In this document: in pieces, positions 1 through 64,000 of the stretch
How the letters are laid out: every line of letters begins with the position of its first letter
How positions within the stretch are numbered: position 1 is the first letter of the stretch
Made by a program: the position numbers and the translations under genes
The notes under the pieces: model-generated
What the model saw: the letters and a program-made list of their open reading frames with translations, nothing else
Databases searched by the model: none
What the model was told of the DNA's origin: nothing
Source: Dyadobacter luteus
GTDB lineage: Bacteria; Bacteroidota; Bacteroidia; Cytophagales; Spirosomataceae
DNA length: 64,000 nt
Reading direction: 5' to 3'
Assembly (NCBI RefSeq): GCF_003383615.1
Contig: NZ_QNUL01000027.1
Span: 1-64,000, forward strand

Positions 1-52
1 GTCAGCGGACAATGTAATTTCCTTGACCTGCTTTCCTTACATTAAAAATACG

Positions 53-313
53 TCAATTTAATTCTGATTTAGTATAAGCACTCGTGGATAATTTATTCAT
101 TTTCAATGCTTGTATAGCCCATACACTTATAAAAGACATGATTAATAATACTATTGATATATTGAGAATTGGCATTGACAAAGGCATCATTTTAGAAAAT
201 GCATCTAAGCGTGATTCATGGCTGGAGTAATTTTGATATACGAATAGCCAAAGTCCATGGTAATAAATATTTGCCAATAGGGAAAATATGGAAATAATCC
301 ATTTAGTATTCAT
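53..313 (-). CDS. small two-helix membrane protein, unknown function
   Basis: This 86-residue protein is not recognised. An N-terminal hydrophobic segment (about residues 5-27) and a second one (about 45-68) suggest two membrane helices joined by a short polar loop. It begins at an ATG, has no recognisable domain or catalytic motif, and stands alone: the next gene on the same strand begins about 800 nt upstream of it. Composition is AT-rich compared with the neighbouring core genes. It could be a real small inner-membrane protein or a decaying ORF; nothing in the context gives a job. Confidence 0.5.
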   Translation of the reverse strand: MNTKWIISIFSLLANIYYHGLWLFVYQNYSSHESRLDAFSKMMPLSMPILNISIVLLIMSFISVWAIQALKMNKLSTSAYTKSELN

Positions 314-703
314 ATCAGTTTATGGAGTTTGTTGTTCCCGACATTGCAATAAATTGAGCGAACCACCGCCTCGGTTTAAAGGCAAATCATAACGTTAAAG
401 TAATACACAAATGTATACTCTATTTCGTTATTGATAATCCAAATGAGCTTCTGACTTCTTTGAAATTCAATTATTTACAATTTTCAAACCCGCTTCGTCC
501 ATTACTATTCATAAATAAGTTATGTTCCTATCGCTCCTTTTCAATACTCCAAACCTGATATATCACGTTCATCTTCGAACAAGCCACCTGCATTAAAAGT
601 CTGAAAATTAAATACAACAATCCCATTGACAGAATATTTGAAAAGCGTTAGTTATCAAATAAAATTTGCATACCATAGCGTTCTCTGACTTTTTCAGACT
701 GGG
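314..703. other. intergenic stretch without a recognisable gene
   Basis: This roughly 390 nt AT-rich stretch lies upstream of the small membrane protein and downstream of the VOC gene, both on the minus strand. I see no convincing ORF, tRNA, strong hairpin or canonical TAnnTTTG promoter box in it. Confidence 0.5.
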
Positions 704-1123
704 TTAATCAAGTCCTTTCCAGATTCCCGGAGTGGCCAGCTCTACAAGGTGATTACCCGGATCGCGGAAATAAATGCTTCGTCCTTCATTGAATTCCACA
801 GTACTTTCGGTTTCGATATGATGGTTGGCAAGCCTGGTAAGCCAGTCGTCATAGGAGTCAGAACTAATGGAAAAGGCAATATGAACCGGACCGGATCCGT
901 CGTGCGGGGGAATAATACCGCCACCAGGCAATGTAATAGGAGACAATGAACTTTCTTTCTTAAACAGAAGAAGCACTTGTTTGTCAGCAATGTTCAAAGC
1001 AATGAGTCGTTCGTTTTGAATCAAAGTTTCAAAGTCGAACAAGTTCTTGTAAAAACTGGCTGCCTCTTCAATATCATCAAAGTATAATGCAGATTCGAGG
1101 ATACCGTTAACTTTCATATTCAT
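704..1123 (-). CDS. VOC family (glyoxalase/bleomycin-resistance fold) protein
   Basis: This 139-residue protein has the paired beta-alpha-beta-beta-beta layout of the vicinal oxygen chelate superfamily. The N-terminal half holds the helix with AASFYKNLFDFE. The C-terminal half holds GPVHIAFSI (His81) and the hallmark IYFRDPGNHLVEL (Glu128), which are the usual metal-ligand positions. Length is typical of single-domain VOC proteins. Members include dioxygenases, glyoxalases and thiol-transferring resistance proteins, and the substrate cannot be told from sequence. Residue 3 is an alternative methionine start. The gene is divergent from the ABC permease gene at 1264, so a shared regulatory region of about 140 nt lies between them. 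Superfamily assignment is firm and biochemical role is open. Confidence 0.88.
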   Translation of the reverse strand: MNMKVNGILESALYFDDIEEAASFYKNLFDFETLIQNERLIALNIADKQVLLLFKKESSLSPITLPGGGIIPPHDGSGPVHIAFSISSDSYDDWLTRLANHHIETESTVEFNEGRSIYFRDPGNHLVELATPGIWKGLD

Positions 1124-1263
1124 TTTGTTAATGATCGTGTTAATTCCATAATTAAAACAGCATACCCTGCCACTAAAAGTTCATTTTGGCAGTAATAAAA
1201 AGTGAATGACTGTAGCATTTGTAGTGGTTTTTGTAATCTGACTAAATCTAACGACCTGAAAAC

Positions 1264-3615
1264 ATGCTTTATAACTATATCAAAATTGCATTCAGAAATC
1301 TCCGCTCCGGCGGATGGTATTCGGCACTCAATATAGGAGGTTTGGCTGTGGTTTTGGCAGTGAGTCTACTGCTATCCTGGTGGGTCAGAGATGAGTTGAG
1401 TTTTGACCGTTTTCACCAGGAAGCCAAACGTGTCTATCAGCTCAATACTCATTTTGGAAAAGGAGAGGAAGAAATGACTTTGACTTCATCACCCGGCCCC
1501 ATTGGCCATTTAGCAGTGCAACGGCTTCCGGAGATAGAAAGTGTAGTACGATTGGGCTACTTCCCTTCCGGAACATTTCTGGTAAACGGACAGACATTCG
1601 CAGAAAAAGATAATCTGACTTATGCCGATAGCAGTTTCCTTGATATCTTCAATGGTTTCAGGATGATACATGGGAATGCAGACAACCCGTTTACCTCCCC
1701 AAATTCAGTTGTACTTACGGAAAAGCTGGCACTCAAATTTTTTGGAACTACTGATGTCGTAGGCAAATCATTTGTGCAGGTTGAAACCAATGAAAGGTTT
1801 TCAGTCAGTGGCGTACTTGCCGAGGCACCTGATAATTCATCCTTCCGCTACAACATGTATGTCAACATGCAAGTCAGGGGGAAAAAGTTTGCAAGCGAAA
1901 AGTCTGCCAACGAGAGCTGGGATAACTATGATTTTTCCACTTATATCAAACTTCAGCCAAAAACTGATCCTGAAGCTGTAGGAACAAAGCTGACAGCTAT
2001 CCAGACTGATCTTTTGAAAAATAAAGAGAATGCACCGGACTATCTGCTGCAGCCACTTGTCGATATACATTTGCAGTCGGTGGAGGGCAACGAAGGTGCT
2101 ATGCAACAGGTAAAAATTCTGGGAATAGTTGCGCTGCTTTTAATTAGTATCGGTTGTATCAATTATGTGAACCTTACCACAGCCAGAGCCACCAGACGAA
2201 ACCGCGAAGTCGGCGTCAGAAAGGTAGTGGGAGCTCAAACTACTCAGTTGGCCGGACAACTGCTGGTAGAATCGGCCATGACACTCGGACTGGCCCTGCT
2301 GATCGCTCTTTCTCTTGTGTATCTCTTACTTCCTTTTTATTCAGAAATTACCGGTAAGGCAGGCCGGTTTTCTTTGACAGATCCCCATGCCTGGCAGCTC
2401 CTGGCGGGAACACTGCTTTTTTGCTTTGTAATGGCTGGAATTTATCCTGCAGTGTTGGTTTCTAAATTCAACCCCATACTAATGCTCCGCGGACAATCCA
2501 ACCATTCGGGTGGCGCGGGTTTACGTAAAACACTGGTTGTTGTCCAGTTTACCTTGGCTACAATCTTAATCGGCGGAACATTCGTCATCGGTAATCAGCT
2601 TCGGTTTATTCGGGAGCGCAATCCGGGTTTTAACAGAGAACATGTATTTACTTTCAATGGAAAGGAGTTTCCCCCTCAATTCAGGCAAGCTCTGGCAGCG
2701 GAAACGAGTATCAGCGCAATAAGCACATCCACAGACAGTCCCGTTAACGTATCCAGCGGCACCACCATGGTAGACTGGGACGGAAAGGACAAGAACCGTA
2801 CACTGATCATGGCACAAATGGGCATTGATAAGGACTTCATTCCCAACTTTGGTATACAACTGGTCGCAGGGAAAAATTTTGATGGAAGTAAAGCGGATGA
2901 AACGCATTTCATTCTGAATGAGACTGCTGTGAAACAGGCAGGAATCAAAGATCCCGTCGGAAAGCGGTTCCGGCATGAAGGTGTGGAAGGCGTTATTACA
3001 GGAGTCGTTAAGGATTTCAGTATCACTTCTATACGTATGCCGATCTGGCCTTTAGTACTGTTTTCCCGCCCTGAAAATAATCATGTGGTACATATACATA
3101 CCACCGGCCAATCCGCATCAGGTGCAATTGCTAAGGCAGAAAAGCTATGGAAACAATATATGCCACAGTATCCTTTTGAATATCAGTTTCTTGACGAAGA
3201 ATACAACCGCCTCTACAAAGCAGAACAACAAACCGGCCAGCTATTTAATTTTTTCGCAGGTGTGGCCATCCTTATTTCATCGCTTGGCCTACTCGGACTT
3301 GCTTCTTTTACAGCGGAGCAACGTACCAAAGAAATAGGAATCAGAAAAGTGCTGGGTGCAACCGTACCGGACATTACCGTATTGCTTTCCCGGGATTTCA
3401 TAAAGCTGGTTTTGATCGCTATTGTGATTGCTACGCCGGTCAACTGGTTTGCTATTCGCCACTGGTTACAGGGATTTGCATATAAAGTAGACGTCGCATG
3501 GTGGACCCTGATTTTGTCGGGAATGCTATCAGTCGTTGTCGCGTTGCTCACCATCAGTTTTCAGAGCATAAAGGCGGCCCTTGCCAATCCTGTAAAAAGT
3601 TTAAAAGCTGATTAG
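1264..3615 (+). CDS. MacB/FtsX-like ABC transporter permease
   Basis: This 783-residue inner-membrane protein has the duplicated architecture of Bacteroidota ABC permeases: an N-terminal helix in a FRNLRSGGW context, a periplasmic MacB-PCD-like domain (about 50-270), an FtsX three-helix block (about 280-410, with TRRNREVGVRKVVGA), a second N-terminal-like helix, a second periplasmic domain, and a final FtsX block (about 660-780, with RTKEIGIRKVLGA). Such proteins pair with a LolD/MacB-type ATPase in mechanotransmission or export of peptides, lipoproteins or antimicrobials. No ATPase gene is adjacent; the only one in the window, at 16824, looks like a different subfamily. Its stop codon overlaps the stop of the convergent anti-sigma-like gene by 4 nt. 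Confidence 0.92.
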   Translation: MLYNYIKIAFRNLRSGGWYSALNIGGLAVVLAVSLLLSWWVRDELSFDRFHQEAKRVYQLNTHFGKGEEEMTLTSSPGPIGHLAVQRLPEIESVVRLGYFPSGTFLVNGQTFAEKDNLTYADSSFLDIFNGFRMIHGNADNPFTSPNSVVLTEKLALKFFGTTDVVGKSFVQVETNERFSVSGVLAEAPDNSSFRYNMYVNMQVRGKKFASEKSANESWDNYDFSTYIKLQPKTDPEAVGTKLTAIQTDLLKNKENAPDYLLQPLVDIHLQSVEGNEGAMQQVKILGIVALLLISIGCINYVNLTTARATRRNREVGVRKVVGAQTTQLAGQLLVESAMTLGLALLIALSLVYLLLPFYSEITGKAGRFSLTDPHAWQLLAGTLLFCFVMAGIYPAVLVSKFNPILMLRGQSNHSGGAGLRKTLVVVQFTLATILIGGTFVIGNQLRFIRERNPGFNREHVFTFNGKEFPPQFRQALAAETSISAISTSTDSPVNVSSGTTMVDWDGKDKNRTLIMAQMGIDKDFIPNFGIQLVAGKNFDGSKADETHFILNETAVKQAGIKDPVGKRFRHEGVEGVITGVVKDFSITSIRMPIWPLVLFSRPENNHVVHIHTTGQSASGAIAKAEKLWKQYMPQYPFEYQFLDEEYNRLYKAEQQTGQLFNFFAGVAILISSLGLLGLASFTAEQRTKEIGIRKVLGATVPDITVLLSRDFIKLVLIAIVIATPVNWFAIRHWLQGFAYKVDVAWWTLILSGMLSVVVALLTISFQSIKAALANPVKSLKAD

Positions 3616-4130
3616 TTCTTCAGCAAATGGAATCTGTTTCGCAACAAATAATCGGCCAGTAACAGGATGCCCAGAGCACTCAGGGAAGCGGTATATACCG
3701 ATGGCATAGCTAAAATCCCGGTAGCAACGGATGTGAAAAATCGATCCGTTGCAGTCACAGCTACGGTCGTTTCGAGTGAGCCGGTCTCATGATAAAAAAA
3801 GATTCCCGTCAGACAAATGATTGCCGCACAAGCTGCCGAGAGGATATACCATATCCGACTGCTTATGATAGGTTTCGCAACAGATACAGGCGGAAGCACT
3901 ACTTGTTGGACCTCTGCCTGGGACATTACGCGAAGCAAAAAATCATGACCTGGTTTTTCAATCACACCACTATGCTGCAGCAAAGATTGCAGGGCGGGAT
4001 TCAAAACCGTTTCTTCCTGATTTGTAGTCCGAACTCCGGACATAACAATCCGGGTAAAGTCTGGTGAAGGTATTTCCGCGCCAGCTTCCTGAATCAATTT
4101 TCTGAATTTATCCTCGTTTTCCTGTTCCAT
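3612..4130 (-). CDS. putative membrane anti-sigma factor partner of the ECF sigma gene
   Basis: This 172-residue protein lies 25 nt downstream of the ECF sigma gene on the same strand, the usual place for the cognate anti-sigma factor. The N-terminal half is polar and contains two related motifs, PSPDFTRIVM near residue 22 and KPGHDFLLRVM near residue 60, which look like a tandem repeat. Two hydrophobic segments follow (about 92-112 and 137-160). A cytoplasmic N-terminus able to hold sigma and a membrane anchor fit an anti-sigma role. No zinc-binding HxxxCxxC anti-sigma motif is present, so the family is not the classical ZAS type. Its stop overlaps that of the convergent permease. The function is inferred from position and topology. 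Confidence 0.72.
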   Translation of the reverse strand: MEQENEDKFRKLIQEAGAEIPSPDFTRIVMSGVRTTNQEETVLNPALQSLLQHSGVIEKPGHDFLLRVMSQAEVQQVVLPPVSVAKPIISSRIWYILSAACAAIICLTGIFFYHETGSLETTVAVTATDRFFTSVATGILAMPSVYTASLSALGILLLADYLLRNRFHLLKN

Positions 4131-4155
4131 TTCTGCTCAGTCAGTTCTTTAACTC

Positions 4156-4707
4156 TCACAATAAAAACTGTAACTCCTTCTCCAGTATTTTTCTGGCACG
4201 AAACAATTTCACTTTAATATTCGACTCGGACATCCCCGTAATTTCCTCAATTTCTTTAACCGTATTCTCATTCAGATAAAACAGGGTGATCAGTAATGAC
4301 TCCGACTCAGGTAACTTCCCGATTGCTTTTCTTACAAAAACCGACCTTTCGGTATGCTGTAACTGATCAAGTTGCGAGTCAGAATAATCATAAATGTAAT
4401 CTTCATTCAAGTCTTCATCGATTGAATATGTCAGAATCCTGTTCCGGTTAAGTTTGGATATCGAGGTTCTGTAAACAATTGTATACAACCACGTCGAAAA
4501 CTTAGCTGCTCCCTGAAATGAATAAAGCTGCTGATAAGCCTTGATGAAACTCTCCTGCGCAGCATCCTCGGCATCTTCAGCACTTTTCAGAATCTTCAGT
4601 GCGATCGTATACGCCATGTCTTTATACCGGTTCACCAGAAATGAATAGGAAGACGGGTCTCCGTTTTTGACGTTCTCGATCCAGACCTGTTCTTCCGATT
4701 GTTTCAT
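4156..4707 (-). CDS. ECF-type RNA polymerase sigma factor
   Basis: This 183-residue sigma-70 family factor has region 2 at about residues 25-95 (DAEDAAQESFIKAYQQL, then FSTWLYTIVYRTSISKLNRNR for core binding and -10 recognition). Region 4 is at about 125-183, with the helix-turn-helix VKEIEEITGMSESNIKVKLFRARKIL. Length and lack of regions 1 and 3 are typical of ECF (group 4) factors. The putative membrane anti-sigma gene follows 25 nt downstream. The gene is divergent from the DUF6249 gene, and both have an upstream TGTAACC-N17-GTC element, suggesting that this factor drives its own transcription and that of the divergent gene. The inducing signal is unknown. Confidence 0.94.
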   Translation of the reverse strand: MKQSEEQVWIENVKNGDPSSYSFLVNRYKDMAYTIALKILKSAEDAEDAAQESFIKAYQQLYSFQGAAKFSTWLYTIVYRTSISKLNRNRILTYSIDEDLNEDYIYDYSDSQLDQLQHTERSVFVRKAIGKLPESESLLITLFYLNENTVKEIEEITGMSESNIKVKLFRARKILEKELQFLL

Positions 4708-4781
4708 GCTGAGTGGTTAGCCCCGTAAAGCTTGGTTTTACAAAAATGCAAATCAAATCTGTTATCCGACTGCTCAGGTTA

Positions 4782-4808
4782 GACATCTATTTCAAAAAAC
4801 AGGTTACA
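4782..4808 (-). promoter_or_regulatory. predicted ECF sigma promoter driving the sigma/anti-sigma operon
   Basis: On the minus strand TGTAACC (4808-4802) is followed by 17 nt and GTC (4784-4782), about 75 nt upstream of the sigma start codon. The same two boxes with the same spacing occur on the plus strand at 4852-4878. GTAAC-type -35 and GTC-type -10 elements resemble known ECF promoters, so autoregulation is likely. Confidence 0.62.
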
Positions 4809-4851
4809 ACATTTCTCACATTTTTTATTTTTTCATTTTTTTCAAAAAAAC

Positions 4852-4878
4852 TGTAACCTGATTCCCGAAACGAAGGTC
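4852..4878 (+). promoter_or_regulatory. predicted ECF sigma promoter driving the DUF6249 gene
   Basis: TGTAACC at 4852-4858 is followed by exactly 17 nt and GTC at 4876-4878, about 28 nt upstream of the ATG at 4906. It mirrors the minus-strand copy at 4782-4808. The two -35 boxes form a 9-bp inverted repeat (4800-4808 and 4852-4860) around an A/T-rich 43-nt spacer. Confidence 0.62.
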
Positions 4879-4905
4879 ATATGGCTGAAATTAAAATTCA
4901 AACCA

Positions 4906-5250
4906 ATGGAACACATCAAACATATCATCATCACAGTTACAGCAATAGGTTCAGTTTTTGGCGTATTATATGTATTGATGATGACCCGCTATCGCGAACG
5001 TATGGCTATGATCGAAAGAAATGTAGACGCCTCACTATTCACAAGCAAAGGATCTATCTCCCCCACCCTGAAATTCGGTATGCTGCTTGTTGGCGTTGCT
5101 TTGGGAATTCTGATGGGCAATGTGCTGCACGACCATTACAGTCTAAGCAGAGGGACTTCATTTTCTTCCATGACGCTTCTTTTTGGAGGTATAAGCCTCA
5201 TTATCAATTTTGTAATCGAGCGAAGACTCGACCGTAAGTCAGAAGAATGA
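4906..5250 (+). CDS. DUF6249-like small membrane protein, likely sigma-regulon member
   Basis: This 114-residue protein has three hydrophobic stretches: about 6-26 at the N-terminus, 55-72 (KFGMLLVGVALGILMG) and 85-102. A short basic-acidic motif (RYRERMAMIERN) follows the first helix. The layout is that of the small DUF6249 membrane proteins of Bacteroidota, which often sit beside an ECF sigma gene. The gene is divergent from the ECF sigma operon and has a matching predicted promoter, so it is probably the main direct target of that sigma factor. Biochemical function is unknown. A longer ORF in another frame starting at 4881 covers the same DNA and was rejected. Confidence 0.82.
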   Translation: MEHIKHIIITVTAIGSVFGVLYVLMMTRYRERMAMIERNVDASLFTSKGSISPTLKFGMLLVGVALGILMGNVLHDHYSLSRGTSFSSMTLLFGGISLIINFVIERRLDRKSEE

Positions 5251-5302
5251 AATGGCTCACAGAAACAGTTCATAGTATTTTACCTAAAAAAAATTTAGCA
5301 TA

Positions 5303-5323
5303 GTACCTTGCATTACAAAGTAC
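5303..5323. promoter_or_regulatory. palindromic operator overlapping the TonB receptor promoter
   Basis: GTACCTTG (5303-5310) and CAAAGTAC (5316-5323) form an inverted repeat with 7 of 8 positions matched around a 5-nt centre. The left arm contains the TTG of the -33 box, so a dimeric repressor bound here would block polymerase. I recall that PadR-type regulators of Bacteroidota use similar AGTAC-type palindromes, but no PadR gene lies in this window. Confidence 0.55.
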
Positions 5324-5338
5324 CTTTCTATATATTTG
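5308..5338 (+). promoter_or_regulatory. canonical Bacteroidota promoter of the TonB receptor
   Basis: TTG at 5308-5310, a 20-nt spacer and TATATTTG at 5331-5338 match the Bacteroidota housekeeping consensus (TTG, 19-21 nt, TAnnTTTG). The inferred start site near 5345 leaves a leader of about 170 nt before the ATG at 5518. Confidence 0.68.
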
Positions 5339-5517
5339 ATAAGAAAATTAAAATAGACATTAGCCATGAACTGAAATCGTTAATCACCGGCCGGTAAAAC
5401 TTTTCTGTTCTTCATTTCCAGCATTGCCCGAAAGAGAGAAAATCCTCTTACAGGTATCGTATTGCCTATTTGCATCTATTAGCCATCGAACCATGAGATT
5501 CGTAACCATGAAAAAAA

Positions 5518-7950
5518 ATGAAGACATCTATGCTCCTTGCACAGCTGATGCTGCTCTTGCTGGCGTTGCTTGCATTCCAGAAAAAAGCTATAGGACAAAA
5601 CCAAAACTACCGGATTTCAGGTAGTGTTTCCGACTCTGTTTCGGGTAAGTACCTTGATTTCATCACAATCAATCTGATGACAGATAGGAATACAGTTATA
5701 AAAGCGGATTATACCAAAACCGACGGCAGCTTTCTGTTTTCCGGCCTGAAACCATTGCCATATGAAGTGGTCATTGTCGGTGTAGGTTACAAGAAAAAAG
5801 TCGTGAAAGCTGATCTCTCAAAAAGTACTGAACTCGCCCTGGGAAATATTCAGATGACATCCGAGACAGTGGGTTTGAAGGAAGTGACAGTCAGCGGTAC
5901 AAAACAGGTTATCAAACAGGAAATTGACCGTATTTCCTACGACTTACAGGCAGATCCGGAAAGTAAAGTTTTCAGCGTATTGGATATGATGCGCAAAGTT
6001 CCGTATCTGTCATTGGACGCCGACAACAATATCTACCTGAAAGGCAATGCAGATTTCAAAATTCTGATCAATGGCAAACCTTCCAGTATGGTAGAACGCA
6101 GTTACAAGGACATTCTGCGCAGTATGCCGGCATCATCCATCGAGCGCATTGAAGTGATTACTACTCCGCCAGCTAAATACGATGCAGAAGGACTGGCAGG
6201 AATTATCAATATCATTACAAGTAAAAAAGTGGATAATGGCATCAACGGCTCAGTCAATATCAATGAACGCTTCCCATTTGGCGGCCCTGGTGTAGGTGGG
6301 TCTGTTTCGGCAAGACTGGGAAAATGGGGAATGACCGCCATGGCTGGTGGAAGTGTTTACAATATACCCGAGACTTATAATACCGTCACCAGGATTACAA
6401 ACAGCAGTACGCCCACCAACCTTTGGCAAAATTCCTATAATATTTCAAAAAGCCGGAGCGGATACATAGGCTACGAAGTCAGCTATGAAGTGGATACACT
6501 TAATCTTATCTCGGGTCAGATCAATTTCAATGGCAGTAAGTCCAGTGGGACAAATGCACAGTGGTCCGTGCTGAACGGATCCGGCGAAATATTACAACAA
6601 TACGGACTGGATAACCGCAACTCAGGAAATGGTACGGGTATGGACGCAGCACTGAATTATCAAAAAGGTTTCAAAGCAGATAAAAACCGCCTGCTTACTT
6701 TCTCCTACCGGTTTTTCAGATTCGACAATAATCAGGATGCCGACCTGGCTATCTCGGAACGTATCAACTATCCTCTGCCCGACTACCGACAGCTGAACGA
6801 TCAGAGTTTTTCAGAACAAACGATCCAGGTAGATTATGTATATCCCTACAAAAAACTGAATATAGAGGCAGGTTTAAAAGCCATTATCCGCGATAACAAG
6901 AGTGACTTTCAATACCGGCAATTCACTGAAAATTCTTCAGATTTTGAAGTAGTACCCGGCCTGAGTAACAAATTTGCCAACATGCAAAATGTATACGGTG
7001 TCTATAATACCTACCAATACAATCTCAAAAGTTGGGGTTTCAAGGCAGGTGCCCGTCTGGAACAAACAACGATGAATGCAGATTTCATTTCTACGGAATC
7101 TACCATGAAACAGAACTACCTTAATGTGATTCCTTCGGTTTCGATCAGCAAGAAATTTAAAAAGCATAATAGTGGCATGAACCTTGGCTACTCGCAACGT
7201 ATCCAGCGACCGGGTATTTATCAGCTTAACCCTTTTGTAGATAGATCCAATCCAAATTTCGAGCGTACCGGAAACCCGAACTTGCGCCCCGCACTCGTGC
7301 ACGACTTTCAGATAGGCTACAACCGGGCAGCCAAAGGATCACTTAATTTCAGCGGGGGAGGAATCTTTTTTACGGACCTCATTTTTCCCGTATCGGTATA
7401 TGATCCTGTAACAAATATCAACCGGATCAGTTTTGACAACACCGGAACCGCCCGACTTTTCATGGCCAACCTGAGCTGGAATTATCCTTTCACCAAACGT
7501 TGGAATATGAACGTTAATGCAAGAGCCGCTCATGGAAAAGTACATGGAACCGTAAATATGCAACCAGTTACCAATCAGGGTATAATGGTACAAACGAACG
7601 TATCCAGCGGGTATCGCTTCGAAAAAAACTGGAGGATTAATGCAAACCTCAATTATACCGGCCCCAGCATCAACTTGCAGGGAAGCTCAAACTCTTACTT
7701 ATTTAGTTCGTTGAGTGTCAGCAAGGATGTTGTAAAAGATAAACTTTCCTTATCCGCATCAGTCAATAATCCGTTTACCAAATTCCGCCAGAATTACCGC
7801 TACACTTCCGGACCTGACTTCGAGCAAACAGATTACCGCAGAGAATATTTCAGATCGTTCAACGTCAGCGCTAATTACAAATTTGGTAAGCTGAAAGACG
7901 CCATCAAGAAAAATAAACGGGGAATCAGAAACGATGATGTTCAGAATTAG
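5518..7950 (+). CDS. TonB-dependent receptor-like outer membrane beta-barrel protein
   Basis: This 810-residue protein has a signal peptide (about 1-26, ending AIGQ) and a carboxypeptidase-regulatory-like domain (about 30-115). A plug domain follows (about 130-240), with KEVTVSGTKQVIKQEIDRIS, RIEVITTPPAKYDAEG and IINIIT. The rest is a long beta-barrel. This is the group often annotated as outer membrane beta-barrel family, related to TonB receptors but without a SusD partner. The C-terminus ends in a basic tail (KKNKRGIRNDDVQN) rather than an aromatic residue, which is unusual for a BAM substrate. The start chosen directly precedes the signal peptide. The gene stands alone, with an operator-promoter upstream and a hairpin downstream. 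The ligand is unknown. Confidence 0.88.
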   Translation: MKTSMLLAQLMLLLLALLAFQKKAIGQNQNYRISGSVSDSVSGKYLDFITINLMTDRNTVIKADYTKTDGSFLFSGLKPLPYEVVIVGVGYKKKVVKADLSKSTELALGNIQMTSETVGLKEVTVSGTKQVIKQEIDRISYDLQADPESKVFSVLDMMRKVPYLSLDADNNIYLKGNADFKILINGKPSSMVERSYKDILRSMPASSIERIEVITTPPAKYDAEGLAGIINIITSKKVDNGINGSVNINERFPFGGPGVGGSVSARLGKWGMTAMAGGSVYNIPETYNTVTRITNSSTPTNLWQNSYNISKSRSGYIGYEVSYEVDTLNLISGQINFNGSKSSGTNAQWSVLNGSGEILQQYGLDNRNSGNGTGMDAALNYQKGFKADKNRLLTFSYRFFRFDNNQDADLAISERINYPLPDYRQLNDQSFSEQTIQVDYVYPYKKLNIEAGLKAIIRDNKSDFQYRQFTENSSDFEVVPGLSNKFANMQNVYGVYNTYQYNLKSWGFKAGARLEQTTMNADFISTESTMKQNYLNVIPSVSISKKFKKHNSGMNLGYSQRIQRPGIYQLNPFVDRSNPNFERTGNPNLRPALVHDFQIGYNRAAKGSLNFSGGGIFFTDLIFPVSVYDPVTNINRISFDNTGTARLFMANLSWNYPFTKRWNMNVNARAAHGKVHGTVNMQPVTNQGIMVQTNVSSGYRFEKNWRINANLNYTGPSINLQGSSNSYLFSSLSVSKDVVKDKLSLSASVNNPFTKFRQNYRYTSGPDFEQTDYRREYFRSFNVSANYKFGKLKDAIKKNKRGIRNDDVQN

Positions 7951-8005
7951 TAAGTACTAACAAAAACCCATCAATAAATTTACCCGGAGCACCATCTCAG
8001 GTAAC

Positions 8006-8040
8006 AGGCAGCTTACAACCGCAAAGCGGATAAGCTGCCT
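8006..8040 (+). terminator. hairpin terminator after the TonB receptor
   Basis: AGGCAGCTTA (8006-8015) pairs perfectly with TAAGCTGCCT (8031-8040), and an inner CCGC/GCGG stem (8019-8022, 8026-8029) extends it. A weak T-rich tract follows. It lies about 55 nt after the receptor stop codon. Confidence 0.7.
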
Positions 8041-8070
8041 TTGCAATTTTTACTTCACTCACATAAAGAG

Positions 8071-8078
8071 TACCTTTG
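8071..8078 (+). promoter_or_regulatory. -7 promoter box of the flavoprotein gene
   Basis: TACCTTTG matches the Bacteroidota -7 consensus TAnnTTTG and lies 29 nt upstream of the ATG at 8108. No good -33 TTG was found at the expected distance. Confidence 0.5.
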
Positions 8079-8107
8079 CATTTATTAAAGGCTAAATCCC
8101 TTTCACA

Positions 8108-9685
8108 ATGCAACAAACACTACAATTTGTTCTGGCGCCTGAGATCGCGCTGGATGAGGAAAATTTCCGCCGTTTTATTATCAAAAAGCTGAACCTGCGC
8201 GAAGGTGACAATCCTGTTATCCGTAGAACGAGGCAATCGATTGACGCCCGCAGCAAGCAGGTTAAAGTGAATATACAGGCTGAAGTCTATGTAAATGAAA
8301 CTCCTCCTTCACTCATTAGTTTATCTACCGACTATCCCGATGTAAGTCAGCGTCCGCAGGCTATTGTGGTAGGTTGTGGCCCTGCCGGAATGTTTGCAGC
8401 ACTTCGGCTTATTGAGCTGGGTATCAAACCGGTTTTATTCGAAAGAGGAAAAGACGTTCGTACAAGGCGCCGCGATCTGGCAGCTATTAATAAAGAGCAT
8501 GTTGTCAATCCGGAGTCTAACTACTGCTTCGGGGAAGGCGGAGCCGGTACCTATTCTGACGGAAAGCTATACACAAGATCGAACAAACGCGGCGATATTC
8601 GCAGAGTACTTGAAATCTTTGTCGGACATGGCGCGAGCGAGCAGATCCTGATTGATACCCATCCTCACATCGGCACTAATAAACTTCCACTTGTGGTAGC
8701 TGCTATGCGTGAAAGCATTCTGAAAGCAGGCGGTGAAATTCATTTTGACACCAAAGTAACGGATCTGATTGTTGAGCAAAATATGCTGAAAGGTGTCGTT
8801 ACTGATGACAAAACTGAGCATATTGGCATAGGTGCAATCCTGGCAACAGGTCATTCTGCCAGAGATATTTATGAGTTGCTAGACAAGAAAAAAATATTGA
8901 TCGAGAACAAGTCCTTCGCGATGGGAGTGCGTATAGAACACCCGCAACGCGTCATCGATCAGATACAATACCACTGCGAAACGGATCGCGGCTCCTACCT
9001 GCCCGCCGCATCTTATAGTCTGGTAACACAAACAAGATTCAACGGCGTACAGCGTGGCGTTTTCTCATTTTGTATGTGCCCTGGTGGATTCATTGTTCCG
9101 GCAGCTACAGCTCCGGGCGAGTTGGTTGTAAACGGTATGTCTCCTTCACGCCGCGATTCTCCTTATGCAAACTCTGGCATTGTCGTAGCTGTTGAAGATG
9201 TTGATATTGAACCATATAAAGAGTTTGGAGCATTGGCAGGACTCGAATTTCAGAAAGAAATAGAAAAGAAAGCCTGTGAACTGGCCGGAGCTACACAAAC
9301 TGCGCCAGCTCAACTGGTCACCGATTTTGTGAGAATGAAAAACTCGGGACAACTAAGAGAAACTTCTTATCAACCCGGTCTGCAGGCTGTGGATCTTTAT
9401 GAAGTGCTGCCTGACAACATTGCTTTGCCATTAAGGAGTGGACTTTCAGATTTTGGAAGAAAAATGAAAGGTTATCTTTCTGAAGAAGCGCAGCTGATTG
9501 GCGTAGAAAGCCGTACTTCTTCCCCTGTTCGTATTCCCCGGGACCGCGAATCGTGTGAACACCCTGTCATTAAAGGACTTTTCCCTTGTGGTGAAGGTGC
9601 AGGTTATGCAGGGGGCATTATGTCCGCAGCTATGGATGGAGAAAGGTGTGCAGAGCAACTTGCAAAGTTATATACCAAGGTCTGA
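8108..9685 (+). CDS. FAD-dependent dehydrogenase (COG2509-like)
   Basis: This 525-residue cytoplasmic flavoprotein has an N-terminal domain of about 80 residues and then a Rossmann FAD-binding motif, VVGCGPAGMFAALRLIELG (GxGxxG at 89-94). The conserved FGEGGAGTYSDGKLYTRSN (about 140-158) follows. The C-terminal FPCGEGAGYAGGIMSAAMDG is the second FAD-contacting segment. This combination is typical of the widespread, uncharacterised FAD-dependent dehydrogenases of COG2509, distantly related to geranylgeranyl reductase and BFD-like proteins. The electron donor and substrate are unknown. It is a monocistronic gene with its own -7 promoter box and no functional partner nearby. Confidence 0.88.
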   Translation: MQQTLQFVLAPEIALDEENFRRFIIKKLNLREGDNPVIRRTRQSIDARSKQVKVNIQAEVYVNETPPSLISLSTDYPDVSQRPQAIVVGCGPAGMFAALRLIELGIKPVLFERGKDVRTRRRDLAAINKEHVVNPESNYCFGEGGAGTYSDGKLYTRSNKRGDIRRVLEIFVGHGASEQILIDTHPHIGTNKLPLVVAAMRESILKAGGEIHFDTKVTDLIVEQNMLKGVVTDDKTEHIGIGAILATGHSARDIYELLDKKKILIENKSFAMGVRIEHPQRVIDQIQYHCETDRGSYLPAASYSLVTQTRFNGVQRGVFSFCMCPGGFIVPAATAPGELVVNGMSPSRRDSPYANSGIVVAVEDVDIEPYKEFGALAGLEFQKEIEKKACELAGATQTAPAQLVTDFVRMKNSGQLRETSYQPGLQAVDLYEVLPDNIALPLRSGLSDFGRKMKGYLSEEAQLIGVESRTSSPVRIPRDRESCEHPVIKGLFPCGEGAGYAGGIMSAAMDGERCAEQLAKLYTKV

Positions 9686-9771
9686 CAGATAGAGATATCC
9701 GTCGGGAATTTCACTGAAAGTATCAACAAAACTTCCAGTTGTGATACCTTTAATATCAGATCAAAAAGTAG

Positions 9772-9779
9772 TATATTTG
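9772..9779 (+). promoter_or_regulatory. -7 promoter box upstream of the Nudix gene
   Basis: TATATTTG at 9772-9779 matches TAnnTTTG and lies about 100 nt upstream of the Nudix start codon at 9881. A -33 TTG at proper spacing is not evident. Confidence 0.5.
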
Positions 9780-9880
9780 CATTTAGCAGTGTAAATTATA
9801 ACCCGAAGCATAATGAGATGGCGCGGAGAAAAGCGCTATGAGGAAGACAATCTATTGTATCACCTTTAAAGGAACCATTT

Positions 9881-10534
9881 ATGGCGTCAGCAGGAGCATT
9901 TTCTTTATTTACCACACAATTGGTTAATAATCTGAAATATCCGCTGCCCGGTGAGTCTGCTCACCAGGTAATGCAGGCGACGTCCAAAATGAGGTTGAGT
10001 TTCAAGCCCAATCTGCGTACCCGGAAAAGCGCTGTTTTGATATTGTTTTATCCATATCAGGGAGAAATTTACTTTCCGTTGATACTCCGCCCGGCTTACG
10101 ATGGTGTACACTCCGGGCAGGTCGCATTTCCCGGAGGCCGGTATGAGCTGACGGACGAAAATCTGATACGCACAGCTTTGCGGGAGGCTCAGGAAGAAGT
10201 GGGGCTCAGGCTTACTGACGTGAGTATTCTGGGTTGCCTGACCGAATTGTTTATTCCGCCCAGTAACTTTTATGTACTGCCCGTGATCGCTTCCATTCCT
10301 TATCGTCCCGACTACTTTCCGGATCCGAGAGAAGTCGAAGATGTGTTTGAAGTAAAGCTTTCTGAAATTACAGATGAAAGCATTGTAGGAGCCAGCTATC
10401 TGCAGATTCGCGGCGAGCAGGTTTACGCTCCTCATTACGACGTGCACGGATACAAAATATGGGGTGCCACCGCGATGATGATCAGTGAACTTCTGGCCGT
10501 CATCAACAGTACGGACGAGGGGGCTCAAAAGTAG
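9881..10534 (+). CDS. Nudix hydrolase, CoA pyrophosphatase (NudL)-like
   Basis: This 217-residue protein carries the Nudix signature at about residues 85-110, in the FPGGRYELTDEN and ALREAQEEVGL segments. The glycine-to-glutamate spacing is one residue longer than the textbook GX5E, as in NudL-type CoA pyrophosphatases. The preceding HSGQVAFPGG also fits that group, which hydrolyses CoA and acyl-CoA to phosphopantetheine and adenosine diphosphate products. The REAQEE glutamates are the metal ligands. It precedes parC by 160 nt on the same strand, probably with separate transcription. A long antisense ORF of 207 codons covers most of it and was judged a shadow. The family is firm and the substrate is inferred. 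Confidence 0.87.
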   Translation: MASAGAFSLFTTQLVNNLKYPLPGESAHQVMQATSKMRLSFKPNLRTRKSAVLILFYPYQGEIYFPLILRPAYDGVHSGQVAFPGGRYELTDENLIRTALREAQEEVGLRLTDVSILGCLTELFIPPSNFYVLPVIASIPYRPDYFPDPREVEDVFEVKLSEITDESIVGASYLQIRGEQVYAPHYDVHGYKIWGATAMMISELLAVINSTDEGAQK

Positions 10535-10694
10535 AAATAACCGCTTTATTTGCTATATTAGCGATATTAATGAATATAATCTTAATGGAGTGCAACCAAC
10601 AGATCCACCTTTTGCCAATCCGTTGAACCTTCTGCAAAGCCGGCAAGAAACTGAATTATAATTTAAGATTTAAACCCTGTTTGTTCCTTTATTT

Positions 10695-13463
10695 ATGGAC
10701 GAAAACGGATCTGCACCTGAAGCAGAAGACAGCGAACTTCATGAAAAATTGCCCATTTCGGGTTTGTACGAAAGTTGGTTTCTCGATTATGCATCCTATG
10801 TAATTCTGGAACGTGCCGTTCCCGCTATCGAAGACGGATTGAAGCCCGTTCAGAGGCGGATCATGCATGCATTGAATGAAATGGACGACGGTCGCTTCAA
10901 CAAAGTAGCCAACGTGGTAGGATCTTCTATGCAGTATCACCCGCATGGAGATGCTTCCATCTATGATGCAATTGTCAATATCGGACAAAAGGAATTGCTT
11001 TTTGATACCCAGGGAAACTGGGGGGACATCCGTACCGGTGACGGTGCTGCTGCAGGCCGTTATATTGAGGTAAGATTATCCAAATTTTCAAAAGAAATTG
11101 TTTTCAATGACAGCACCACCGAATGGCAGCTGTCGTATGATGGACGTAAACGAGAACCGGTTACTCTACCTGTTAAATTCCCGCTTTTACTTTCGCTGGG
11201 TGTTGAAGGTATTGCAGTAGGACTTTCTACCAAAATCCTTCCTCATAACTTCTGCGAGCTGATTGAAGCCTCTATCGGAATCCTACAGGGAAAAGAAGTA
11301 ACGATTTATCCTGATTTCCTCACAGGTGGGCACATCGATATATCCAACTATAATGATGGGCATCGTGGTGGGAAAGTGAGGGTTCGCGCGAAGATTGAAG
11401 AAGAGGATAAAAAGATGCTTGTAATCCGGGATATTCCTTTTGGAACCACTACTTCTTCCCTGATCGACTCTATCGTAAAAGCAAACGACGGAGGTAAAAT
11501 CAAAATCAAAAAAGTGGTGGATAATACCGCTGCTGATGTTGAGATACAGGTTCACCTTGCTCCCGGAGTTTCGCCAGATATTACAATGGACGCGCTTTAT
11601 GCGTTTACAGAGTGTGAAGTATCTATCTCTCCGAACGCCTGTATCATCATTGCCGACAAACCGCATTTCGTTGGCGTTACAGAAATTCTAAAATACAATA
11701 CCCAACAAACGGTGGGTTTATTACAGCGTGAGCTTGAAATCAAAAGACTCGCATTGCTGGAAAAAATCCTGTACGGTTCTCTGGAAAAAATATTCATTGA
11801 AAACCGTATCTACCGCGATATTGAGGAGTGTGAAACGTTTGAGGCGGTAATACGAACCATAGATAAAGGTCTTGATCCTTACAAACCTCAGTTTTACAGA
11901 GAGATCACAGACGACGATATTATTGAGCTGACTGAAATCCGGATCAAGCGTATCTCCAAATATGACGGTTACAAGGCAGATGAACTGATGCGTAAATGGC
12001 AGGAAGAGCTTGCTGAAACTGAAGACAATCTTGCCAATATCACTCGCTTCGCCATCGATTATTTCCGCGACCTGCTGAAAAAATATGGCAAAGGGCGTGA
12101 AAGAAGAACAGAAATCCGCGCATTTAACCAGATCGCCGCCAATATCGTAGCGGCCAACAACCAGAAGCTATATGTGAATCGTGCGGAAGGTTTTGTCGGA
12201 TACGGTCTGAAAAAGGATGAATACGTGATGGACTGCTCGGATATTGATGACATTATCGTATTCAAAGCGGACGGAAAATGCGTGGTAGTAAAAGCGCAGG
12301 ACAAAATCTTCGTAGGGAAGGACATTATTCACTGTGCCGTGTTTGTCAAAAATGATGAACGTAAAGTGTACAACCTGATTTATGTTGATGGAAAAACAGG
12401 CGTTTCTTACATCAAACGTTTTCAGATTACAGCTGTTACCCGCGACAGAGAATATGATCTGACGCAGGGCACACCAAAATCCAAGGTTACGTACTTCACT
12501 GCCAACGATAACGGAGAAGCTGAGATCATTACGGTCAACCTGCAGGCACAAAGCAAAGCAAAGGTGAAACAATTTGATTTCAATTTTGCTGACCTGCTGA
12601 TCAAGAACCGTAGCGCGATGGGTAATATTCTAACCAAATATCCTGTTCGGAAACTGACGATGAAACAGGCCGGACGCTCAACGCTGGGAGGTGTGGATAT
12701 GTGGTTTGATCCAATTCTGGGCAGACTGAACAGGGACGAACGCGGAGAATACCTGGGCAATTTCGGTTCGTCGGACAATATACTGGTCGTATATAAAGAC
12801 GGAACTTACGAGCTTACCAACTTCGACCTCACTAACCACTACGTCACCAACGATGTGGTACTGGTGAAAAAGTTTGATCCGAAAATGGTAATCACCGCGG
12901 TATACTACGATGGCGGACAGAAACAGCACTTTATCAAACGTTTTAATATTGAGACTACATCGCTTGACAAGAAATTTCTGTTTATCAGCGATACGAAAAA
13001 TACCAAACTCCTATTAGCTAGTTCCGATAAACACCCAAGACTGGAAGTGGTGCCACTCAAACCCACAGATGGAGACAAGGCAGGAAAAGAATACCTGATT
13101 AGTGAAATGGTGGATGTGCGTGGCTGGAAAGCAATGGGGACTAAGTTACCACATGATAAATTCAAGGATATTCAATGGCTCGAACCTCTGCCTGAACCGG
13201 TAGAAGAAGAAGCTCAGCCTGAAGTTGAAAATCCAACAGATGAATCATCAGAATCTGAAGAAAACGACGCAACAGAACCAATCGAAGAGGAATCTGCACC
13301 CGTAGCTGAAGATGAACAGGAGACCACCAATGGTTCACAGGAAGAAGACGCTCCGAAAGATGATGTAGCGGCAGACGCTTCAGAAGAACCAAAGCCTGCC
13401 AAAGTAAAAAGGGAATCTAAAAAGAAATCGGATCCTGAAAGTCAGCTCGGATTATTTGAATAA
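10695..13463 (+). CDS. parC: DNA topoisomerase IV subunit A
   Basis: This 922-residue type IIA topoisomerase subunit cleaves and religates DNA. The winged-helix/tower domain starts near residue 20. The catalytic tyrosine is Tyr123 in AAAGRYIEVRL, preceded by the conserved YHPHGDASIYDAI. A beta-propeller-like C-terminal domain lies at about 500-820. The remaining 90 or so residues are a strongly acidic, disordered tail rich in Glu, Asp and Ser. It turns basic (KVKRESKKK) and ends in SQLGLFE, which resembles the sliding-clamp binding motif QL(S/D)LF. No parE is nearby in this window. Full GyrA paralogues also exist in these bacteria, but the overall form fits the Bacteroidota subunit usually called parC. 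Confidence 0.9.
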   Translation: MDENGSAPEAEDSELHEKLPISGLYESWFLDYASYVILERAVPAIEDGLKPVQRRIMHALNEMDDGRFNKVANVVGSSMQYHPHGDASIYDAIVNIGQKELLFDTQGNWGDIRTGDGAAAGRYIEVRLSKFSKEIVFNDSTTEWQLSYDGRKREPVTLPVKFPLLLSLGVEGIAVGLSTKILPHNFCELIEASIGILQGKEVTIYPDFLTGGHIDISNYNDGHRGGKVRVRAKIEEEDKKMLVIRDIPFGTTTSSLIDSIVKANDGGKIKIKKVVDNTAADVEIQVHLAPGVSPDITMDALYAFTECEVSISPNACIIIADKPHFVGVTEILKYNTQQTVGLLQRELEIKRLALLEKILYGSLEKIFIENRIYRDIEECETFEAVIRTIDKGLDPYKPQFYREITDDDIIELTEIRIKRISKYDGYKADELMRKWQEELAETEDNLANITRFAIDYFRDLLKKYGKGRERRTEIRAFNQIAANIVAANNQKLYVNRAEGFVGYGLKKDEYVMDCSDIDDIIVFKADGKCVVVKAQDKIFVGKDIIHCAVFVKNDERKVYNLIYVDGKTGVSYIKRFQITAVTRDREYDLTQGTPKSKVTYFTANDNGEAEIITVNLQAQSKAKVKQFDFNFADLLIKNRSAMGNILTKYPVRKLTMKQAGRSTLGGVDMWFDPILGRLNRDERGEYLGNFGSSDNILVVYKDGTYELTNFDLTNHYVTNDVVLVKKFDPKMVITAVYYDGGQKQHFIKRFNIETTSLDKKFLFISDTKNTKLLLASSDKHPRLEVVPLKPTDGDKAGKEYLISEMVDVRGWKAMGTKLPHDKFKDIQWLEPLPEPVEEEAQPEVENPTDESSESEENDATEPIEEESAPVAEDEQETTNGSQEEDAPKDDVAADASEEPKPAKVKRESKKKSDPESQLGLFE

Positions 13464-13473
13464 AAAACTAAAT

Positions 13474-13520
13474 GCTTTTTGTTGCCAAGGATATATTATT
13501 GTTTATTGGCAACAAAAAGC
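13474..13520 (+). terminator. perfect 15-bp hairpin after parC
   Basis: The arms 13474-13488 and 13506-13520 are perfectly complementary (GCTTTTTGTTGCCAA and its reverse complement) around a 17-nt loop, 10 nt after the parC stop. There is no T-tract after the right arm, so it may be a processing or stabilising stem rather than a classical intrinsic terminator. Confidence 0.65.
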
Positions 13521-13616
13521 TCCCTCTGCCGCGTACTGGTACATGAAGATTAATTAAAAACGAACCAGGAGGCGGCGAAAGGTTGTTAGGTTTTAATACT
13601 ATCCTCAGTTTCAGAC

Positions 13617-14255
13617 GTGAAAAATTTGATCAAGGCTATTATTCTATTAGCATTTATCAGCTTGATTTTCATCCTGCTCTGTAATTTCTGGGTGGTTTAT
13701 TATACACGTCCCTACAACTTTTTCTCCATTAACAACCTCCCTAGCAACGATGTAGCGCTGGTGTTAGGAACGAGTAAGAAAACGGAAAAAGGCAAAGAGA
13801 ATCTGTTCTTTAAATACAGAATGGAAGCTACTGCCCGGTTGTTCAAAGAAGGCAAAATCAAATATATTATCCTCAGCGGCAATAACGATTCCCGTTATTA
13901 CAACGAACCGCTGGATATGAAAAAGGCTTTGCTTAACCTGGGTGTTCCGGAAAATGTCATGACTTTGGATTACGCCGGTTTCCGGACATTCGACTCTGTT
14001 GTCAGATGCAAACAGGTTTTCAATCAGGACAATTTCACAGTCATTTCTCAAAACTTCCACAACGCCAGAGCCTTATATATCGCTCGTCATGAGGGAATAA
14101 GTGCTATATCATTTGCTGCCCAGGACGTACCGGATGGTTATTCCCTGCGCACACTGGTTCGTGAATACCTTGCCCGGCCTAAGGCTGTGCTGGACGTTCA
14201 CATTCTGAGACCAAATACAGATGTAACGTCTAATAATGAAATTTTTAAAAGGTAA
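13617..14255 (+). CDS. SanA/YdcF-like DUF218 membrane-anchored protein
   Basis: This 212-residue protein has an N-terminal membrane anchor (about 5-30) followed by a DUF218 domain: DVALVLGTSKK near residue 45, the ATARLFKEGKIKYIILSGNN segment, DSVVRCKQVF, and FHNARALYIARHEGI. SanA and related proteins act at the cell envelope and influence barrier function and vancomycin tolerance in enterobacteria, though the enzymatic reaction is uncertain. The start is GTG at 13617, chosen because it immediately precedes the hydrophobic anchor and no ATG lies between it and the upstream hairpin in frame. The DUF5686 gene follows about 50 nt later on the same strand, so the two may be co-transcribed. Confidence 0.85.
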   Translation: MKNLIKAIILLAFISLIFILLCNFWVVYYTRPYNFFSINNLPSNDVALVLGTSKKTEKGKENLFFKYRMEATARLFKEGKIKYIILSGNNDSRYYNEPLDMKKALLNLGVPENVMTLDYAGFRTFDSVVRCKQVFNQDNFTVISQNFHNARALYIARHEGISAISFAAQDVPDGYSLRTLVREYLARPKAVLDVHILRPNTDVTSNNEIFKR

Positions 14256-14307
14256 AACTTCGAAAAATATGTAACTTGATGGTATACATCCACACTTCGT
14301 CCTTTAA

Positions 14308-16821
14308 ATGAATAAAGCTATACTTTTCCTGATTTTATTTACAACAGGAAGTTTCACAAGTATTTACGCGCAAAACAGCTTTACCATTAAAGGCAGAGTA
14401 ACGGATGCTTCTTCAGGTGACCCGATTCCATTCGCCAATATTGCTATCAAAGCATCGCTCTCAGGCACCACTACAAACTTTGATGGATTTTATCAGCTTA
14501 CGTATTCTCCCCCTGCCGACTCCATACTTGTAACATACGTTGGTTATGAAACGAGAAGTAAAGCAATCAAGTCCGGTATTGCCGAACAAAACATAGACAT
14601 ACAACTAAGCCCCGGATCCCAGCAGCTGAAAGAAGTAAAAATCTTTGCGGGTGAAAATCCGGCTTATGCTGTGATGAGAAAAGTGGTAGCTGCCAAAAAG
14701 AATAACAACCCTGAAAGCGTCAATGCTTATCAATACCAGAGCTATAATAAAATTCAGATTGACATGGACAATCTGTCTGAAAAGCTCCGCAAGCGAAAGG
14801 CAATCAATAAAATGGCTCACATTGTTGACCAGTACGATGAAATCAAGGGCGATAATGGAGAAACTATTATTCCTTTGTTTATTTCTGAATCGGTATCCAA
14901 TGTATACTTCCGCAATGATCCAAGACGCAAAAAAGAAGTAATCCTCAAAACCAAGGTCTCAGGTGTCGGGCTTACGGACGGAAGCCTGGTTTCTCAACTT
15001 GTTGGCTCGTCATTTCAACAATACAATTTCTATAACAACTGGCTCAATATCCTGGAAAAGGATTTCGCTTCACCGGTTTCGGACAGTTGGAAAATCACTT
15101 ACGAATATTATCTGGCAGACAGTATTGCCAATGGTACAACTCAGGATTATCATATTGAATTTGAACCTCGCAGAGAGCAGGATCTGGCTTTTACGGGATC
15201 ATTCTGGGTGGACGGACAGACCTTTGCGATTACACAAATTGATGCCAATGTAGGAAAACGGGCTAATTTGAACTTCATAGAAAAAATTAAAATTCAGCAA
15301 TCTTATGCATTATCTGATTCTGCACAGCGCTGGGTGCCTGAGAAAACCCGCGTGCTGATAGATGTGGATGAGCCGACCAAAAATGCGGCGGGTATGCTTT
15401 TGAAGTTTTATTCATCCAATTCAAAATATAAACTCGGACTTCCCCTAAGCAGTAAGTTCTATGATACCGGGATTGAGCTGCGCGAGGATTACATGAAACA
15501 CGACTCTGCGTTTTGGAAAAACAGCCGTCCCGAATCTCTCACGCCTGCTGAAATATTGAGTTTCCAACTTGTAGATTCCCTGAAAGCACTTCCCGTTGTA
15601 AAAACTTACACCGAGATCCTTAATATTTTTGTAAACGGCTATAAGAAGCTGGACAAATGGAATATTGATCTGGGTCCTTATCTTTTCCTCTATGCCAATA
15701 ATGCAGTAGAAGGTCACCGTTTCCGACTGGGGTTCAGGACCGATCCCGGATTTAGCCGAAAATGGATTTTCAATGGCTACGGAGCATATGGAACCCGTGA
15801 CAACGCATTCAAATACGGTGTTGGTATGGATCGCATCATTTCCCGGAAGCCCTGGACTATGACAGGCATTTCCTATTCAAAAGATCTTGAAAGGCTGGGA
15901 GTTTCTGCTGAAACGATTGGCCCTAATACGCTATTCGGGGCATTTTCAAGATTCGGAGCTTTCCGAAGAGCCTATTGGCAGGAAGATATTGCTGCCTATT
16001 TCAAGCGTGAAATCGTAAAAGGGCTCACAGGAAGTGTACAGCTTAAACATAGAAATTTCCGGCCACTATTTCCTTTCGCTTATAAAACCAATCCGGGTGA
16101 AGGTGCTGAATCTCCGCTACGAAGTGCATTTGAGGTCACAGAACTCAATTTCGAAACCAGACTGGCAAGAAAGGAAACGTTTCTGCAAAATGACAACGAG
16201 CGTATCAGTATGGGTAACGGAAATTCTCCGGCGTTCACTTTAAGGTATTCATTGGGCATGAAAAACTTTCTGGGAGGAGACTTCAGCTATCAAAAGCTAT
16301 CTTTCAATGTGAAACATAGTTTCAGAGCAGGCATCATGGGGCGCACCCATTACAATCTTACTCTGGGTTATATACCATCGACTTTGCCGTATCCACTGCT
16401 ATATACCCCCTTGGGCAATGAATCGCTGTTTTATGTTGATAACGCTTTCAACATGATGAAATACTTCGAGTTTATCAGCGACAAGTATGTGGTACTGCGA
16501 ATGGAGCATAATTTTGAAGGGCTACTTTTCAACCGGCTTCCCGCCATCAGAAAGCTGAAATGGCGCATGCTGGCAACAGGGAAATTATTTTACGGAAGTG
16601 TTAGTGAGTCCAATCTGTCGCTTACACCATCGGTAGACCATGAAGGGAATGCCATACCTACTTTCAACAGGCTGACCAACACCCCCTATATCGAGCTCGG
16701 ATATGGAATAGACAACATTTTGAAAGCAGGCCGGATAGACTTCGTCCACCGGCTCACTTATCTTCAAAACCCGAACGTGACGCCATTTGCGATTAAAATT
16801 TCGTTCTGGTTCAATTTGTGA
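14308..16821 (+). CDS. DUF5686 outer-membrane protein with carboxypeptidase-like domain
   Basis: This 837-residue envelope protein has a signal peptide (about 1-21, ending IYAQ). A carboxypeptidase-D regulatory-like beta-sandwich follows (about 24-110: FTIKGRVTDASSGDPIPFAN, then VTYVGYET). The long C-terminal region matches the DUF5686 layout, with a YQYQSYNKIQID segment near residue 145 and a predicted outer-membrane beta-barrel over the last 400 or so residues ending KISFWFNL. DUF5686 proteins are restricted mostly to Bacteroidota and have no settled function. Unlike SusC it has no plug domain. It is convergent with the ABC ATPase gene, the stops being 2 nt apart. Confidence 0.86.
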   Translation: MNKAILFLILFTTGSFTSIYAQNSFTIKGRVTDASSGDPIPFANIAIKASLSGTTTNFDGFYQLTYSPPADSILVTYVGYETRSKAIKSGIAEQNIDIQLSPGSQQLKEVKIFAGENPAYAVMRKVVAAKKNNNPESVNAYQYQSYNKIQIDMDNLSEKLRKRKAINKMAHIVDQYDEIKGDNGETIIPLFISESVSNVYFRNDPRRKKEVILKTKVSGVGLTDGSLVSQLVGSSFQQYNFYNNWLNILEKDFASPVSDSWKITYEYYLADSIANGTTQDYHIEFEPRREQDLAFTGSFWVDGQTFAITQIDANVGKRANLNFIEKIKIQQSYALSDSAQRWVPEKTRVLIDVDEPTKNAAGMLLKFYSSNSKYKLGLPLSSKFYDTGIELREDYMKHDSAFWKNSRPESLTPAEILSFQLVDSLKALPVVKTYTEILNIFVNGYKKLDKWNIDLGPYLFLYANNAVEGHRFRLGFRTDPGFSRKWIFNGYGAYGTRDNAFKYGVGMDRIISRKPWTMTGISYSKDLERLGVSAETIGPNTLFGAFSRFGAFRRAYWQEDIAAYFKREIVKGLTGSVQLKHRNFRPLFPFAYKTNPGEGAESPLRSAFEVTELNFETRLARKETFLQNDNERISMGNGNSPAFTLRYSLGMKNFLGGDFSYQKLSFNVKHSFRAGIMGRTHYNLTLGYIPSTLPYPLLYTPLGNESLFYVDNAFNMMKYFEFISDKYVVLRMEHNFEGLLFNRLPAIRKLKWRMLATGKLFYGSVSESNLSLTPSVDHEGNAIPTFNRLTNTPYIELGYGIDNILKAGRIDFVHRLTYLQNPNVTPFAIKISFWFNL

Positions 16822-16823
16822 TA

Positions 16824-17807
16824 CTATTCTCCGGCAACCATTACATCCCGTGATGAATAGGTCAGGAATACCTCATCACCTATTTCCAGATCTCTTCTGT
16901 TGCGGTAAAACGCCAGGTCACCCTGTTTGTTTGCGCATCGCACTTCCCAGTGATTCCCATGAAAACGAATTGCCTGCACTTTACCCGACCACTTACTTTT
17001 TTCCGGATGTTTGGTTCTCTTGATTTTCTCCGGCCTGATAAACGTTTTTTTGCCTGATTCCTGATCGTTTAACCAGTTAATATCACCCGTCAGCTCGGCT
17101 ACATAGCTATTCACTGGCTTATTATACACCTCCTGAGGCGTTCCAATCTGAATAATTTCGCCGTCCTTCAGTACAGCTATCCTGTCCGACCACGCCAATG
17201 CATCTGCTGATTCGTGCGTTACAAACACACAGCTCATTTTTTGCTGTTTGCGTAAACCCTCAATCGCATCCGCAAGTACGCGACGGTTATGATTGTCCAA
17301 ATGTGCAAATGGCTCATCAAGCAACAATACATCGGGCTGTTCCGCAAGCGACTTTGCAATGGCTGTCCGCTGTTTCTCCCCGCCCGATAACAGTTTTGCT
17401 TTCTGATTACGTACCGATCCTAAGGCGGTAATTTCCAGAAGATCCTCAACACGCTCCTTCTTATAGGCAGGATCATAGAAACGAAGAGAATAAGAGATAT
17501 TCTCCTCTACAGTCTGATTAGGAAAAAGTTCAAACTCCTGATGTATCAGCTTAATAGCATCGTAACCTCGCATCAGTTCACTGCTCACAGGAGGTAATTC
17601 ATTTCCTTTGAAACTGATAGAACCTGTATCAGCATCCAGAAAGCGTCCCAGAATTTTCAGTAATGTACTTTTCCCGGATCCGCTTTCCCCCAAAATACCC
17701 AACCATTCCCCTGCCGGTAAGTCAATGCTAATATCCGATAGCACAGGCACCGAACCATAACTCTTGGATATCGATGATGCCTGAAGCATAATTTTCGTAT
17801 TCTTCAT
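16824..17807 (-). CDS. ABC transporter ATP-binding protein with TOBE-like tail
   Basis: This 327-residue ATPase has Walker A GESGSGKST (40-48), Q-loop Gln90 in LIHQEFELFPNQT, signature LSGGEKQR (140-147), Walker B LLLDEP (161-166), a D-loop and H-loop His198. The C-terminal 80 or so residues (TFIRPEKIK... KVQAIRFHGNHWEVRC) look like the TOBE regulatory domain of PotA/CysA/ModC-type importers. No permease or binding protein is adjacent, so it is an orphan ATPase. The nitroreductase gene lies 1 nt upstream on the same strand, indicating an operon. Its transported substrate cannot be told; FtsX-type permeases normally use a smaller ATPase without TOBE. Confidence 0.9.
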   Translation of the reverse strand: MKNTKIMLQASSISKSYGSVPVLSDISIDLPAGEWLGILGESGSGKSTLLKILGRFLDADTGSISFKGNELPPVSSELMRGYDAIKLIHQEFELFPNQTVEENISYSLRFYDPAYKKERVEDLLEITALGSVRNQKAKLLSGGEKQRTAIAKSLAEQPDVLLLDEPFAHLDNHNRRVLADAIEGLRKQQKMSCVFVTHESADALAWSDRIAVLKDGEIIQIGTPQEVYNKPVNSYVAELTGDINWLNDQESGKKTFIRPEKIKRTKHPEKSKWSGKVQAIRFHGNHWEVRCANKQGDLAFYRNRRDLEIGDEVFLTYSSRDVMVAGE

Positions 17808-17808
17808 T

Positions 17809-18381
17809 TTAAGCCCAGATCACCTTTCCTTCAATGGGAGTACGGCGTGCAGGCGTTGCAGGTGCCTCGTGATAGCCCATGAAGAATAGTCCCAGACATT
17901 TCTGATTTTCAGGCAATCCCTGAAATTGGCCTAACAAATCAAGGATTGCAGGACTACTCCAGTAAGATCCGATACCATAAGCCGTAGCTGTAAGCCACAT
18001 ATTCTGTACCGCACAGGCAACGGCTGCCGTTTCTTCCCACTCCGGCACTTTATCCGAATGTACCTCCATATTGATCGCAATTACGCAGTCCGACTTCACT
18101 ACTTTATCTCCTGCCGCTTCGTACCGTGCCTGAGAAAAAGACTCAGCCGGCGTTACTAACTTATATCTTTCCATGAAAAACTCAGCCAGCTTTTGTTTGG
18201 CATCACCTTTAAAAACCGTAAAACGCCATGGCTCTGTCAGCTTATGTGTGGGTGCGTAATTGGCATTCCCCAATATGTTCTCAATGATTTCCTTTGGAAT
18301 TTCCTTCTGAATGTAGCTTGGAGGAAAAATACTGCGACGATTACGAATCGTTTCGTTAATGATATCTACTGAATTACTCAT
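17809..18381 (-). CDS. nitroreductase family protein (YdjA-like)
   Basis: This 190-residue FMN-dependent oxidoreductase has the N-terminal RNRRSIFPPSYIQKEIP phosphate-binding motif and NANYAPTHKLTEPWRF, which resembles YdjA-type minimal nitroreductases. The segment TAYGIGSYWSSPAIL lies near the dimer flavin site, and CLGLFFMGYHE is the C-terminal strand. Such enzymes reduce nitroaromatics or quinones with NAD(P)H, but physiological substrates are rarely known. It is the first gene of a two-gene unit with the ABC ATPase, separated by 1 nt. Upstream lies a 41-bp nested palindrome shared with the divergent YbjQ gene. Confidence 0.9.
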   Translation of the reverse strand: MSNSVDIINETIRNRRSIFPPSYIQKEIPKEIIENILGNANYAPTHKLTEPWRFTVFKGDAKQKLAEFFMERYKLVTPAESFSQARYEAAGDKVVKSDCVIAINMEVHSDKVPEWEETAAVACAVQNMWLTATAYGIGSYWSSPAILDLLGQFQGLPENQKCLGLFFMGYHEAPATPARRTPIEGKVIWA

Positions 18382-18523
18382 GAAACTCTTGTGTTATTTA
18401 AATACTCTGTTAAAATAGCTGTTATTAATGAGCTGTTAGCGATCAGCCCATTTCTCAGTGGTCTTATGCAAATCTAAGCAATATAGCCAATCTGTAGCTT
18501 CCGGAATGTCCCAAAGGCTGGTT

Positions 18524-18564
18524 TTCGATCATTCACTCATAAGGTTATGAAACCAATGATCGAA
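18524..18564. promoter_or_regulatory. nested palindrome in a divergent promoter region
   Basis: Outer arms TTCGATCATT (18524-18533) and AATGATCGAA (18555-18564) are perfectly complementary. Inside them TCATAA (18537-18542) and TTATGA (18545-18550) form a second perfect dyad with a 2-nt centre. It lies between the divergent nitroreductase and YbjQ genes with no T-tract, which favours an operator or cruciform over a terminator. Confidence 0.5.
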
Positions 18565-18666
18565 CGTAAATACCATTGACCACGAAATATTTTATGGGAT
18601 TTATAAATTATTCTAACTTGCAACATCAAAAAACAGCAACTTAACCAAACTATTCACTCCACGTAT

Positions 18667-18987
18667 ATGCTCGTTACCACTACACCTAACATCGAAGGAA
18701 AGAAAATTGTTAAATACATAGGTCTTGTCAATGGTGAAGCCATTATAGGAGCCAACGTAATGAAAGACGTTCTCGCAAAAATTACCGATATTGTTGGCGG
18801 ACGGTCAGGATCTTACGAGCAGGGGCTCAGGGAAGCAAAAAGTATAGCGCTTCGTGAAATGATGGATCAGGCACACCGCCTTGGTGCCAATGCCGTGATT
18901 GGTGTAGACCTCGATTTTGAAACTATAGGAAACAACGGCTCCATGCTTATGGTGAGCTCAAACGGAACCGCTGTAGTTGTAGAATAA
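18667..18987 (+). CDS. YbjQ/UPF0145 family protein
   Basis: This 106-residue cytoplasmic protein has the complete YbjQ (heavy-metal-binding domain, UPF0145) pattern: [22 protein letters not shown] at the N-terminus, then [19 protein letters not shown], and [15 protein letters not shown] toward the C-terminus. Members form homopentamers of unproven function; metal binding is only inferred from the family name. Length is usual. It is divergent from the nitroreductase gene and convergent with metF, whose stop lies 2 nt beyond its own. Confidence 0.93.
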
Positions 18988-18989
18988 AA

Positions 18990-19943
18990 TCAGAACACCT
19001 GTCTTGCAATCTGAGCGACGTTGTCAGACTTACCCATTGTATAAAAATGCAATACAGGCACGCCGTACGCCAGTAGTTCTTTACATTGCTGTACCCCCCA
19101 TTCGATTCCAACCTGGCGAACGTCTTTTTCAGAAGCGGCTGTAGCTGCCTTAACAAGATCTTCAGGAAATTCGAGGTGGAAGATATCAGCCAGGACAGTG
19201 AGTTGCTTTTTGGTTGCGAGAGGCTTTAGCCCTGGGATAATCGGAACAGTGATTCCTTCTGCACGACACCTGTCCACGAACCTGAAAAATTTCTGGTTAT
19301 CGAAAAACATTTGGGTCACTATATAATCAGCTCCGAGTTCAACCTTTTTTCGCAGGTATTCAAAATCTGTGTCAAGACTGACAGCATCAATGTGTTTTTC
19401 AGGATACCCGGCTACACCAATGCAAAAGTCGGTGGGCGTAGTCTCTGTTTCTGCATTGAGCAAAATACCCTTATTCATATCTGCTACCTGTGTTACCAGT
19501 TCAGAAGCATAGGTATGCCCGCCATTTTTAGCATGAAAAACGCCAGCAGACTTTTCAGGATCCCCGCGAAGCACTAGTACATTGTCTATTCCTAAATAAT
19601 GCAGATCGAACAATACGTCTTCCGTTTCTTCTTTGGTAAACCCACCGCATATCACGTGTGGCACTGCATCAACATGAAAGCGTTCCATGAGTCTTGCGCA
19701 GATACCAACAGTTCCTGGTCTCTTACGAACCGGAATTCTCTCAATGAGCCCATTAGGTCCTACCCTGTCAATAAGTTCTTCTCTATGATAAGTCACGTCG
19801 ACGAAAGGCGGCTTAAACTCCATCAAAGGCGCAATAGAATCAAATAACTCATTGATGTTCTGACCTTTAACAGGAGGTATTATTTCAATTGAAAAGAGTG
19901 TTTTGCCGTTTGCCTGACTTATAAATTCGGTAACTTTTGTCAT
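18990..19943 (-). CDS. metF: methylenetetrahydrofolate reductase
   Basis: This 317-residue flavoenzyme reduces 5,10-methylene-THF to 5-methyl-THF, supplying the methyl group for methionine synthesis. The TIM-barrel motifs are intact: FSIEIIPP at the N-terminus with the catalytic glutamate, FVDVTYHRE, VPHVICGG, DNVLVLRGDP, IGVAGYPEKH, and GADYIVTQMFFDN. Length is normal. The gene is monocistronic. Its 5-prime region (about 19944-20196) contains a promoter-like pair, two hairpins and a strong terminator 79 nt before the start codon, so transcription attenuation is plausible. metX in this window is also leader-controlled, which fits a methionine-pathway regulon, although the metF leader does not match SAM-I. 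Confidence 0.96.
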   Translation of the reverse strand: MTKVTEFISQANGKTLFSIEIIPPVKGQNINELFDSIAPLMEFKPPFVDVTYHREELIDRVGPNGLIERIPVRKRPGTVGICARLMERFHVDAVPHVICGGFTKEETEDVLFDLHYLGIDNVLVLRGDPEKSAGVFHAKNGGHTYASELVTQVADMNKGILLNAETETTPTDFCIGVAGYPEKHIDAVSLDTDFEYLRKKVELGADYIVTQMFFDNQKFFRFVDRCRAEGITVPIIPGLKPLATKKQLTVLADIFHLEFPEDLVKAATAASEKDVRQVGIEWGVQQCKELLAYGVPVLHFYTMGKSDNVAQIARQVF

Positions 19944-20015
19944 GATTGGATCTATTCGGAACTAAAAAGTTCACAAATGAACGGCATTTCGAAACCCAAA
20001 CCAATGAGGCGAGCA

Positions 20016-20160
20016 CAAAAAAATGGCTTACCGCATTACAGTAAGCCATTCCACGTAAACCCTCCTCTATCAGTGTTCGTCAAAAAAGTTGATTGGAGTT
20101 CTGACGGGCGTCAGTTCCAAAGCAACAATTTGCTTGACTGAATACTAATAACTAAAATTC
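20016..20160 (-). ncRNA. candidate structured leader or small RNA upstream of metF
   Basis: Reading the minus strand from about 20160, three hairpins follow a promoter-like sequence. The first has arms 20135-20130 and 20125-20120 (AAGCAA/TTGCTT). The second has arms 20119-20110 and 20105-20094, with a CTGAC/GTCAG core and an outer TGGA/TCCA stem. The third is a terminator with arms 20050-20041 and 20031-20022 and a T-run. A short TCAG/CTGA helix could close the first two into a junction. It could be a cis-acting attenuator of metF or an independent RNA of about 140 nt. I do not recognise a known riboswitch class. Confidence 0.42.
20022..20050 (-). terminator. intrinsic terminator upstream of metF
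   Basis: AATGGCTTAC and GTAAGCCATT form a perfect 10-bp stem with a 9-nt loop. On the minus strand the right arm runs into seven T residues (20023-20017). It sits between the elaA-like gene and metF, 79 nt before the metF start. Confidence 0.85.
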
Positions 20161-20165
20161 TGTGC

Positions 20166-20196
20166 CAAAGTATTAAACTTATTTGGAATACACAAA
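20166..20196 (-). promoter_or_regulatory. promoter-like element for the metF leader
   Basis: On the minus strand TTTG (20196-20193) and a second TTTG (20169-20166) are separated by 23 nt, the distance expected between the -33 and -7 cores. The -7 box reads ATACTTTG instead of TAnnTTTG. The inferred start is near 20160. Confidence 0.45.
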
Positions 20197-20338
20197 TGAA
20201 GACGCGAAAATGTAAATCAAATGTAGTTAAAGTACTACATTTTAATCGTATAATCCTTACATTGTTCAATTTTTCAAGGAATCGGCATTTTTTCGTGTAT
20301 ACTAATTCATCACTATTGGGAAAAGCTTCCACATTTTG

Positions 20339-20815
20339 TTACATCTCATTTTCTTGTGCTTTTATGGTCATTTCAATATGATCAATTCCATCCTCAGGAT
20401 ACACATCGCTGGTCTGAACAAAGCCAAAAGATTCGTAAAATGCTTTGAGATATAACTGCGCACCAATCCTGATCGGCACCTGTCCGTACACGCCCGTGAT
20501 TCTGTCAATGGCTACATGCAGTAACTCTTTCCCGAGCTTCTCACCTCTTCCATCCTGAGATACGACAACCCGTCCTATAGAAGCATATTGATACGAAATA
20601 CCGGGAGGCACGATGCGGGCATAGGCAAACAGTGCCCCGCCTCTCCATCCTGACAAATGCTCACACAACTGATCCTTATTATCCATATCCGGGAAAATAC
20701 AGTTTTGCTCCACTACAAATACCTCACTCCTAAGCCGCAGTATTTCATATAATTCATGCACATTGAGCTCAGTAAATTTCTGAACCGACCAATTTAGCTT
20801 CAAATCCATTTTCAA
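20339..20815 (-). CDS. elaA: GNAT family N-acetyltransferase, ElaA-like
   Basis: This 158-residue protein has the ElaA form of the GNAT fold: an N-terminal LNWSVQKFTELNVHELYEILRLRSEVFVVEQ, then the acetyl-CoA binding segment around IGRVVVSQDGRGEKLGKELL (V/I-x-x-x-x-R/G-x-G at about 88-96), and a C-terminal FYESFGFVQTSDVYPEDGIDHIEM. ElaA proteins are presumed acetyltransferases of unknown substrate. Residue 3 is an alternative start that better matches the family N-terminus. The gene stands alone, followed about 290 nt later by the structured RNA region before metF. The family is well supported and the reaction partner is unknown. Confidence 0.92.
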   Translation of the reverse strand: MKMDLKLNWSVQKFTELNVHELYEILRLRSEVFVVEQNCIFPDMDNKDQLCEHLSGWRGGALFAYARIVPPGISYQYASIGRVVVSQDGRGEKLGKELLHVAIDRITGVYGQVPIRIGAQLYLKAFYESFGFVQTSDVYPEDGIDHIEMTIKAQENEM

Positions 20816-20866
20816 TAAATTATACCTTAAAGATTACTATTTATGCCTGAATTTATCTGTCTTTTA

Positions 20867-20874
20867 TAAATTTG
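20867..20874 (+). promoter_or_regulatory. -7 promoter box upstream of the YebC gene
   Basis: TATAAATTTG context gives TAaaTTTG at 20867-20874, about 120 nt upstream of the YebC start. No clear -33 TTG is present. Confidence 0.42.
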
Positions 20875-20993
20875 CACCCTAGTTATAAATAACCGTTTAA
20901 TACAACAAACTGTATTGACCCTCTTAGAATGAGAAAAAGGTTATTATTGACACCTAATCAATAGAAAAACAACATTTTAATCAGAAAGTAGAA

Positions 20994-21707
20994 ATGGGAA
21001 GAGCCTATGAATACAGAAAAGCCCGGATGTTTAAGCGTTGGGACAAAATGGCAAAAACCTTTACAAGAATCGGAAAGGATATTGTTCTGGCTGTAAAAAG
21101 CGGTACTGCTGATCCCAATACCAATGCAAGACTTCGGGTTCTGCTTCAGAACGCACGGGCAGCCAATATGCCAAAAGATACGGTAGAAAGAGCGATCAAA
21201 AGAGCTACCTCTAAAGATCAGGAAGACTACAAAGAAATGGTGTATGAAGGTTATGGGCCATATGGAGTGGCTATTCTGGTTGAAAGTACTACTGATAACC
21301 CGACCCGTACAGTTGCCAACGTACGCAGTTACTTCAACAAACTTGGGGGAAGCCTGGGTACGATGGGAATGCTTGATTTCATTTTCGACCGTAAATGTAT
21401 ATTCAAGGTTAAAAACAACGGGAAAGATATTGAGGAACTAGAGTTTGAATTGATCGACCACGGCGGAGAGGAAGTATTTCTTGATGAAGAAACCGATCAG
21501 ATCAATATCTACGGAGAATTTACAGCATTCGGTAACCTACAGCATTACCTGGAAGAAAACGGTTTTGAGATTATCGAAGCTGATTTCGAAAGAATCCCGA
21601 ATGACACCAAAAAGCTTTCTGATGAAGAAATTGCGGAAGTTGAAAAGCTGATTGAGAAGATCGAAGACGACGACGATGTTCAACGCGTTTTCCATAATAT
21701 GGCTTAA
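20994..21707 (+). CDS. YebC/PmpR family protein (TACO1-like)
   Basis: This 237-residue protein has the three-domain YebC pattern. The basic N-terminus is RKARMFKRWDKMAKTFTRIGKDI. The segments PNTNARLRVLLQNARAANMPKDTVERAIKR and YEGYGPYGVAILVES follow, then DNPTRTVANVRSYFNKLGG. The C-terminus is acidic (IEKIEDDDDV). YebC proteins were long annotated as transcription regulators; recent work links the family, including mitochondrial TACO1, to relief of ribosome stalling. The N-terminus differs from the most common MAGHSKWAN form, having MGRAYEYRKARMFKRW, which fits the YeeN-like subset. The gene is convergent with the Gre-like gene. Confidence 0.92.
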   Translation: MGRAYEYRKARMFKRWDKMAKTFTRIGKDIVLAVKSGTADPNTNARLRVLLQNARAANMPKDTVERAIKRATSKDQEDYKEMVYEGYGPYGVAILVESTTDNPTRTVANVRSYFNKLGGSLGTMGMLDFIFDRKCIFKVKNNGKDIEELEFELIDHGGEEVFLDEETDQINIYGEFTAFGNLQHYLEENGFEIIEADFERIPNDTKKLSDEEIAEVEKLIEKIEDDDDVQRVFHNMA

Positions 21708-21719
21708 TAAGGCCGCAGA

Positions 21720-22166
21720 CTATCTCATTTCCAGAATAGTTTGCTCCTTATTCTGAAATCTGAATTTCTCATTCACGGTTTTTCCCAATAGTATTACACC
21801 CACCGGAGATGAAGATGAGACTGCTATAACGGTTTCATCTTCATACTTCAATACACCCAAACTCACAGATACGAAGAACCAGCCGGCGGTAGTTTTTATC
21901 AATGATCCTACTGCCCCTCTTTCCGGAGCCGTCGTATTTCCAATCCGTTCAAGCACTGTTCTTTCTACTCTCACCTGCTCGTATTGACGGGCATGCATAT
22001 TCCTGTCGAGTTGCCCCATAGACCGTGACGTTTCGTATTTGTCCCCCATTGAGCTTTTCCCCTGATCGTTAGCTGACTCCTGGGCCGCTTCCATAGCTTC
22101 CCATGCCACTTTCATTTTTTCCTCTAACAGCTCTTTCACATAATCAATCAACCCCGACTTATTCAT
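21720..22166 (-). CDS. GreA/GreB C-terminal-like protein
   Basis: This 148-residue protein has an N-terminal helical region of about 75 residues rich in Ala, Glu and Gln (KMKVAWEAMEAAQESANDQ), probably a coiled coil. A small beta-rich domain follows, ending TVIAVSSSSPVGVILLGKTVNEKFRF. The SPVGxxLLGK motif is typical of the FKBP-like C-terminal domain of GreA/GreB transcript-cleavage factors. The conserved acidic tip of a real Gre coiled coil (DxxE) is not obvious, so it may be a Gre-like polymerase secondary-channel regulator rather than a cleavage factor. Cytophagales homologues are sometimes mislabelled as 3-oxoacyl-ACP synthase. It is convergent with the YebC gene, 12 nt between stops. Confidence 0.7.
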   Translation of the reverse strand: MNKSGLIDYVKELLEEKMKVAWEAMEAAQESANDQGKSSMGDKYETSRSMGQLDRNMHARQYEQVRVERTVLERIGNTTAPERGAVGSLIKTTAGWFFVSVSLGVLKYEDETVIAVSSSSPVGVILLGKTVNEKFRFQNKEQTILEMR

Positions 22167-22593
22167 TTTTAAAATCTGATTTTTAATAGCACAACAACAT
22201 TTCTCCTCCTGTCATAAACGTGGACGAACTTCAAAGATAGCTATGATGAAGTAAATCCTGCTCATCATAAGGATTGCTATTTTAATTCCTTAAATCAGCA
22301 CAACCCCAAAATACTGCTGAAAAAGTATTTGTGTTAAAACATACCGGTGAACACCGAAACATCCTATTCGCACAGAAAAAGTACAAAGTTTATGAAAGAA
22401 TAGATTTTTCCTTGGAGAGCCGAAAAATGCATGTTTTGCAAATGTCCTGTTCTACTTTTTTAAAACATTTAAAAATCAATTGATTATCTGCTTCGCAAAA
22501 CAAAGCATGATTTATATTGATGAATTAAATCCGATTTCAATTTTCTCATTCCCCCTTCCTTAGTATCTTTGCCAAACTTCTTGAAATTTAGCA
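22167..22593. other. AT-rich divergent intergenic region
   Basis: This 427-nt stretch separates the Gre-like gene and pyrB, which are transcribed away from each other. I find a -7 box for pyrB at 22564-22571 but no ORF, tRNA, or convincing RNA structure in the remaining sequence. Confidence 0.55.
22564..22571 (+). promoter_or_regulatory. -7 promoter box of pyrB
   Basis: TATCTTTG matches TAnnTTTG and lies 23 nt before the pyrB ATG, so the mRNA leader would be very short and leaves no room for a pyrimidine attenuator. Confidence 0.55.
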
Positions 22594-23514
22594 ATGACAA
22601 AACTTTCGGTCCGGCACTTACTTGGAATAAAAAACCTGAACGAGAATGATATTCAAACAATTTTAGAGACTGCTACTCAATTTAAGGAAATCATTAATCG
22701 ACCGATCAAGAAGGTCCCTTCCCTTCGGGATATTACCATTGCCAACGTTTTTTTTGAAAACTCCACGCGTACAAGGCTTTCTTTCGAGCTCGCTGAAAAG
22801 CGTCTTTCAGCAGATGTAGTCAATTTTTCTGCTTCAGGAAGTTCTGTAAAAAAAGGAGAAACACTGCTCGATACAGTCAACAATATCCTTGCGATGAAGG
22901 TGGATATGATTGTGATGCGCCATAGCAGTCCGGGTGCACCACACTATCTTTCATCACGCATTCCCGCCAATGTGGTCAACGCCGGTGACGGTACACATGA
23001 ACACCCGACGCAGGCTCTGTTAGATGCTTTCTCTATGAGAGAAAAAATCGGGGATCTTACAGGAAAGAAAATTGCCATCATTGGAGATATAACCCACTCA
23101 CGCGTAGCACTTTCCAATATTTTTTGTCTTCAGAAACTAGGAGCTGAAGTAATGGTTTGCGGCCCCTCAACCCTGATTCCCAAATACCTGGGTGATCTGG
23201 GTGTACGAATAGGGCATGATGTGAGAGAAGCATTACAATGGTGCGACGTGGCCAACGTCCTGCGTATCCAGCTCGAAAGACAACAGATTAAATATTTTCC
23301 GTCTCTCCGCGAATATTCTCTTTACTTTGGTATTAACAAGGATATGCTGGACGAGTTGAATAAGGATATCGTTCTGATGCACCCCGGCCCTATTAACCGC
23401 GGTGTTGAACTTTCTTCTGACGCAGCTGACTCCAAGCACTCAATCATCCTTGATCAGGTAGAAAACGGAGTGGCAGTTCGTATGGCAGTACTCTATCTTC
23501 TTGCTCAGCAATAA
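22594..23514 (+). CDS. pyrB: aspartate carbamoyltransferase catalytic subunit
   Basis: This 306-residue enzyme joins carbamoyl phosphate and aspartate in the second step of pyrimidine synthesis. The carbamoyl-phosphate loop STRTRLSFE is at 57-65, the second-subunit lysine loop SGSSVKKGETLLDT at about 80-93, HEHPTQALLDAFSMRE near 135, and HPGPINRG near 267. These motifs and the length are standard for a class that works without a PyrI subunit nearby; no pyrI gene is adjacent. The gene is monocistronic with its own promoter box. It has no unusual features. Confidence 0.97.
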   Translation: MTKLSVRHLLGIKNLNENDIQTILETATQFKEIINRPIKKVPSLRDITIANVFFENSTRTRLSFELAEKRLSADVVNFSASGSSVKKGETLLDTVNNILAMKVDMIVMRHSSPGAPHYLSSRIPANVVNAGDGTHEHPTQALLDAFSMREKIGDLTGKKIAIIGDITHSRVALSNIFCLQKLGAEVMVCGPSTLIPKYLGDLGVRIGHDVREALQWCDVANVLRIQLERQQIKYFPSLREYSLYFGINKDMLDELNKDIVLMHPGPINRGVELSSDAADSKHSIILDQVENGVAVRMAVLYLLAQQ

Positions 23515-23612
23515 TTGACACTTCTACCCATTTTGTAATTTTATTGCAAAAAATCCCAGGCGGGATCATATTATTCATACATTTACGATAGTATGCACGC
23601 ATAACATTATAA

Positions 23613-24443
23613 ATGTATGGACTTATGAAGTATGCCTATAAAACACTTCGGGTAAATACCGAAACTCCATATATCGCTTCCATATCATTCAACAGACCTG
23701 AAAAAGCGAATGCTCTCCACATGGAGGCATGGGAAGAATTAAAAGAAATTTTTATTAACCTAAGCGAAGACGATGCTATTCGCGTCGTCATTCTTTCCGG
23801 GGAAGGGAAGCATTTCTGCTCGGGAATAGATTTAAGCCTTTTACAGGAACTTACACAGTCATCTTCAATTCAAGGGGGACACCAGAATGAACTTCTCAGA
23901 AAAAAGATAGTAGCGCTACAGACTGCTGTTACATCGATAGAAAATTGTAACAAACCGGTTATAGCAGCTATTTCCGGTGGCTGTATCGGCGCCGGATTGG
24001 ATATCGCAACGGCCTGTGATATGCGTTACGCCAGTGAAGATGCCTACTTTTCCATCAGAGAAATAGATATGGGCATGGTGGCTGATCTCGGCACATTACA
24101 AAGACTTCCGAAAATAATTTCTGAGGGATTGGTTCGGGAGCTTGCCTATACAGGGAGGAACGTTCCTGCTGAGGAAGCCGAAAAAACGGGTCTGGTGAAT
24201 AAGGTTTATTCTGATAAAGACGAACTCACAACGGCTGTCCATTCCATAGCAAAGGCGATCGCGGAGAAATCACCTTTAGCCATTCGTGGAACAAAACATA
24301 TACTCAATTACAGTCGGGATCATTCTGTTGCAGATGGTTTGAACTACGTGGCTACCTGGAACGCGGCTACATTACTTTCCGCTGATCTGAAAGAGATATT
24401 TGTTTCAAAGCAGAAAGGCCGTTCTCCTAAATTCAATTCTTAA
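23613..24443 (+). CDS. ECH1-like delta(3,5)-delta(2,4)-dienoyl-CoA isomerase
   Basis: This 276-residue crotonase-fold protein matches mitochondrial/peroxisomal ECH1 more than plain enoyl-CoA hydratase. The oxyanion-hole segments are GEGKHFCSGIDLSLL and ISGGCIGAGLDIATACDMRY. The segment REIDMGMVADLGTLQRLPK holds Glu150 and Asp158, spaced like the two catalytic acids of ECH1 (eight apart). ECH1 shifts double bonds of 3,5-dienoyl-CoA to 2,4-dienoyl-CoA so that odd-positioned unsaturated fatty acids can enter beta-oxidation. Residue 5 is an alternative start. The DECR1-like reductase gene follows 20 nt downstream and would use its product, so they form a functional pair. Confidence 0.85.
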   Translation: MYGLMKYAYKTLRVNTETPYIASISFNRPEKANALHMEAWEELKEIFINLSEDDAIRVVILSGEGKHFCSGIDLSLLQELTQSSSIQGGHQNELLRKKIVALQTAVTSIENCNKPVIAAISGGCIGAGLDIATACDMRYASEDAYFSIREIDMGMVADLGTLQRLPKIISEGLVRELAYTGRNVPAEEAEKTGLVNKVYSDKDELTTAVHSIAKAIAEKSPLAIRGTKHILNYSRDHSVADGLNYVATWNAATLLSADLKEIFVSKQKGRSPKFNS

Positions 24444-24463
24444 ATCACCTTAATAGAAGAATT

Positions 24464-25354
24464 ATGCTTCACCAGCAAGGAATGCTTCGAGACGGAGCAC
24501 TATTGAATAAAACCATCATCGTTACCGGCGGCGGAACCGGACTAGGCAAATCCATGGCCACTTACTTCCTGAAACTGGGCGCCAACGTGGTGATATGCAG
24601 CCGGAAGCTGGAGGTTCTTGAAAGCACCGCAGAAGAACTTCAAAAACTGACCGGCGGCAACATTCTGCCTCTGGCTTGTGACGTTCGTAAACCTGAACAA
24701 ATCGAACAGGTAATCAGCACGACTATTGAAAAATTTGGTCAGGTGGATGGCCTTGTCAATAATTCTGCTGGCAATTTTATCAGTCCGACAGAACGCCTTT
24801 CTCACAAAGCAGTAGATGTGGTTGTAGATATCGTATTGAGAGGTACGTACTATTTTACACTTTCTCTAGGCAAATATTGGATCGAAAACAACATTAAAGG
24901 AACCGTTCTCAACATTTCCACGACTTATGCATGGACAGGATCCGGCTGGGTTGTACCTTCGGCCATGGCCAAAGCGGGTGTACTGGCTATGACAAAATCG
25001 CTCGCATTTGAATGGGCAGACCATGGCATCAGACTCAATGCCATTGCTCCCGGCCCTTTTCCTACCAAGGGAGCCTGGGACAGATTGTTTCCCGAGGAGC
25101 TTTCAAAACAATTTGCTTTCGAGAACAGGATTCCGTTACACCGTGTTGGAGATCACCAGGAGCTGACCAATCTGGCGGCCTACCTGATGTCAGATTATTC
25201 TGCATACATGACCGGCGAAGTAATCACGCTGGATGGAGGAGAAGTTTTGGCAGCAGGACAGTTTAATTTCCTTAAAGATGTGACTGACGACCAGTGGGAT
25301 GCAATAGAAGATCAGATCAAAAATGCCAACCGGAACAGTAAGAAATCAGAATAA
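24464..25354 (+). CDS. DECR1-like 2,4-dienoyl-CoA reductase (SDR)
   Basis: This 296-residue short-chain dehydrogenase has TGGGTGLGKSMA at 21-32 for NADP binding and the distinctive NNSAGNFISPTERLS. The catalytic Tyr155 in STTYAWTGSG and Lys170 are separated by the unusual spacing of mammalian DECR1. The classical YxxxK tyrosine position is Ser166 (PSAMAK), as in DECR1, where the tyrosine acts from the neighbouring loop. It reduces 2,4-dienoyl-CoA to 3-enoyl-CoA during oxidation of polyunsaturated fatty acids. This is the SDR route, unlike the flavin-iron-sulfur FadH of enterobacteria. It follows the ECH1-like gene by 20 nt. Assignment rests on motif resemblance from memory and needs alignment. 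Confidence 0.86.
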   Translation: MLHQQGMLRDGALLNKTIIVTGGGTGLGKSMATYFLKLGANVVICSRKLEVLESTAEELQKLTGGNILPLACDVRKPEQIEQVISTTIEKFGQVDGLVNNSAGNFISPTERLSHKAVDVVVDIVLRGTYYFTLSLGKYWIENNIKGTVLNISTTYAWTGSGWVVPSAMAKAGVLAMTKSLAFEWADHGIRLNAIAPGPFPTKGAWDRLFPEELSKQFAFENRIPLHRVGDHQELTNLAAYLMSDYSAYMTGEVITLDGGEVLAAGQFNFLKDVTDDQWDAIEDQIKNANRNSKKSE

Positions 25355-25378
25355 TAATTTTCTTCCGTTTTTATTGGG

Positions 25379-25386
25379 TAATTTTG
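25379..25386 (+). promoter_or_regulatory. -7 promoter box of the GWxTD lipoprotein gene
   Basis: TAATTTTG at 25379-25386 matches TAnnTTTG and lies 41 nt upstream of the ATG at 25428. Confidence 0.45.
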
Positions 25387-25427
25387 CACGTTCGTTCGTT
25401 ATTTGAGAAAATGATGAAAAGATTTCT

Positions 25428-26720
25428 ATGAAAAATATTTTAGGAGTATATCTGTCTTTTTTTGCGGCTGTTGTGCTTGCAGGCTGTGCATCATCAGGAA
25501 AGGTTGCCAAACCTCTGCCCGAGGCTCAGGTATATGCATCTGAACAGGCAGCAACGCCTCCATCCAGTGAAGAACTTTCTCTGGTGTCAATCCAGAGCAA
25601 ATATCTGATCAAAGACACCACTCAGGTAAAAGTATACTTGTATGTGGATGCCTATCGTGGCAAAAACAGCATCCCGGTCGATGATTTTATAAGAATATAT
25701 AATCTCAATTATGTCATTTACTCCGACTACGGTGCACGCGACAGGCTGGGATATGGTAATGTGAAACTTACCAACTCTAATGTAAGTAAGGTTGGTAACA
25801 GAATCGTCATCAGCTTCGACGTGAAGAGTCCGAATAAGGACTATGGTGTATTGCTAAGTGAGATCAGCCAGACCGGCACTTTGAAAAAAGTATTAAATGA
25901 CCTTACTATCCGCTTTAAAAAGCAGTCGACCAGTGAGCTATATGGCGTATATACGGCTGCAAGTTCTGAGCCATTGCAACGCCATTACATCAATTCCAAC
26001 GAACAGTTTACAATCAAAAGAGCCAACGAGAGTGCTGATCAACTGCATGTGTTTTACTACAAGCACAGCTTCGATCCGGCAGGTTCTCCTATGAATACTG
26101 CCCCTCCGAAGTCGGCAGCAAAATCACTGCAGGTGGACAGTTCGTTTACAATCAGAACAAACGAACCCATTACGTTTGAAAAGGAGGGTCTTTACAACAT
26201 ATTTTCCGATACTACTCAGTCTGAGGGAATGGGAATCCTGATTGTAAACGAGCGTTTTCCTAAAACTACGCAGCCTGAAATGTTGTTAGGGCCTTTGCTT
26301 TACATGAGTACAAATACAGAAATCGCCGATATCAAAAAAGCGGAAGATTTCAAGAAGGCACTCGATAAGTACTGGCTTAATCTGATGAACGGCAACGAAG
26401 AGCTTGCGCGTCAATCCATCAAATCTTTCTATACGCGTGTGGAGGAAGCAAATACGCTTTTTACAACGTATAAAGAAGGATGGAAAACCGACAAGGGAAT
26501 GATTTATATTGTTCTGGGTTCACCGGATAAGGTACAACGCAGCAAAGACCGCGAAGTCTGGACTTATGAGCGCCGCGGTAATGCACAGAACGTCAATTTT
26601 ACATTTAACAGAAGAAACAATCAATTTGTGGATGATCACTATGAGCTGGTTCGGTATGCCGAATATCAGCCAATTTGGTATCCAATGGTAGAAGCATGGA
26701 GAAACGGAACTATACGGTAA
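25428..26720 (+). CDS. GWxTD domain lipoprotein
   Basis: This 430-residue protein has a lipoprotein signal ending in the lipobox LAGC (Cys20). A beta-rich N-terminal region (about 45-250) follows, and the C-terminal GWxTD domain contains YKEGWKTDKGMIYIVLGSPD with the namesake motif and EVWTYERRG. GWxTD proteins are common in Bacteroidota and neighbouring phyla and have no established function, but they are envelope proteins. Its 3-prime end overlaps the start of the rlmB-like gene by about 25 nt, so the two are probably translationally coupled. Confidence 0.9.
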   Translation: MKNILGVYLSFFAAVVLAGCASSGKVAKPLPEAQVYASEQAATPPSSEELSLVSIQSKYLIKDTTQVKVYLYVDAYRGKNSIPVDDFIRIYNLNYVIYSDYGARDRLGYGNVKLTNSNVSKVGNRIVISFDVKSPNKDYGVLLSEISQTGTLKKVLNDLTIRFKKQSTSELYGVYTAASSEPLQRHYINSNEQFTIKRANESADQLHVFYYKHSFDPAGSPMNTAPPKSAAKSLQVDSSFTIRTNEPITFEKEGLYNIFSDTTQSEGMGILIVNERFPKTTQPEMLLGPLLYMSTNTEIADIKKAEDFKKALDKYWLNLMNGNEELARQSIKSFYTRVEEANTLFTTYKEGWKTDKGMIYIVLGSPDKVQRSKDREVWTYERRGNAQNVNFTFNRRNNQFVDDHYELVRYAEYQPIWYPMVEAWRNGTIR

Positions 26721-27463
26721 GAAAACCCGCCCCAAGACCATCCCAGGCGGATATGGTTTTTGGTACACAGTCGGTACTTGAAACACTTCGCTCAGGAAAG
26801 GAGATCGAAAGATTATTTATTCAGAGAGAGCTTGGTATGGCTGAGATTGAAAAACTCGCCAAAGAACTTGGTATTCCCTATCAGCGCGTTCCGGTTGAAA
26901 AACTGAACCGCGTGACACGGAAAAACCACCAGGGGGTGATTGCTTTTGTGTCCCCTATCCAATATATGCCTTTGCACAATGTGCTTACGCAAGTTTATGA
27001 GGATGGTAAAGTTCCATTTTTCCTATTACTGGATAGAATAACAGATGTAAGAAATTTTGGAGCTATCGCCCGTACTGCTGAGTGTGCAGGTGTACAGGGT
27101 ATTATCGTGCCAATAAAGGGAGGAGCACAGATTAATGCGGATGCGATGAAAACGTCTTCCGGAGCTTTGAACTTCCTTCCGATTTGCAGAGAACCGAATC
27201 TATATGAGACGTTACTTTACCTTCGCAACAGCGGCTTGCAAATTATAGCTTGTACTGAAAAAACAGACAAATCTGTTTATGATATTGACTTTTCAGTTCC
27301 GACAGTTATCATTATGGGTTCTGAAGAAGATGGTATTTCCAAAGAATTTATACAACTGGCCGATAGCGGTGCAAGAATTCCTTTGAATGGTAAGGTTGAA
27401 TCGTTAAACGTTGCAGTTGCCAGCTCAATTATTCTTTATGAAGCTGTGAGGCAGAGGGTTTAA
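26696..27463 (+). CDS. rlmB: 23S rRNA 2-prime-O-ribose methyltransferase, RlmB type
   Basis: This SpoU/TrmH-family enzyme of 255 residues has an N-terminal substrate-binding domain (VFGTQSVLETLRSGKEIERLFIQ) and a trefoil-knot domain: LLLDRITDVRNFGAIARTAECAGVQGII, then IIMGSEEDGISKEFIQLAD and PLNGKVESLNVAVASSIILYE (motif 3, which binds S-adenosylmethionine). It resembles RlmB, which methylates G2251 of 23S rRNA, and TrmH homologues of other targets cannot be excluded. I chose the start at 26696 (MEKRNYT) over the upstream in-frame ATG at 26675 because the latter lies deeper in the GWxTD gene. It overlaps that gene by 25 nt. A second SpoU enzyme is encoded at 59420. Confidence 0.9.
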   Translation: MEKRNYTVRKPAPRPSQADMVFGTQSVLETLRSGKEIERLFIQRELGMAEIEKLAKELGIPYQRVPVEKLNRVTRKNHQGVIAFVSPIQYMPLHNVLTQVYEDGKVPFFLLLDRITDVRNFGAIARTAECAGVQGIIVPIKGGAQINADAMKTSSGALNFLPICREPNLYETLLYLRNSGLQIIACTEKTDKSVYDIDFSVPTVIIMGSEEDGISKEFIQLADSGARIPLNGKVESLNVAVASSIILYEAVRQRV

Positions 27464-27464
27464 A

Positions 27465-27600
27465 ATGAGGAGTTAAGAAGTTAAAGAATGAAAAGGAGTT
27501 AAGAGCACAGAGCTTTTAACTCCTTTTTTATTTGAGTACTTTAAATAAAAAAGGAGTTAAAAACGTAGGACACCTGACGCCTAACTTCCTTAACTCCTTA
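27465..27600. repeat. palindromic AAGGAGTTAA word array between convergent genes
   Basis: Two nested hairpins built from the same ten-base word, AAGGAGTTAA, fill the 156-nt gap between the convergent rlmB and mnmA genes. The first is 27491-27502 with 27516-27527, followed by T-rich sequence that would terminate rlmB. The second is 27551-27560 with 27590-27599, which on the minus strand is preceded by A-rich and followed by T-rich sequence that would terminate mnmA. A further partial copy begins near 27467. It is a bidirectional terminator made of word repeats. Confidence 0.7.
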
Positions 27601-27619
27601 TAACTCTTGTAACTTCTTC

Positions 27620-28726
27620 CTAAGCCTGCCTAAAGTTCTTCATAATCCAGCCACCGCCAACTACATCGTCTCCTTCATAAAAAACAGCAGCCTGGCCAGG
27701 TGCGATGCCATTTACACCGTCATGGAAATGAACTTTCACTTTTCCATCTCCCTCAGGCAGAAGCGTAGCCGGAGTTCCTTCATGTTTGTAACGTACTTTG
27801 GTAACGGTTTCTAATGGCTCTGTAATCCCATCATATTTCTGCCAGTTCAATTTACCCACTACCATTCCATCACGGAAAAGGTCAGGCAAATCGCCGAGCA
27901 CAACTTCATTTGTATCTTTTCTTACTTCTGTCACAAATACCGGACGTCCCAACGCTATCCCAAGCCCCTTACGCTGCCCGACAGTATAGAATGGATATCC
28001 TTCATGTTTCCCTACAACGGTGCCGTCTTCGTATACAAAATTCCCTCCTGCCACTTCCGCTTCCAATCCGGGAATACGACGTTTCAGGAATCCGCGGTAA
28101 TCATTATCCGGAACGAAACAGATTTCATAGCTCTCAGCTTTATTTACAAGATCAATAAAACCGCGCTGCTTCGCCATTTCACGAATTTCAGTTTTATGCA
28201 AATGTCCCAGGGGCAACTTCGTACGGCTCAGACTTTCCTGAGATACGCCCCAAAGCACATAACTTTGGTCCTTCCATGCATCAATTCCTTTTGATACATA
28301 ATGACGTCCGTTATGAATATTCATATTGGCATAGTGCCCCGTAGCGATAAATTCGCAGTCGAGTCTGTCAGCGCGACGTAACAACGCATCCCACTTGATG
28401 TGTGTGTTGCACAAAACGCATGGATTAGGCGTACGGCCTTCCAGATATTCTCCTGTGAAGTGATCAATTACATAATCCCCGAACTCATTCCGGATATCAA
28501 GAATATAGTGAGGAAAACCCAGCTCTACAGCTATACTACGGGCATCATTAATGGAGTCGAGCGAACAGCAACCGGTTTCTTTTTTGGTGCCACCGCTACT
28601 TGCATAGTCCCAGGTTTTCATCGTCATACCGATCACCTCGTAACCTTGCTCATGTAACATTACAGCCGCCAGAGAGCTGTCTATGCCGCCACTCATAGCG
28701 ACCAGTATTCGTCCGTGTTTACTCAT
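27620..28726 (-). CDS. mnmA: tRNA 2-thiouridine(34) synthase
   Basis: This 368-residue enzyme thiolates the wobble uridine of tRNA Lys, Glu and Gln. The PP-loop ATP-binding motif MSGGIDSSLAA is at the N-terminus. The catalytic cysteines correspond to Cys106 in NPCVLCNTHIKW and Cys203 in SYEICFVPD, the usual pair of MnmA. The YTVGQRKGLG motif and a C-terminal beta-barrel (KVKVHFHDGVNGIAPGQAAVF) complete the fold. The extra cysteines near residue 53 and at 103 are not unusual. It is convergent with rlmB. All features indicate an active enzyme. Confidence 0.97.
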   Translation of the reverse strand: MSKHGRILVAMSGGIDSSLAAVMLHEQGYEVIGMTMKTWDYASSGGTKKETGCCSLDSINDARSIAVELGFPHYILDIRNEFGDYVIDHFTGEYLEGRTPNPCVLCNTHIKWDALLRRADRLDCEFIATGHYANMNIHNGRHYVSKGIDAWKDQSYVLWGVSQESLSRTKLPLGHLHKTEIREMAKQRGFIDLVNKAESYEICFVPDNDYRGFLKRRIPGLEAEVAGGNFVYEDGTVVGKHEGYPFYTVGQRKGLGIALGRPVFVTEVRKDTNEVVLGDLPDLFRDGMVVGKLNWQKYDGITEPLETVTKVRYKHEGTPATLLPEGDGKVKVHFHDGVNGIAPGQAAVFYEGDDVVGGGWIMKNFRQA

Positions 28727-28855
28727 GGTGAGAATCTGCGAAGGTTGAACGCCTTCCGATTTTGTTTAAATTGAAAATTGCTAACGACAAAAATCTGCTG
28801 TTAAGTTCCCCAAAGGTAGCGATATTGTACGATAAACCTTAAATCTAAATATCCA

Positions 28856-29899
28856 TCAGGAAATCACCTGTCTGATTACATTCTTGATATTCAGTTCAAT
28901 AATATCTGTCATACTTTTGCAGTGATTGTAGTGTGAATCCTGATAATGTTTTGCCAAACCAGAGCTCAACTGATGAATATTCTCCGGGGTTGAAATATTG
29001 TCTTTGATAGAAACATCACGCAATTCTTTAAGCCGATGCCTTTCACTCCGAGCCTGATACATAATCGATGACTGCTCTTCCTGCTGATACTGAAGTACTG
29101 TTTTATCTGTCAGGTATTCCATTGCCAACTCAACGTAAGCCCTGTTTTCTTTGAAAAACTGAGGCATATATACTTTCAGATTTCCTTCATAAAACTGCTG
29201 ATCAAAATCAATGGCGCGCAGGCGAAATTGAAAATCGTCAAAATCGGGCGTGATCTGCATGACAAAATTGTAAGCCCGCATATCTCCCAGAAGTGTGATT
29301 TTACAACGTTCATTGAATTTCACAAACTCTTTGGCTATACGGATCGGATTGTAATCAGTATGTCCTAAACGTGTTTGCGCAAATACATCTCCTGGTATCC
29401 CTGCAATATGTTCCTCCACCAGTGTTTCTCCGTCGACCAGGTAATTCACCTGATTGGGCGAAAAAATCTCTTCCAGCTCCAGTCCGTAAATGCGCGACGC
29501 ATCTGCTTTTTTGATATAGAAATAATCGTAAATATCGTTCAGCCTGTTTACGATCTTAACCCGAAAAGGGTTCGAATTACCAAACTTGCAGTAATCAATC
29601 CTGTCTATATACTTATGCTCAACAATACGCAGATTACCTGACGCCTTCAGCATCGCGTAGGCCTTTTTTAAACCGTTATGCAGGCGCTCCATTTCGTGAG
29701 GCGGATACATTGGGCTTTCCCAAAGCGTATCGTTCCCAAATTTGTCACTCACGGGAAATGATTCGTGAAAATAAAGCAGATCGTGGTAACTAACCGGAAG
29801 TTTGGCATCCCGCTGATAAAACCGCAAATATCTTCTCAGCTCCGCACTAACCGGATAAATCGGCTTCTTTTTAAGAATAGTCACATCTCCCTTTTCCAT
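28856..29899 (-). CDS. uncharacterised protein with kinase-like catalytic motifs
   Basis: This 347-residue protein is not assigned to a family I know. Around residues 125-235 it has the order of motifs expected in the protein kinase/aminoglycoside phosphotransferase fold. YFYIKKAD (Lys130/131) would be the ATP-lysine, LELEE the helix-C acid, TLVEEHIAG a hinge, LLGDMRAYN (Asp206 and Asn211, five apart) the catalytic loop, and RAIDFDQQ (Asp231/Asp233) the metal-binding aspartates. No glycine-rich loop is clear. The remainder is polar and helical. It is flanked by mnmA on the same strand and mobA divergently, neither giving a function. The kinase reading is an inference from motif order. Confidence 0.6.
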   Translation of the reverse strand: MEKGDVTILKKKPIYPVSAELRRYLRFYQRDAKLPVSYHDLLYFHESFPVSDKFGNDTLWESPMYPPHEMERLHNGLKKAYAMLKASGNLRIVEHKYIDRIDYCKFGNSNPFRVKIVNRLNDIYDYFYIKKADASRIYGLELEEIFSPNQVNYLVDGETLVEEHIAGIPGDVFAQTRLGHTDYNPIRIAKEFVKFNERCKITLLGDMRAYNFVMQITPDFDDFQFRLRAIDFDQQFYEGNLKVYMPQFFKENRAYVELAMEYLTDKTVLQYQQEEQSSIMYQARSERHRLKELRDVSIKDNISTPENIHQLSSGLAKHYQDSHYNHCKSMTDIIELNIKNVIRQVIS

Positions 29900-30063
29900 A
29901 CCTTTTTATTTAACTGCAACGCGCTGCTTTACTTTATAAGGATTACCAAGCTACAAAAATTAACGTAATCTGATTAGCTACACGACATGGATAACAAACT
30001 TAAACCACAAATAAGCTCCATTTAAAGTTTCACCATGCTAACTTCACAGGAAGAACTGAGCTT

Positions 30064-30672
30064 ATGAAAACAGAAAGTCATCTTTATGGTTTAGTGGTTG
30101 GCGGAGGAGAAAGTCAGCGTATGGGAAAGGATAAAGCTTTTCTGACCTATTACGAAAAACCACAGTGTTTTCACCTTACTGATCTTTTAAAGAACGAGCC
30201 AGCACTCTGCGAACAGGTATTTATTTCCTGTAACGAGAAACAGCAACACCTCATTCCTGCCGCATACCAACCTCTTCCTGATAAAACTGCTTATAAAAGT
30301 AATGGCCCGATTGCGTCATTACTGACTGCATTTGAAAAATATCCCGGGAACGACTTTCTGATCGTTGGCTGCGACTATCCCCTACTTTCAATAAGAGAGC
30401 TTCGATCATTCCTGAACACAATCAGGAGAGAAAGCATTGCAGCTACTTTTTATAACAACGAGAACAAATATGAGCCATTAATAGGATGGTATTCTGCGCA
30501 GTGTGCGCCTTTGCTGATGCAATTTTATCGCGAGGGAAACCGTTCTCTTCAGCATTTTCTAAGGCAAAACAACGCTGAGAAATATGTACCTGAACAGTTA
30601 GAAACAATGAAGAGTGCGGATACACCTGAAGATTACGAGCGCATTCTCAGTATTTTACAAAAACGATTTTGA
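30064..30672 (+). CDS. mobA: molybdenum cofactor guanylyltransferase
   Basis: This 202-residue nucleotidyltransferase has the N-terminal signature LVVGGGESQRMGKDKAFL (GGxSxRMGxDK), then the GPIASLLTAFE and DFLIVGCDYPLLS segments, in which Asp-Tyr-Pro is the metal-binding motif of the family. It attaches GMP to molybdopterin, making the bis-MGD cofactor needed by enzymes of the DMSO reductase family. This fits its downstream neighbours fdhD, a DUF7009 gene and a molybdopterin oxidoreductase gene, with spacings of 1 nt, a 4-nt overlap and 2 nt. It heads this operon. Confidence 0.9.
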   Translation: MKTESHLYGLVVGGGESQRMGKDKAFLTYYEKPQCFHLTDLLKNEPALCEQVFISCNEKQQHLIPAAYQPLPDKTAYKSNGPIASLLTAFEKYPGNDFLIVGCDYPLLSIRELRSFLNTIRRESIAATFYNNENKYEPLIGWYSAQCAPLLMQFYREGNRSLQHFLRQNNAEKYVPEQLETMKSADTPEDYERILSILQKRF

Positions 30673-30673
30673 C

Positions 30674-31510
30674 ATGAATCCGGATACAGCCGTAGTTACA
30701 AGATCTATCCAGAAATCAACAAGCGAAGGTTTGATATGGCAGGATGATTTTCTGGCAGTGGAAGAGCCTTTGGAAATCAGTATTTCTTATTTGTCGGACC
30801 ATAAAAGGATAAAAAAGAATGTATCGGTTACCATGCGCACGCCTTCCCGTGATGAAGAGCTGGCCCTGGGATTTCTTTTTACCGAAGGAATCATTCGCGA
30901 TTTCAATCAGATTGAGAAAGTAGTATCAAACGAACTTGATCCTAACAAAGTTACAGTGGTGCTCAGGGAGGGCTATGTTCCGAATCTTAATACTTCGGAG
31001 CGGAACTTCTATACAACTTCCAGTTGCGGCGTTTGTGGAAAAGCCAGCATTGACGCGATACATGTTACCTCGTCTTTCCAGCCCTCTTCTCAATTAATGA
31101 CCGTATCTGATCAGGTATTTCTAAAAATCTTTTCGGAACTGAATAGCAGACAGAATATTTTTGAGAGTACCGGAGGATTACATGCTTCCTCTCTGTACGA
31201 TATTAAGGGAAATTTTCAAATGATCTTTGAAGATGTGGGCAGGCACAACGCTCTTGACAAACTCATTGGCGCTGCCTTCCGAAGTAATATGTTACCTCTT
31301 CAGGGATCGGTTTTATTATTGAGTGGAAGAGCCAGTTTCGAGTTGATACAGAAAGCACACATGGCCGGCATCATGATAGTAGCTGCTATTGGCGCTCCAT
31401 CGAGCCTTGCAGCAGAACTGGCAGAATCCTCAGGAATAACATTGGTAGGCTTTTTGTCAAAAGAGAAATTCAACATTTATACAGGTTTCGACCGGATCAG
31501 CAAATTATGA
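30674..31510 (+). CDS. fdhD: formate dehydrogenase accessory sulfurtransferase
   Basis: This FdhD protein (278 residues from the start chosen here) transfers sulfur to the molybdenum cofactor of formate dehydrogenases. The conserved YTTSSCGVCGKASID holds the CxxC motif, and EDVGRHNALDKLIG and LLLSGRASFELIQKA are the other signature segments. The start at 30674 directly follows the mobA stop by 1 nt; an in-frame upstream extension to 30614 runs through mobA and was rejected. Its presence indicates that the downstream FdhF/YdeP-like enzyme receives a sulfido-ligand on molybdenum. Confidence 0.95.
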   Translation: MNPDTAVVTRSIQKSTSEGLIWQDDFLAVEEPLEISISYLSDHKRIKKNVSVTMRTPSRDEELALGFLFTEGIIRDFNQIEKVVSNELDPNKVTVVLREGYVPNLNTSERNFYTTSSCGVCGKASIDAIHVTSSFQPSSQLMTVSDQVFLKIFSELNSRQNIFESTGGLHASSLYDIKGNFQMIFEDVGRHNALDKLIGAAFRSNMLPLQGSVLLLSGRASFELIQKAHMAGIMIVAAIGAPSSLAAELAESSGITLVGFLSKEKFNIYTGFDRISKL

Positions 31511-31875
31511 AAATCAGGATACAGGGAAATTCAGTCCGATTCAGACTTTCCCGGACAGAGGTTGAAAAGCTTTGTTCCACAGGACGAATCGAAGATGCGA
31601 CTTCGTTTGGTACAACCCAATTTGGATATGCTGTCAAAAGCGATGCTACTATTGAGCAGCTAACCGCCTCTTACACAGAACACCAGATTACGTTATCAGT
31701 CCCACAATCCTTCCTGGAAAACTGGCCGGACAATCAGTTGGTTGGATTTGAAGCCAATATGCTATTGGACGGAGAAAATACATTGTACCTTCTTATTGAA
31801 AAAGACTTTAAGTGTCTGGATAATACGACGGAAGATCAGTCGGACAACTATGAAAATCCCCTTAAATCCTGCTAA
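31507..31875 (+). CDS. DUF7009 protein in a molybdoenzyme operon
   Basis: This 122-residue cytoplasmic protein starts within the fdhD stop (ATGA overlap of 4 nt) and ends 2 nt before the oxidoreductase gene. Its start, MKIRIQGNSVRFRLSRTEVEK, and the later QITLSVPQSFLENWPDNQLVGFEA suggest a small beta-rich fold. I associate this pattern with DUF7009, recalled as linked to FdhD and formate-type oxidoreductases in Bacteroidota. No catalytic motif is visible. A dedicated maturation or cofactor-insertion partner is a reasonable guess from its position. Confidence 0.72.
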   Translation: MKIRIQGNSVRFRLSRTEVEKLCSTGRIEDATSFGTTQFGYAVKSDATIEQLTASYTEHQITLSVPQSFLENWPDNQLVGFEANMLLDGENTLYLLIEKDFKCLDNTTEDQSDNYENPLKSC

Positions 31876-31877
31876 TC

Positions 31878-34202
31878 ATGAGCAAGCAAGAGCAACATCC
31901 GAATCCGGAAAACCCCGAAACACTTACGGGACTGCGCAGAACGGAAATCGCCAAAGTGGCTGCCGGAATACCTGCTGTAGTATCTGCCCTTAAAATGGTT
32001 ACAGAAGAGGCAGGTTTTAAACGCGGAATGAAAGCCTTGTTGCAGCTCAATCAGAAAGGTGGTTTTGACTGCCCGAGTTGTGCCTGGCCCGATCCGGACG
32101 ACGAAAGATCCGGCATTGCAGAATATTGCGAAAATGGCGCTCGTGCCGTTGCAGAAGAAGCGACGGCTAAAAAACTTACGCCTGATTTCTTCGTAAAAAA
32201 TTCGGTAGCTCAGCTTGCTGCGCTGTCAGATTACGAATTAGGGAAAACCGGACGGATTGCCCAGCCAATGTACCTGCCGGAGGGAGCTTTACATTATAAA
32301 CCCATTTCCTGGAATTCAGCTTTTGAGAAAATAGGATTTGCATTAGGCAGATTGAATACTCCTGACGAAGCTATTTTTTACACATCCGGGAGGACGAGCA
32401 ATGAGGCGGCTTTTCTCTACCAGCTATTCGTAAGAGAGTTTGGAACCAACAACCTGCCCGACTGCAGTAATATGTGCCACGAAAGTAGCGGTGTTGCGCT
32501 GAATGAATCGCTTGGGATTGGCAAAGGCTCCGTCACGCTGGAAGATTTCTATGAAGCTGAAGCCATCATCATACTCGGTCAGAACCCGGGAACAAATCAT
32601 CCAAGAATGCTCACTGCTTTACAAAAAGCAAAAGCTAAGGGAGCAACCATCATTTCCATTAATCCGCTTCCCGAAACAGGGCTGATGGCTTTTAACAATC
32701 CGCAAACGGTACAAGGTGTATTAGGATTGAAGCCAAACCTGACAGATATTTTTTTACAGGTAAAGATCAATGGCGATATGGCAGCATTACAAGCCATTGA
32801 AATGATGCTGTTAAAAATGGAAGAACAAGCGCCCGGCTCCGTTCTTGATCATGCCTTTATCCGGGAACAAACCCATGGTTATGAGAGTTGGAAAGAAAAT
32901 TTACAACAGAAAAATCTCCAGGATCTGGCGAAAGCCAGCGGAATAGCGCTCGGACAGCTTGAAGAAACGGCCCGCATACTGGCACCTAAGAAGAAAATTA
33001 TTGCCTGCTGGGCGATGGGACTTACACAGCACAAAAATGCGGTCGATACCATCAAGGAAATTGTGAATCTGCTTCTGATGAAAGGGAGCATTGGCAAGCC
33101 CGGCGCGGGCACCTGTCCGGTACGCGGGCACAGCAATGTGCAGGGTGACCGTACAGTAGGTATTTACGAAAAACCATCAAAAAGCTTTTTAGATGCTATA
33201 GAAAATAACTTCGGCTTCACGCCGCCTGCCAAACATGGCTATGATGTAGTGGAAGCGATTAAGGCAATGCATGAAGGTAAAGCGCATGTATTTTTCGCCA
33301 TGGGAGGCAATTTCTTGTCGGCTACACCAGATACATTGCTCACTGCTGAAGCTTTGCAAAAATGCCGTCTGACTGTGCAGGTTTCGACCAAACTTAACCG
33401 CAGTCATCTGATCCATGGAAAGGAAGCAATTATTCTTCCATGTTTTGGCCGCAGCGACAGAGACGAAACCGGGGGAGCAGAGCAGTTTGTTTCCTGTGAA
33501 AACTCAATGGGTGTCGTGCAGTCTTCACACGGTGTTTTAGATCCGGTATCGGAACATCTACTGAGCGAACCGGCCATTGTGTGCAAGCTGGCAAAGGCGA
33601 CTTTAGGTAAAAGAAGTAAGATCGACTGGGATCGTTACTTGCGGGATTATGATGTGATCAGGGAGGATATAGAACGAACGATTCCCGGGTTCGACAATTA
33701 TAATGAGCGCGTGCGCAAACCAGGAGGCTTTTATCTGCCGAACTGCAACAGAGAGGGCAATTTCAATACACCTTCGCAAAAGGCACATTTTAACATCGCT
33801 ACAGCTCCGGAAACCGAATTGGAAAAGGATCAGCTTATCATGATGACCATTCGCAGCCATGATCAGTTTAACACAACGGTATATGGCCTGAATGACCGGT
33901 ACAGAGGTATACACAACGAACGCCGTGTGGTGCTGATGAATGCCGGTGATATCAGAGAAAGAAATCTGAAGGAAGGTGATCTGGTTGATCTGGTTAATGA
34001 ATTCGGAGGCTCCAAAAGACAAGTCAGTAAGTTCATCGTTCTTGCTTATCCGATCCCTGAAGGTTGCTGTGCGACCTACTTCCCGGAAGCGAATGTATTG
34101 GTACCGTTAGAAAGCGTAGCTGAGAAGAGCAATACACCTACATCCAAGTATGTGGTTATCATTGTTAATAAACATGATATTCGGCTGAACCAGCTGAAGT
34201 GA
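31878..34202 (+). CDS. FdhF/YdeP family molybdopterin oxidoreductase
   Basis: This 774-residue enzyme of the bis-MGD family has a cysteine-containing N-terminus (FDCPSCAWPDPD, Cys65/Cys68, then Cys84). The molybdopterin domain contains YTSGRTSNEAAFLYQL, and DCSNMCHESSG with Cys200 sits at the position of the molybdenum-ligating Cys or Sec of formate dehydrogenases. Further segments are LGQNPGTNHPRML and FFAMGGNFLSATPD. The C-terminal dinucleotide-binding domain has RSHDQFNTTVYGLNDRYRG. The classical CxxCxxxC iron-sulfur motif is not present in usual form, as in YdeP-type members. The reaction is unproved; formate oxidation is possible but not shown. Operon context with mobA, fdhD and DUF7009 supports an active Mo enzyme. 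Confidence 0.9.
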   Translation: MSKQEQHPNPENPETLTGLRRTEIAKVAAGIPAVVSALKMVTEEAGFKRGMKALLQLNQKGGFDCPSCAWPDPDDERSGIAEYCENGARAVAEEATAKKLTPDFFVKNSVAQLAALSDYELGKTGRIAQPMYLPEGALHYKPISWNSAFEKIGFALGRLNTPDEAIFYTSGRTSNEAAFLYQLFVREFGTNNLPDCSNMCHESSGVALNESLGIGKGSVTLEDFYEAEAIIILGQNPGTNHPRMLTALQKAKAKGATIISINPLPETGLMAFNNPQTVQGVLGLKPNLTDIFLQVKINGDMAALQAIEMMLLKMEEQAPGSVLDHAFIREQTHGYESWKENLQQKNLQDLAKASGIALGQLEETARILAPKKKIIACWAMGLTQHKNAVDTIKEIVNLLLMKGSIGKPGAGTCPVRGHSNVQGDRTVGIYEKPSKSFLDAIENNFGFTPPAKHGYDVVEAIKAMHEGKAHVFFAMGGNFLSATPDTLLTAEALQKCRLTVQVSTKLNRSHLIHGKEAIILPCFGRSDRDETGGAEQFVSCENSMGVVQSSHGVLDPVSEHLLSEPAIVCKLAKATLGKRSKIDWDRYLRDYDVIREDIERTIPGFDNYNERVRKPGGFYLPNCNREGNFNTPSQKAHFNIATAPETELEKDQLIMMTIRSHDQFNTTVYGLNDRYRGIHNERRVVLMNAGDIRERNLKEGDLVDLVNEFGGSKRQVSKFIVLAYPIPEGCCATYFPEANVLVPLESVAEKSNTPTSKYVVIIVNKHDIRLNQLK

Positions 34203-34292
34203 TGCCGGCTTAACGGAAATTTAATATTTTGTTACCTTATCCGTTCCTTTTCTTTGTACCGGAAAATAGTCCGAAAGAGGCGCTTTTTGTAA

Positions 34293-35081
34293 ATGTATAA
34301 TTACCTTGATATGTTAAAAACAACCATTCTTTTTTGTGCGGCACTTCTTTGCCTGAATGCTACAGATGTTATGTCTCAAAATAAAAATAAAGTGATTGCA
34401 CACCGCGGTGCATGGAAAAATACCGGCGCTACCGAAAACTCTATCGGCGCATTGGAACATGCTATCAAACTTGGATGCTACGGTGCGGAATTTGACGTAC
34501 ACATGTCGTCCGACTCGGTGATTTTCGTGCATCACGACCATGCAATCAAAGGAACGCATATTGAAAAAACATCTGCCGCTGAACTCTCGGCAATCAAGCT
34601 GAGTAACGGAGAAAGTCTGCCTATGCTGGAAAACTATCTCAAAACCGGTGGGAAGCAAAAGAAGACCAGGTTGATTCTTGAAATCAAGACTTCATCTATC
34701 AGCAAAGAACGTTCATTGGCACTGGCTGCCAAATGCGTAGAATTGGTAAAAAAGTATAAAGTTGAAAAAATTACAGACTATATCGCTTTCGATTTTGATG
34801 TTTGTCTGAAAGTGAAAGAGTTGGCTCCCAAAGCACATGTGGAATACCTGAACGGAGATAAAACACCTGCTGAAATCAAAGCAGCCGGACTTGATGGTAC
34901 AGACTATCATTTCAGTGTTTACAAGAAAAACGAAGGCTACCTGAAAGAATTGCAGGATCTGAAATTGTCTACGAACGTATGGACTGTGAACGATGAGGCA
35001 ACCATGAAATGGTTTCTGGAAAGAAACGTTGATTTTATCACAACCAACGAACCTGAACTGTTATTGAAGATTACTAAATAA
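34293..35081 (+). CDS. glycerophosphodiester phosphodiesterase
   Basis: This exported enzyme of 262 residues has a signal peptide (hydrophobic segment about 7-26, ending DVMSQ; a start at 34311 would fit it equally). The catalytic signatures of the GDPD TIM barrel follow: IAHRGAWKNTGATENSI near residue 35 with His-Arg and the metal glutamate, YGAEFDVHMSSD with the Glu-x-Asp pair, and VHHDHAIKGT with the second histidine. The C-terminal VWTVNDEATMKWFLERNVDFITTN is standard. It hydrolyses deacylated phospholipids to glycerol 3-phosphate and an alcohol, probably in the periplasm. It is monocistronic and followed by a hairpin terminator. Confidence 0.93.
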   Translation: MYNYLDMLKTTILFCAALLCLNATDVMSQNKNKVIAHRGAWKNTGATENSIGALEHAIKLGCYGAEFDVHMSSDSVIFVHHDHAIKGTHIEKTSAAELSAIKLSNGESLPMLENYLKTGGKQKKTRLILEIKTSSISKERSLALAAKCVELVKKYKVEKITDYIAFDFDVCLKVKELAPKAHVEYLNGDKTPAEIKAAGLDGTDYHFSVYKKNEGYLKELQDLKLSTNVWTVNDEATMKWFLERNVDFITTNEPELLLKITK

Positions 35082-35100
35082 TCTGAATCAGAAGTTTATC

Positions 35101-35139
35101 AAAGGAATGGTTTCGGTTAACATCCGGAAGCATTCCTTT
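35101..35139. terminator. hairpin terminator between the GDPD and M48 genes
   Basis: AAAGGAATG (35101-35109) and CATTCCTTT (35131-35139) form a perfect 9-bp stem followed by a T-run on the plus strand. An inner TCGG/CCGG-like pairing shortens the loop. It ends the GDPD transcript. Confidence 0.8.
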
Positions 35140-35156
35140 TTTCGTCTACACCATGA

Positions 35157-35921
35157 TCACTTTTTACTGTACTTCGCGATCGCTTCCCTGATTTTTTCTT
35201 CCCTGTTGGCAGGACTTGGATGCGTACTCATAAACTCCACTCCACCATCTGAAGATTTGGCCAACACTTTCATCACAGCTAACAGCGCTTCCGGTTTATA
35301 GCCAGCAGCGACCATGTATTTCACACCAAAATCATCAGATTCGAGCTCATCACTCCTGCCGTAACTCAGGTCGATCAGCCGGGCGACATAACGTGCTGTT
35401 TGCGCTGTGGTGTAATCCCCTCCCGCTACTCCCGCAGCTCCTGCGAGTCCCTGCAGCAAATCTCCTTTTGCCATTTGTTCAGCAGAATGCCGTCCGATTA
35501 CATGGCCTATTTCATGTCCTAATACCCCGGCAATTTCGTCGTCGGTTTGCAGCTGTTTCAGTAATCCGGCTGTGATGAATATTTGCCCGCCCGGTAATGC
35601 AAAGGCATTGATTGTTTTTTCGTCTGCCAATACATGAAAGTCAAACTGATACGGCGACTTGTCCGCCTCCGAATGACTAACAAGCTTTTTACCAATCGTC
35701 TTGATTTTAGTTTGTAATGACCTGTCATGATGCAAACCGCCAAACTCAGCAGCCATTTGCGGAGCAGATTTCAGACCAAGCTGTATTTCTTCTTCCGGAG
35801 TCAGCCCCACACGCTGCTTCTCTCCTGTCACAGGATTCACCTGGGTTTTGCTGAAATAGCTATACAACGTTCCCAAAATAACCATTAGGGCTAGTATCAA
35901 CCGTGCTCCTATTTTGCGCAT
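35157..35921 (-). CDS. M48 family metallopeptidase
   Basis: This exported zinc protease has the HExxH motif in GVLGHEIGHVIGRHSAEQM and the downstream SDELESDDFGVKYMVAAGY, where the glutamate is the third zinc ligand. FALPGGQIFITAGLL and FMSTHPSPANREEKI are typical of M48C/BepA-like peptidases of the envelope. I place the start at 35921 (MRKIGARLI), directly before the hydrophobic signal segment. The longer in-frame ORF reaching 35999 would cross the metX terminator and has no signal-like N-terminus. That gives 254 residues. It is convergent with the GDPD gene. Role as an outer-membrane quality-control protease is inferred from the family. Confidence 0.9.
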   Translation of the reverse strand: MRKIGARLILALMVILGTLYSYFSKTQVNPVTGEKQRVGLTPEEEIQLGLKSAPQMAAEFGGLHHDRSLQTKIKTIGKKLVSHSEADKSPYQFDFHVLADEKTINAFALPGGQIFITAGLLKQLQTDDEIAGVLGHEIGHVIGRHSAEQMAKGDLLQGLAGAAGVAGGDYTTAQTARYVARLIDLSYGRSDELESDDFGVKYMVAAGYKPEALLAVMKVLAKSSDGGVEFMSTHPSPANREEKIREAIAKYSKK

Positions 35922-35958
35922 GATGAAAAATTTAAGCTGAATAAAATGCAAACAAAAA

Positions 35959-35980
35959 GTCCTGCACAAAAGTACAGGAC
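35959..35980 (-). terminator. intrinsic terminator of metX
   Basis: GTCCTG and CAGGAC (35959-35964, 35975-35980) form a stem extended by an AC/GT pair, with a T-run on the minus strand (35958 downward). It lies 26 nt past the metX stop and ends the SAM-riboswitch transcription unit. Confidence 0.85.
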
Positions 35981-36005
35981 CGACAATAATATCATTCATG
36001 GAGAC

Positions 36006-37058
36006 TTACTCCAATCTTGCCGACTGAAGCTGCCCGTTGGTTTGCTGCCAAGCTCTGATCACCTGCGCCAACTGTTTGTATTCGATCAGGAAGCCATCGT
36101 GACCATATAAGGAATCAATCTCCTGGAAAACGGCATCCGGGATGTGTTTTGCAATGAATTGCTGCTCTGTAAGCGGGAACAGCAAATCAGATTTGATACC
36201 TAATACCAGTGTTTTGGCTTTCACCATACCAAGCGCATGCACAATTCCTCCTCTGTTTCTCCCCACATTGTGCGAATCCATGATTTTCGACAAAGTCCAG
36301 TACGAATACGCATTGAATCTTTTCATAAACTTATCACCCTGGTATTGCTGATAGGACGATGCCCTGAAATCATCAATCTGGTCAGGATTATCGCGCGCCT
36401 GGGTAAAGTTATAAGTATCATAATTGCGGTACGACAACAGCGCCATCGAACGCGCAGCTCTCATACCCAGTTTTCCTCCTTCTTCATGATCTTCCCTGTA
36501 AGTAGGATCGGCCTCAATAGCCATACGCTGCGATTCATTGAAAGCAATTCCCCAGGGCGAGTGAAGTGCATTGGAAGCGATCAGAATCAATTCTTCAAAA
36601 AGATCGGGAACCTCTACTGCCCATTCCAGCGCCTGCTGCCCGCCCAATGAGCCACCAATGCAAATATTGATTTTTCTGATTTGCAGCTCCTGCCGAAGTA
36701 TTTCCAAAGTACCCACCACGTCCTTCACGGTAATAATCGGAAAATCACGGTAAAAGGGTTTTTGAGTCAATGGGTTGATCGAAGCAGGTCCGGTAGAACC
36801 ATAGGCTGATCCCAATACATTGACGCAGACAATGAAGTATTTGGCCGGATCAAAATATTTCCCTTCTCCGACAAGCCCATCCCACCACTCGGCTGCAAAA
36901 GCATTTCCTGTAAGCGCGTGACATATCCAGACGATATTATCATCTGCCTCATTTCTGGTTCCGAGCGTTGTGTAAGCGAGTTCAAAGCCAGGCAGTTCAC
37001 GACCCAGTTCAAGAGAATACGTATAAGGATATCTGAATATTTTTTGTTCCGCTTGCAT
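36006..37058 (-). CDS. metX: homoserine O-acetyltransferase
   Basis: This 350-residue alpha/beta hydrolase acetylates homoserine with acetyl-CoA, the first committed step to methionine. The nucleophile is Ser137 in NICIGGSLGGQQALEW, the acid lies in VLGIKSDLLFP, and the catalytic histidine in SLYGHDGFLIE. The oxyanion region ICHALTGNAFAAEWWD is conserved. Length is at the short end of the family but complete. It is controlled by a SAM-I riboswitch in a leader of more than 300 nt and ends at its own terminator. Homoserine acetyltransferase and succinyltransferase can be confused; the overall MetX fold and motif support metX, though the acyl donor is not provable. Confidence 0.95.
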   Translation of the reverse strand: MQAEQKIFRYPYTYSLELGRELPGFELAYTTLGTRNEADDNIVWICHALTGNAFAAEWWDGLVGEGKYFDPAKYFIVCVNVLGSAYGSTGPASINPLTQKPFYRDFPIITVKDVVGTLEILRQELQIRKINICIGGSLGGQQALEWAVEVPDLFEELILIASNALHSPWGIAFNESQRMAIEADPTYREDHEEGGKLGMRAARSMALLSYRNYDTYNFTQARDNPDQIDDFRASSYQQYQGDKFMKRFNAYSYWTLSKIMDSHNVGRNRGGIVHALGMVKAKTLVLGIKSDLLFPLTEQQFIAKHIPDAVFQEIDSLYGHDGFLIEYKQLAQVIRAWQQTNGQLQSARLE

Positions 37059-37098
37059 AAGTGCCAGAGCACAGGTTTAATTATAAATCAGTTAAAAA

Positions 37099-37132
37099 CG
37101 TATGTCAGGTGTAACAAAACACAAGCAATACG
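37099..37132 (-). terminator. candidate riboswitch terminator hairpin before metX
   Basis: On the minus strand CGTAT (37132-37128) pairs with ATACG (37103-37099), with an inner GTGT/ACAC stem, and five T residues follow (37098-37094). It lies between the SAM-I aptamer and metX, 36 nt before the start codon, where an expression platform terminator is expected. Confidence 0.5.
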
Positions 37133-37232
37133 GAATAACCCACCTAATGAAAAACGGTTTCAGCGTCAGATACGAGATTAAAGCCATCCGGCTTACGGAA
37201 ATTTCTAACTGTAAGTTCTTTTACGAATTGAG

Positions 37233-37337
37233 TTTATATCTCCTAAATAACTTAGGTGGGAATTAGCACCTTTCTCCTATTTGGTAGCAGGTTGCCAGAG
37301 GTTCGTAGAGCCCATTCTCTCGCCTCTTCTTTATAAA
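37233..37337 (-). promoter_or_regulatory. SAM-I (S-box) riboswitch aptamer upstream of metX
   Basis: Minus-strand sequence contains the S-box signatures GGCAACC and GGTGCTAATTCC. The pairings of the SAM-I fold are visible: P1 from TTTATA (37337-37332) with TATAAA (37238-37233), P2 from AGAGG with CCTCT, P3 as an ACCT/AGGT stem, and P4 as CCTAA/TTAGG (in 37257-37243). The P2 loop TGGG (37314-37311) can pair with CCCA at 37260-37257, the known pseudoknot. SAM binding would be expected to switch off metX. Confidence 0.9.
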
Positions 37338-37374
37338 TCAATCGCTGAATAGTGAAGCAATTGACTTGATGGCA

Positions 37375-37406
37375 CAATATTAAGGCCGGATGGCTGAAAA
37401 AACAAA
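37375..37406 (-). promoter_or_regulatory. promoter of the metX riboswitch transcript
   Basis: On the minus strand TTTG (37406-37403), a 20-nt spacer and TAATATTG (37382-37375) match the Bacteroidota consensus with one mismatch in the -7 box. The inferred start near 37368 is just upstream of the SAM-I aptamer. Confidence 0.6.
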
Positions 37407-37439
37407 TTCCGCATGGAATTATTTAAGTCGGTATATGTG

Positions 37440-37447
37440 TACATTTG
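37440..37447 (+). promoter_or_regulatory. -7 promoter box of the DUF721 gene
   Basis: TACATTTG matches TAnnTTTG. It lies inside the longer ORF that starts at 37413 and 20 nt upstream of the ATG at 37467, which is the main reason for choosing the later start. Confidence 0.55.
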
Positions 37448-37466
37448 CATCCTGTCTTCATTAACT

Positions 37467-37793
37467 ATGGCACAACATTATCGTTTCAATAAAGAACAAG
37501 CATCACGTCGCCCGGGGGTAACTCCGCTGAAAGATGCTATTGAGCAAATGCTGGACAAGTACAAATTGAAGAATCGGTTTGATCAGTCCTATGTAGTTGC
37601 ACATTGGGATAAAATCATGGGTGATGCAATTGCTTCCAGAACAAAGAAAGTCTTTATCAAGGATCGTACGCTTTTTCTTCAGATTGAATCTGCACCGTTA
37701 CGCAATGAGCTGGTACGTGCCAAATACAAAATCATTGAATTAATTAACCGGGAAATGAAGAGTGACCTCGTAGAAGAAGTCGTGTTCATTTAA
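37467..37793 (+). CDS. DUF721 (DciA-like) protein
   Basis: This 108-residue protein contains the DUF721 core: the N-terminal basic segment, the motif DAIEQMLDKYKLKNRFDQ, VAHWDKIMGDAIASRTKKVFIKDRTLFLQIESAPLRNEL, and KYKIIELINRE. DUF721 includes DciA, an ancestral loader of the replicative helicase in bacteria lacking DnaC, so a replication or DNA-related role is plausible. I start at 37467 rather than the upstream in-frame ATG at 37413, which would lie before a -7 box. An LD-carboxypeptidase gene follows 33 nt downstream on the same strand. Confidence 0.85.
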   Translation: MAQHYRFNKEQASRRPGVTPLKDAIEQMLDKYKLKNRFDQSYVVAHWDKIMGDAIASRTKKVFIKDRTLFLQIESAPLRNELVRAKYKIIELINREMKSDLVEEVVFI

Positions 37794-37826
37794 CCTTCAT
37801 TCGCCCGATGGATCTCTGCCTTTCTG

Positions 37827-38783
37827 ATGTCACAAAACAACCATTCCGTTAATCCGATTGTATTTCCCCCGTTTCTGAAACCTGGTGATAAAGTAGGCGT
37901 AGTAGCTCCTGCAAGTGTGGTCAGATATGACGACCTGAAAGAAGGAATTGCTATGTTACGCGACGAATGGGAACTGGAAGTCGTGGAAGGAACAACTTTA
38001 AAAAGCAGTTTCAATCAGTTTTCGGCCACCGACGAAGACAGGCTTCAGGATTTGCAACGTATGCTGGATGACCCTGAAATTAAAGCCGTCATTGCTGCGC
38101 GTGGCGGATATGGCTGTTCCCGGATTATTGATCAGCTTGATTATAGCACACTTTTGAAATCCCCTAAATGGGTTGTAGGGTTCAGCGACCTGACGGCATT
38201 GTTGGCGGGTTTATATCAAAATGGGATTGCGGGTATGCATGCCCCCATGGCCAAGTCTATAACTCAAATCGGCGCAGTTGAAGCGGCTGAGTCCCTCAAA
38301 GGTGCTTTATTTGGAAATCTTCCTGTTTACGATATCTCTGCTCATGAGCTCAACCGTATCGGTGAGGCTTCCGGACAGTTGATCGGAGGTAACCTTTGCC
38401 TTTTTGCTCATCTTATCGGTTCTCCAACTGATACAGACACAAATGGCAAAATCCTCTTCATTGAAGATGTGAATGAATACATGTATAATCTGGACAGGAT
38501 GATGATACAGCTGAAACGCGCCGGTAAGCTTGATCATCTGGCCGGACTTATTGTTGGTCAGTTTTCCGATATGCGGGACAATTCGTCACCCTCGTTCGGA
38601 AAAGATGCAAATGAAATTATTGCAGAACATACATCGACATACAAATATCCGGTTTGTTACAATTTCCCTGTGGGACATGTGGCCGACAACCGTACCATGA
38701 TTGTTGGTGCTACTGCACATTTAGCTATTACAAAAGAGGGCGTTCAACTTCGCTTCCAAAACCCGTCAGCGGATCTGGTGTAG
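37827..38783 (+). CDS. LD-carboxypeptidase (S66 peptidase)
   Basis: This 318-residue enzyme cleaves the terminal D-alanine from peptidoglycan tetrapeptides in the cytoplasm during recycling. The S66 motifs are present: PGDKVGVVAPAS, ARGGYGCSRIIDQLDY, VVGFSDLTALLAG with the nucleophile serine, ILFIEDVNEYMYNLDRMM with the catalytic glutamate, and FPVGHVADNRTM with the catalytic histidine. There is no signal peptide. It is on the same strand as and close to the DUF721 gene, and probably shares its transcript. Confidence 0.93.
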   Translation: MSQNNHSVNPIVFPPFLKPGDKVGVVAPASVVRYDDLKEGIAMLRDEWELEVVEGTTLKSSFNQFSATDEDRLQDLQRMLDDPEIKAVIAARGGYGCSRIIDQLDYSTLLKSPKWVVGFSDLTALLAGLYQNGIAGMHAPMAKSITQIGAVEAAESLKGALFGNLPVYDISAHELNRIGEASGQLIGGNLCLFAHLIGSPTDTDTNGKILFIEDVNEYMYNLDRMMIQLKRAGKLDHLAGLIVGQFSDMRDNSSPSFGKDANEIIAEHTSTYKYPVCYNFPVGHVADNRTMIVGATAHLAITKEGVQLRFQNPSADLV

Positions 38784-38884
38784 GTTATAGCCATAAATAA
38801 ATTTAAGTTGTTCATTACTGTCATTGGCTCTTAAACATCGATTGCCTGGATAATCGCTAAGTGCCCGCAGCTATTTAAAACAAT

Positions 38885-39685
38885 ATGGAAACATTTAAAA
38901 ATAAGGTAGTATGGATCACCGGCGCATCTTCCGGTATTGGTGAAGCCATTACGCTGGCATTTGCGAAACAAGGTGCAAAACTTGTTCTTACTGCGCGCAG
39001 AGAAGAAGAACTGGTACGTGTAAGTAAGCTGACTGGCCTACCTGAATCTTCTGTATTAATCCTGCCTATGGATGTAACAGACTTTGATAAAGCAGTTCCG
39101 GCAGCAGAAAGAATCATTCATACCTTCGGTCGGATTGATATCATGATTCACAATGCAGGCGTAAGTCAGCGTTCCTATATCGTTGATACCGATCTGGATG
39201 TGTACCGGAAATTGATGGATGTTGATTTCTACAGTACAGTTGCAATCACAAAAGCTGTGTTGCCGTATATGATTAAACAGCAAAGCGGCCATTTCATCGT
39301 GATCAGCAGTGTGGCAGGAAAAATCGGTACTATTATGCGTTCGGGTTATAATGCCGCGAAACATGCCTTGCACGGTTTTTACGATTCACTCAGAGCAGAA
39401 GGATACAAAGACAATATCAAAGTAACAACGGTGTGCCCCGGATATATCAGAACGAACATCTCTCTCAATGCTCTGAATGAATCAGGAAGTAAGTTTGGTA
39501 AAATGGACTCCAACCAGGCCAACGGTATTCCGGCAGATGAATGTGCCCGCCAGATATTGCAGGCTGTCAGCAAAGACAAAAAAGAAATTTATATAGGAGG
39601 ATTAAAAGAAGTCGCCGCGATCTACCTCAAACGCTTTTTACCCAACGTTCTGTTTGATCAGGTGAGGAAGAATATACCGGAGTAA
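38885..39685 (+). CDS. short-chain dehydrogenase/reductase (DHRS7-like)
   Basis: This 266-residue SDR has the cofactor motif ITGASSGIGEA near residue 13, the NNAG-like HNAGVSQR segment, the active-site serine in VISSVAGKIG, and YNAAKHALHGF with the YxxxK catalytic pair. The C-terminal YIGGLKEVAAIYLKRFLPN is like DHRS7B-type membrane-associated SDRs. Substrate is not predictable; ketone or lipid reduction with NADP is typical. It follows the LD-carboxypeptidase gene by 100 nt on the same strand and is convergent with the M20 hydrolase gene. Confidence 0.9.
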   Translation: METFKNKVVWITGASSGIGEAITLAFAKQGAKLVLTARREEELVRVSKLTGLPESSVLILPMDVTDFDKAVPAAERIIHTFGRIDIMIHNAGVSQRSYIVDTDLDVYRKLMDVDFYSTVAITKAVLPYMIKQQSGHFIVISSVAGKIGTIMRSGYNAAKHALHGFYDSLRAEGYKDNIKVTTVCPGYIRTNISLNALNESGSKFGKMDSNQANGIPADECARQILQAVSKDKKEIYIGGLKEVAAIYLKRFLPNVLFDQVRKNIPE

Positions 39686-39903
39686 GGGTCAAGGGTTAAT
39701 GGTTAATGGTCGAGGGGTAAATCGCCCCTCATTAACCATTAACAACTAATAATTAGTCGCTACAGGCTGAACGGCTTTGCGGAAGACAGCGTCCATTTAA
39801 ACTAGCCTTGCTCCAATCGTTCAGCCCGCTAAAAAGCGTGCAGACCAGACAAGCTACTTCCAATCGCCCCTCATTAACCATTAACCACTAATAATTAACC
39901 CTT
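39686..39903. repeat. repeat-rich convergent junction with 36-bp direct repeats
   Basis: A long hairpin lies at 39695-39743: arms GTTAATGGTTAAT + GAGGGG and CCCCTC + ATTAACCATTAAC. The 36-nt segment at 39720-39755 recurs as a direct repeat at 39862-39897 with one difference. The 106 nt between them contains an inverted repeat (39765-39773 with 39818-39826). No ORF is present. It lies between the convergent SDR and M20 genes, so it can act as a terminator for both, but its two direct copies suggest a duplication or small insertion. Confidence 0.6.
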
Positions 39904-41212
39904 ATTTCCTCCCTTCCATATAGTCTGTCGCCAACCTGCTCAGTGATCTTACACCTAACACCAGCCCGCTTTCATCAATATAAAAATCAGGAGTGTGATG
40001 GGGAGCAGCTTCCAGTGGATTCTTACCTTTTGGCATACCTCCTAAAAAGAAGAAAAAACCGGGTACCTTTTGCTGAAAATAGGAGAAGTCTTCAGCTCCG
40101 GTTTTAGCCGACGTAAGAATGACGTTTTCCTTTCCTGCCACACTTTGCAACGTGCCCACCATCTTTTCTGTAAGCGGTACATCGTTGAATGTAACAGGGT
40201 ATAATACATCAATTTTCACATTGGCGGTCGCTCCTGCGCTCTCAGCAATATTGGTTGATATTTCGGTAATCCGTTTATGAACGTGGCTGTGCATTTCTTC
40301 GTCGAATGTCCTGATGGTACCAATCATTTTTACCTCCTCAGGAATGATATTCTGACGAATTCCACCATGAATCGCCCCAACAGTTACAACGGCCGGTGCT
40401 TTGGTAATATCCAGATTACGGCTTACTATCGTCTGCAGACCTGTTACAATCTGAGATGAGGTCACAATCGGATCTACTCCCGACCATGGATACGCGCCAT
40501 GCGTTTGTTTTCCTTTTACATCAATACTGAAAAAATCCACTGCAGCCATGGTAGCCCCGGGCTTGTATGCGATCGTATTAACCTCTGTTTGTGAATTGAT
40601 ATGCAGGCCAAAAATCGCATCTACTTTCGGATTTTCAAGTACCCCTTCCTTCACCATCAGTTTCGCACCTCCCTCTTCACCTTCCGGCGCTCCCTCTTCG
40701 GCCGGTTGGAATATAAATTTGACGGTTCCTTTCAGATCCGACTTTACTGACGCCAGCACTTCAGCAACTCCCATCAATATAGCCACGTGCGTATCGTGCC
40801 CACATGCATGCATTACACCGGTAGCTTGTCCGTTATATTCCGCTTTCACATTGGACTTGAAAGGCACATCTACTCTTTCCGTTACCGGTAATGCATCCAT
40901 ATCTGCCCTTAATGCTACAACCGGCCCCGGCTTTCCACCCTTCAGCAATCCGACAATACCTGTGTGAGCAACTCCTGTTTGTACTTCAATCCCCAACTGT
41001 TTCAGGTGTGCTGCAATTTTTTCAGCAGTCTTAAATTCCCGATTGCCAAGTTCCGGATTCTGGTGAAAATCGCGGCGCCATTCCACCACTTTGGATTCCA
41101 GAGATTTTGCCTTTTGGTCAATCTTCGTATTCAGGTTTTGGGCAGAAGCAAAAAAGCCGGAGAGCGCAAGGAAGGAAAATGGTAAAACTGTTTTCAGATT
41201 CATAGGTATCAA
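39902..41212 (-). CDS. exported M20 family amidohydrolase
   Basis: This 436-residue enzyme has a signal peptide (about 4-24, ending ASAQ). The M20D/amidohydrolase segments follow: RRDFHQNPELGNREF, ALRADMDALPV, HACGHDTHVAILMGVAEVL (metal ligands), FIFQPAEEGAPEGEEGGA, and GAEDFSYFQQKVPGFFFFLG. Proteins of this group remove acyl groups from N-acyl amino acids or process small peptides. It lies downstream of the susC1/susD1 pair on the same strand, 157 nt after the SusD stop, with a terminator between, so partial co-transcription is possible. An N-acyl-amino-acid or peptide use of the SusCD system is inferred from this neighbour. Confidence 0.92.
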   Translation of the reverse strand: MIPMNLKTVLPFSFLALSGFFASAQNLNTKIDQKAKSLESKVVEWRRDFHQNPELGNREFKTAEKIAAHLKQLGIEVQTGVAHTGIVGLLKGGKPGPVVALRADMDALPVTERVDVPFKSNVKAEYNGQATGVMHACGHDTHVAILMGVAEVLASVKSDLKGTVKFIFQPAEEGAPEGEEGGAKLMVKEGVLENPKVDAIFGLHINSQTEVNTIAYKPGATMAAVDFFSIDVKGKQTHGAYPWSGVDPIVTSSQIVTGLQTIVSRNLDITKAPAVVTVGAIHGGIRQNIIPEEVKMIGTIRTFDEEMHSHVHKRITEISTNIAESAGATANVKIDVLYPVTFNDVPLTEKMVGTLQSVAGKENVILTSAKTGAEDFSYFQQKVPGFFFFLGGMPKGKNPLEAAPHHTPDFYIDESGLVLGVRSLSRLATDYMEGRK

Positions 41213-41324
41213 AATATCAATATTTAAAAATTGGTAAGAGAAGCAAGTATTTTGAGCTTAGCAAAAAGATAGTAAAATAATCCAGTGGCTTACCAGACTA
41301 AAGCAAATAAATGTTTTAAAACAC

Positions 41325-41354
41325 AAAAGGCCATCTCTCTCAAGATAGCCTTTT
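41325..41354 (-). terminator. terminator after susD1
   Basis: AAAAGGC...GCCTTTT arms (41325-41331 and 41348-41354), with an ATC/GAT extension, form a hairpin followed by T-rich sequence on the minus strand, 16 nt after the SusD stop. Confidence 0.8.
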
Positions 41355-41369
41355 GCTCCGCAGGTCAAT

Positions 41370-42875
41370 TTACTGTTTATCCCAGAAAATCCTTACCTGT
41401 TGATTGGTTTTCTGTGCAGGCAGGTTAATTGGATTGGTATCCACTTCAGACTGCGGATAATACAGAGAGCGTGGTACAGCAGGCTCCATCGGATTTGCCG
41501 GTAAAGTCAAAGCCGGATAACCTGTTCTTCTGTAATCTGTCCATGGCTCTACAGCTACCCCATAAAGGGCCACATACTTTTCCTCAATAATCTGTTTGAT
41601 CATTGCTTCACTGGCACCTGCAAGTGTTCCATTCGCTGTCAGGTAAGTAGCAATAGCAGCATCAGCTACCCCAGCACTTTTCATACTCGCTGTAATCCCT
41701 TTGCTAAACCATTCCTGAGCAACTCCGTTTGCACCACGAGCCGCAGCTTCAGCACGGATAAAACAGTATTCTGCATAAGTCAGCATCCGGATTGGTGCAG
41801 TTCCGTTATAAGTTAAAGCCGTAGCCAAAATCCCACCATCTGCATTGGGTGTAGGCGTACCGGAAACCGTCCCACGCAGATATGTATGCATCCGAGAGTA
41901 ATTTACAGTACCTGGATCACCTGCCTTCACACCTTTATAATTTGTTGAACCGTAGGGAAATGCAGTAAAATAGCTGGATCTTCTTGGGTCCAGTTTTGAA
42001 TTCATCAAATCCACAAAGTCAGCACCTGGAAAAAGATAATTAGGCCTGCTTATCTCATAAGCATGAATAGGATTCCGACGATTCGCCTCATCCAAAAATG
42101 CCATTTGGAAACTATCCTCGTTACCTTCCATAAACACCGCATTCGATCCCAGCAGCGTATTGATCTGCTGCGTCATAAACGCAGGATCTACTTTACTATA
42201 ATGAATATAGATTCGCAGCTTCAATGTATTAGCCAGTTTCTCCCACTGCTTTTTAGTTGTGGCAAATGCGCCGGGAAAAATAACAGAATTTGTTCCCGGA
42301 GAAAGTGCACTTGTTTCCGCTTTGACCTCAGTGATACCTTCATTCAGGAGAGTGATCAGGTTGGTGTAGATCGCAGAGGCTTCATCATAAGCAGGCTGTG
42401 TATTCTGATCAAGCATAAGAGCCTGAGCATAGGGAATATTACCCCACATGTCCACAGCCAACTGATATTGATACGCTTTCATGATTTTGGCAACCCCCGA
42501 ATAATGAGGACTTCCACTAGCTGTTGCATTTTTAATGATAAGTTCAAGATCGCTCAATGTTGTCGCAAACATACTCGACCACAAATTGTTCTGATCACTA
42601 CCTGTAATATTAAATCGATTATACTCGAATGTTTGAAAGCCAGGTGACGCTTGTCCTGAAAATTGTTGGGTAAGAATAGACGCATAACGAAACTTATCAC
42701 TTCCCCCTTCAAAACCAAGGTTTACCTGAGCAGCTGTAAGTAATTGAGGCAAAGGAGCATTGGTAGATACAATATTGTCTGGGTCTGTATTGATATCCAG
42801 AAAATCAGAACAGCCTGTGAACAGTACACTCCCCAAAGCGAGCCCTGCTGTAAGTATATATGATATTTTTTTCAT
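41370..42875 (-). CDS. SusD-like outer membrane lipoprotein (pair 1)
   Basis: This 501-residue surface lipoprotein has a signal ending in the lipobox FTGC, then SDFLDINTDPDN, the start typical of the SusD-like_2 family. Helical TPR-like segments follow, including YSGVAKIMKAYQYQLAVDMWGNIPYAQAL and QWEKLANTLKLRIYIHYSKV. The C-terminus has DYRRTGYPALTLPANP. It would be the lid and substrate-binding partner of the SusC barrel encoded 67 nt upstream. Its closest relative in this window is the SusD of pair 3. No carbohydrate enzyme is nearby, and this SusD group often accompanies peptidases. Confidence 0.95.
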   Translation of the reverse strand: MKKISYILTAGLALGSVLFTGCSDFLDINTDPDNIVSTNAPLPQLLTAAQVNLGFEGGSDKFRYASILTQQFSGQASPGFQTFEYNRFNITGSDQNNLWSSMFATTLSDLELIIKNATASGSPHYSGVAKIMKAYQYQLAVDMWGNIPYAQALMLDQNTQPAYDEASAIYTNLITLLNEGITEVKAETSALSPGTNSVIFPGAFATTKKQWEKLANTLKLRIYIHYSKVDPAFMTQQINTLLGSNAVFMEGNEDSFQMAFLDEANRRNPIHAYEISRPNYLFPGADFVDLMNSKLDPRRSSYFTAFPYGSTNYKGVKAGDPGTVNYSRMHTYLRGTVSGTPTPNADGGILATALTYNGTAPIRMLTYAEYCFIRAEAAARGANGVAQEWFSKGITASMKSAGVADAAIATYLTANGTLAGASEAMIKQIIEEKYVALYGVAVEPWTDYRRTGYPALTLPANPMEPAVPRSLYYPQSEVDTNPINLPAQKTNQQVRIFWDKQ

Positions 42876-42942
42876 AATAGATTCGTAAGTAATTAATCAG
42901 TCCTGTGAAAACGGCTTCGATAGCTTTTTCCCTCCGGTTAAA

Positions 42943-45900
42943 TTAGAATGATGCTCTCAGAGATACACCCATGGAACGTGTCTGTGGAAGTGCATTAAAT
43001 TCCAGCCCTTGTGCGTTAGATACGCCTAAAGCATTTTGTTCAGGATCAAAGTGAGGATAATTAGGTGTGTGCATCCAAAGGTTGCGTCCAAATACACTTG
43101 CCTCCACACTACCAAACGGAGTTCTGGTTAATATTTTTGATGGAATTTTATAGCTTAAAGAAGCTTCTCTTAGCCTTACCCATGATGTTTCCAGAATATA
43201 TCCTTCAGCAGCGGCATACTTACCTGAGTTACCCCAATATTGCTCCACAGTAACAGGAACCGTATTTGCTTCTCCTGCTGCATTCACCCCTTCAAAAAGA
43301 TACGGTGTAGTTGCCGTTCCGTCAGCATTGAATCTTTCGAACTCCGCAGTTTCAGCTGCGACACCGTTTCTGCGGATATCTGCAATATTACGGCTATACT
43401 GGTCACCACCTTTTTTGATGTCAATCAGGAACGAAAGGTTAAATCCTTTTACAGAAAGACTGTTGTTAATCCCCAAAAGGAATTTAGGATTAGGATTACC
43501 GATTTTTTCAACTCCCGTTGTAATTAAAGGCAAGCCAGTAGCCCCGATAACCATTGGAGAGCTTCTATCCTGACTTCCGTCTTCCAATTGTCTCTGGCGC
43601 AGGTATGCATTACCATAAATCTGACCATATTCGTCACCTTTTACCAATCGGATATTTGGTGTTGTAAATCCACCCAGGAAGATATTAGGCACATTATCGG
43701 CCAATTCTTCCACTTTGCTCTTAAACTGAGTATAGTTGAAAGTAAGCCCCCAGTTCACTGATTTCGTTTTTACAGGCACTACAGTCACTCCAAGTTCAAC
43801 CCCTTTGTTGCTCATTCTACCTGCGTTTTTGGTCACACTGGTAATTCCGGAAGCACCCGAAACAGGGACTGAGAATATAAGATCTCTTGATTTTTGCTGG
43901 TAAACAGTTCCCTCGAATGTCAGTCGCGATTTGAACAGAGAAAACTCAGCAGCAATTTCTTTGTTGGTTGTGAACTCAGGCCCAAGTCCTGAATTACCTG
44001 CAGTATTACTCAAAGTAAATCCTTGTAAGCCGTTATAAGGAAAACTCACAACCGGACCAAAGCCATCGCTGGAGCTCGCTCCTACAAAGTACGAATCCGT
44101 GCTGTAAACGAAATCGGTACCAGCTTTACCTACGGTGGCTATGTTTCCTCTGAGTTTAATATTGTCGATTACATCATTTTTAATTGTCGGGAACAATTCA
44201 GTAATGTTCAAAGAAGCAGCTACTGCATTGTACAGGTATGATCTGTTGTCTTTCAGGAATGTAGAAGACCAGTCATTTCTTAAAGTTACGTTTACACTGG
44301 CGATACTCTTGTAGCCAAACGTCAGATCCCCGTACAAACCGATTAGTCTCACTTTGCTTGAACCAAAGCTTGGATTGTAAGTGGTCGTATTTTTCATTTG
44401 TTCAAAGTCTCTCACAATCACTCCTAAGCCGGTTACAGAACTGGTTCTGTTATAAATCTGAGAAACTTCATTACCAACGATCAAAGCAGATGTAAAATCT
44501 CCGAAGTTCTTCGTTGCGGTAAAGAAAAGGTTCGAGTTAAAGTTTCTGTACTGGTTTCTGCGCTCCAACACACCACCTGCACCTCCAGCTGTAGTATTTG
44601 CTGCTCCTCTTGCTCCTATCTGATCATATCCATGAATGAAAGTAGAGTACACATCCGTTCCTAATTTGTAGTCAGCATTCAGCCAGTCAGTGATGTTATA
44701 TTTAAGTGCAACGTTACCTATAACACGGTTGATCTCGTCGTTGTAGCGGTTGTGTTTGATAGTCCAGTAAGGATTGTCTTCTCCACCAAAATACGTTTGA
44801 TTTCCGGCTGCATCTTCAAACGGCAGGCCGGTAAGGTCATAACTACGCGGCATAAACCATGCACGGAATAGCGGGCTACTCAACTGGTTACCCTGCTGCG
44901 TTCTTTTTGAATGGTTATTCACATAATTTGCAGAGACACTCACATTCAGCTTTTTGTTGACCTGATATGCAGTATTCAAAGAGAAGTTATGTCTTTCCAG
45001 TTTATTGATATCGATAACGCTGGTGTTACTCAGATATCCATAAGAAAAGCGGAAAGAACTTTTGTCGTTACCACCGCTGAATCCCAGATTACCCTGGAAG
45101 TTCTTACCTTTTTGAAATATGTCCTTTACGTTATTAGGATAAGCCTGTAGCTGCTCTTCTTCTCTGAAAAAGTTGGTTACCGTTTGCCCTGCAATTTTAG
45201 GTCCCCATGAAGAAGCAGATGTGTTGATGTAACGCCCACCTGTCCCCTGTCCATATTCATTCTGATAATCCGGAAGGCGATTCACTTCTTCTATAGCATA
45301 AGAAGTCGAGAAGGTAACTGAATTTTTCTGATTCAGACCACCCTTTTTAGTAGTGATCAGGATTACACCGTTAGATGCTCTCGAACCATACAATGCAGCA
45401 GCTGATGGCCCTTTAAGAACTGTCATCGTTTCAATATCATCCTGATTAATATCAATGGCGCGGTTGGATGGAGGTACACCCGTCTGAAGTGCCGTACCGC
45501 CTCCACCATTGTCAATAGGGACACCATCTATTACAAACAATGGCTGATTACTTCCTGTAAAAGTAGTGTTACCTCTGATTACGATACTGGATCCGGTGAA
45601 GGCTCCACCACTACCACTTACTCTCACACCCGGAACTTTACCTGCCAGTGCATTCGTCACGTTGGTAGTACGTGCCTGGGTGAGCTCTTCGGTATTAAGC
45701 TGGGTTACACCGTATCCGAGGGTTTTCTTATCTCTCTTAATACCAAACGCTGTAACAACTACTTCCGAAAGATTCTGAATATCGTTGTCCAGAGTGATAT
45801 TCAGAACCGATTTTCCTGCAACGTCAACTTCCTTAGTTACAAAACCAATAAAGCTAACTACCAACGTGGCATTCGAGCTCGTAGAAATAGAATATGCACC

Positions 45901-46065
45901 TTCTGCATTAGTGGTGGTTCCGGCGGTAGTTCCCTTCACTAAAATTGAAACACCTGGTAGCAACGAGCCATCTTCGCCCGAAGTAACCGTGCCCGTGATC
46001 ACCTTATTTTGCGCCAGTACCACACCAGAGCAAAACAAGCACAAAAACAATAAATACTTCCTCAT
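42943..46065 (-). CDS. SusC/RagA family TonB-linked outer membrane transporter (pair 1)
   Basis: This 1040-residue transporter has a signal peptide (about 1-18, VVLAQ) and an N-terminal carboxypeptidase-like beta-sandwich (VITGTVTSGEDGSLLPGVSI...). Next comes the NLSEVVVTAFGIKRDKKTLGYG linker preceding the plug domain (with SNGVILITTKKG). The long barrel ends in MGVSLRASF, with the terminal phenylalanine expected for BAM insertion. It imports oligomers with its SusD partner, powered by TonB. The start codon context is ATGAGGAAG behind an AAACCTAACTT element. A leader of about 310 nt precedes it. The plug linker resembles SusC of pair 3 more than that of pair 2. Confidence 0.96.
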   Translation of the reverse strand: MRKYLLFLCLFCSGVVLAQNKVITGTVTSGEDGSLLPGVSILVKGTTAGTTTNAEGAYSISTSSNATLVVSFIGFVTKEVDVAGKSVLNITLDNDIQNLSEVVVTAFGIKRDKKTLGYGVTQLNTEELTQARTTNVTNALAGKVPGVRVSGSGGAFTGSSIVIRGNTTFTGSNQPLFVIDGVPIDNGGGGTALQTGVPPSNRAIDINQDDIETMTVLKGPSAAALYGSRASNGVILITTKKGGLNQKNSVTFSTSYAIEEVNRLPDYQNEYGQGTGGRYINTSASSWGPKIAGQTVTNFFREEEQLQAYPNNVKDIFQKGKNFQGNLGFSGGNDKSSFRFSYGYLSNTSVIDINKLERHNFSLNTAYQVNKKLNVSVSANYVNNHSKRTQQGNQLSSPLFRAWFMPRSYDLTGLPFEDAAGNQTYFGGEDNPYWTIKHNRYNDEINRVIGNVALKYNITDWLNADYKLGTDVYSTFIHGYDQIGARGAANTTAGGAGGVLERRNQYRNFNSNLFFTATKNFGDFTSALIVGNEVSQIYNRTSSVTGLGVIVRDFEQMKNTTTYNPSFGSSKVRLIGLYGDLTFGYKSIASVNVTLRNDWSSTFLKDNRSYLYNAVAASLNITELFPTIKNDVIDNIKLRGNIATVGKAGTDFVYSTDSYFVGASSSDGFGPVVSFPYNGLQGFTLSNTAGNSGLGPEFTTNKEIAAEFSLFKSRLTFEGTVYQQKSRDLIFSVPVSGASGITSVTKNAGRMSNKGVELGVTVVPVKTKSVNWGLTFNYTQFKSKVEELADNVPNIFLGGFTTPNIRLVKGDEYGQIYGNAYLRQRQLEDGSQDRSSPMVIGATGLPLITTGVEKIGNPNPKFLLGINNSLSVKGFNLSFLIDIKKGGDQYSRNIADIRRNGVAAETAEFERFNADGTATTPYLFEGVNAAGEANTVPVTVEQYWGNSGKYAAAEGYILETSWVRLREASLSYKIPSKILTRTPFGSVEASVFGRNLWMHTPNYPHFDPEQNALGVSNAQGLEFNALPQTRSMGVSLRASF

Positions 46066-46072
46066 ACTTAAT

Positions 46073-46367
46073 AAGTTAGGTTTAGAGATAAATAAAACAA
46101 GAAATGAAAAATGAAATACAAAACAGAATGAGTCATCTACATCTGTTTACCAAGCCAGTATATGGCGGAAACTGATATAGATAAGCGTGATCTAAGTCTC
46201 TTTGTAAAGTGGTTTCAAGTGACTGTTAGCTACCGCAAAACCAGGTACCAGCGAACTCAAATAACCTTTTCTTATTGCTTAGAAATAAAAACTCAGACGT
46301 TGAAATTGTCGGTGAACAAGCGGAGAATGTAGAATACGAATCATATTATTGAAGTTAGGTTTGTTAT
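46073..46367 (-). promoter_or_regulatory. long 5-prime leader of susC1, flanked by AAGTTAGGTTT copies
   Basis: Minus-strand leader of about 300 nt. Its 5-prime end carries a 16-nt element (plus-strand AAGTTAGGTTTGTTAT, 46352-46367) identical to one in the susC2 leader (51743-51758). A partial copy (46073-46084) lies just before the start codon. Words such as ATATAGAT recur in both leaders. About 14 nt upstream of the element the minus strand has a TTTG box (46385-46382) preceded by TA, a -7-like box with one extra spacer base. It is likely a transcribed regulatory leader. Confidence 0.5.
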
Positions 46368-46682
46368 ATTTTCATAAGTTACAAAAAATAAACAATCACC
46401 AAACACTATGACCTGCATTTTGAATTATTTTCAAATTATTATTCTGAATAATATACAAAAATGACAATTTTTATTCTTAAAATGATCAATTACTCAGCAT
46501 TATCAAATGGTCCGCATAATATCCCGCAAACCATTACAGAATTATTTTTAACAATATCATAAATCGGGTGTTGCACTTCTAAATTGAATCTGCACAACAT
46601 TATAACTGATATTGCAAACAACCCCGATTCCTTTCTTCAATTTTCGAAATCACAATAGTTGAACAATGACCTCGTATAACGC

Positions 46683-46712
46683 AAAAGGCCACCCCTTTTG
46701 GAATGGCCTTTT
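46683..46712 (-). terminator. terminator after susD2
   Basis: AAAAGGCCA (46683-46691) and TGGCCTTTT (46704-46712) form a perfect 9-bp stem ending in T on the minus strand, 24 nt after the SusD stop. It is nearly the same sequence as the terminator after susD1. Confidence 0.85.
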
Positions 46713-46735
46713 GAACTAATAATCTAAAACACTTA

Positions 46736-48319
46736 TTAGTAATTTGGATTCTGCTTAATTACAGGATTCTGAGTAACCTCAGTTTCCGGAATAGCCCAGA
46801 TAAATCTGAAATCTGCGTAAGGAATAGCAGGCTGGCCCGGAGTGTATGCAGTTGCACATACAAAGTTAGTTAAGCCAGCTGTTCCGTTCACCGCTTTCGC
46901 AGGAATTCCACCGGTTGAGTAATCGGCATCCATTACCAATCTTGAAATATCATTCCAACGCTTACCTTCAGCTATAAACTCAATTCTTCTTTCTTTAAGG
47001 ATAGATTTTACCAACGCTACTTTGTTACCAAACTTAGCTGCAGTATAACCTTCAGTTTCAGGCGCTGCAAGAGATCTGTTACGAACTGTGTTCAACAAAT
47101 CCAGAGCACGAGTACTTACTCCTGTTGCCACACGCGCTTCCGCTTCAGCCAAAGTCAAAAGAACTTCTGCATATCTGATTTGCGGAGCATAATCTCCCCA
47201 GGTATTGTAATCTCTGTATTTAGTTGAGAAAATACTCTGAGTACCCGCTGAGTTAGTTCCAGCAACAGTCAGAAGTGTTCTTCTTTTATCAGTGCAAAGC
47301 CATTCTGCATCGTTGTAGATAATAGGAGACAAAGACAACAACCCACGTCCGTTCAGGTTAGCCGCTCCGTACATACGGGACAAGCCTGCGTTTGTACTTG
47401 GTGCATCTACTGCGTCATTCTTTACAGAGAAAATACTCTCAGTAGAATTGTTGTTTGCAAACGGACCATCAGGAGAAGCTGTCAAAGCCCATGCACCGAT
47501 AGGACTTACTACACTTGTTGGAGCCAAAGGATTAACTGTTGCAGGAACCAGTTTATTTCCCTCTGCAACTACACCTGTCCAGTCACCCTTGTGCGTTTTA
47601 ATTCTCATTTTCAAGGCAATAGCAGCAGCCTTAGTAGCGCGATATGTAAATATCTTCGCAGGAAGGTTAGCTTCTGCAAAATCAAGATCTGCCAGTATTT
47701 TGCTATAAACACTATCAACACGCATTCTTGGTGTATTCAAGATGTTTGTCACCGCAGTACTGGAAGTAATAGGCTCCTCTCTGTATGGTACACCTACCTG
47801 TGTTCCGTTTCCATCCAAATAAGGACGTGACCAGTGAAGCAATGCTTCGTGGTGCGACAATGCTCTCAGGAAACGGCTTTCTGCTTCGTATTGAGTCGCC
47901 ACTTCCGCAGTCAGAATTCCCGTTTGGCTAGCCTGACGGAAACCTGCGATGGCTACGTTTGCTTTGTTGATCAGGGCATAAATACCTTTCCAGTGTGCAA
48001 CACAGTTTGCGGAGTTAGAGTTGTAAGTTCCCTGATAAGTGATCTGGTAGAACGCCTGAACGTTCACAACATCTTCCCCACGGGCATCACCTTGCTGAAT
48101 ATTTGCAGAACCGAAAGGATACCCTCTGTTTTCTGTTGTATTTGAAGTATAATAGGAACCCTGTGCTGCATCATATACTCCGTTCAAAGTCAAAAGACAT
48201 CTGTCTGCAGTTGAGAACGCACTTGCATCTGTTACCGAGTTATATGGAGATGTATCCAGTACACTTTCACAACCAGCCAGGAAGACTCCCAAACCAACCA
48301 CCAATAATATTTTTTTCAT
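46736..48319 (-). CDS. RagB/SusD family nutrient uptake lipoprotein (pair 2)
   Basis: This 527-residue lipoprotein has a lipobox FLAGC and the typical ESVLDTSPYNSVTDASAFS start of the RagB/SusD family. Further segments are WKGIYALINKANVAI and FLRALSHHEALLHWSRPYLDG. Near the C-terminus RYAEVLLTLAEAEARVATG is the family helix, then KEERRIEF-like KERRIEFIAEGKRWND. It belongs to the main SusD_RagB group, unlike the SusD-like_2 proteins of pairs 1 and 3. Its gene follows susC2 by 20 nt on the same transcript and is followed by a terminator. It binds the unknown substrate on the cell surface. Confidence 0.95.
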   Translation of the reverse strand: MKKILLVVGLGVFLAGCESVLDTSPYNSVTDASAFSTADRCLLTLNGVYDAAQGSYYTSNTTENRGYPFGSANIQQGDARGEDVVNVQAFYQITYQGTYNSNSANCVAHWKGIYALINKANVAIAGFRQASQTGILTAEVATQYEAESRFLRALSHHEALLHWSRPYLDGNGTQVGVPYREEPITSSTAVTNILNTPRMRVDSVYSKILADLDFAEANLPAKIFTYRATKAAAIALKMRIKTHKGDWTGVVAEGNKLVPATVNPLAPTSVVSPIGAWALTASPDGPFANNNSTESIFSVKNDAVDAPSTNAGLSRMYGAANLNGRGLLSLSPIIYNDAEWLCTDKRRTLLTVAGTNSAGTQSIFSTKYRDYNTWGDYAPQIRYAEVLLTLAEAEARVATGVSTRALDLLNTVRNRSLAAPETEGYTAAKFGNKVALVKSILKERRIEFIAEGKRWNDISRLVMDADYSTGGIPAKAVNGTAGLTNFVCATAYTPGQPAIPYADFRFIWAIPETEVTQNPVIKQNPNY

Positions 48320-48339
48320 AGTTATAATACTTTAAGAAA

Positions 48340-51300
48340 TTAGAAACCTACAGACAAACCGAATGAAATCGTTCTTACCTGCGGAGATACAGCCGCATCT
48401 ACACCCAACGAACTGATATTATCTGGATCAGCTCCTTTGTATTTCGTCCACACATGTAGGTTTTGTCCTTGTGCATATACTTTCAGATTGTTCACATAAC
48501 CTCTTGTCCATTTAGACAAATTGTTTCCATTGAAAGAATAGCTCAACACAATATTTTGTAGTCTCAGGTAATCTCCGCTTTCAACCCAACGTGAAGATGC
48601 ATTACCCGTTGTGTTCATGTTAGCAGCCAAACCATTATAAAGTCTTGGCACATCTGTAACCTGACCTGGTGTTGTCCATCTGTCAAGAATCTCTTTTCCG
48701 TTGTTTTGGAAGCTTTGGTTAAACAGAATTTCCTGACGGGTAAAGTTCATGATTTTGTTACCTCCCGAATATCTCAACATTACTTCCAGACCAAATCCTT
48801 TGTAAGCAAAGTTGTTGGTCAAAGCACCGAACCAAGTAGGAACACCTTGTCCTAAATTCACCTTATCAGCCGATGAAAGAGAAGTTGCATCTCCCAGAGT
48901 ACCGTCAGAAGCGCTGTTAGCTGTATAGAATACACCACGACTTTTTTCGCTGGTAGTATTAAACTGAATAAGTGTTCCGTCCGCTTTCAGGAACATTGCA
49001 TTACCATTGGCAGAGTTCACTCCTGCACTGCGGTATCCGTACAAAATATTGATAGGATCACCTACACGAATGATGTTGTATACACCATTTTCAATAAACT
49101 GAACAGGAGCACCACCGCTTTGGTACAACGAAACAATCTTATTCTTCACTTTGCTATAGTTGAAGTTAGCATCCCACGTAAAGTCTTTTCCTCTCAGGAT
49201 ACTACCACCGATAGAAAGCTCGATACCTTTGTTCTGAAGCTTACCGATGTTTTGAGAAATCGTTCCGCCACTTGCAGTCTGCGATCCCGGAATACCTGCA
49301 CTCATAGGAGTAGGTACATCCAAAACCATATTATCAACATTGTTCAGGAACCAGTCAGCACTTACGTGGAATCTGTTATTGAAAATTCCAGCATCAATAC
49401 CTACGTCATATTTGGCACTGGTCTCCCATTTCAACTCAGGGTTACCTACACCTGTTGGTCCGATACCTGGCAAGTTACCGTAAGGGGTACTTCCGTATCT
49501 GCTCAGATAAGGATAGCTTGTCAATGTGTTTCCTACTTTGGCATAAGAAGCTTTCAATTTCAGATCACTCACTACTCTGCTCAATCCATCAGAACCTTTC
49601 CAGAAACCTTCTTCTGAAACTCTCCAACCTGCAGAAAAACCTGGGAATACCCCATACTTACTGCCTGGGGACAATGCGCTTTGTCCGTCACGACGGATAG
49701 TAGCCTGGACGAAATAACGACCTGCAAAATCATAGTTTAAACGACCAAATATCGACGTAAAACCTCTTTCATCGTAGTTACCGCCAACTACCTGCGTACT
49801 TGCTGAGTTTGAGATAACGTTTTTGCCAATGAAGAACGCATCTGACAACGCTTTACCATCAGCACTGAACCACTTGTAAGTTTCTTTCTGAATTTCATTA
49901 CCCCCTGTAAGGAAGAAGTTATGCTTATCAAGAGAGAAATTATAGTTAAAGTAGTTAGACCAAACCAATCTCAATTGGTTCTGTGTAGCATTATAGTTCT
50001 GTCCTGTTCCATATCCATCACCGTGGAAAAGATTCAATCCCTGGTAGCTGTAGTCAGTAAATAAATCCACACCCACCTGGCTTCTTATTTTCAAACCCTC
50101 AATAGGAGAAACTTCCACGAATGAGTTATTGATGATACGGTATTTATCAGAAGAATATTTGTTTGCACGAGAAGTGAATGCAACGTTATTGAAATTATCA
50201 TCCACAGTCTGAGAGTTAGGACCAGGAGTCATTGATCCCGAAGTAGGATAATTGATGTTGTATCCCGTTACATTGCTTTCCAGGTATGGAGAAACGTTTG
50301 GCAACAACCTCAAAGAAGCGGCGATAGCACCACCCAAAGAGCTTGATCCGTTGTTTCCATCAGTATCTACCTGACGGCTCAATGTTATGTTGTTACCCAC
50401 TTTCACAAACTTATTCACTTCGTAATCAAGATTCATACGAGCTCTGTAAGATTTGTTGCTGTTATTAATAATAATACCTTTCTGATCAGTATAACCAAGT
50501 GACAAATAGTAGTTCAATTTGTCACTACCACCAGACACACTCAGGTTATGGTTGTGAGCAGCAGCATTATTGATCATCACTTCATTCTGCCAGTTAGTAT
50601 CATAAGAAGGTGCTGAAGTATTCACGCCCGCTCTTGCAGCCAAACCTGCATTAGCAAGCTTTTCATTAGCAATTGTTACAAACTCATTGGCATTCAGAAG
50701 GTCAAATTTCTTTAAAGCAGAGCTGAAACCAACGAAACCATCATAAGTTACTTTTGCTTTTCCTTTCGCTCCTCTTTTAGTGGTAATAAGAATTACCCCT
50801 GCAGCAGCTCTTGAACCGTAAATAGCAGTTGCAGAACCATCTTTAAGGATTTCCATGCTCTCGATATCGCTTGGGTTAATATCACCCAATGCGTTAGAGT
50901 TACCTACAGATGCAAGGTTACCAGAGATAATGGGGATACCATCCACAACGATCAAAGGATCATTGTTCTGGTTGATTGAGTTCACACCTCTCACGCGTAT
51001 ACGTGCAGGAGTGTTCACACCACCACCACTATTTGTAACCTGTACCCCTGTCGCACGACCAGCAAGCTGCTTGTCAATAGAAGGAGTTACAAGGTTCGTA
51101 AATTGCTTGGTATCGATACTTGAAGCGGAACCAGTGAAAGCTTTCTTCTGCTGCACACCATAACCAACAACAACTACCTCGCCCAGTGCTTTTACATCGG
51201 AGGTCAGTGAAATATTAAGAACACTTTGAGATCCTACCGAAACTTCTTTGAATAAGAAACCTACGTAGCTAAAAGTTAACGCGGTTCCTGTGGATGGCAC

Positions 51301-51486
51301 ATCTATCGAAAAGTTACCAGTGGCATCAGTACTTGTACCAACAGTTGTACCTTTTATCAAAATATTCACCCCTGGCAAGACACTCCCGTCCTCCTCAGCA
51401 GTCACTTTTCCTGTTACGGTGCGGTTTTGCCCATATGCAACACCTGCAAGCAACAGGTACAAGAAAACTTGTAATCTTTTCCTCAT
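48340..51486 (-). CDS. SusC/RagA family TonB-linked outer membrane transporter (pair 2)
   Basis: This 1048-residue transporter has a signal peptide (VAYGQ) and the beta-sandwich start TVTGKVTAEEDGSVLPGVNI. The linker ALGEVVVVGYGVQQKKAFTG introduces the plug with DIESMEILKDGSATAIYGSR. The barrel ends in FGLSVGF with the terminal phenylalanine. The TonB-dependent import mechanism and surface SusD lid follow from the family. The leader is about 280 nt, behind a canonical promoter on the minus strand. The variant VVVGYG linker and different SusD family mark it as a separate substrate specificity from pairs 1 and 3. Confidence 0.96.
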   Translation of the reverse strand: MRKRLQVFLYLLLAGVAYGQNRTVTGKVTAEEDGSVLPGVNILIKGTTVGTSTDATGNFSIDVPSTGTALTFSYVGFLFKEVSVGSQSVLNISLTSDVKALGEVVVVGYGVQQKKAFTGSASSIDTKQFTNLVTPSIDKQLAGRATGVQVTNSGGGVNTPARIRVRGVNSINQNNDPLIVVDGIPIISGNLASVGNSNALGDINPSDIESMEILKDGSATAIYGSRAAAGVILITTKRGAKGKAKVTYDGFVGFSSALKKFDLLNANEFVTIANEKLANAGLAARAGVNTSAPSYDTNWQNEVMINNAAAHNHNLSVSGGSDKLNYYLSLGYTDQKGIIINNSNKSYRARMNLDYEVNKFVKVGNNITLSRQVDTDGNNGSSSLGGAIAASLRLLPNVSPYLESNVTGYNINYPTSGSMTPGPNSQTVDDNFNNVAFTSRANKYSSDKYRIINNSFVEVSPIEGLKIRSQVGVDLFTDYSYQGLNLFHGDGYGTGQNYNATQNQLRLVWSNYFNYNFSLDKHNFFLTGGNEIQKETYKWFSADGKALSDAFFIGKNVISNSASTQVVGGNYDERGFTSIFGRLNYDFAGRYFVQATIRRDGQSALSPGSKYGVFPGFSAGWRVSEEGFWKGSDGLSRVVSDLKLKASYAKVGNTLTSYPYLSRYGSTPYGNLPGIGPTGVGNPELKWETSAKYDVGIDAGIFNNRFHVSADWFLNNVDNMVLDVPTPMSAGIPGSQTASGGTISQNIGKLQNKGIELSIGGSILRGKDFTWDANFNYSKVKNKIVSLYQSGGAPVQFIENGVYNIIRVGDPINILYGYRSAGVNSANGNAMFLKADGTLIQFNTTSEKSRGVFYTANSASDGTLGDATSLSSADKVNLGQGVPTWFGALTNNFAYKGFGLEVMLRYSGGNKIMNFTRQEILFNQSFQNNGKEILDRWTTPGQVTDVPRLYNGLAANMNTTGNASSRWVESGDYLRLQNIVLSYSFNGNNLSKWTRGYVNNLKVYAQGQNLHVWTKYKGADPDNISSLGVDAAVSPQVRTISFGLSVGF

Positions 51487-51503
51487 ACTTGAATTAATTA
51501 ACT

Positions 51504-51758
51504 AGTTAGGTTTATAAAAAAAATGTAAAACAAAAATTCATGGATTAAAACTTACCACAGCATATAACATATCCATATAGATCATCCTACCGGTTAAGCG
51601 CTAAGCTTACGGCATACCAGATATATTACAAGAGAGCACTAATGCAACACTGCTTACAATAAAATTCAGATTAGAATAACTGTGATGGCATAAAGACCTG
51701 ACATCGAAGAAGAGTAGATAGAGGATTAATCATATTTTTTTAAAGTTAGGTTTGTTAT
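51504..51758 (-). promoter_or_regulatory. long 5-prime leader of susC2, flanked by AGTTAGGTTT copies
   Basis: This leader begins at the 16-nt element 51743-51758, identical to the one in the susC1 leader, and has a partial copy at 51504-51514 next to the start codon. It shares several further words with the susC1 leader at similar relative positions. It begins about 15 nt past the predicted -7 box, so it is transcribed. Confidence 0.5.
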
Positions 51759-51773
51759 GTAATACTACTGTTG

Positions 51774-51803
51774 CAAAAGTAACTATTGTTTTGACCACCA
51801 CAA
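51774..51803 (-). promoter_or_regulatory. canonical promoter of the susC2 operon
   Basis: On the minus strand TTG (51803-51801), a 19-nt spacer and TACTTTTG (51781-51774) match the Bacteroidota consensus. The transcript would start near 51767 and carry a leader of about 280 nt. Confidence 0.65.
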
Positions 51804-52537
51804 TAAAATTTTGAAGATTTATCAAAATATACTTTGGTTTACGCTTACTAAATGGCAAATTTTCTATTTAAAAAGGCATTTATTGCCAATTTTTCAACTG
51901 ATCAATTTTCTGTATTACTGGGATATTTCTTTCTTTTTTATAAAAATCAGGCACTGGTGTTACATTATTATCACTAAAAGTCACATTTTTTAACAATAAT
52001 TTAATTCCACCCTATTTCTGATCGTATAGCCATTTTCTCTTCAAAAAAATTTAAGCTAGCCTGGCATCTGAAATACACAACTCCTTCACGATCATAAGAA
52101 TAATACAATTATAGCCTACTAAAATCGGGTAGCTTATTTACCTTCCCTGCCATAAAGGATTCATTCAACTTCAGTGATTGCCTGGACCTTTCCGTACGGA
52201 TACTTAGTACTTATGTATCTCAGTCCCAATGCAACAGATTACATTTTTTTTCGGTTGGCACATAATTTATAATCAGTAAAAACAACGCTTTCTACACATC
52301 CGAATATCCTTACGGATTTCTACAAAAATTGTGTAACAATCGGTTAATAAATCATTTCAAAACAAAATAAAAATTCAAAAAAATGGGCTTACACCACACA
52401 ACTCTGATTTGTCAAAAATTGAAATATTTTCAATAAATAGACTATACTACAGAAATTAGTTACATCAAATAGTACTATAACATCTACATTATTGACAAAA
52501 TCATAATTCAATTATTAAGATTGTGTTAATGATATAT

Positions 52538-52545
52538 TATTTTTG
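52538..52545 (+). promoter_or_regulatory. -7 promoter box of susC3
   Basis: TATTTTTG at 52538-52545 matches TAnnTTTG and lies 39 nt before the ATG at 52585. The short leader contains TTAACCAACTTTAACC, similar to the element in the other two SusC leaders. Confidence 0.55.
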
Positions 52546-52584
52546 CATTGTTTACATTAACCAACTTTAACCAAATCAAATCGT

Positions 52585-55500
52585 ATGAGGAAGATTATAT
52601 TATTCTGCTTTACGATGACTGTGCTATTCAGCATGCATGTCTCGGGGCAAAATCTTGCGGTTACCGGCGTGGTGTCCGCAGAAGACGGGTCGATTTTACC
52701 CGGTGTGAGTATTACTGTGAAAGGTACTACCCGCGGTACTACCACAGATGAAAATGGAAAATATTCCATAGATGTACCTGGGAATGTGTCATTGAGTTTC
52801 AGCTTCATTGGATTTCAAACCCAGGAAATCGCTGTTAGCGGTCAGTCGGTAATTAACATTACACTTAAAAATGACATCAGCCAACTGAATGAAGTGGTGG
52901 TTACGGCTCAGGGTATTCAGCGTGAAAAGCGCTCACTGGGTTATGCCGTTTCTGAAATCAAAGGTGACGTTGTCAACAAGGTTCCTGAGCAAAACTTTGT
53001 CAATTCCTTGAATGGTAAAGTATCAGGTGTACAGGTGACTTCAGGTGGTGCTCCGGGCCAGGCAGCCAGGATTACGATCAGAGGTGGTGCCAAATCTATC
53101 TCTGGTGATAACCAGCCTCTGTTTGTTATTGATGGAATCCCTGTTAGTAATGACAACGATGGAAGTGGAGCTGCTAACGAGGTAAGCGGTGCAGCAACGC
53201 CTAACAGAGTGGGAGATATCAACCCGAATGATATCGAATCAATCAGCGTACTGAAAGGTAGTGCAGCTTCTGTACTATATGGTAACAGAGGATCTAACGG
53301 GGTCGTTTTGATCACAACCAAATCCGGTAAAGGAACAAAGGGCAAACCTGTCATCACGGTTAATTCGAATATCGGTATTGATAATGCATTGAGACTGCCA
53401 TCTTACCAGACCAAATTTGCACAAGGTAACAGAGGTGCTTATCTTGAAGGTACATCCTTATCATGGGGGCCAGAAATTACTGGTCAGCAGGTAACGAGCG
53501 CAGCTGCAGGCGGAACTACCAACCTGACGGTTCACGATCCCCGTGCCGATTTCCTTAAAACAGGTGTTACGATCAACAACAACGTAAGTATTTCTCAAAC
53601 ACTTGAAAAAACTACTTTTTACGTATCTGTTGGTCAGAACAAGCAAACTGCAATTGTCCCTAACCAGGGTTACAGCAAAGCAAACTTCAGAACGAACGTA
53701 ACTACTAATCTTTCTGACAAGATTACAGCTGGGATTAATGTAGGTTACACAAAAAGTAACGGTGATGTACCCTATTTGGGACAGGATGGAAACAACCCAT
53801 TCTTCTCACTATTTCACGTTCCTGTAAGCTGGGATCTTAATGGCTATGGTTATCAGAATCCAACTACAGGCAGACAAATCAACTTCCGTGGAGGAGCGTT
53901 TGACAACCCACTTTGGACAGTAAACAAAACCTACTTCAATACTAAAAATGATCACTTCATCGGAGGTTTGAACTTTGCTTATACGCCAACTTCCTGGTTG
54001 AACTTTACGTACAGACTGGGTATGGATCAGTACACTGATAACCGCCAGTCTTTCAGAGATATCTACACAGGAGGTAATCCAAATGGATATCTGAGCAATG
54101 ACATCGTGAGCAGACAACAGATTACTTCAACTTTCGTTGCGAATCTGAGCCACAGCTTCAACGATGATTTCTCAGGAACACTTTCAATCGGACACGATTA
54201 CAACCAGAGAAAATATGACCGTAACGCGCAAACTGCTACCATGCTTGCATTGCCGGGAATTGCTCACATGAACAATGCTACGGCTTTCGATCCTGATTAC
54301 GAATATCATTCCAAAAGAAATCTGATCGGAACATTTGCTGATTTGCGTTTGGACTACCGCAATTACCTGTTCCTTGGCGTAACTGTAAGAAACGAGTGGT
54401 CTTCTACTTTGCCACAAGCTAACAGAAGCTTCCTGTATCCGGGTGTGAACGCTTCGTTTGTATTTACAGAAGCGTTTAACATTAATCCTGATGTTCTTAA
54501 TTTCGGAAAGGTGAGATTGAGCTGGGCCAAAACTGCCAGAGATACGGATCCTTACAGATTACAAAGTACATATATATTGGCAAGCGCGACTGACGGGTTC
54601 ACAGACGGTGTAACTTTCCCATACATTGGTCTGCCAGGTTACATGGTTAACTCTACAGTGAACAATCCAAATCTGAAACCTGAGTTTACAAGAGAAGTTG
54701 AAGCAGGTGTTGAATTGAAATTCTTCAAGAACAGACTTGGTGTGGATTTCACCTATTTCAATAACCGGAATACAGACGGTATCATTTCATTGGACGTAGC
54801 TCCAAGTACAGGAGCTTCTTCTCTGATCGTTAACTCTGGAAGAACTACGAACAAGGGTATCGAAGTAGGATTGGATTTCCAGGCAATTAAAACAAAGGAT
54901 TTTAACTGGAATGTTGGTGTAGTATACAGCCGCATTCGCACAGAAGTCAATGAACTTTACGGAGATCTTGACAAATTATATCTGGGTGGATTTAGTGGTA
55001 ACCCGGCTATCTACGCAGTTAAAGGTGAAAGGTATGGTAGTATAATAGGTGCAGGTTATAAAAGAACTAACATCAATGGCGTTCCTAATCCAAATGGCGC
55101 AATATCAACAGATGCGGATGGATATCCCCTTCTTGAAGACGGCTTGATTCTGGGACATATAGAACCAAACTGGACTGGTGGAATCACAAATACATTTACC
55201 TATAAAGGTATCAGACTTTCAGCATTGTTTGACACCCGCCAAGGTGGCCATATATTCAGCGGAACATCACAACTGTTAGATAACTATGGGGTTTCAGACA
55301 GAACCCTGGACCGCGGAACTAACATCGTTTTTGACGGAGTTGACGAAGAAACCGGTGTTAAAAACGATGTTTCAGCCGTGAAGGACCAGGATTGGTATGG
55401 ATACGTAAGCGGATCGAACGCGGAAGCTCACGTTTACAAAAACAACTGGGTTAAACTTCGTGAAGCTAATCTTTCTTACACATTCAATATCAAGAGAAGC

Positions 55501-55674
55501 ATTCTGCAGTCAATCGACTTGGGTGTTTATGGTCGTAACCTGGCACTTTGGACCAAGGTTCCGGATATTGATCCTGAATCCAGCTCATTCGGTTCTGGTA
55601 ACGGACAAGGAGCAAGCCGTATGGCCTATCCTTCTACACGTTCACTTGGTGTAAATGTTAAGTTGACTTTCTAA
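52585..55674 (+). CDS. SusC/RagA family TonB-linked outer membrane transporter (pair 3)
   Basis: This 1029-residue transporter has a signal peptide (about 1-22, HVSGQ) and a beta-sandwich with VTGVVSAEDGSILPGVSI. The linker QLNEVVVTAQGIQREKRSLGYAVSE is close to that of susC1. The plug has DIESISVLKGSAASVLYGNRGSNGVVLITTKSG. The barrel ends in GVNVKLTF. The TonB-energised channel is completed by the SusD encoded 11 nt downstream. It is divergent from pair 2, and by linker and SusD type a paralogue of pair 1. Its leader is short. The ligand is not predictable. Confidence 0.96.
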   Translation: MRKIILFCFTMTVLFSMHVSGQNLAVTGVVSAEDGSILPGVSITVKGTTRGTTTDENGKYSIDVPGNVSLSFSFIGFQTQEIAVSGQSVINITLKNDISQLNEVVVTAQGIQREKRSLGYAVSEIKGDVVNKVPEQNFVNSLNGKVSGVQVTSGGAPGQAARITIRGGAKSISGDNQPLFVIDGIPVSNDNDGSGAANEVSGAATPNRVGDINPNDIESISVLKGSAASVLYGNRGSNGVVLITTKSGKGTKGKPVITVNSNIGIDNALRLPSYQTKFAQGNRGAYLEGTSLSWGPEITGQQVTSAAAGGTTNLTVHDPRADFLKTGVTINNNVSISQTLEKTTFYVSVGQNKQTAIVPNQGYSKANFRTNVTTNLSDKITAGINVGYTKSNGDVPYLGQDGNNPFFSLFHVPVSWDLNGYGYQNPTTGRQINFRGGAFDNPLWTVNKTYFNTKNDHFIGGLNFAYTPTSWLNFTYRLGMDQYTDNRQSFRDIYTGGNPNGYLSNDIVSRQQITSTFVANLSHSFNDDFSGTLSIGHDYNQRKYDRNAQTATMLALPGIAHMNNATAFDPDYEYHSKRNLIGTFADLRLDYRNYLFLGVTVRNEWSSTLPQANRSFLYPGVNASFVFTEAFNINPDVLNFGKVRLSWAKTARDTDPYRLQSTYILASATDGFTDGVTFPYIGLPGYMVNSTVNNPNLKPEFTREVEAGVELKFFKNRLGVDFTYFNNRNTDGIISLDVAPSTGASSLIVNSGRTTNKGIEVGLDFQAIKTKDFNWNVGVVYSRIRTEVNELYGDLDKLYLGGFSGNPAIYAVKGERYGSIIGAGYKRTNINGVPNPNGAISTDADGYPLLEDGLILGHIEPNWTGGITNTFTYKGIRLSALFDTRQGGHIFSGTSQLLDNYGVSDRTLDRGTNIVFDGVDEETGVKNDVSAVKDQDWYGYVSGSNAEAHVYKNNWVKLREANLSYTFNIKRSILQSIDLGVYGRNLALWTKVPDIDPESSSFGSGNGQGASRMAYPSTRSLGVNVKLTF

Positions 55675-55685
55675 AAGAAACAGAT

Positions 55686-57125
55686 ATGAAATTTTTCAAT
55701 AAAAAATATATCTATCCTGCCGTGATGGCTTCGTTCCTGATGGTAACCGGAACCGCCTGTGAGGATAGTCTGAACATCAATACAGACCCAAACTCATTTA
55801 CTGATGTTCCGTTACGTACTATTTTGCCAGCCGCTCAGGTAAATCTTGCTTACGCCCTTGGGGGTGATGCCAGCCGATATACCGGTTCCATCGTTCAATA
55901 TTATGGCGGTCACCGCGGTCAGCCTCTGGAATACAGCCAATTTACATTCAACCCATCTACAACGGATACGTTTTGGGATAGAATGTATACTTCTGTTCTC
56001 ACTCAAATGAAGGCCGTAATGGCTAAAGCTGATGAAAATGATGATAAGATATATACCGGTATTGCTCAGATCACTACCGCTCAGACAATTTCTATCTTAA
56101 CTGATATTTTCGGAGATATTCCCTACAGTGAAGCACTTCTCAGCACTGAGAATATTACTCCTTCTTATGATAAGCAGGAAGCGATTTATACAGCTTTGAT
56201 TGATTTGCTGAATCAGGGTATAGCGAATGTAAAATCAGGGCAGGGAACCAAACCAGGTACTGATGATCTGGTGTATGGAGGCGATGTTGCCAAATGGGAA
56301 AAGTTTGCAAACTCTCTTAAACTGAGACTTTACAATCACCTGAGCAAAGTACAGCCCAATGCGGCTGCGGAATTTCTTGCAACCAATCCTGCTCTGATTA
56401 CTGCCAATGCAGACAATGCGAAAGTCACTTTTGGTGCAAATGCTTCTAATGCCAACCCTATTTACCAATTCGACGTATTGTCGGGTAGAAAAGATATGGC
56501 GGTATCAAGCACAATCGTGAATAAACTAAAAGCGCTGTCCGATCCGAGAATTCCTGTGTATTTCCATGGAATTGCGAATGGAGCGAACGCAGGACAGTAT
56601 GTTGGTAACGGTCCTGGTGTGAACGATGACGATTCAGGCGAGACTAAGTTTTCAAGAGTGGGAAGTTTTTATGCATCAAGCACTTCTCCGGTTGTTTTCC
56701 TGAGTGCTGCAGAGGTACAGTTTATCATTGCTGAGGTACAGTTCCGCAAAGGAGACCAGGCTGCTGCTACAACTGCTTACAATGCTGCTGTAAAAAATGA
56801 CTTTGCTGCCTTGGGACTTTCCGCTGCATCTGATGCGTACCTGGCAACGACTGCTGTCAAATATGACAATACTTTAAACAGGATTCTGGAGCAGAAATGG
56901 ATTACCATGTATCAGGCTCCTTATGAAGCATGGGTTGACTGGCGTCGTACCGGCTTCCCTCAGCTTGCTATACCGGTAACAAACTTTAATGGTGGTGTTA
57001 CGCCAAGAAGATTACCATATCCGCAATTGGAATTGAACCTGAACCGTCAGTCCATTGAGGCAGGCCCTGGTTTCCTTACTTCTGTTGAAGCGATGAAATC
57101 AAGAGTATGGTGGGATAAAGAATAA
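55686..57125 (+). CDS. SusD-like outer membrane lipoprotein (pair 3)
   Basis: This 479-residue lipoprotein has the lipobox TGTAC and CEDSLNINTDPNSF, as in pair 1. The pattern IYTGIAQITTAQTISILTDIFGDIPYSEALL and WEKFANSLKLRLYNHLSKVQ is that of SusD-like_2. The C-terminus has DWRRTGFPQLAIPV. It follows susC3 by 11 nt and ends at a strong hairpin terminator, so the pair is one transcript. The similarity to SusD of pair 1 suggests duplication of an ancestral pair on both sides of pair 2. Confidence 0.95.
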   Translation: MKFFNKKYIYPAVMASFLMVTGTACEDSLNINTDPNSFTDVPLRTILPAAQVNLAYALGGDASRYTGSIVQYYGGHRGQPLEYSQFTFNPSTTDTFWDRMYTSVLTQMKAVMAKADENDDKIYTGIAQITTAQTISILTDIFGDIPYSEALLSTENITPSYDKQEAIYTALIDLLNQGIANVKSGQGTKPGTDDLVYGGDVAKWEKFANSLKLRLYNHLSKVQPNAAAEFLATNPALITANADNAKVTFGANASNANPIYQFDVLSGRKDMAVSSTIVNKLKALSDPRIPVYFHGIANGANAGQYVGNGPGVNDDDSGETKFSRVGSFYASSTSPVVFLSAAEVQFIIAEVQFRKGDQAAATTAYNAAVKNDFAALGLSAASDAYLATTAVKYDNTLNRILEQKWITMYQAPYEAWVDWRRTGFPQLAIPVTNFNGGVTPRRLPYPQLELNLNRQSIEAGPGFLTSVEAMKSRVWWDKE

Positions 57126-57149
57126 TCCCTGTTGGAAAAGAATATGAGA

Positions 57150-57179
57150 AAAACCGCTACAAATCATTGTGGCGGTTTT
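57150..57179 (+). terminator. terminator after susD3
   Basis: AAAACCGC (57150-57157) pairs with GCGGTTTT (57172-57179), with ACAA/TTGT inside, ending in a T-run. It lies 25 nt past the SusD stop. Confidence 0.88.
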
Positions 57180-57233
57180 TCTCGTTTAAAGTATATAATT
57201 ATTCCTGTATAAGCTGCCATTTCAATTTTTCAT

Positions 57234-57241
57234 TAACTTTG
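57234..57241 (+). promoter_or_regulatory. -7 promoter box of the AlaA-like gene
   Basis: TAACTTTG at 57234-57241 matches TAnnTTTG and lies 26 nt upstream of the ATG at 57268. There is no obvious -33 TTG at the proper distance. Confidence 0.45.
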
Positions 57242-57267
57242 AAAATCAATAGCATTACAATCAGCTC

Positions 57268-58512
57268 ATGGAATTTTTAAAAAGCCAACGCCTCAACAAT
57301 CTTAAGTATGAGATCAGAGGTGCTACGTATCAGAAAGCACTGGAACTCGAAAGCCAGGGTTTTAAAATCCACAATCTGAATATTGGTAATCCGGCACCTT
57401 TCGGGTTCGATTCTCCGGATGAAATCGTACATGATATCATCATGAACTTACGAAATGCTCAGGGTTATTCAGATTCAAGAGGTCTGTTTGCCGCGCGCAA
57501 AGCCGTAATGCACTACACCCAAACCATCGGTATTCAGGATGTAGAAATCAATGATATTTTTATAGGGAACGGCGTAAGTGAGCTCATTTTGCTCTCAATG
57601 CAGGCACTGCTCAATCCCGGAGACGAAGTACTCGTCCCAAGTCCTGACTATCCGCTTTGGACGGCTTCTATTGCCCTGAGTGGCGGAACACCGGTACATT
57701 ATATATGTGACGAGCAGGCCGACTGGAATCCGGATCTGGAGGATATGGAGAAAAAAATCACTTCCCGTACTAAAGGTATTGTACTCATCAACCCGAACAA
57801 TCCAACTGGTGCAGTATATGAAAAAGACGTCTTGTTGCGTATAGCCAAAATGGCTGAAGAACACGGCCTGATCATTTTCTCAGATGAGATTTATGACAAA
57901 ATCCTGTACGACGGAGCTGTACACTATCCGATGGGTTCTCTCGTGACGGATACATTATGCGTCTCTTATGGAGGTCTGTCCAAAAACTACCGTTCTGCCG
58001 GTTTCCGTGGAGGGTGGATGATATTGAGCGGAGCCAAACAAAAAGCCAGGTCCTATATGGAAGGACTTTTGTTGCTGGCGAGCCTTCGTCTATGTGCGAA
58101 CGTTCCTACGCAATATGCCATCCAGACTGCCCTGGGAGGGTACCAAAGTATCAATGAACTGATTACTCCGAATGGAAGACTTTATAAACAGATCAATCTG
58201 GTGTATGACCGGCTGGTTTCTATACCGGGCATCACTTGCGTAAAACCCAAAGGATCTCTGTACGTTTTTCCTAAAATTGATCTCAAAAAGTTCGGCCTCA
58301 AAAATGACGAGCAGTTTGTTTATGATTTACTGAGCGAACAAAAAGTACTTGTCGTGGCAGGAACAGGCTTCAATTATAAAAGCGATGACCATTTCCGAAT
58401 CGTTATTTTGCCAACACTTGATGAACTGAACCAGGCGATGGATAAACTGGAATTTTTCCTTGAAAACCGTCGTGTACTCTCGTCAAGAACCGTGGAAGAT
58501 GTTATCGCCTGA
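57268..58512 (+). CDS. alaA: alanine-synthesising aminotransferase (AlaA-like)
   Basis: This 414-residue class I/II PLP enzyme resembles E. coli AlaA along the whole length: KIHNLNIGNPAPFGFDSPDEI, GNGVSELILLSMQALLNPGDE, VPSPDYPLWTASIALSGG, VLINPNNPTGAVY, FSDEIYDKILYDGA, SYGGLSKNYRSAGFRGGWM (the PLP lysine in SKNYR), LCANVPTQYAIQTALGGYQS and VKPKGSLYVFPKIDLKKF. It catalyses pyruvate/glutamate transamination to alanine. The C-terminal tail of about ten residues extends past the family. The queuosine precursor transporter gene starts 38 nt downstream and may be co-transcribed. Confidence 0.93.
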   Translation: MEFLKSQRLNNLKYEIRGATYQKALELESQGFKIHNLNIGNPAPFGFDSPDEIVHDIIMNLRNAQGYSDSRGLFAARKAVMHYTQTIGIQDVEINDIFIGNGVSELILLSMQALLNPGDEVLVPSPDYPLWTASIALSGGTPVHYICDEQADWNPDLEDMEKKITSRTKGIVLINPNNPTGAVYEKDVLLRIAKMAEEHGLIIFSDEIYDKILYDGAVHYPMGSLVTDTLCVSYGGLSKNYRSAGFRGGWMILSGAKQKARSYMEGLLLLASLRLCANVPTQYAIQTALGGYQSINELITPNGRLYKQINLVYDRLVSIPGITCVKPKGSLYVFPKIDLKKFGLKNDEQFVYDLLSEQKVLVVAGTGFNYKSDDHFRIVILPTLDELNQAMDKLEFFLENRRVLSSRTVEDVIA

Positions 58513-58550
58513 TTTTCAGTTTAACTCGAACCTAATTTTATTGATCATCA

Positions 58551-59339
58551 ATGATACTGCAAGACCCATCACTACAGGAAGCCAAAAGACAACGACTTTT
58601 TCTGGTTTTATGCGGTATCTTTCTTACAAATGCACTGATAGCTGAAATTATCGGTGGTAAAATTTTCTCGGTGGAGGCGCTTCTGGGCATTCCGCCAGCC
58701 CAGTTGCTGATCGGTGGTCAGCGACTGGACTTTAACATGACAGCCGGTGTAGTGAACTGGCCTGTCGTTTTTATTACTTCAGATATTATCAATGAGTATT
58801 TTGGTAAAAAAGGTGTAAAACGCATCTCTTATCTTACTGCCGGTTTCATTGTATATACTTTTATTACAGTATTGGTAGCTACCAAACTTCCTCCCGCACA
58901 ATTCTGGCTGGATCTGAATGGTAAAGACAATGCCGGAAATGTATTCAATATCAACGATGCTTTCACCCGGATTTTCAATCAGGGGTTGGGTATTATGGTA
59001 GGATCTATCGTGGCTTTTTTACTCGGACAATTACTGGATATTTCCGTTTTCTCATGGCTTCGTAAAAAAACAGGAGGTAAGTATATCTGGCTTCGGGCAA
59101 CAGGTTCTACCATGTTTTCTCAATTGATTGACAGTTTCCTTGTAATCGGTATCGCCTTTTACGTATTCGGAAACTGGGATCTGAAACAGGTGTTTTCAGT
59201 AGGAAGTATTAATTATCTGTACAAAGGGATGATCGCCATTTGCCTTACGCCACTCCTTTACATAGCACATTATTTTATAGACGGATACCTGGGCAGGGAA
59301 TACGCAGAAGCACTCACGCACAAAGCTTCGGAAGAGTAA
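58551..59339 (+). CDS. queuosine precursor transporter (VUT/YhhQ family)
   Basis: This 262-residue inner-membrane protein has about six hydrophobic segments. The family pattern includes IIGGKIFSVEA, VVNWPVVFITSDIINEYFGKKGVKRISYLTAGF, and the C-terminal half with RIFNQGLGIMVGSIVAFLLGQLLDISVFSWLRKKTGGKYIWLRATGSTMFSQLIDS. VUT proteins import queuosine precursors such as preQ0 or preQ1 for tRNA modification. It follows the AlaA-like gene on the same strand, and its end lies at a palindromic word array shared with the convergent SpoU gene. The length is usual. Confidence 0.9.
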   Translation: MILQDPSLQEAKRQRLFLVLCGIFLTNALIAEIIGGKIFSVEALLGIPPAQLLIGGQRLDFNMTAGVVNWPVVFITSDIINEYFGKKGVKRISYLTAGFIVYTFITVLVATKLPPAQFWLDLNGKDNAGNVFNINDAFTRIFNQGLGIMVGSIVAFLLGQLLDISVFSWLRKKTGGKYIWLRATGSTMFSQLIDSFLVIGIAFYVFGNWDLKQVFSVGSINYLYKGMIAICLTPLLYIAHYFIDGYLGREYAEALTHKASEE

Positions 59340-59407
59340 GGGGCAAATGGAAAAGGGCATGGGAAAAGGAACATGCCCAAAACCCACTACCCTATGCCCA
59401 TTGCCCC
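59340..59407. repeat. palindromic GGGC/GCCC word array between convergent genes
   Basis: The 80-nt gap between the transporter and SpoU genes is built of repeated complementary words. GGGCATG (59355-59361) pairs with CATGCCC (59372-59378), and an outer GGGGCAAATGG (59340-59350) pairs imperfectly with CCATTGCCCC (59398-59407). It probably forms nested hairpins in both transcripts, as at the other convergent junctions. Confidence 0.6.
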
Positions 59408-59419
59408 AAGCCCGGAACC

Positions 59420-60178
59420 CTATGCTCCTAAACTCCGTCTCAAATTATCCAGAATTACCGCAGTTGCGATACCTACATTGAGCGATTCGGCTTCACCGAA
59501 ACGGGGGATGGTTACTTTTTCTCTTACATAAGTTTCAACATCCTCTCCTACTCCATTGGCTTCATTACCCATGATGATGTATCCACCCTTTGGAGAAAAC
59601 TGAAAATCATACAAGGAATGCCCACCGAGAAAAGCACCTATTACTGTTTTATTTCCGGCATGTTTTCCCAAATATTCAGCCAGATCCGTGTAATACAGTT
59701 TCACTCTGGTAAAAGATCCTTTACTTGCAGCAATCACTTTGGGATTATACAGATCCGTAGTAGAATTGGAGCAAACGATTTTATTGATCCCATACCAATC
59801 TGCAATTCTGATAATCGTGCCCAGATTACCCGGATCATTGATATCATCCAATACAATCACATATTCTGATTCACTGGCATCCAGAAAAATATTTTCTTTA
59901 ATCTTCGCAACAGCCAGGCATGAATCATTCGTTTGAAATGAACCCAACCCTTCAAGTTCAGTTAATGTGACGGTTTCGATCACAGTTTTATGCTGACTTA
60001 AAATACTTGAGTATTTTTGCTGAAATTCCTGTGTAGCCAATACAAACTCAACGTCGAAATCAGAACGGATCAATTCCAGTACACTTTTGGCACCTTCAAT
60101 AATAAACGACTGATTAAGCTGACGATACTTTTTGATTTTCAGCGAGTTAATGTACTTAATACGATTTTTGGAAAGCAT
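59420..60178 (-). CDS. SpoU-type RNA 2-prime-O-ribose methyltransferase
   Basis: This 252-residue enzyme has an N-terminal substrate-recognition region (KIKKYRQLNQSFIIEGAKSVLELI) and a trefoil-knot methyltransferase domain: IVLDDINDPGNLGTIIRIADWYGINKIV, then GYIIMGNEANGVGEDV and IPRFGEAESLNVGIATAVILDNLRR. These are motifs 1-3 of the SpoU family, binding S-adenosylmethionine and an RNA ribose. It resembles the RNA methyltransferase often paired with tamL in Bacteroidota and is distinct from the rlmB-like enzyme at 26696. The start ATG at 60178 shares one base with the TTG start of tamL on the other strand. The RNA target is unknown. Confidence 0.92.
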   Translation of the reverse strand: MLSKNRIKYINSLKIKKYRQLNQSFIIEGAKSVLELIRSDFDVEFVLATQEFQQKYSSILSQHKTVIETVTLTELEGLGSFQTNDSCLAVAKIKENIFLDASESEYVIVLDDINDPGNLGTIIRIADWYGINKIVCSNSTTDLYNPKVIAASKGSFTRVKLYYTDLAEYLGKHAGNKTVIGAFLGGHSLYDFQFSPKGGYIIMGNEANGVGEDVETYVREKVTIPRFGEAESLNVGIATAVILDNLRRSLGA

Positions 60179-62694
60179 TGAATAGCGAATATAATTTCAA
60201 ATACTGTATATATCTTTTCCTGTTTCTTCTGGGATTGTCGTCCTGTGCCCGAAAGCAGCAAACACAGCTAAACGGTTACTATCTGGGTAATTCATACATC
60301 AAAGGTAATCGCGCCATCAGTAATACAGAGCTTGATGCCCTCATTCCTCAGAAGCCAAACCGACGTTTACTCGGCCTGCCCGTGTTTCCTTATGTAGGGC
60401 TTTATCGTTTTGGTCAGCTCTTCTATGTAAAAGAAGAAAAACAGCGAAAAGTAATAGAGGTAACGCAAAATTACCAGAAAGAATCACGTTTGCACCAGGA
60501 GAATCCGGCTAAACTGGAAAAAATCCAGCGCAGATACGGCAAAAAGCTGGAGCGGGCGCAAACAAGAGTGGATAAGGGAAACTTCTGGATGCGCGTTTTG
60601 GGAGAAGAACCCGTTTATTATATCCATGGTGAAGTAGAGAAAAATGCAGAGAAGATGCAGAAATATCTTTACAACAATGGCTTCTTTCAGTCAACAGTGA
60701 CATTTGCGCCGGATACCATTTTCAACCGGATCAAAGTAACGTACCATATTGCCGAGAACCGCCCCACTATGATACGGAATGTGGAGTATCATATCACAAA
60801 TGCATTTGCGGACAGTCTTCTTACCGCTAATCATAAAGATGCTGCACTGCTTTCCGGAAAGCGATATGACGGGGATGCTTTTGAAGAAGAGCGCGTACGG
60901 ATCGAAACTTTATTTCGCAACGAGGGCTATATGGGCTTTTCCAGACAGAATGTAACGTACCTGGTTAACGACACCCTCACTAATTCCCAGACTGACAGTG
61001 CGTTCAAACAGGTTGATGTGGATGTAAAAGTGGACATGGAAACTTCAGGAGACAAGCGGCTCGACCGGTATACCTTTTCATCAGTCAATTTTGAAGTCTC
61101 TCCGCCAACGGGTTTGCCTGATTCGCTGTTCAGAAAAACTGCATCTACTTTCAGAGAGATTAATTACTCTTTCTCAGATAAAAAGTTCTCTACCAGTATT
61201 CTTGATAGCAAAATTCAGATCAGGCCTGGTGACTTTTACAGTCAGCAGAAAGAAAGAGACACGCAACGCCTGTTGTCGCTCACAGATCAGTTTCGCTTTA
61301 TCAACTATGGCTATAAACTTGACTCAACCGGAAAAGGTATACAGGCGACTTACAAAGCTATTCCACTGGACAAATATCAGTTTTCCACAGACCTTGGGTT
61401 GAATGTGATCCAATTGCAGGGAGCTCCCGGACCATTTGCCAACTTTTCTTACAAAATCAGAAACGTATTCAACGGGCTGGAAAACTTTGAAGCCAACCTT
61501 CGGGGTGGTATCGAGCTCGTACCGGGCTTTCTGAGCGACAATGATATCTACAGAAGTGAAGAAATCGGGCTTAACACTTCAATTCTGTTTCCGAAACTAC
61601 TTATACCCGGCAACTACTTCGGACGAAAAGTGGCAGCTTACAATCCACGTACACAGGTTGGTGTCGGTTTCAATTTTGTAAACAGGCCGGAGTATTCGAG
61701 GACCAATTTCAAAACGGCAGTGACGTATTCGTGGCAGCCTAACAACTTCACACTGTACAACCTATCGCTGGTCGATCTTAACATACTTAATACATCCAGA
61801 CTAAGCCCGGGATTCAGTAATTTGCTGGATACACTACAGGCGCAGGGGAATAATCTGAGATATAGCTTCCTGAAAGCCTTCGTTTCTGACGTGAATTTTA
61901 CCTATGTTTTCAATAATAATCCCATTGCAGGTCCTCAGAAAAATGCCCGCTATTTCAGGTTTTCTTTCGAGTCCGGTGGAACATCTCAAAACCTTTTCCC
62001 AGGGCAGAAGAAGCTGATTAATAACATTTTTAAGGATAACGACGGGAACCTGCAGTTCTATAAATATATTCGCTGGAATGTCGATTTCCGACGTTACTGG
62101 CCTGTAGGACGTCAGTCGGCTTTTGTAGCCAGAGTCAACAGCGGAGCCGTGCATAGCTATGGAGACAACAAAGTACCGCCGTATGAAAAATATTTCTTTG
62201 CCGGTGGATCCAATAGTGTGAGAGCATGGCTTCCCCGCCGTTTAGGGCCCGGTTCTGCCCCACCGCAGCTAACCACATCTAACCTGTTGATTGAAGCGCC
62301 CGGGCAGTTTTTGCTTGAAGGAAACCTGGAATGGAGAGGACACCTGGCTGATTTTTTTGGAGCGATCAACTACGCCTTCTTTATTGATGCCGGAAATGTA
62401 TGGAGTTTCAGTAGCCCCAATGAAAGACAAAATATAAAAGCTGAAACTTTTCTGAAAGACATCGCTGTGGGATCCGGCTTCGGTATAAGGTACGATCTGT
62501 CATTCTTTGTGCTACGTTTCGACTTCGGTATTAAAGTATATGATCCTGCTATTGTGACTGTCCAGGGAAGTGATGATGATACCATCACCAGAAGACGAGG
62601 TTTTGTGCTGGACGATTTTGATATCAGAAAACCTTTCCGCCGTTCTCAACCCAATTTTTTGAATATCAATCTGGGAGTTGGTTATCCTTTCTGA
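60178..62694 (+). CDS. tamL: translocation and assembly module lipoprotein TamL
   Basis: This 838-residue BamA/TamA-family protein is a lipoprotein, with signal ending in LGLSSC and the lipidated cysteine at residue 23. POTRA-like regions follow (about 25-400, including EVEKNAEKMQKYLYNNGFFQSTV and GDFYSQQKERDTQRLL). A 16-strand Omp85-type barrel ends in NLGVGYPF, with the conserved RGF-like FAGGSNSVRAW segment. In Bacteroidota TamL replaces TamA and works with TamB in outer-membrane assembly or lipid transport. The start is TTG at 60178, chosen because no ATG precedes the lipobox. It overlaps the divergent SpoU ATG by one base. tamB is not in the window. Confidence 0.9.
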   Translation: MNSEYNFKYCIYLFLFLLGLSSCARKQQTQLNGYYLGNSYIKGNRAISNTELDALIPQKPNRRLLGLPVFPYVGLYRFGQLFYVKEEKQRKVIEVTQNYQKESRLHQENPAKLEKIQRRYGKKLERAQTRVDKGNFWMRVLGEEPVYYIHGEVEKNAEKMQKYLYNNGFFQSTVTFAPDTIFNRIKVTYHIAENRPTMIRNVEYHITNAFADSLLTANHKDAALLSGKRYDGDAFEEERVRIETLFRNEGYMGFSRQNVTYLVNDTLTNSQTDSAFKQVDVDVKVDMETSGDKRLDRYTFSSVNFEVSPPTGLPDSLFRKTASTFREINYSFSDKKFSTSILDSKIQIRPGDFYSQQKERDTQRLLSLTDQFRFINYGYKLDSTGKGIQATYKAIPLDKYQFSTDLGLNVIQLQGAPGPFANFSYKIRNVFNGLENFEANLRGGIELVPGFLSDNDIYRSEEIGLNTSILFPKLLIPGNYFGRKVAAYNPRTQVGVGFNFVNRPEYSRTNFKTAVTYSWQPNNFTLYNLSLVDLNILNTSRLSPGFSNLLDTLQAQGNNLRYSFLKAFVSDVNFTYVFNNNPIAGPQKNARYFRFSFESGGTSQNLFPGQKKLINNIFKDNDGNLQFYKYIRWNVDFRRYWPVGRQSAFVARVNSGAVHSYGDNKVPPYEKYFFAGGSNSVRAWLPRRLGPGSAPPQLTTSNLLIEAPGQFLLEGNLEWRGHLADFFGAINYAFFIDAGNVWSFSSPNERQNIKAETFLKDIAVGSGFGIRYDLSFFVLRFDFGIKVYDPAIVTVQGSDDDTITRRRGFVLDDFDIRKPFRRSQPNFLNINLGVGYPF

Positions 62695-62783
62695 TTTCAT
62701 TGATCCCGGCTTTGTTCCTTTCATAAAAATGAAGAACCACACCTGCCGGACGTATAATAACTTTATCGGGTGACTTATGACAG

Positions 62784-62816
62784 TTTGTCAGTTTTCGCCA
62801 ATTTATTTTACCTTTG
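62784..62816 (+). promoter_or_regulatory. canonical promoter of miaB
   Basis: TTTG (62784-62787), 21 nt, and TACCTTTG (62809-62816) match the Bacteroidota consensus in both boxes and spacing. The inferred start is near 62823, giving a leader of about 30 nt before the ATG at 62854. Confidence 0.75.
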
Positions 62817-62853
62817 TAGTTCTTAGGAAACTACCAAGAATACCTTTGTCAGA

Positions 62854-64000
62854 TGGAGAACAGAATTGCAGCGAGTTTAAAAATATTAACAGAATCGGAT
62901 AAAGAGGCCTGTGAAATTGTGAAGGTTTCCGAAAACGAGCCCGCATTCGGGAAGAAAACCCTTTTTATAGAAAGTTATGGTTGCCAGATGAATTTCGCTG
63001 ACAGCGAGATTGTCGCTTCCGTAATGCGCAATGCCGGCTTTGCCACTACATCCGATGCAGAAAACGCTGATCTCGTTTTCCTGAATACCTGCGCCATCCG
63101 GGATAACGCGGAGCAGCGTGTAAGAACAAGACTAAAGCAACTGAACGTATATAAAAGAAAAAGACCTGGTATGCTGATCGGCGTATTGGGTTGTATGGCG
63201 GAACGACTGAAATCCAAACTTCTTGAAGAGGAGAAAATGGTGGATATCGTTACGGGTCCGGATGCTTACCGCGACCTTCCCCGCCTGGTGGAAGAAGCTG
63301 AAACAGGACAAAAAGGCGTAAATGTTTTTCTTTCGAGGGAGGAAACGTATGCTGATATTTCACCGGTAAGGTTGAACTCCAATGGTATTACTGCGCTGAT
63401 CTCCATCATGCGTGGTTGTGACAATATGTGCAGCTTCTGCGTGGTACCCTACACCCGTGGACGGGAACGAAGCAGGGATCCTTATTCTATTGTAAAGGAA
63501 GCGCGCGAGTTGTTTGATATGGGGTATAAAGAAGTTACCCTGCTCGGACAAAATGTAGATAGCTACAAGTGGGACAGTGCCAAAGTGAAAGGCGAAGAAT
63601 CTTCCGGACAAGTTCTGGTCAACTTTGCAAGTTTGCTCGAAATGGTAGCATTGATCAGCCCCGAACTTCGTGTACGCTTCAGCACTTCACATCCAAAGGA
63701 TATCACAGATCAGGTGTTGTATACGATGAAAAAGTATGACAACATCTGTAAATATATTCACCTTCCCGCTCAGCACGGAAACAGCCGGATGTTATCCGTA
63801 ATGAACCGTACCTATGACAGGGAATGGTATCTGGAAAGAGTGGATAGCATACGCAGAATACTAGGTGAAGAATGCGGCATTTCTCATGACATGATCGCAG
63901 GATTTTGCACCGAAACAGAAGAAGAACATCTTGACTCCCTTTCTTTGCTTGAACATGTCCGTTTTGATTTCGGATTTATGTTCTCGTATTCGGAGCGCCC
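62854..64000 (+). CDS. miaB: tRNA-2-methylthio-N6-dimethylallyladenosine synthase, 5-prime part
   Basis: The reading frame starts at ATG 62854 and is open to the window edge, so only 382 codons are seen of a protein usually of about 450-480 residues. The UPF0004 domain has its three cluster cysteines in ESYGCQMN (Cys44), NTCAIR (Cys80) and VLGCMAER. The radical-SAM domain has [18 protein letters not shown], with the CxxxCxxC motif, followed by [11 protein letters not shown] and [12 protein letters not shown]. It methylthiolates A37 of tRNAs that carry i6A. The C-terminal TRAM domain is beyond the window. The gene has a canonical promoter directly upstream. Confidence 0.95.

Follow-up and report, generated by a model that had tools for sequence, protein, structure and literature searches.

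A conserved structured element upstream of metF in Dyadobacter luteus, probably a stand-alone small RNA gene

The closest described counterparts of the element reported here are FopS and GibS of Bacteroides thetaiotaomicron, which are described, in the part of the report consulted, as multi-copy paralogous sRNAs that share a short, conserved and unpaired stretch adjoining a Rho-independent terminator (PMC11697453). The same part of that report voices the suspicion that phages spread some of the FopS and GibS copies (PMC11697453). A second point of reference is the ribosome of the Bacteroidia which, according to the consulted portion of a study on Flavobacterium, normally hides its anti-Shine-Dalgarno (anti-SD) sequence; in that account ribosomes lacking bS21 translate rpsU better by means of an extended SD (PMC9976891). 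In the literature searched, nothing was found on small RNAs of the Cytophagales, and among papers on Dyadobacter none was relevant, as judged by title.

The window, i.e. the whole stretch of 64,000 nucleotides of Dyadobacter luteus DNA that was analysed, carries upstream of metF a real structured element on the minus strand, the parts of which are listed in Table 1. An earlier, sequence-only reading had placed promoter-like boxes, hairpins and a perfect terminator here, 79 nt before metF, and had left the choice between an attenuating riboswitch and an RNA of roughly 140 nt that stands alone. Boxes, hairpins and terminator were all confirmed in the interval; the terminator stem lies approximately 79 nt, and the end of the T-run 73 nt, ahead of the metF ATG. 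The stand-alone RNA is the half of that choice which the comparisons below support well at the level of sequence: the element is conserved, its pairing is compensated, promoter-like boxes precede it in most distinct genus sequences, it has its own terminator and it is kept where metF is gone. On balance, it is probably a stand-alone small RNA gene with a linker that may act in trans.

Table 1. Coordinates of the element and of neighbouring features in the window
Feature	Position	Strand	Remarks
Element overall	20016-20196	minus	Between GNAT acetyltransferase gene and metF
Sigma-A-type promoter-like pair TTG-N20-TACTTTG (Bacteroidota -33/-7 style)	20166..20195	-	TTG 20195-20193, TACTTTG 20172-20166
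TGGCAC-N5-TTTA box	20153..20167	-	Conserved across genera (alignment A2, 17 sequences)
5' folded domain: basal helix UCAGU/ACUGA, inner helices, apical CUGAC/GUCAG hairpin	20070..20141	-	
Invariant linker GAUAGAGGAGGGUUUAC	20055..20071	-	Predicted mostly single-stranded if the RNA starts near 20141
Intrinsic terminator, 12-bp stem	20017..20050	-	Stem 20050-20022, T-run to 20017; conserved loop region ACUGUNAUGCGGU
Promoter-like stretch of metF, TTTG-N19-TTTG	19974..20000	-	Putative promoter
Dyad AAATGTAGTACTTTAACTACATTT	20219..20242	-	Possible operator; roughly 23 nt ahead of the TTG of the promoter-like pair
metF (methylenetetrahydrofolate reductase)	18990..19943	-	Pfam PF02219, E 5e-67; judged outside the RNA gene
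GNAT acetyltransferase gene, upstream of the RNA	20339..20815	-	Pfam PF13673; yebC beyond

A generic scan gave seven promoter-like sites versus 9.8 in shuffles, and three terminator-like sites versus 3.4. The terminator was found by the scan, while the TTG-N20-TACTTTG pair was missing from its list. The scan is by itself no evidence; what goes beyond chance is the identity of the RNA relative to its flanks and the compensatory changes in its pairs, both given below.

The element had been described as unrecognised and as unlike SAM-I, and both descriptions hold. No Rfam family reached its gathering score within it, the SAM-I model did not match it, and up to an E value of 10 only implausible families were returned, far below their gathering scores; at eight related loci the three matches obtained were likewise implausible and far below gathering scores. 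The SAM-I riboswitch that had been ascribed to metX was recovered at 37231-37339 on the minus strand with 73 bits, and was the sole Rfam family at gathering score in the window.

Based on blastn with the RNA, strong matches (E 4e-8 or better) were present in all 48 genomes of the genus Dyadobacter, and the 3' part alone matched at least seven of the 174 other genomes of the family (Spirosomataceae). A covariance model, R1, was built from 17 RNA sequences and covers the 3' 58 nt; it scored 77 bits or more in at least 55 of the 222 family genomes, the same 55 as blastn, and over the order it matched at least 23 of 390 genomes, all of them in the same family. Both searches were run with strict filters, under which weak relatives may be missed. 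In one genome per named species (approximately 85,000) the exact pattern occurred at 42 loci, 36 in Dyadobacter and the remaining six in Persicitalea, Telluribacter, Rhabdobacter and Arundinibacter. Plasmids gave no match to the RNA. At the yebC loci of 20 other-genus genomes without a strong RNA match, flanks of 1.5 kb (one locus cut by a contig end) contained neither gnat nor an RNA-like linker; four shorter purine matches seen there are apparently unrelated. Among 35 distinct genus sequences the mean pairwise identity was 0.86 for the RNA and 0.34, 0.44 and 0.46 for three flanking segments, the lowest value belonging to the stretch upstream of the RNA.

The minus strand, taken over 161 nt, folds at -54.6 kcal/mol (z -5.3), and none of 200 shuffles was as good. 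The plus strand folds well too (z -4.5), as is usual for strands with inverted repeats, and this counts against the stand-alone small RNA. RNAalifold was applied to alignment A3, which consists of the 35 distinct genus sequences (copies with identical RNA dropped), and returned 36 pairs. Compensatory changes, whose absence was to refute the sequence-only reading, were found: ten of the 36 pairs are altered on both sides within the genus with pairing kept, and 99.1% of cells are paired, a share which falls to 31-47% when the partners are slid by one to three columns. Nine pairs with changes on both sides were counted in the 5' folded domain. The covariation score of the structure, which was derived from the same 35 sequences used for its testing, was reached by none of 500 shuffles. 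The two basal helices hardly vary and are thus uninformative on pairing. Across genera, four of the 12 terminator pairs are compensated and 100% of cells are paired (nine distinct rows); the loop region ACUGUNAUGCGGU is conserved, with L062 as the single departing row. Two points tell against the stand-alone small RNA here: the number of further pair types is unexceptional, being matched by 34 of 500 shuffles for the 36-pair structure and by 311 of 500 for the terminator, and outside the genus the 5' domain differs in sequence and fold, so that only the 3' 58 nt align cleanly.

Two candidate features were discarded. The closing helix of the sequence-only reading (GGCAC paired to GUGCY past the T-run) is possible in just 18 of the 35 genus sequences, counted by eye, and it is uncompensated among them because its 5' arm stays GGCA[CT] in 35/35. 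A small frame, GTG-GAA-TGG behind AGGAGGG, is cut by TAG or lost in six of seven other-genus sequences.

The most constant part of the RNA is the linker, in which GATAGAGGAGGGTTTAC was identical in 17/17 rows of alignment A1. These rows were chosen to span seven genus labels and were picked by the exact 13 letters GAGGAGGGTTTAC; since GAGGAGGGTTTAC is present in all seven other-genus loci and AGAGGAGGGTTTA at the RNA locus in all 48 genus genomes, row picking lost no RNA-bearing locus. The invariant stretch measures 17 nt across genera and is longer inside the genus. Over 20 sequences, the predicted unpaired probability of GAGGAGGG was 0.53-0.83 in short transcripts (start near 20141) and 0.37-0.77 in long ones, so exposure depends on the RNA start. 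With a start near the GGCAC box the linker would be exposed to a moderate degree only, a further point against the stand-alone small RNA. The invariant linker GAUAGAGGAGGGUUUAC is likely to pair with or bind something.

In its order of parts, with a folded 5' domain first, then an invariant exposed linker and a terminator at the end, the element resembles base-pairing sRNAs. Transcription would begin past the GNAT gene, at a promoter belonging to the element, and stop at its own intrinsic terminator ahead of metF. The predicted RNA of approximately 125-150 nt would consist of the folded 5' domain, the exposed linker GAUAGAGGAGGGUUUAC and the terminator hairpin. The linker may then serve as a seed that pairs in trans with target RNAs, much as in FopS and other multi-copy sRNAs. 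Initiation regions were taken from 1.6 Mb of one relative (1,245 rough ORFs); complements of the linker were not enriched in them (as 7-mers, 39 regions versus 48 for shuffled linkers), a result that leaves room for single targets. The exact 13-mer AGAGGAGGGTTTA was found elsewhere at 19 extra sites in the 48 genus genomes versus 15 for the reversed control; both results count against the stand-alone small RNA with a pairing linker.

The missing enrichment of complements speaks instead for another kind of stand-alone RNA, one in which the exposed AGAGGAGGGU contacts a protein or the ribosome and not mRNAs; we regard this as possible but rather unlikely. The length of the invariant stretch across genera also suits such binding, and AGAGGAGGGU resembles an extended SD that could pair with the 16S 3' end of ribosomes lacking bS21. 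The conserved GGGUUUAC part, on the other hand, reaches past the range of anti-SD pairing, taking the 16S tail as generally known, none having been found in the DNA searched. Among proteins, the GGA-binding protein CsrA was found in none of 14 genomes by a search that was positive in three of 14 control genomes, and a CsrA sponge was rejected on this ground.

Paralogous loci were sought for the stand-alone small RNA with R1, whose second-tier loci have a similar linker followed by a different hairpin. A linker is shared by paralogous loci, as in FopS, though no enrichment was found for the exact 13-mer by itself. With scores of at least 33 bits, siblings were found at no fewer than seven loci in six of the 55 RNA-bearing genomes, and at none, among the matches listed, in two overlapping sets of 167 and 367 RNA-less genomes. 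From 21 second-tier loci that were fetched, the four from RNA-less genomes are weaker and were left out of the ORF count; 15 of the 17 from RNA-bearing genomes are without an overlying ATG-started ORF of at least 80 aa. One sibling locus is common to four species of one tree clade (L139, L143, L144 and L146), and the genome of the window has a candidate of its own (G000:C10:1113-1170, 31.8 bits). The siblings might share targets with the main RNA.

One sibling, L140, is the same DNA as L232:1755-1814 (32.1 bits), and L148 is a related region. L232 is a predicted viral contig (Dyadobacter prophage) in which a linker copy and a GC-rich hairpin lie beside an outward-pointing repressor-like gene; among the nine ORFs scanned, matches to HNH, DNA clamp and methyltransferase were obtained beyond this gene. 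L140 has no T-run at its hairpin and is overlapped by two frames that start with TTG (91 and 110 aa). A 16-mer search of viral contigs gave 11 matches, L232 among them, and the matches in viral contigs L226, L233 (21.8 bits over 25 bases) and L234 (17.2) were treated as chance. A wider proposal, which we put forward as doubtful, is that Dyadobacter and its relatives hold a lineage-restricted RNA family with a syntenic hub and siblings built on one exposed 17-nt stretch, that prophages took this stretch into their repressor regions, and that phage and host RNAs might share a partner, either target mRNAs or the anti-SD left free without bS21.

The promoter-like pair in front of the RNA follows the -33/-7 style of the Bacteroidota promoter consensus, and a counterpart, TTG-N19..21-TA[AC]TTTGG, was identified in 27 of the 35 distinct genus sequences. 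The eight sequences from which it is absent form one clade (L063, L064, L066-L071), which weighs against the stand-alone small RNA. Across genera (A2) TGGYAY, or AGGCAT in L060, is followed by TTT[AT], and the TGGYAY-N5-TTTW box is also present in the clade devoid of the sigma-A-type pair. If the sigma-A-like pair were the promoter, the RNA would start near 20162; the TGGYAY box would place the start near 20141. Sigma-54 promoters carry TGGCAC-N5-TTGC with -24/-12 spacing. A sigma-54 promoter was rejected for this box, in which TTT[AT] replaces TTGC and the -12 GC is therefore lacking. RpoN was found in 13/13 genomes; in a 1.6 Mb sample, where counts are too small to weigh either way, TGGCAY-N5-TTGC occurred at four coding and three noncoding sites and the TTTA form likewise at four and three. 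Farther upstream, the AAATGTAGTACTTTAACTACATTT dyad has arms of at least 7 nt in five of the 14 genus loci shown, which lie outside the eight-member clade and L065. Separately, GGGGAA/TTCCC-like inverted repeats were seen at 20317-20332 of the window, just past the GNAT gene, and by eye such repeats recur about 150-190 nt upstream of the RNA at several of 30 loci, other genera included.

It is improbable that the RNA is cut from the 3' UTR of the GNAT mRNA and that the terminator is that of the GNAT gene. In 54 of the 55 RNA-bearing genomes GNAT does precede the RNA on its strand (tblastn; undetected in L065), and the eight-member clade without a sigma-A-type pair would fit such an origin. Against it, the gap of approximately 180-200 nt between GNAT stop codon and RNA in the window is poorly conserved (34% identity), and the promoter-like pair precedes the RNA in all genus sequences outside that clade.

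Neighbouring genes were examined in the 48 genus genomes and in the seven other-genus genomes that bear the RNA. GNAT and yebC, the latter found near the RNA in 55/55 genomes, are its more constant neighbours. As expected of a stand-alone sRNA, the element has a conserved, compensated structure and its own terminator and is independent of any single flanking gene; metF does not provide the fixed place before a regulated gene that a riboswitch would have. In five of the 48 genus genomes (G009, G022, G035, G008 and G109; loci L012, L015, L024, L025 and L074) the RNA is kept, no metF was found and a convergent ybjQ comes next. A genome-wide search with the window's metF as query (E up to 0.001) was negative in all five, which are 99-100% complete, and positive in four of four controls. 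On a yebC tree of the 55 genomes the absence of metF needs four changes, three of them forced by well-supported branches; it is most simply explained by separate losses, with one regain possible among the changes. In all seven other-genus genomes (L056-L062) other ORFs follow the RNA and metF starts 1.1-1.7 kb after the linker. The first of these ORFs is small and acidic (76-99 aa, longest ATG frame) and starts 107-226 nt past the start of the linker core; upon reading of the sequences, lipocalin-like and small lipoprotein-like ORFs were also noted at some of these loci.

These arrangements leave a cis-acting attenuator or riboswitch of metF, the other half of the earlier choice, very unlikely. 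It would be favoured by the short distance between terminator and metF ATG and by metF lying directly downstream in 43 of the 48 genus genomes. Set against this are the genomes without metF and the changed gene order, on which the reading of the RNA as a leader of metF was rejected. In 15 sequences no strong antiterminator was seen, the terminator 5' arm being paired with a probability of just 0.41-0.61 once the 3' arm was left off. Position ahead of a methionine gene says little, taken alone, about whether an element is a riboswitch.

Some metF loci carry a promoter-like stretch past the terminator, which also opposes an attenuator. Among the metF-bearing genus loci, 43 in all, the gap between terminator and metF was searched in 42 (all but L008): 24 contain an ATTGGT/ATTGGA block, 15 a match of the type TTTG-N18..21-TTTG, and in 12 the spacer is shorter (43-48 nt) and holds no promoter-like match. 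Based upon these sequences we infer that the stretch behind the terminator may serve as the own promoter of metF. At L039 (genome G119) metF, at 1731-2685, is matched in two pieces that overlap near its start, which may point to a frameshift.

A lineage-specific 6S RNA is barely credible. Neither 6S (positive in four of 14 control genomes) nor 6S-Flavo (0/14, and so lacking a positive control) came over cut-off in 13 family genomes, so that a 6S RNA has yet to be assigned in these bacteria. Against this reading, no 6S model matched the RNA, its predicted folds are without the large central bubble in a long rod that characterizes 6S RNA, and 167 of the 222 family genomes had no RNA by R1 among the matches listed.

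A conserved and compensated RNA with an invariant linker and with siblings, one of them in a predicted prophage, offers an entry to RNA regulation in Bacteroidota beyond Bacteroides. Like SAM-I (RF00162), which in the window also lies ahead of a methionine gene, metX, the Dyadobacter RNA precedes metF, but it matches neither the SAM-I model nor that of any other Rfam riboswitch, and it keeps no cis gene. With 6S RNA (RF00013) and 6S-Flavo (RF01685) it would share the character of a stand-alone structured RNA, while matching neither model. The extended SD of Flavobacterium rpsU, as presented in the consulted part of that study, is a similar purine-rich GGAGG stretch in a group whose ribosomes rarely use SDs (PMC9976891); rpsU is an mRNA, whereas the short GTG frame after the linker is broken or lost in most of the other-genus sequences. 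The likeness to FopS and GibS, drawn by description and not by sequence from the consulted part of their report, consists in the phylum Bacteroidota, the paralogous copies and the conserved unpaired stretch by a terminator (PMC11697453). FopS, as described there, has its unpaired stretch at the 5' end and promoters of the sigma-ABfr type (PMC11697453), whereas in Dyadobacter the linker follows a folded 5' domain and the RNA has one syntenic hub copy with a few siblings.
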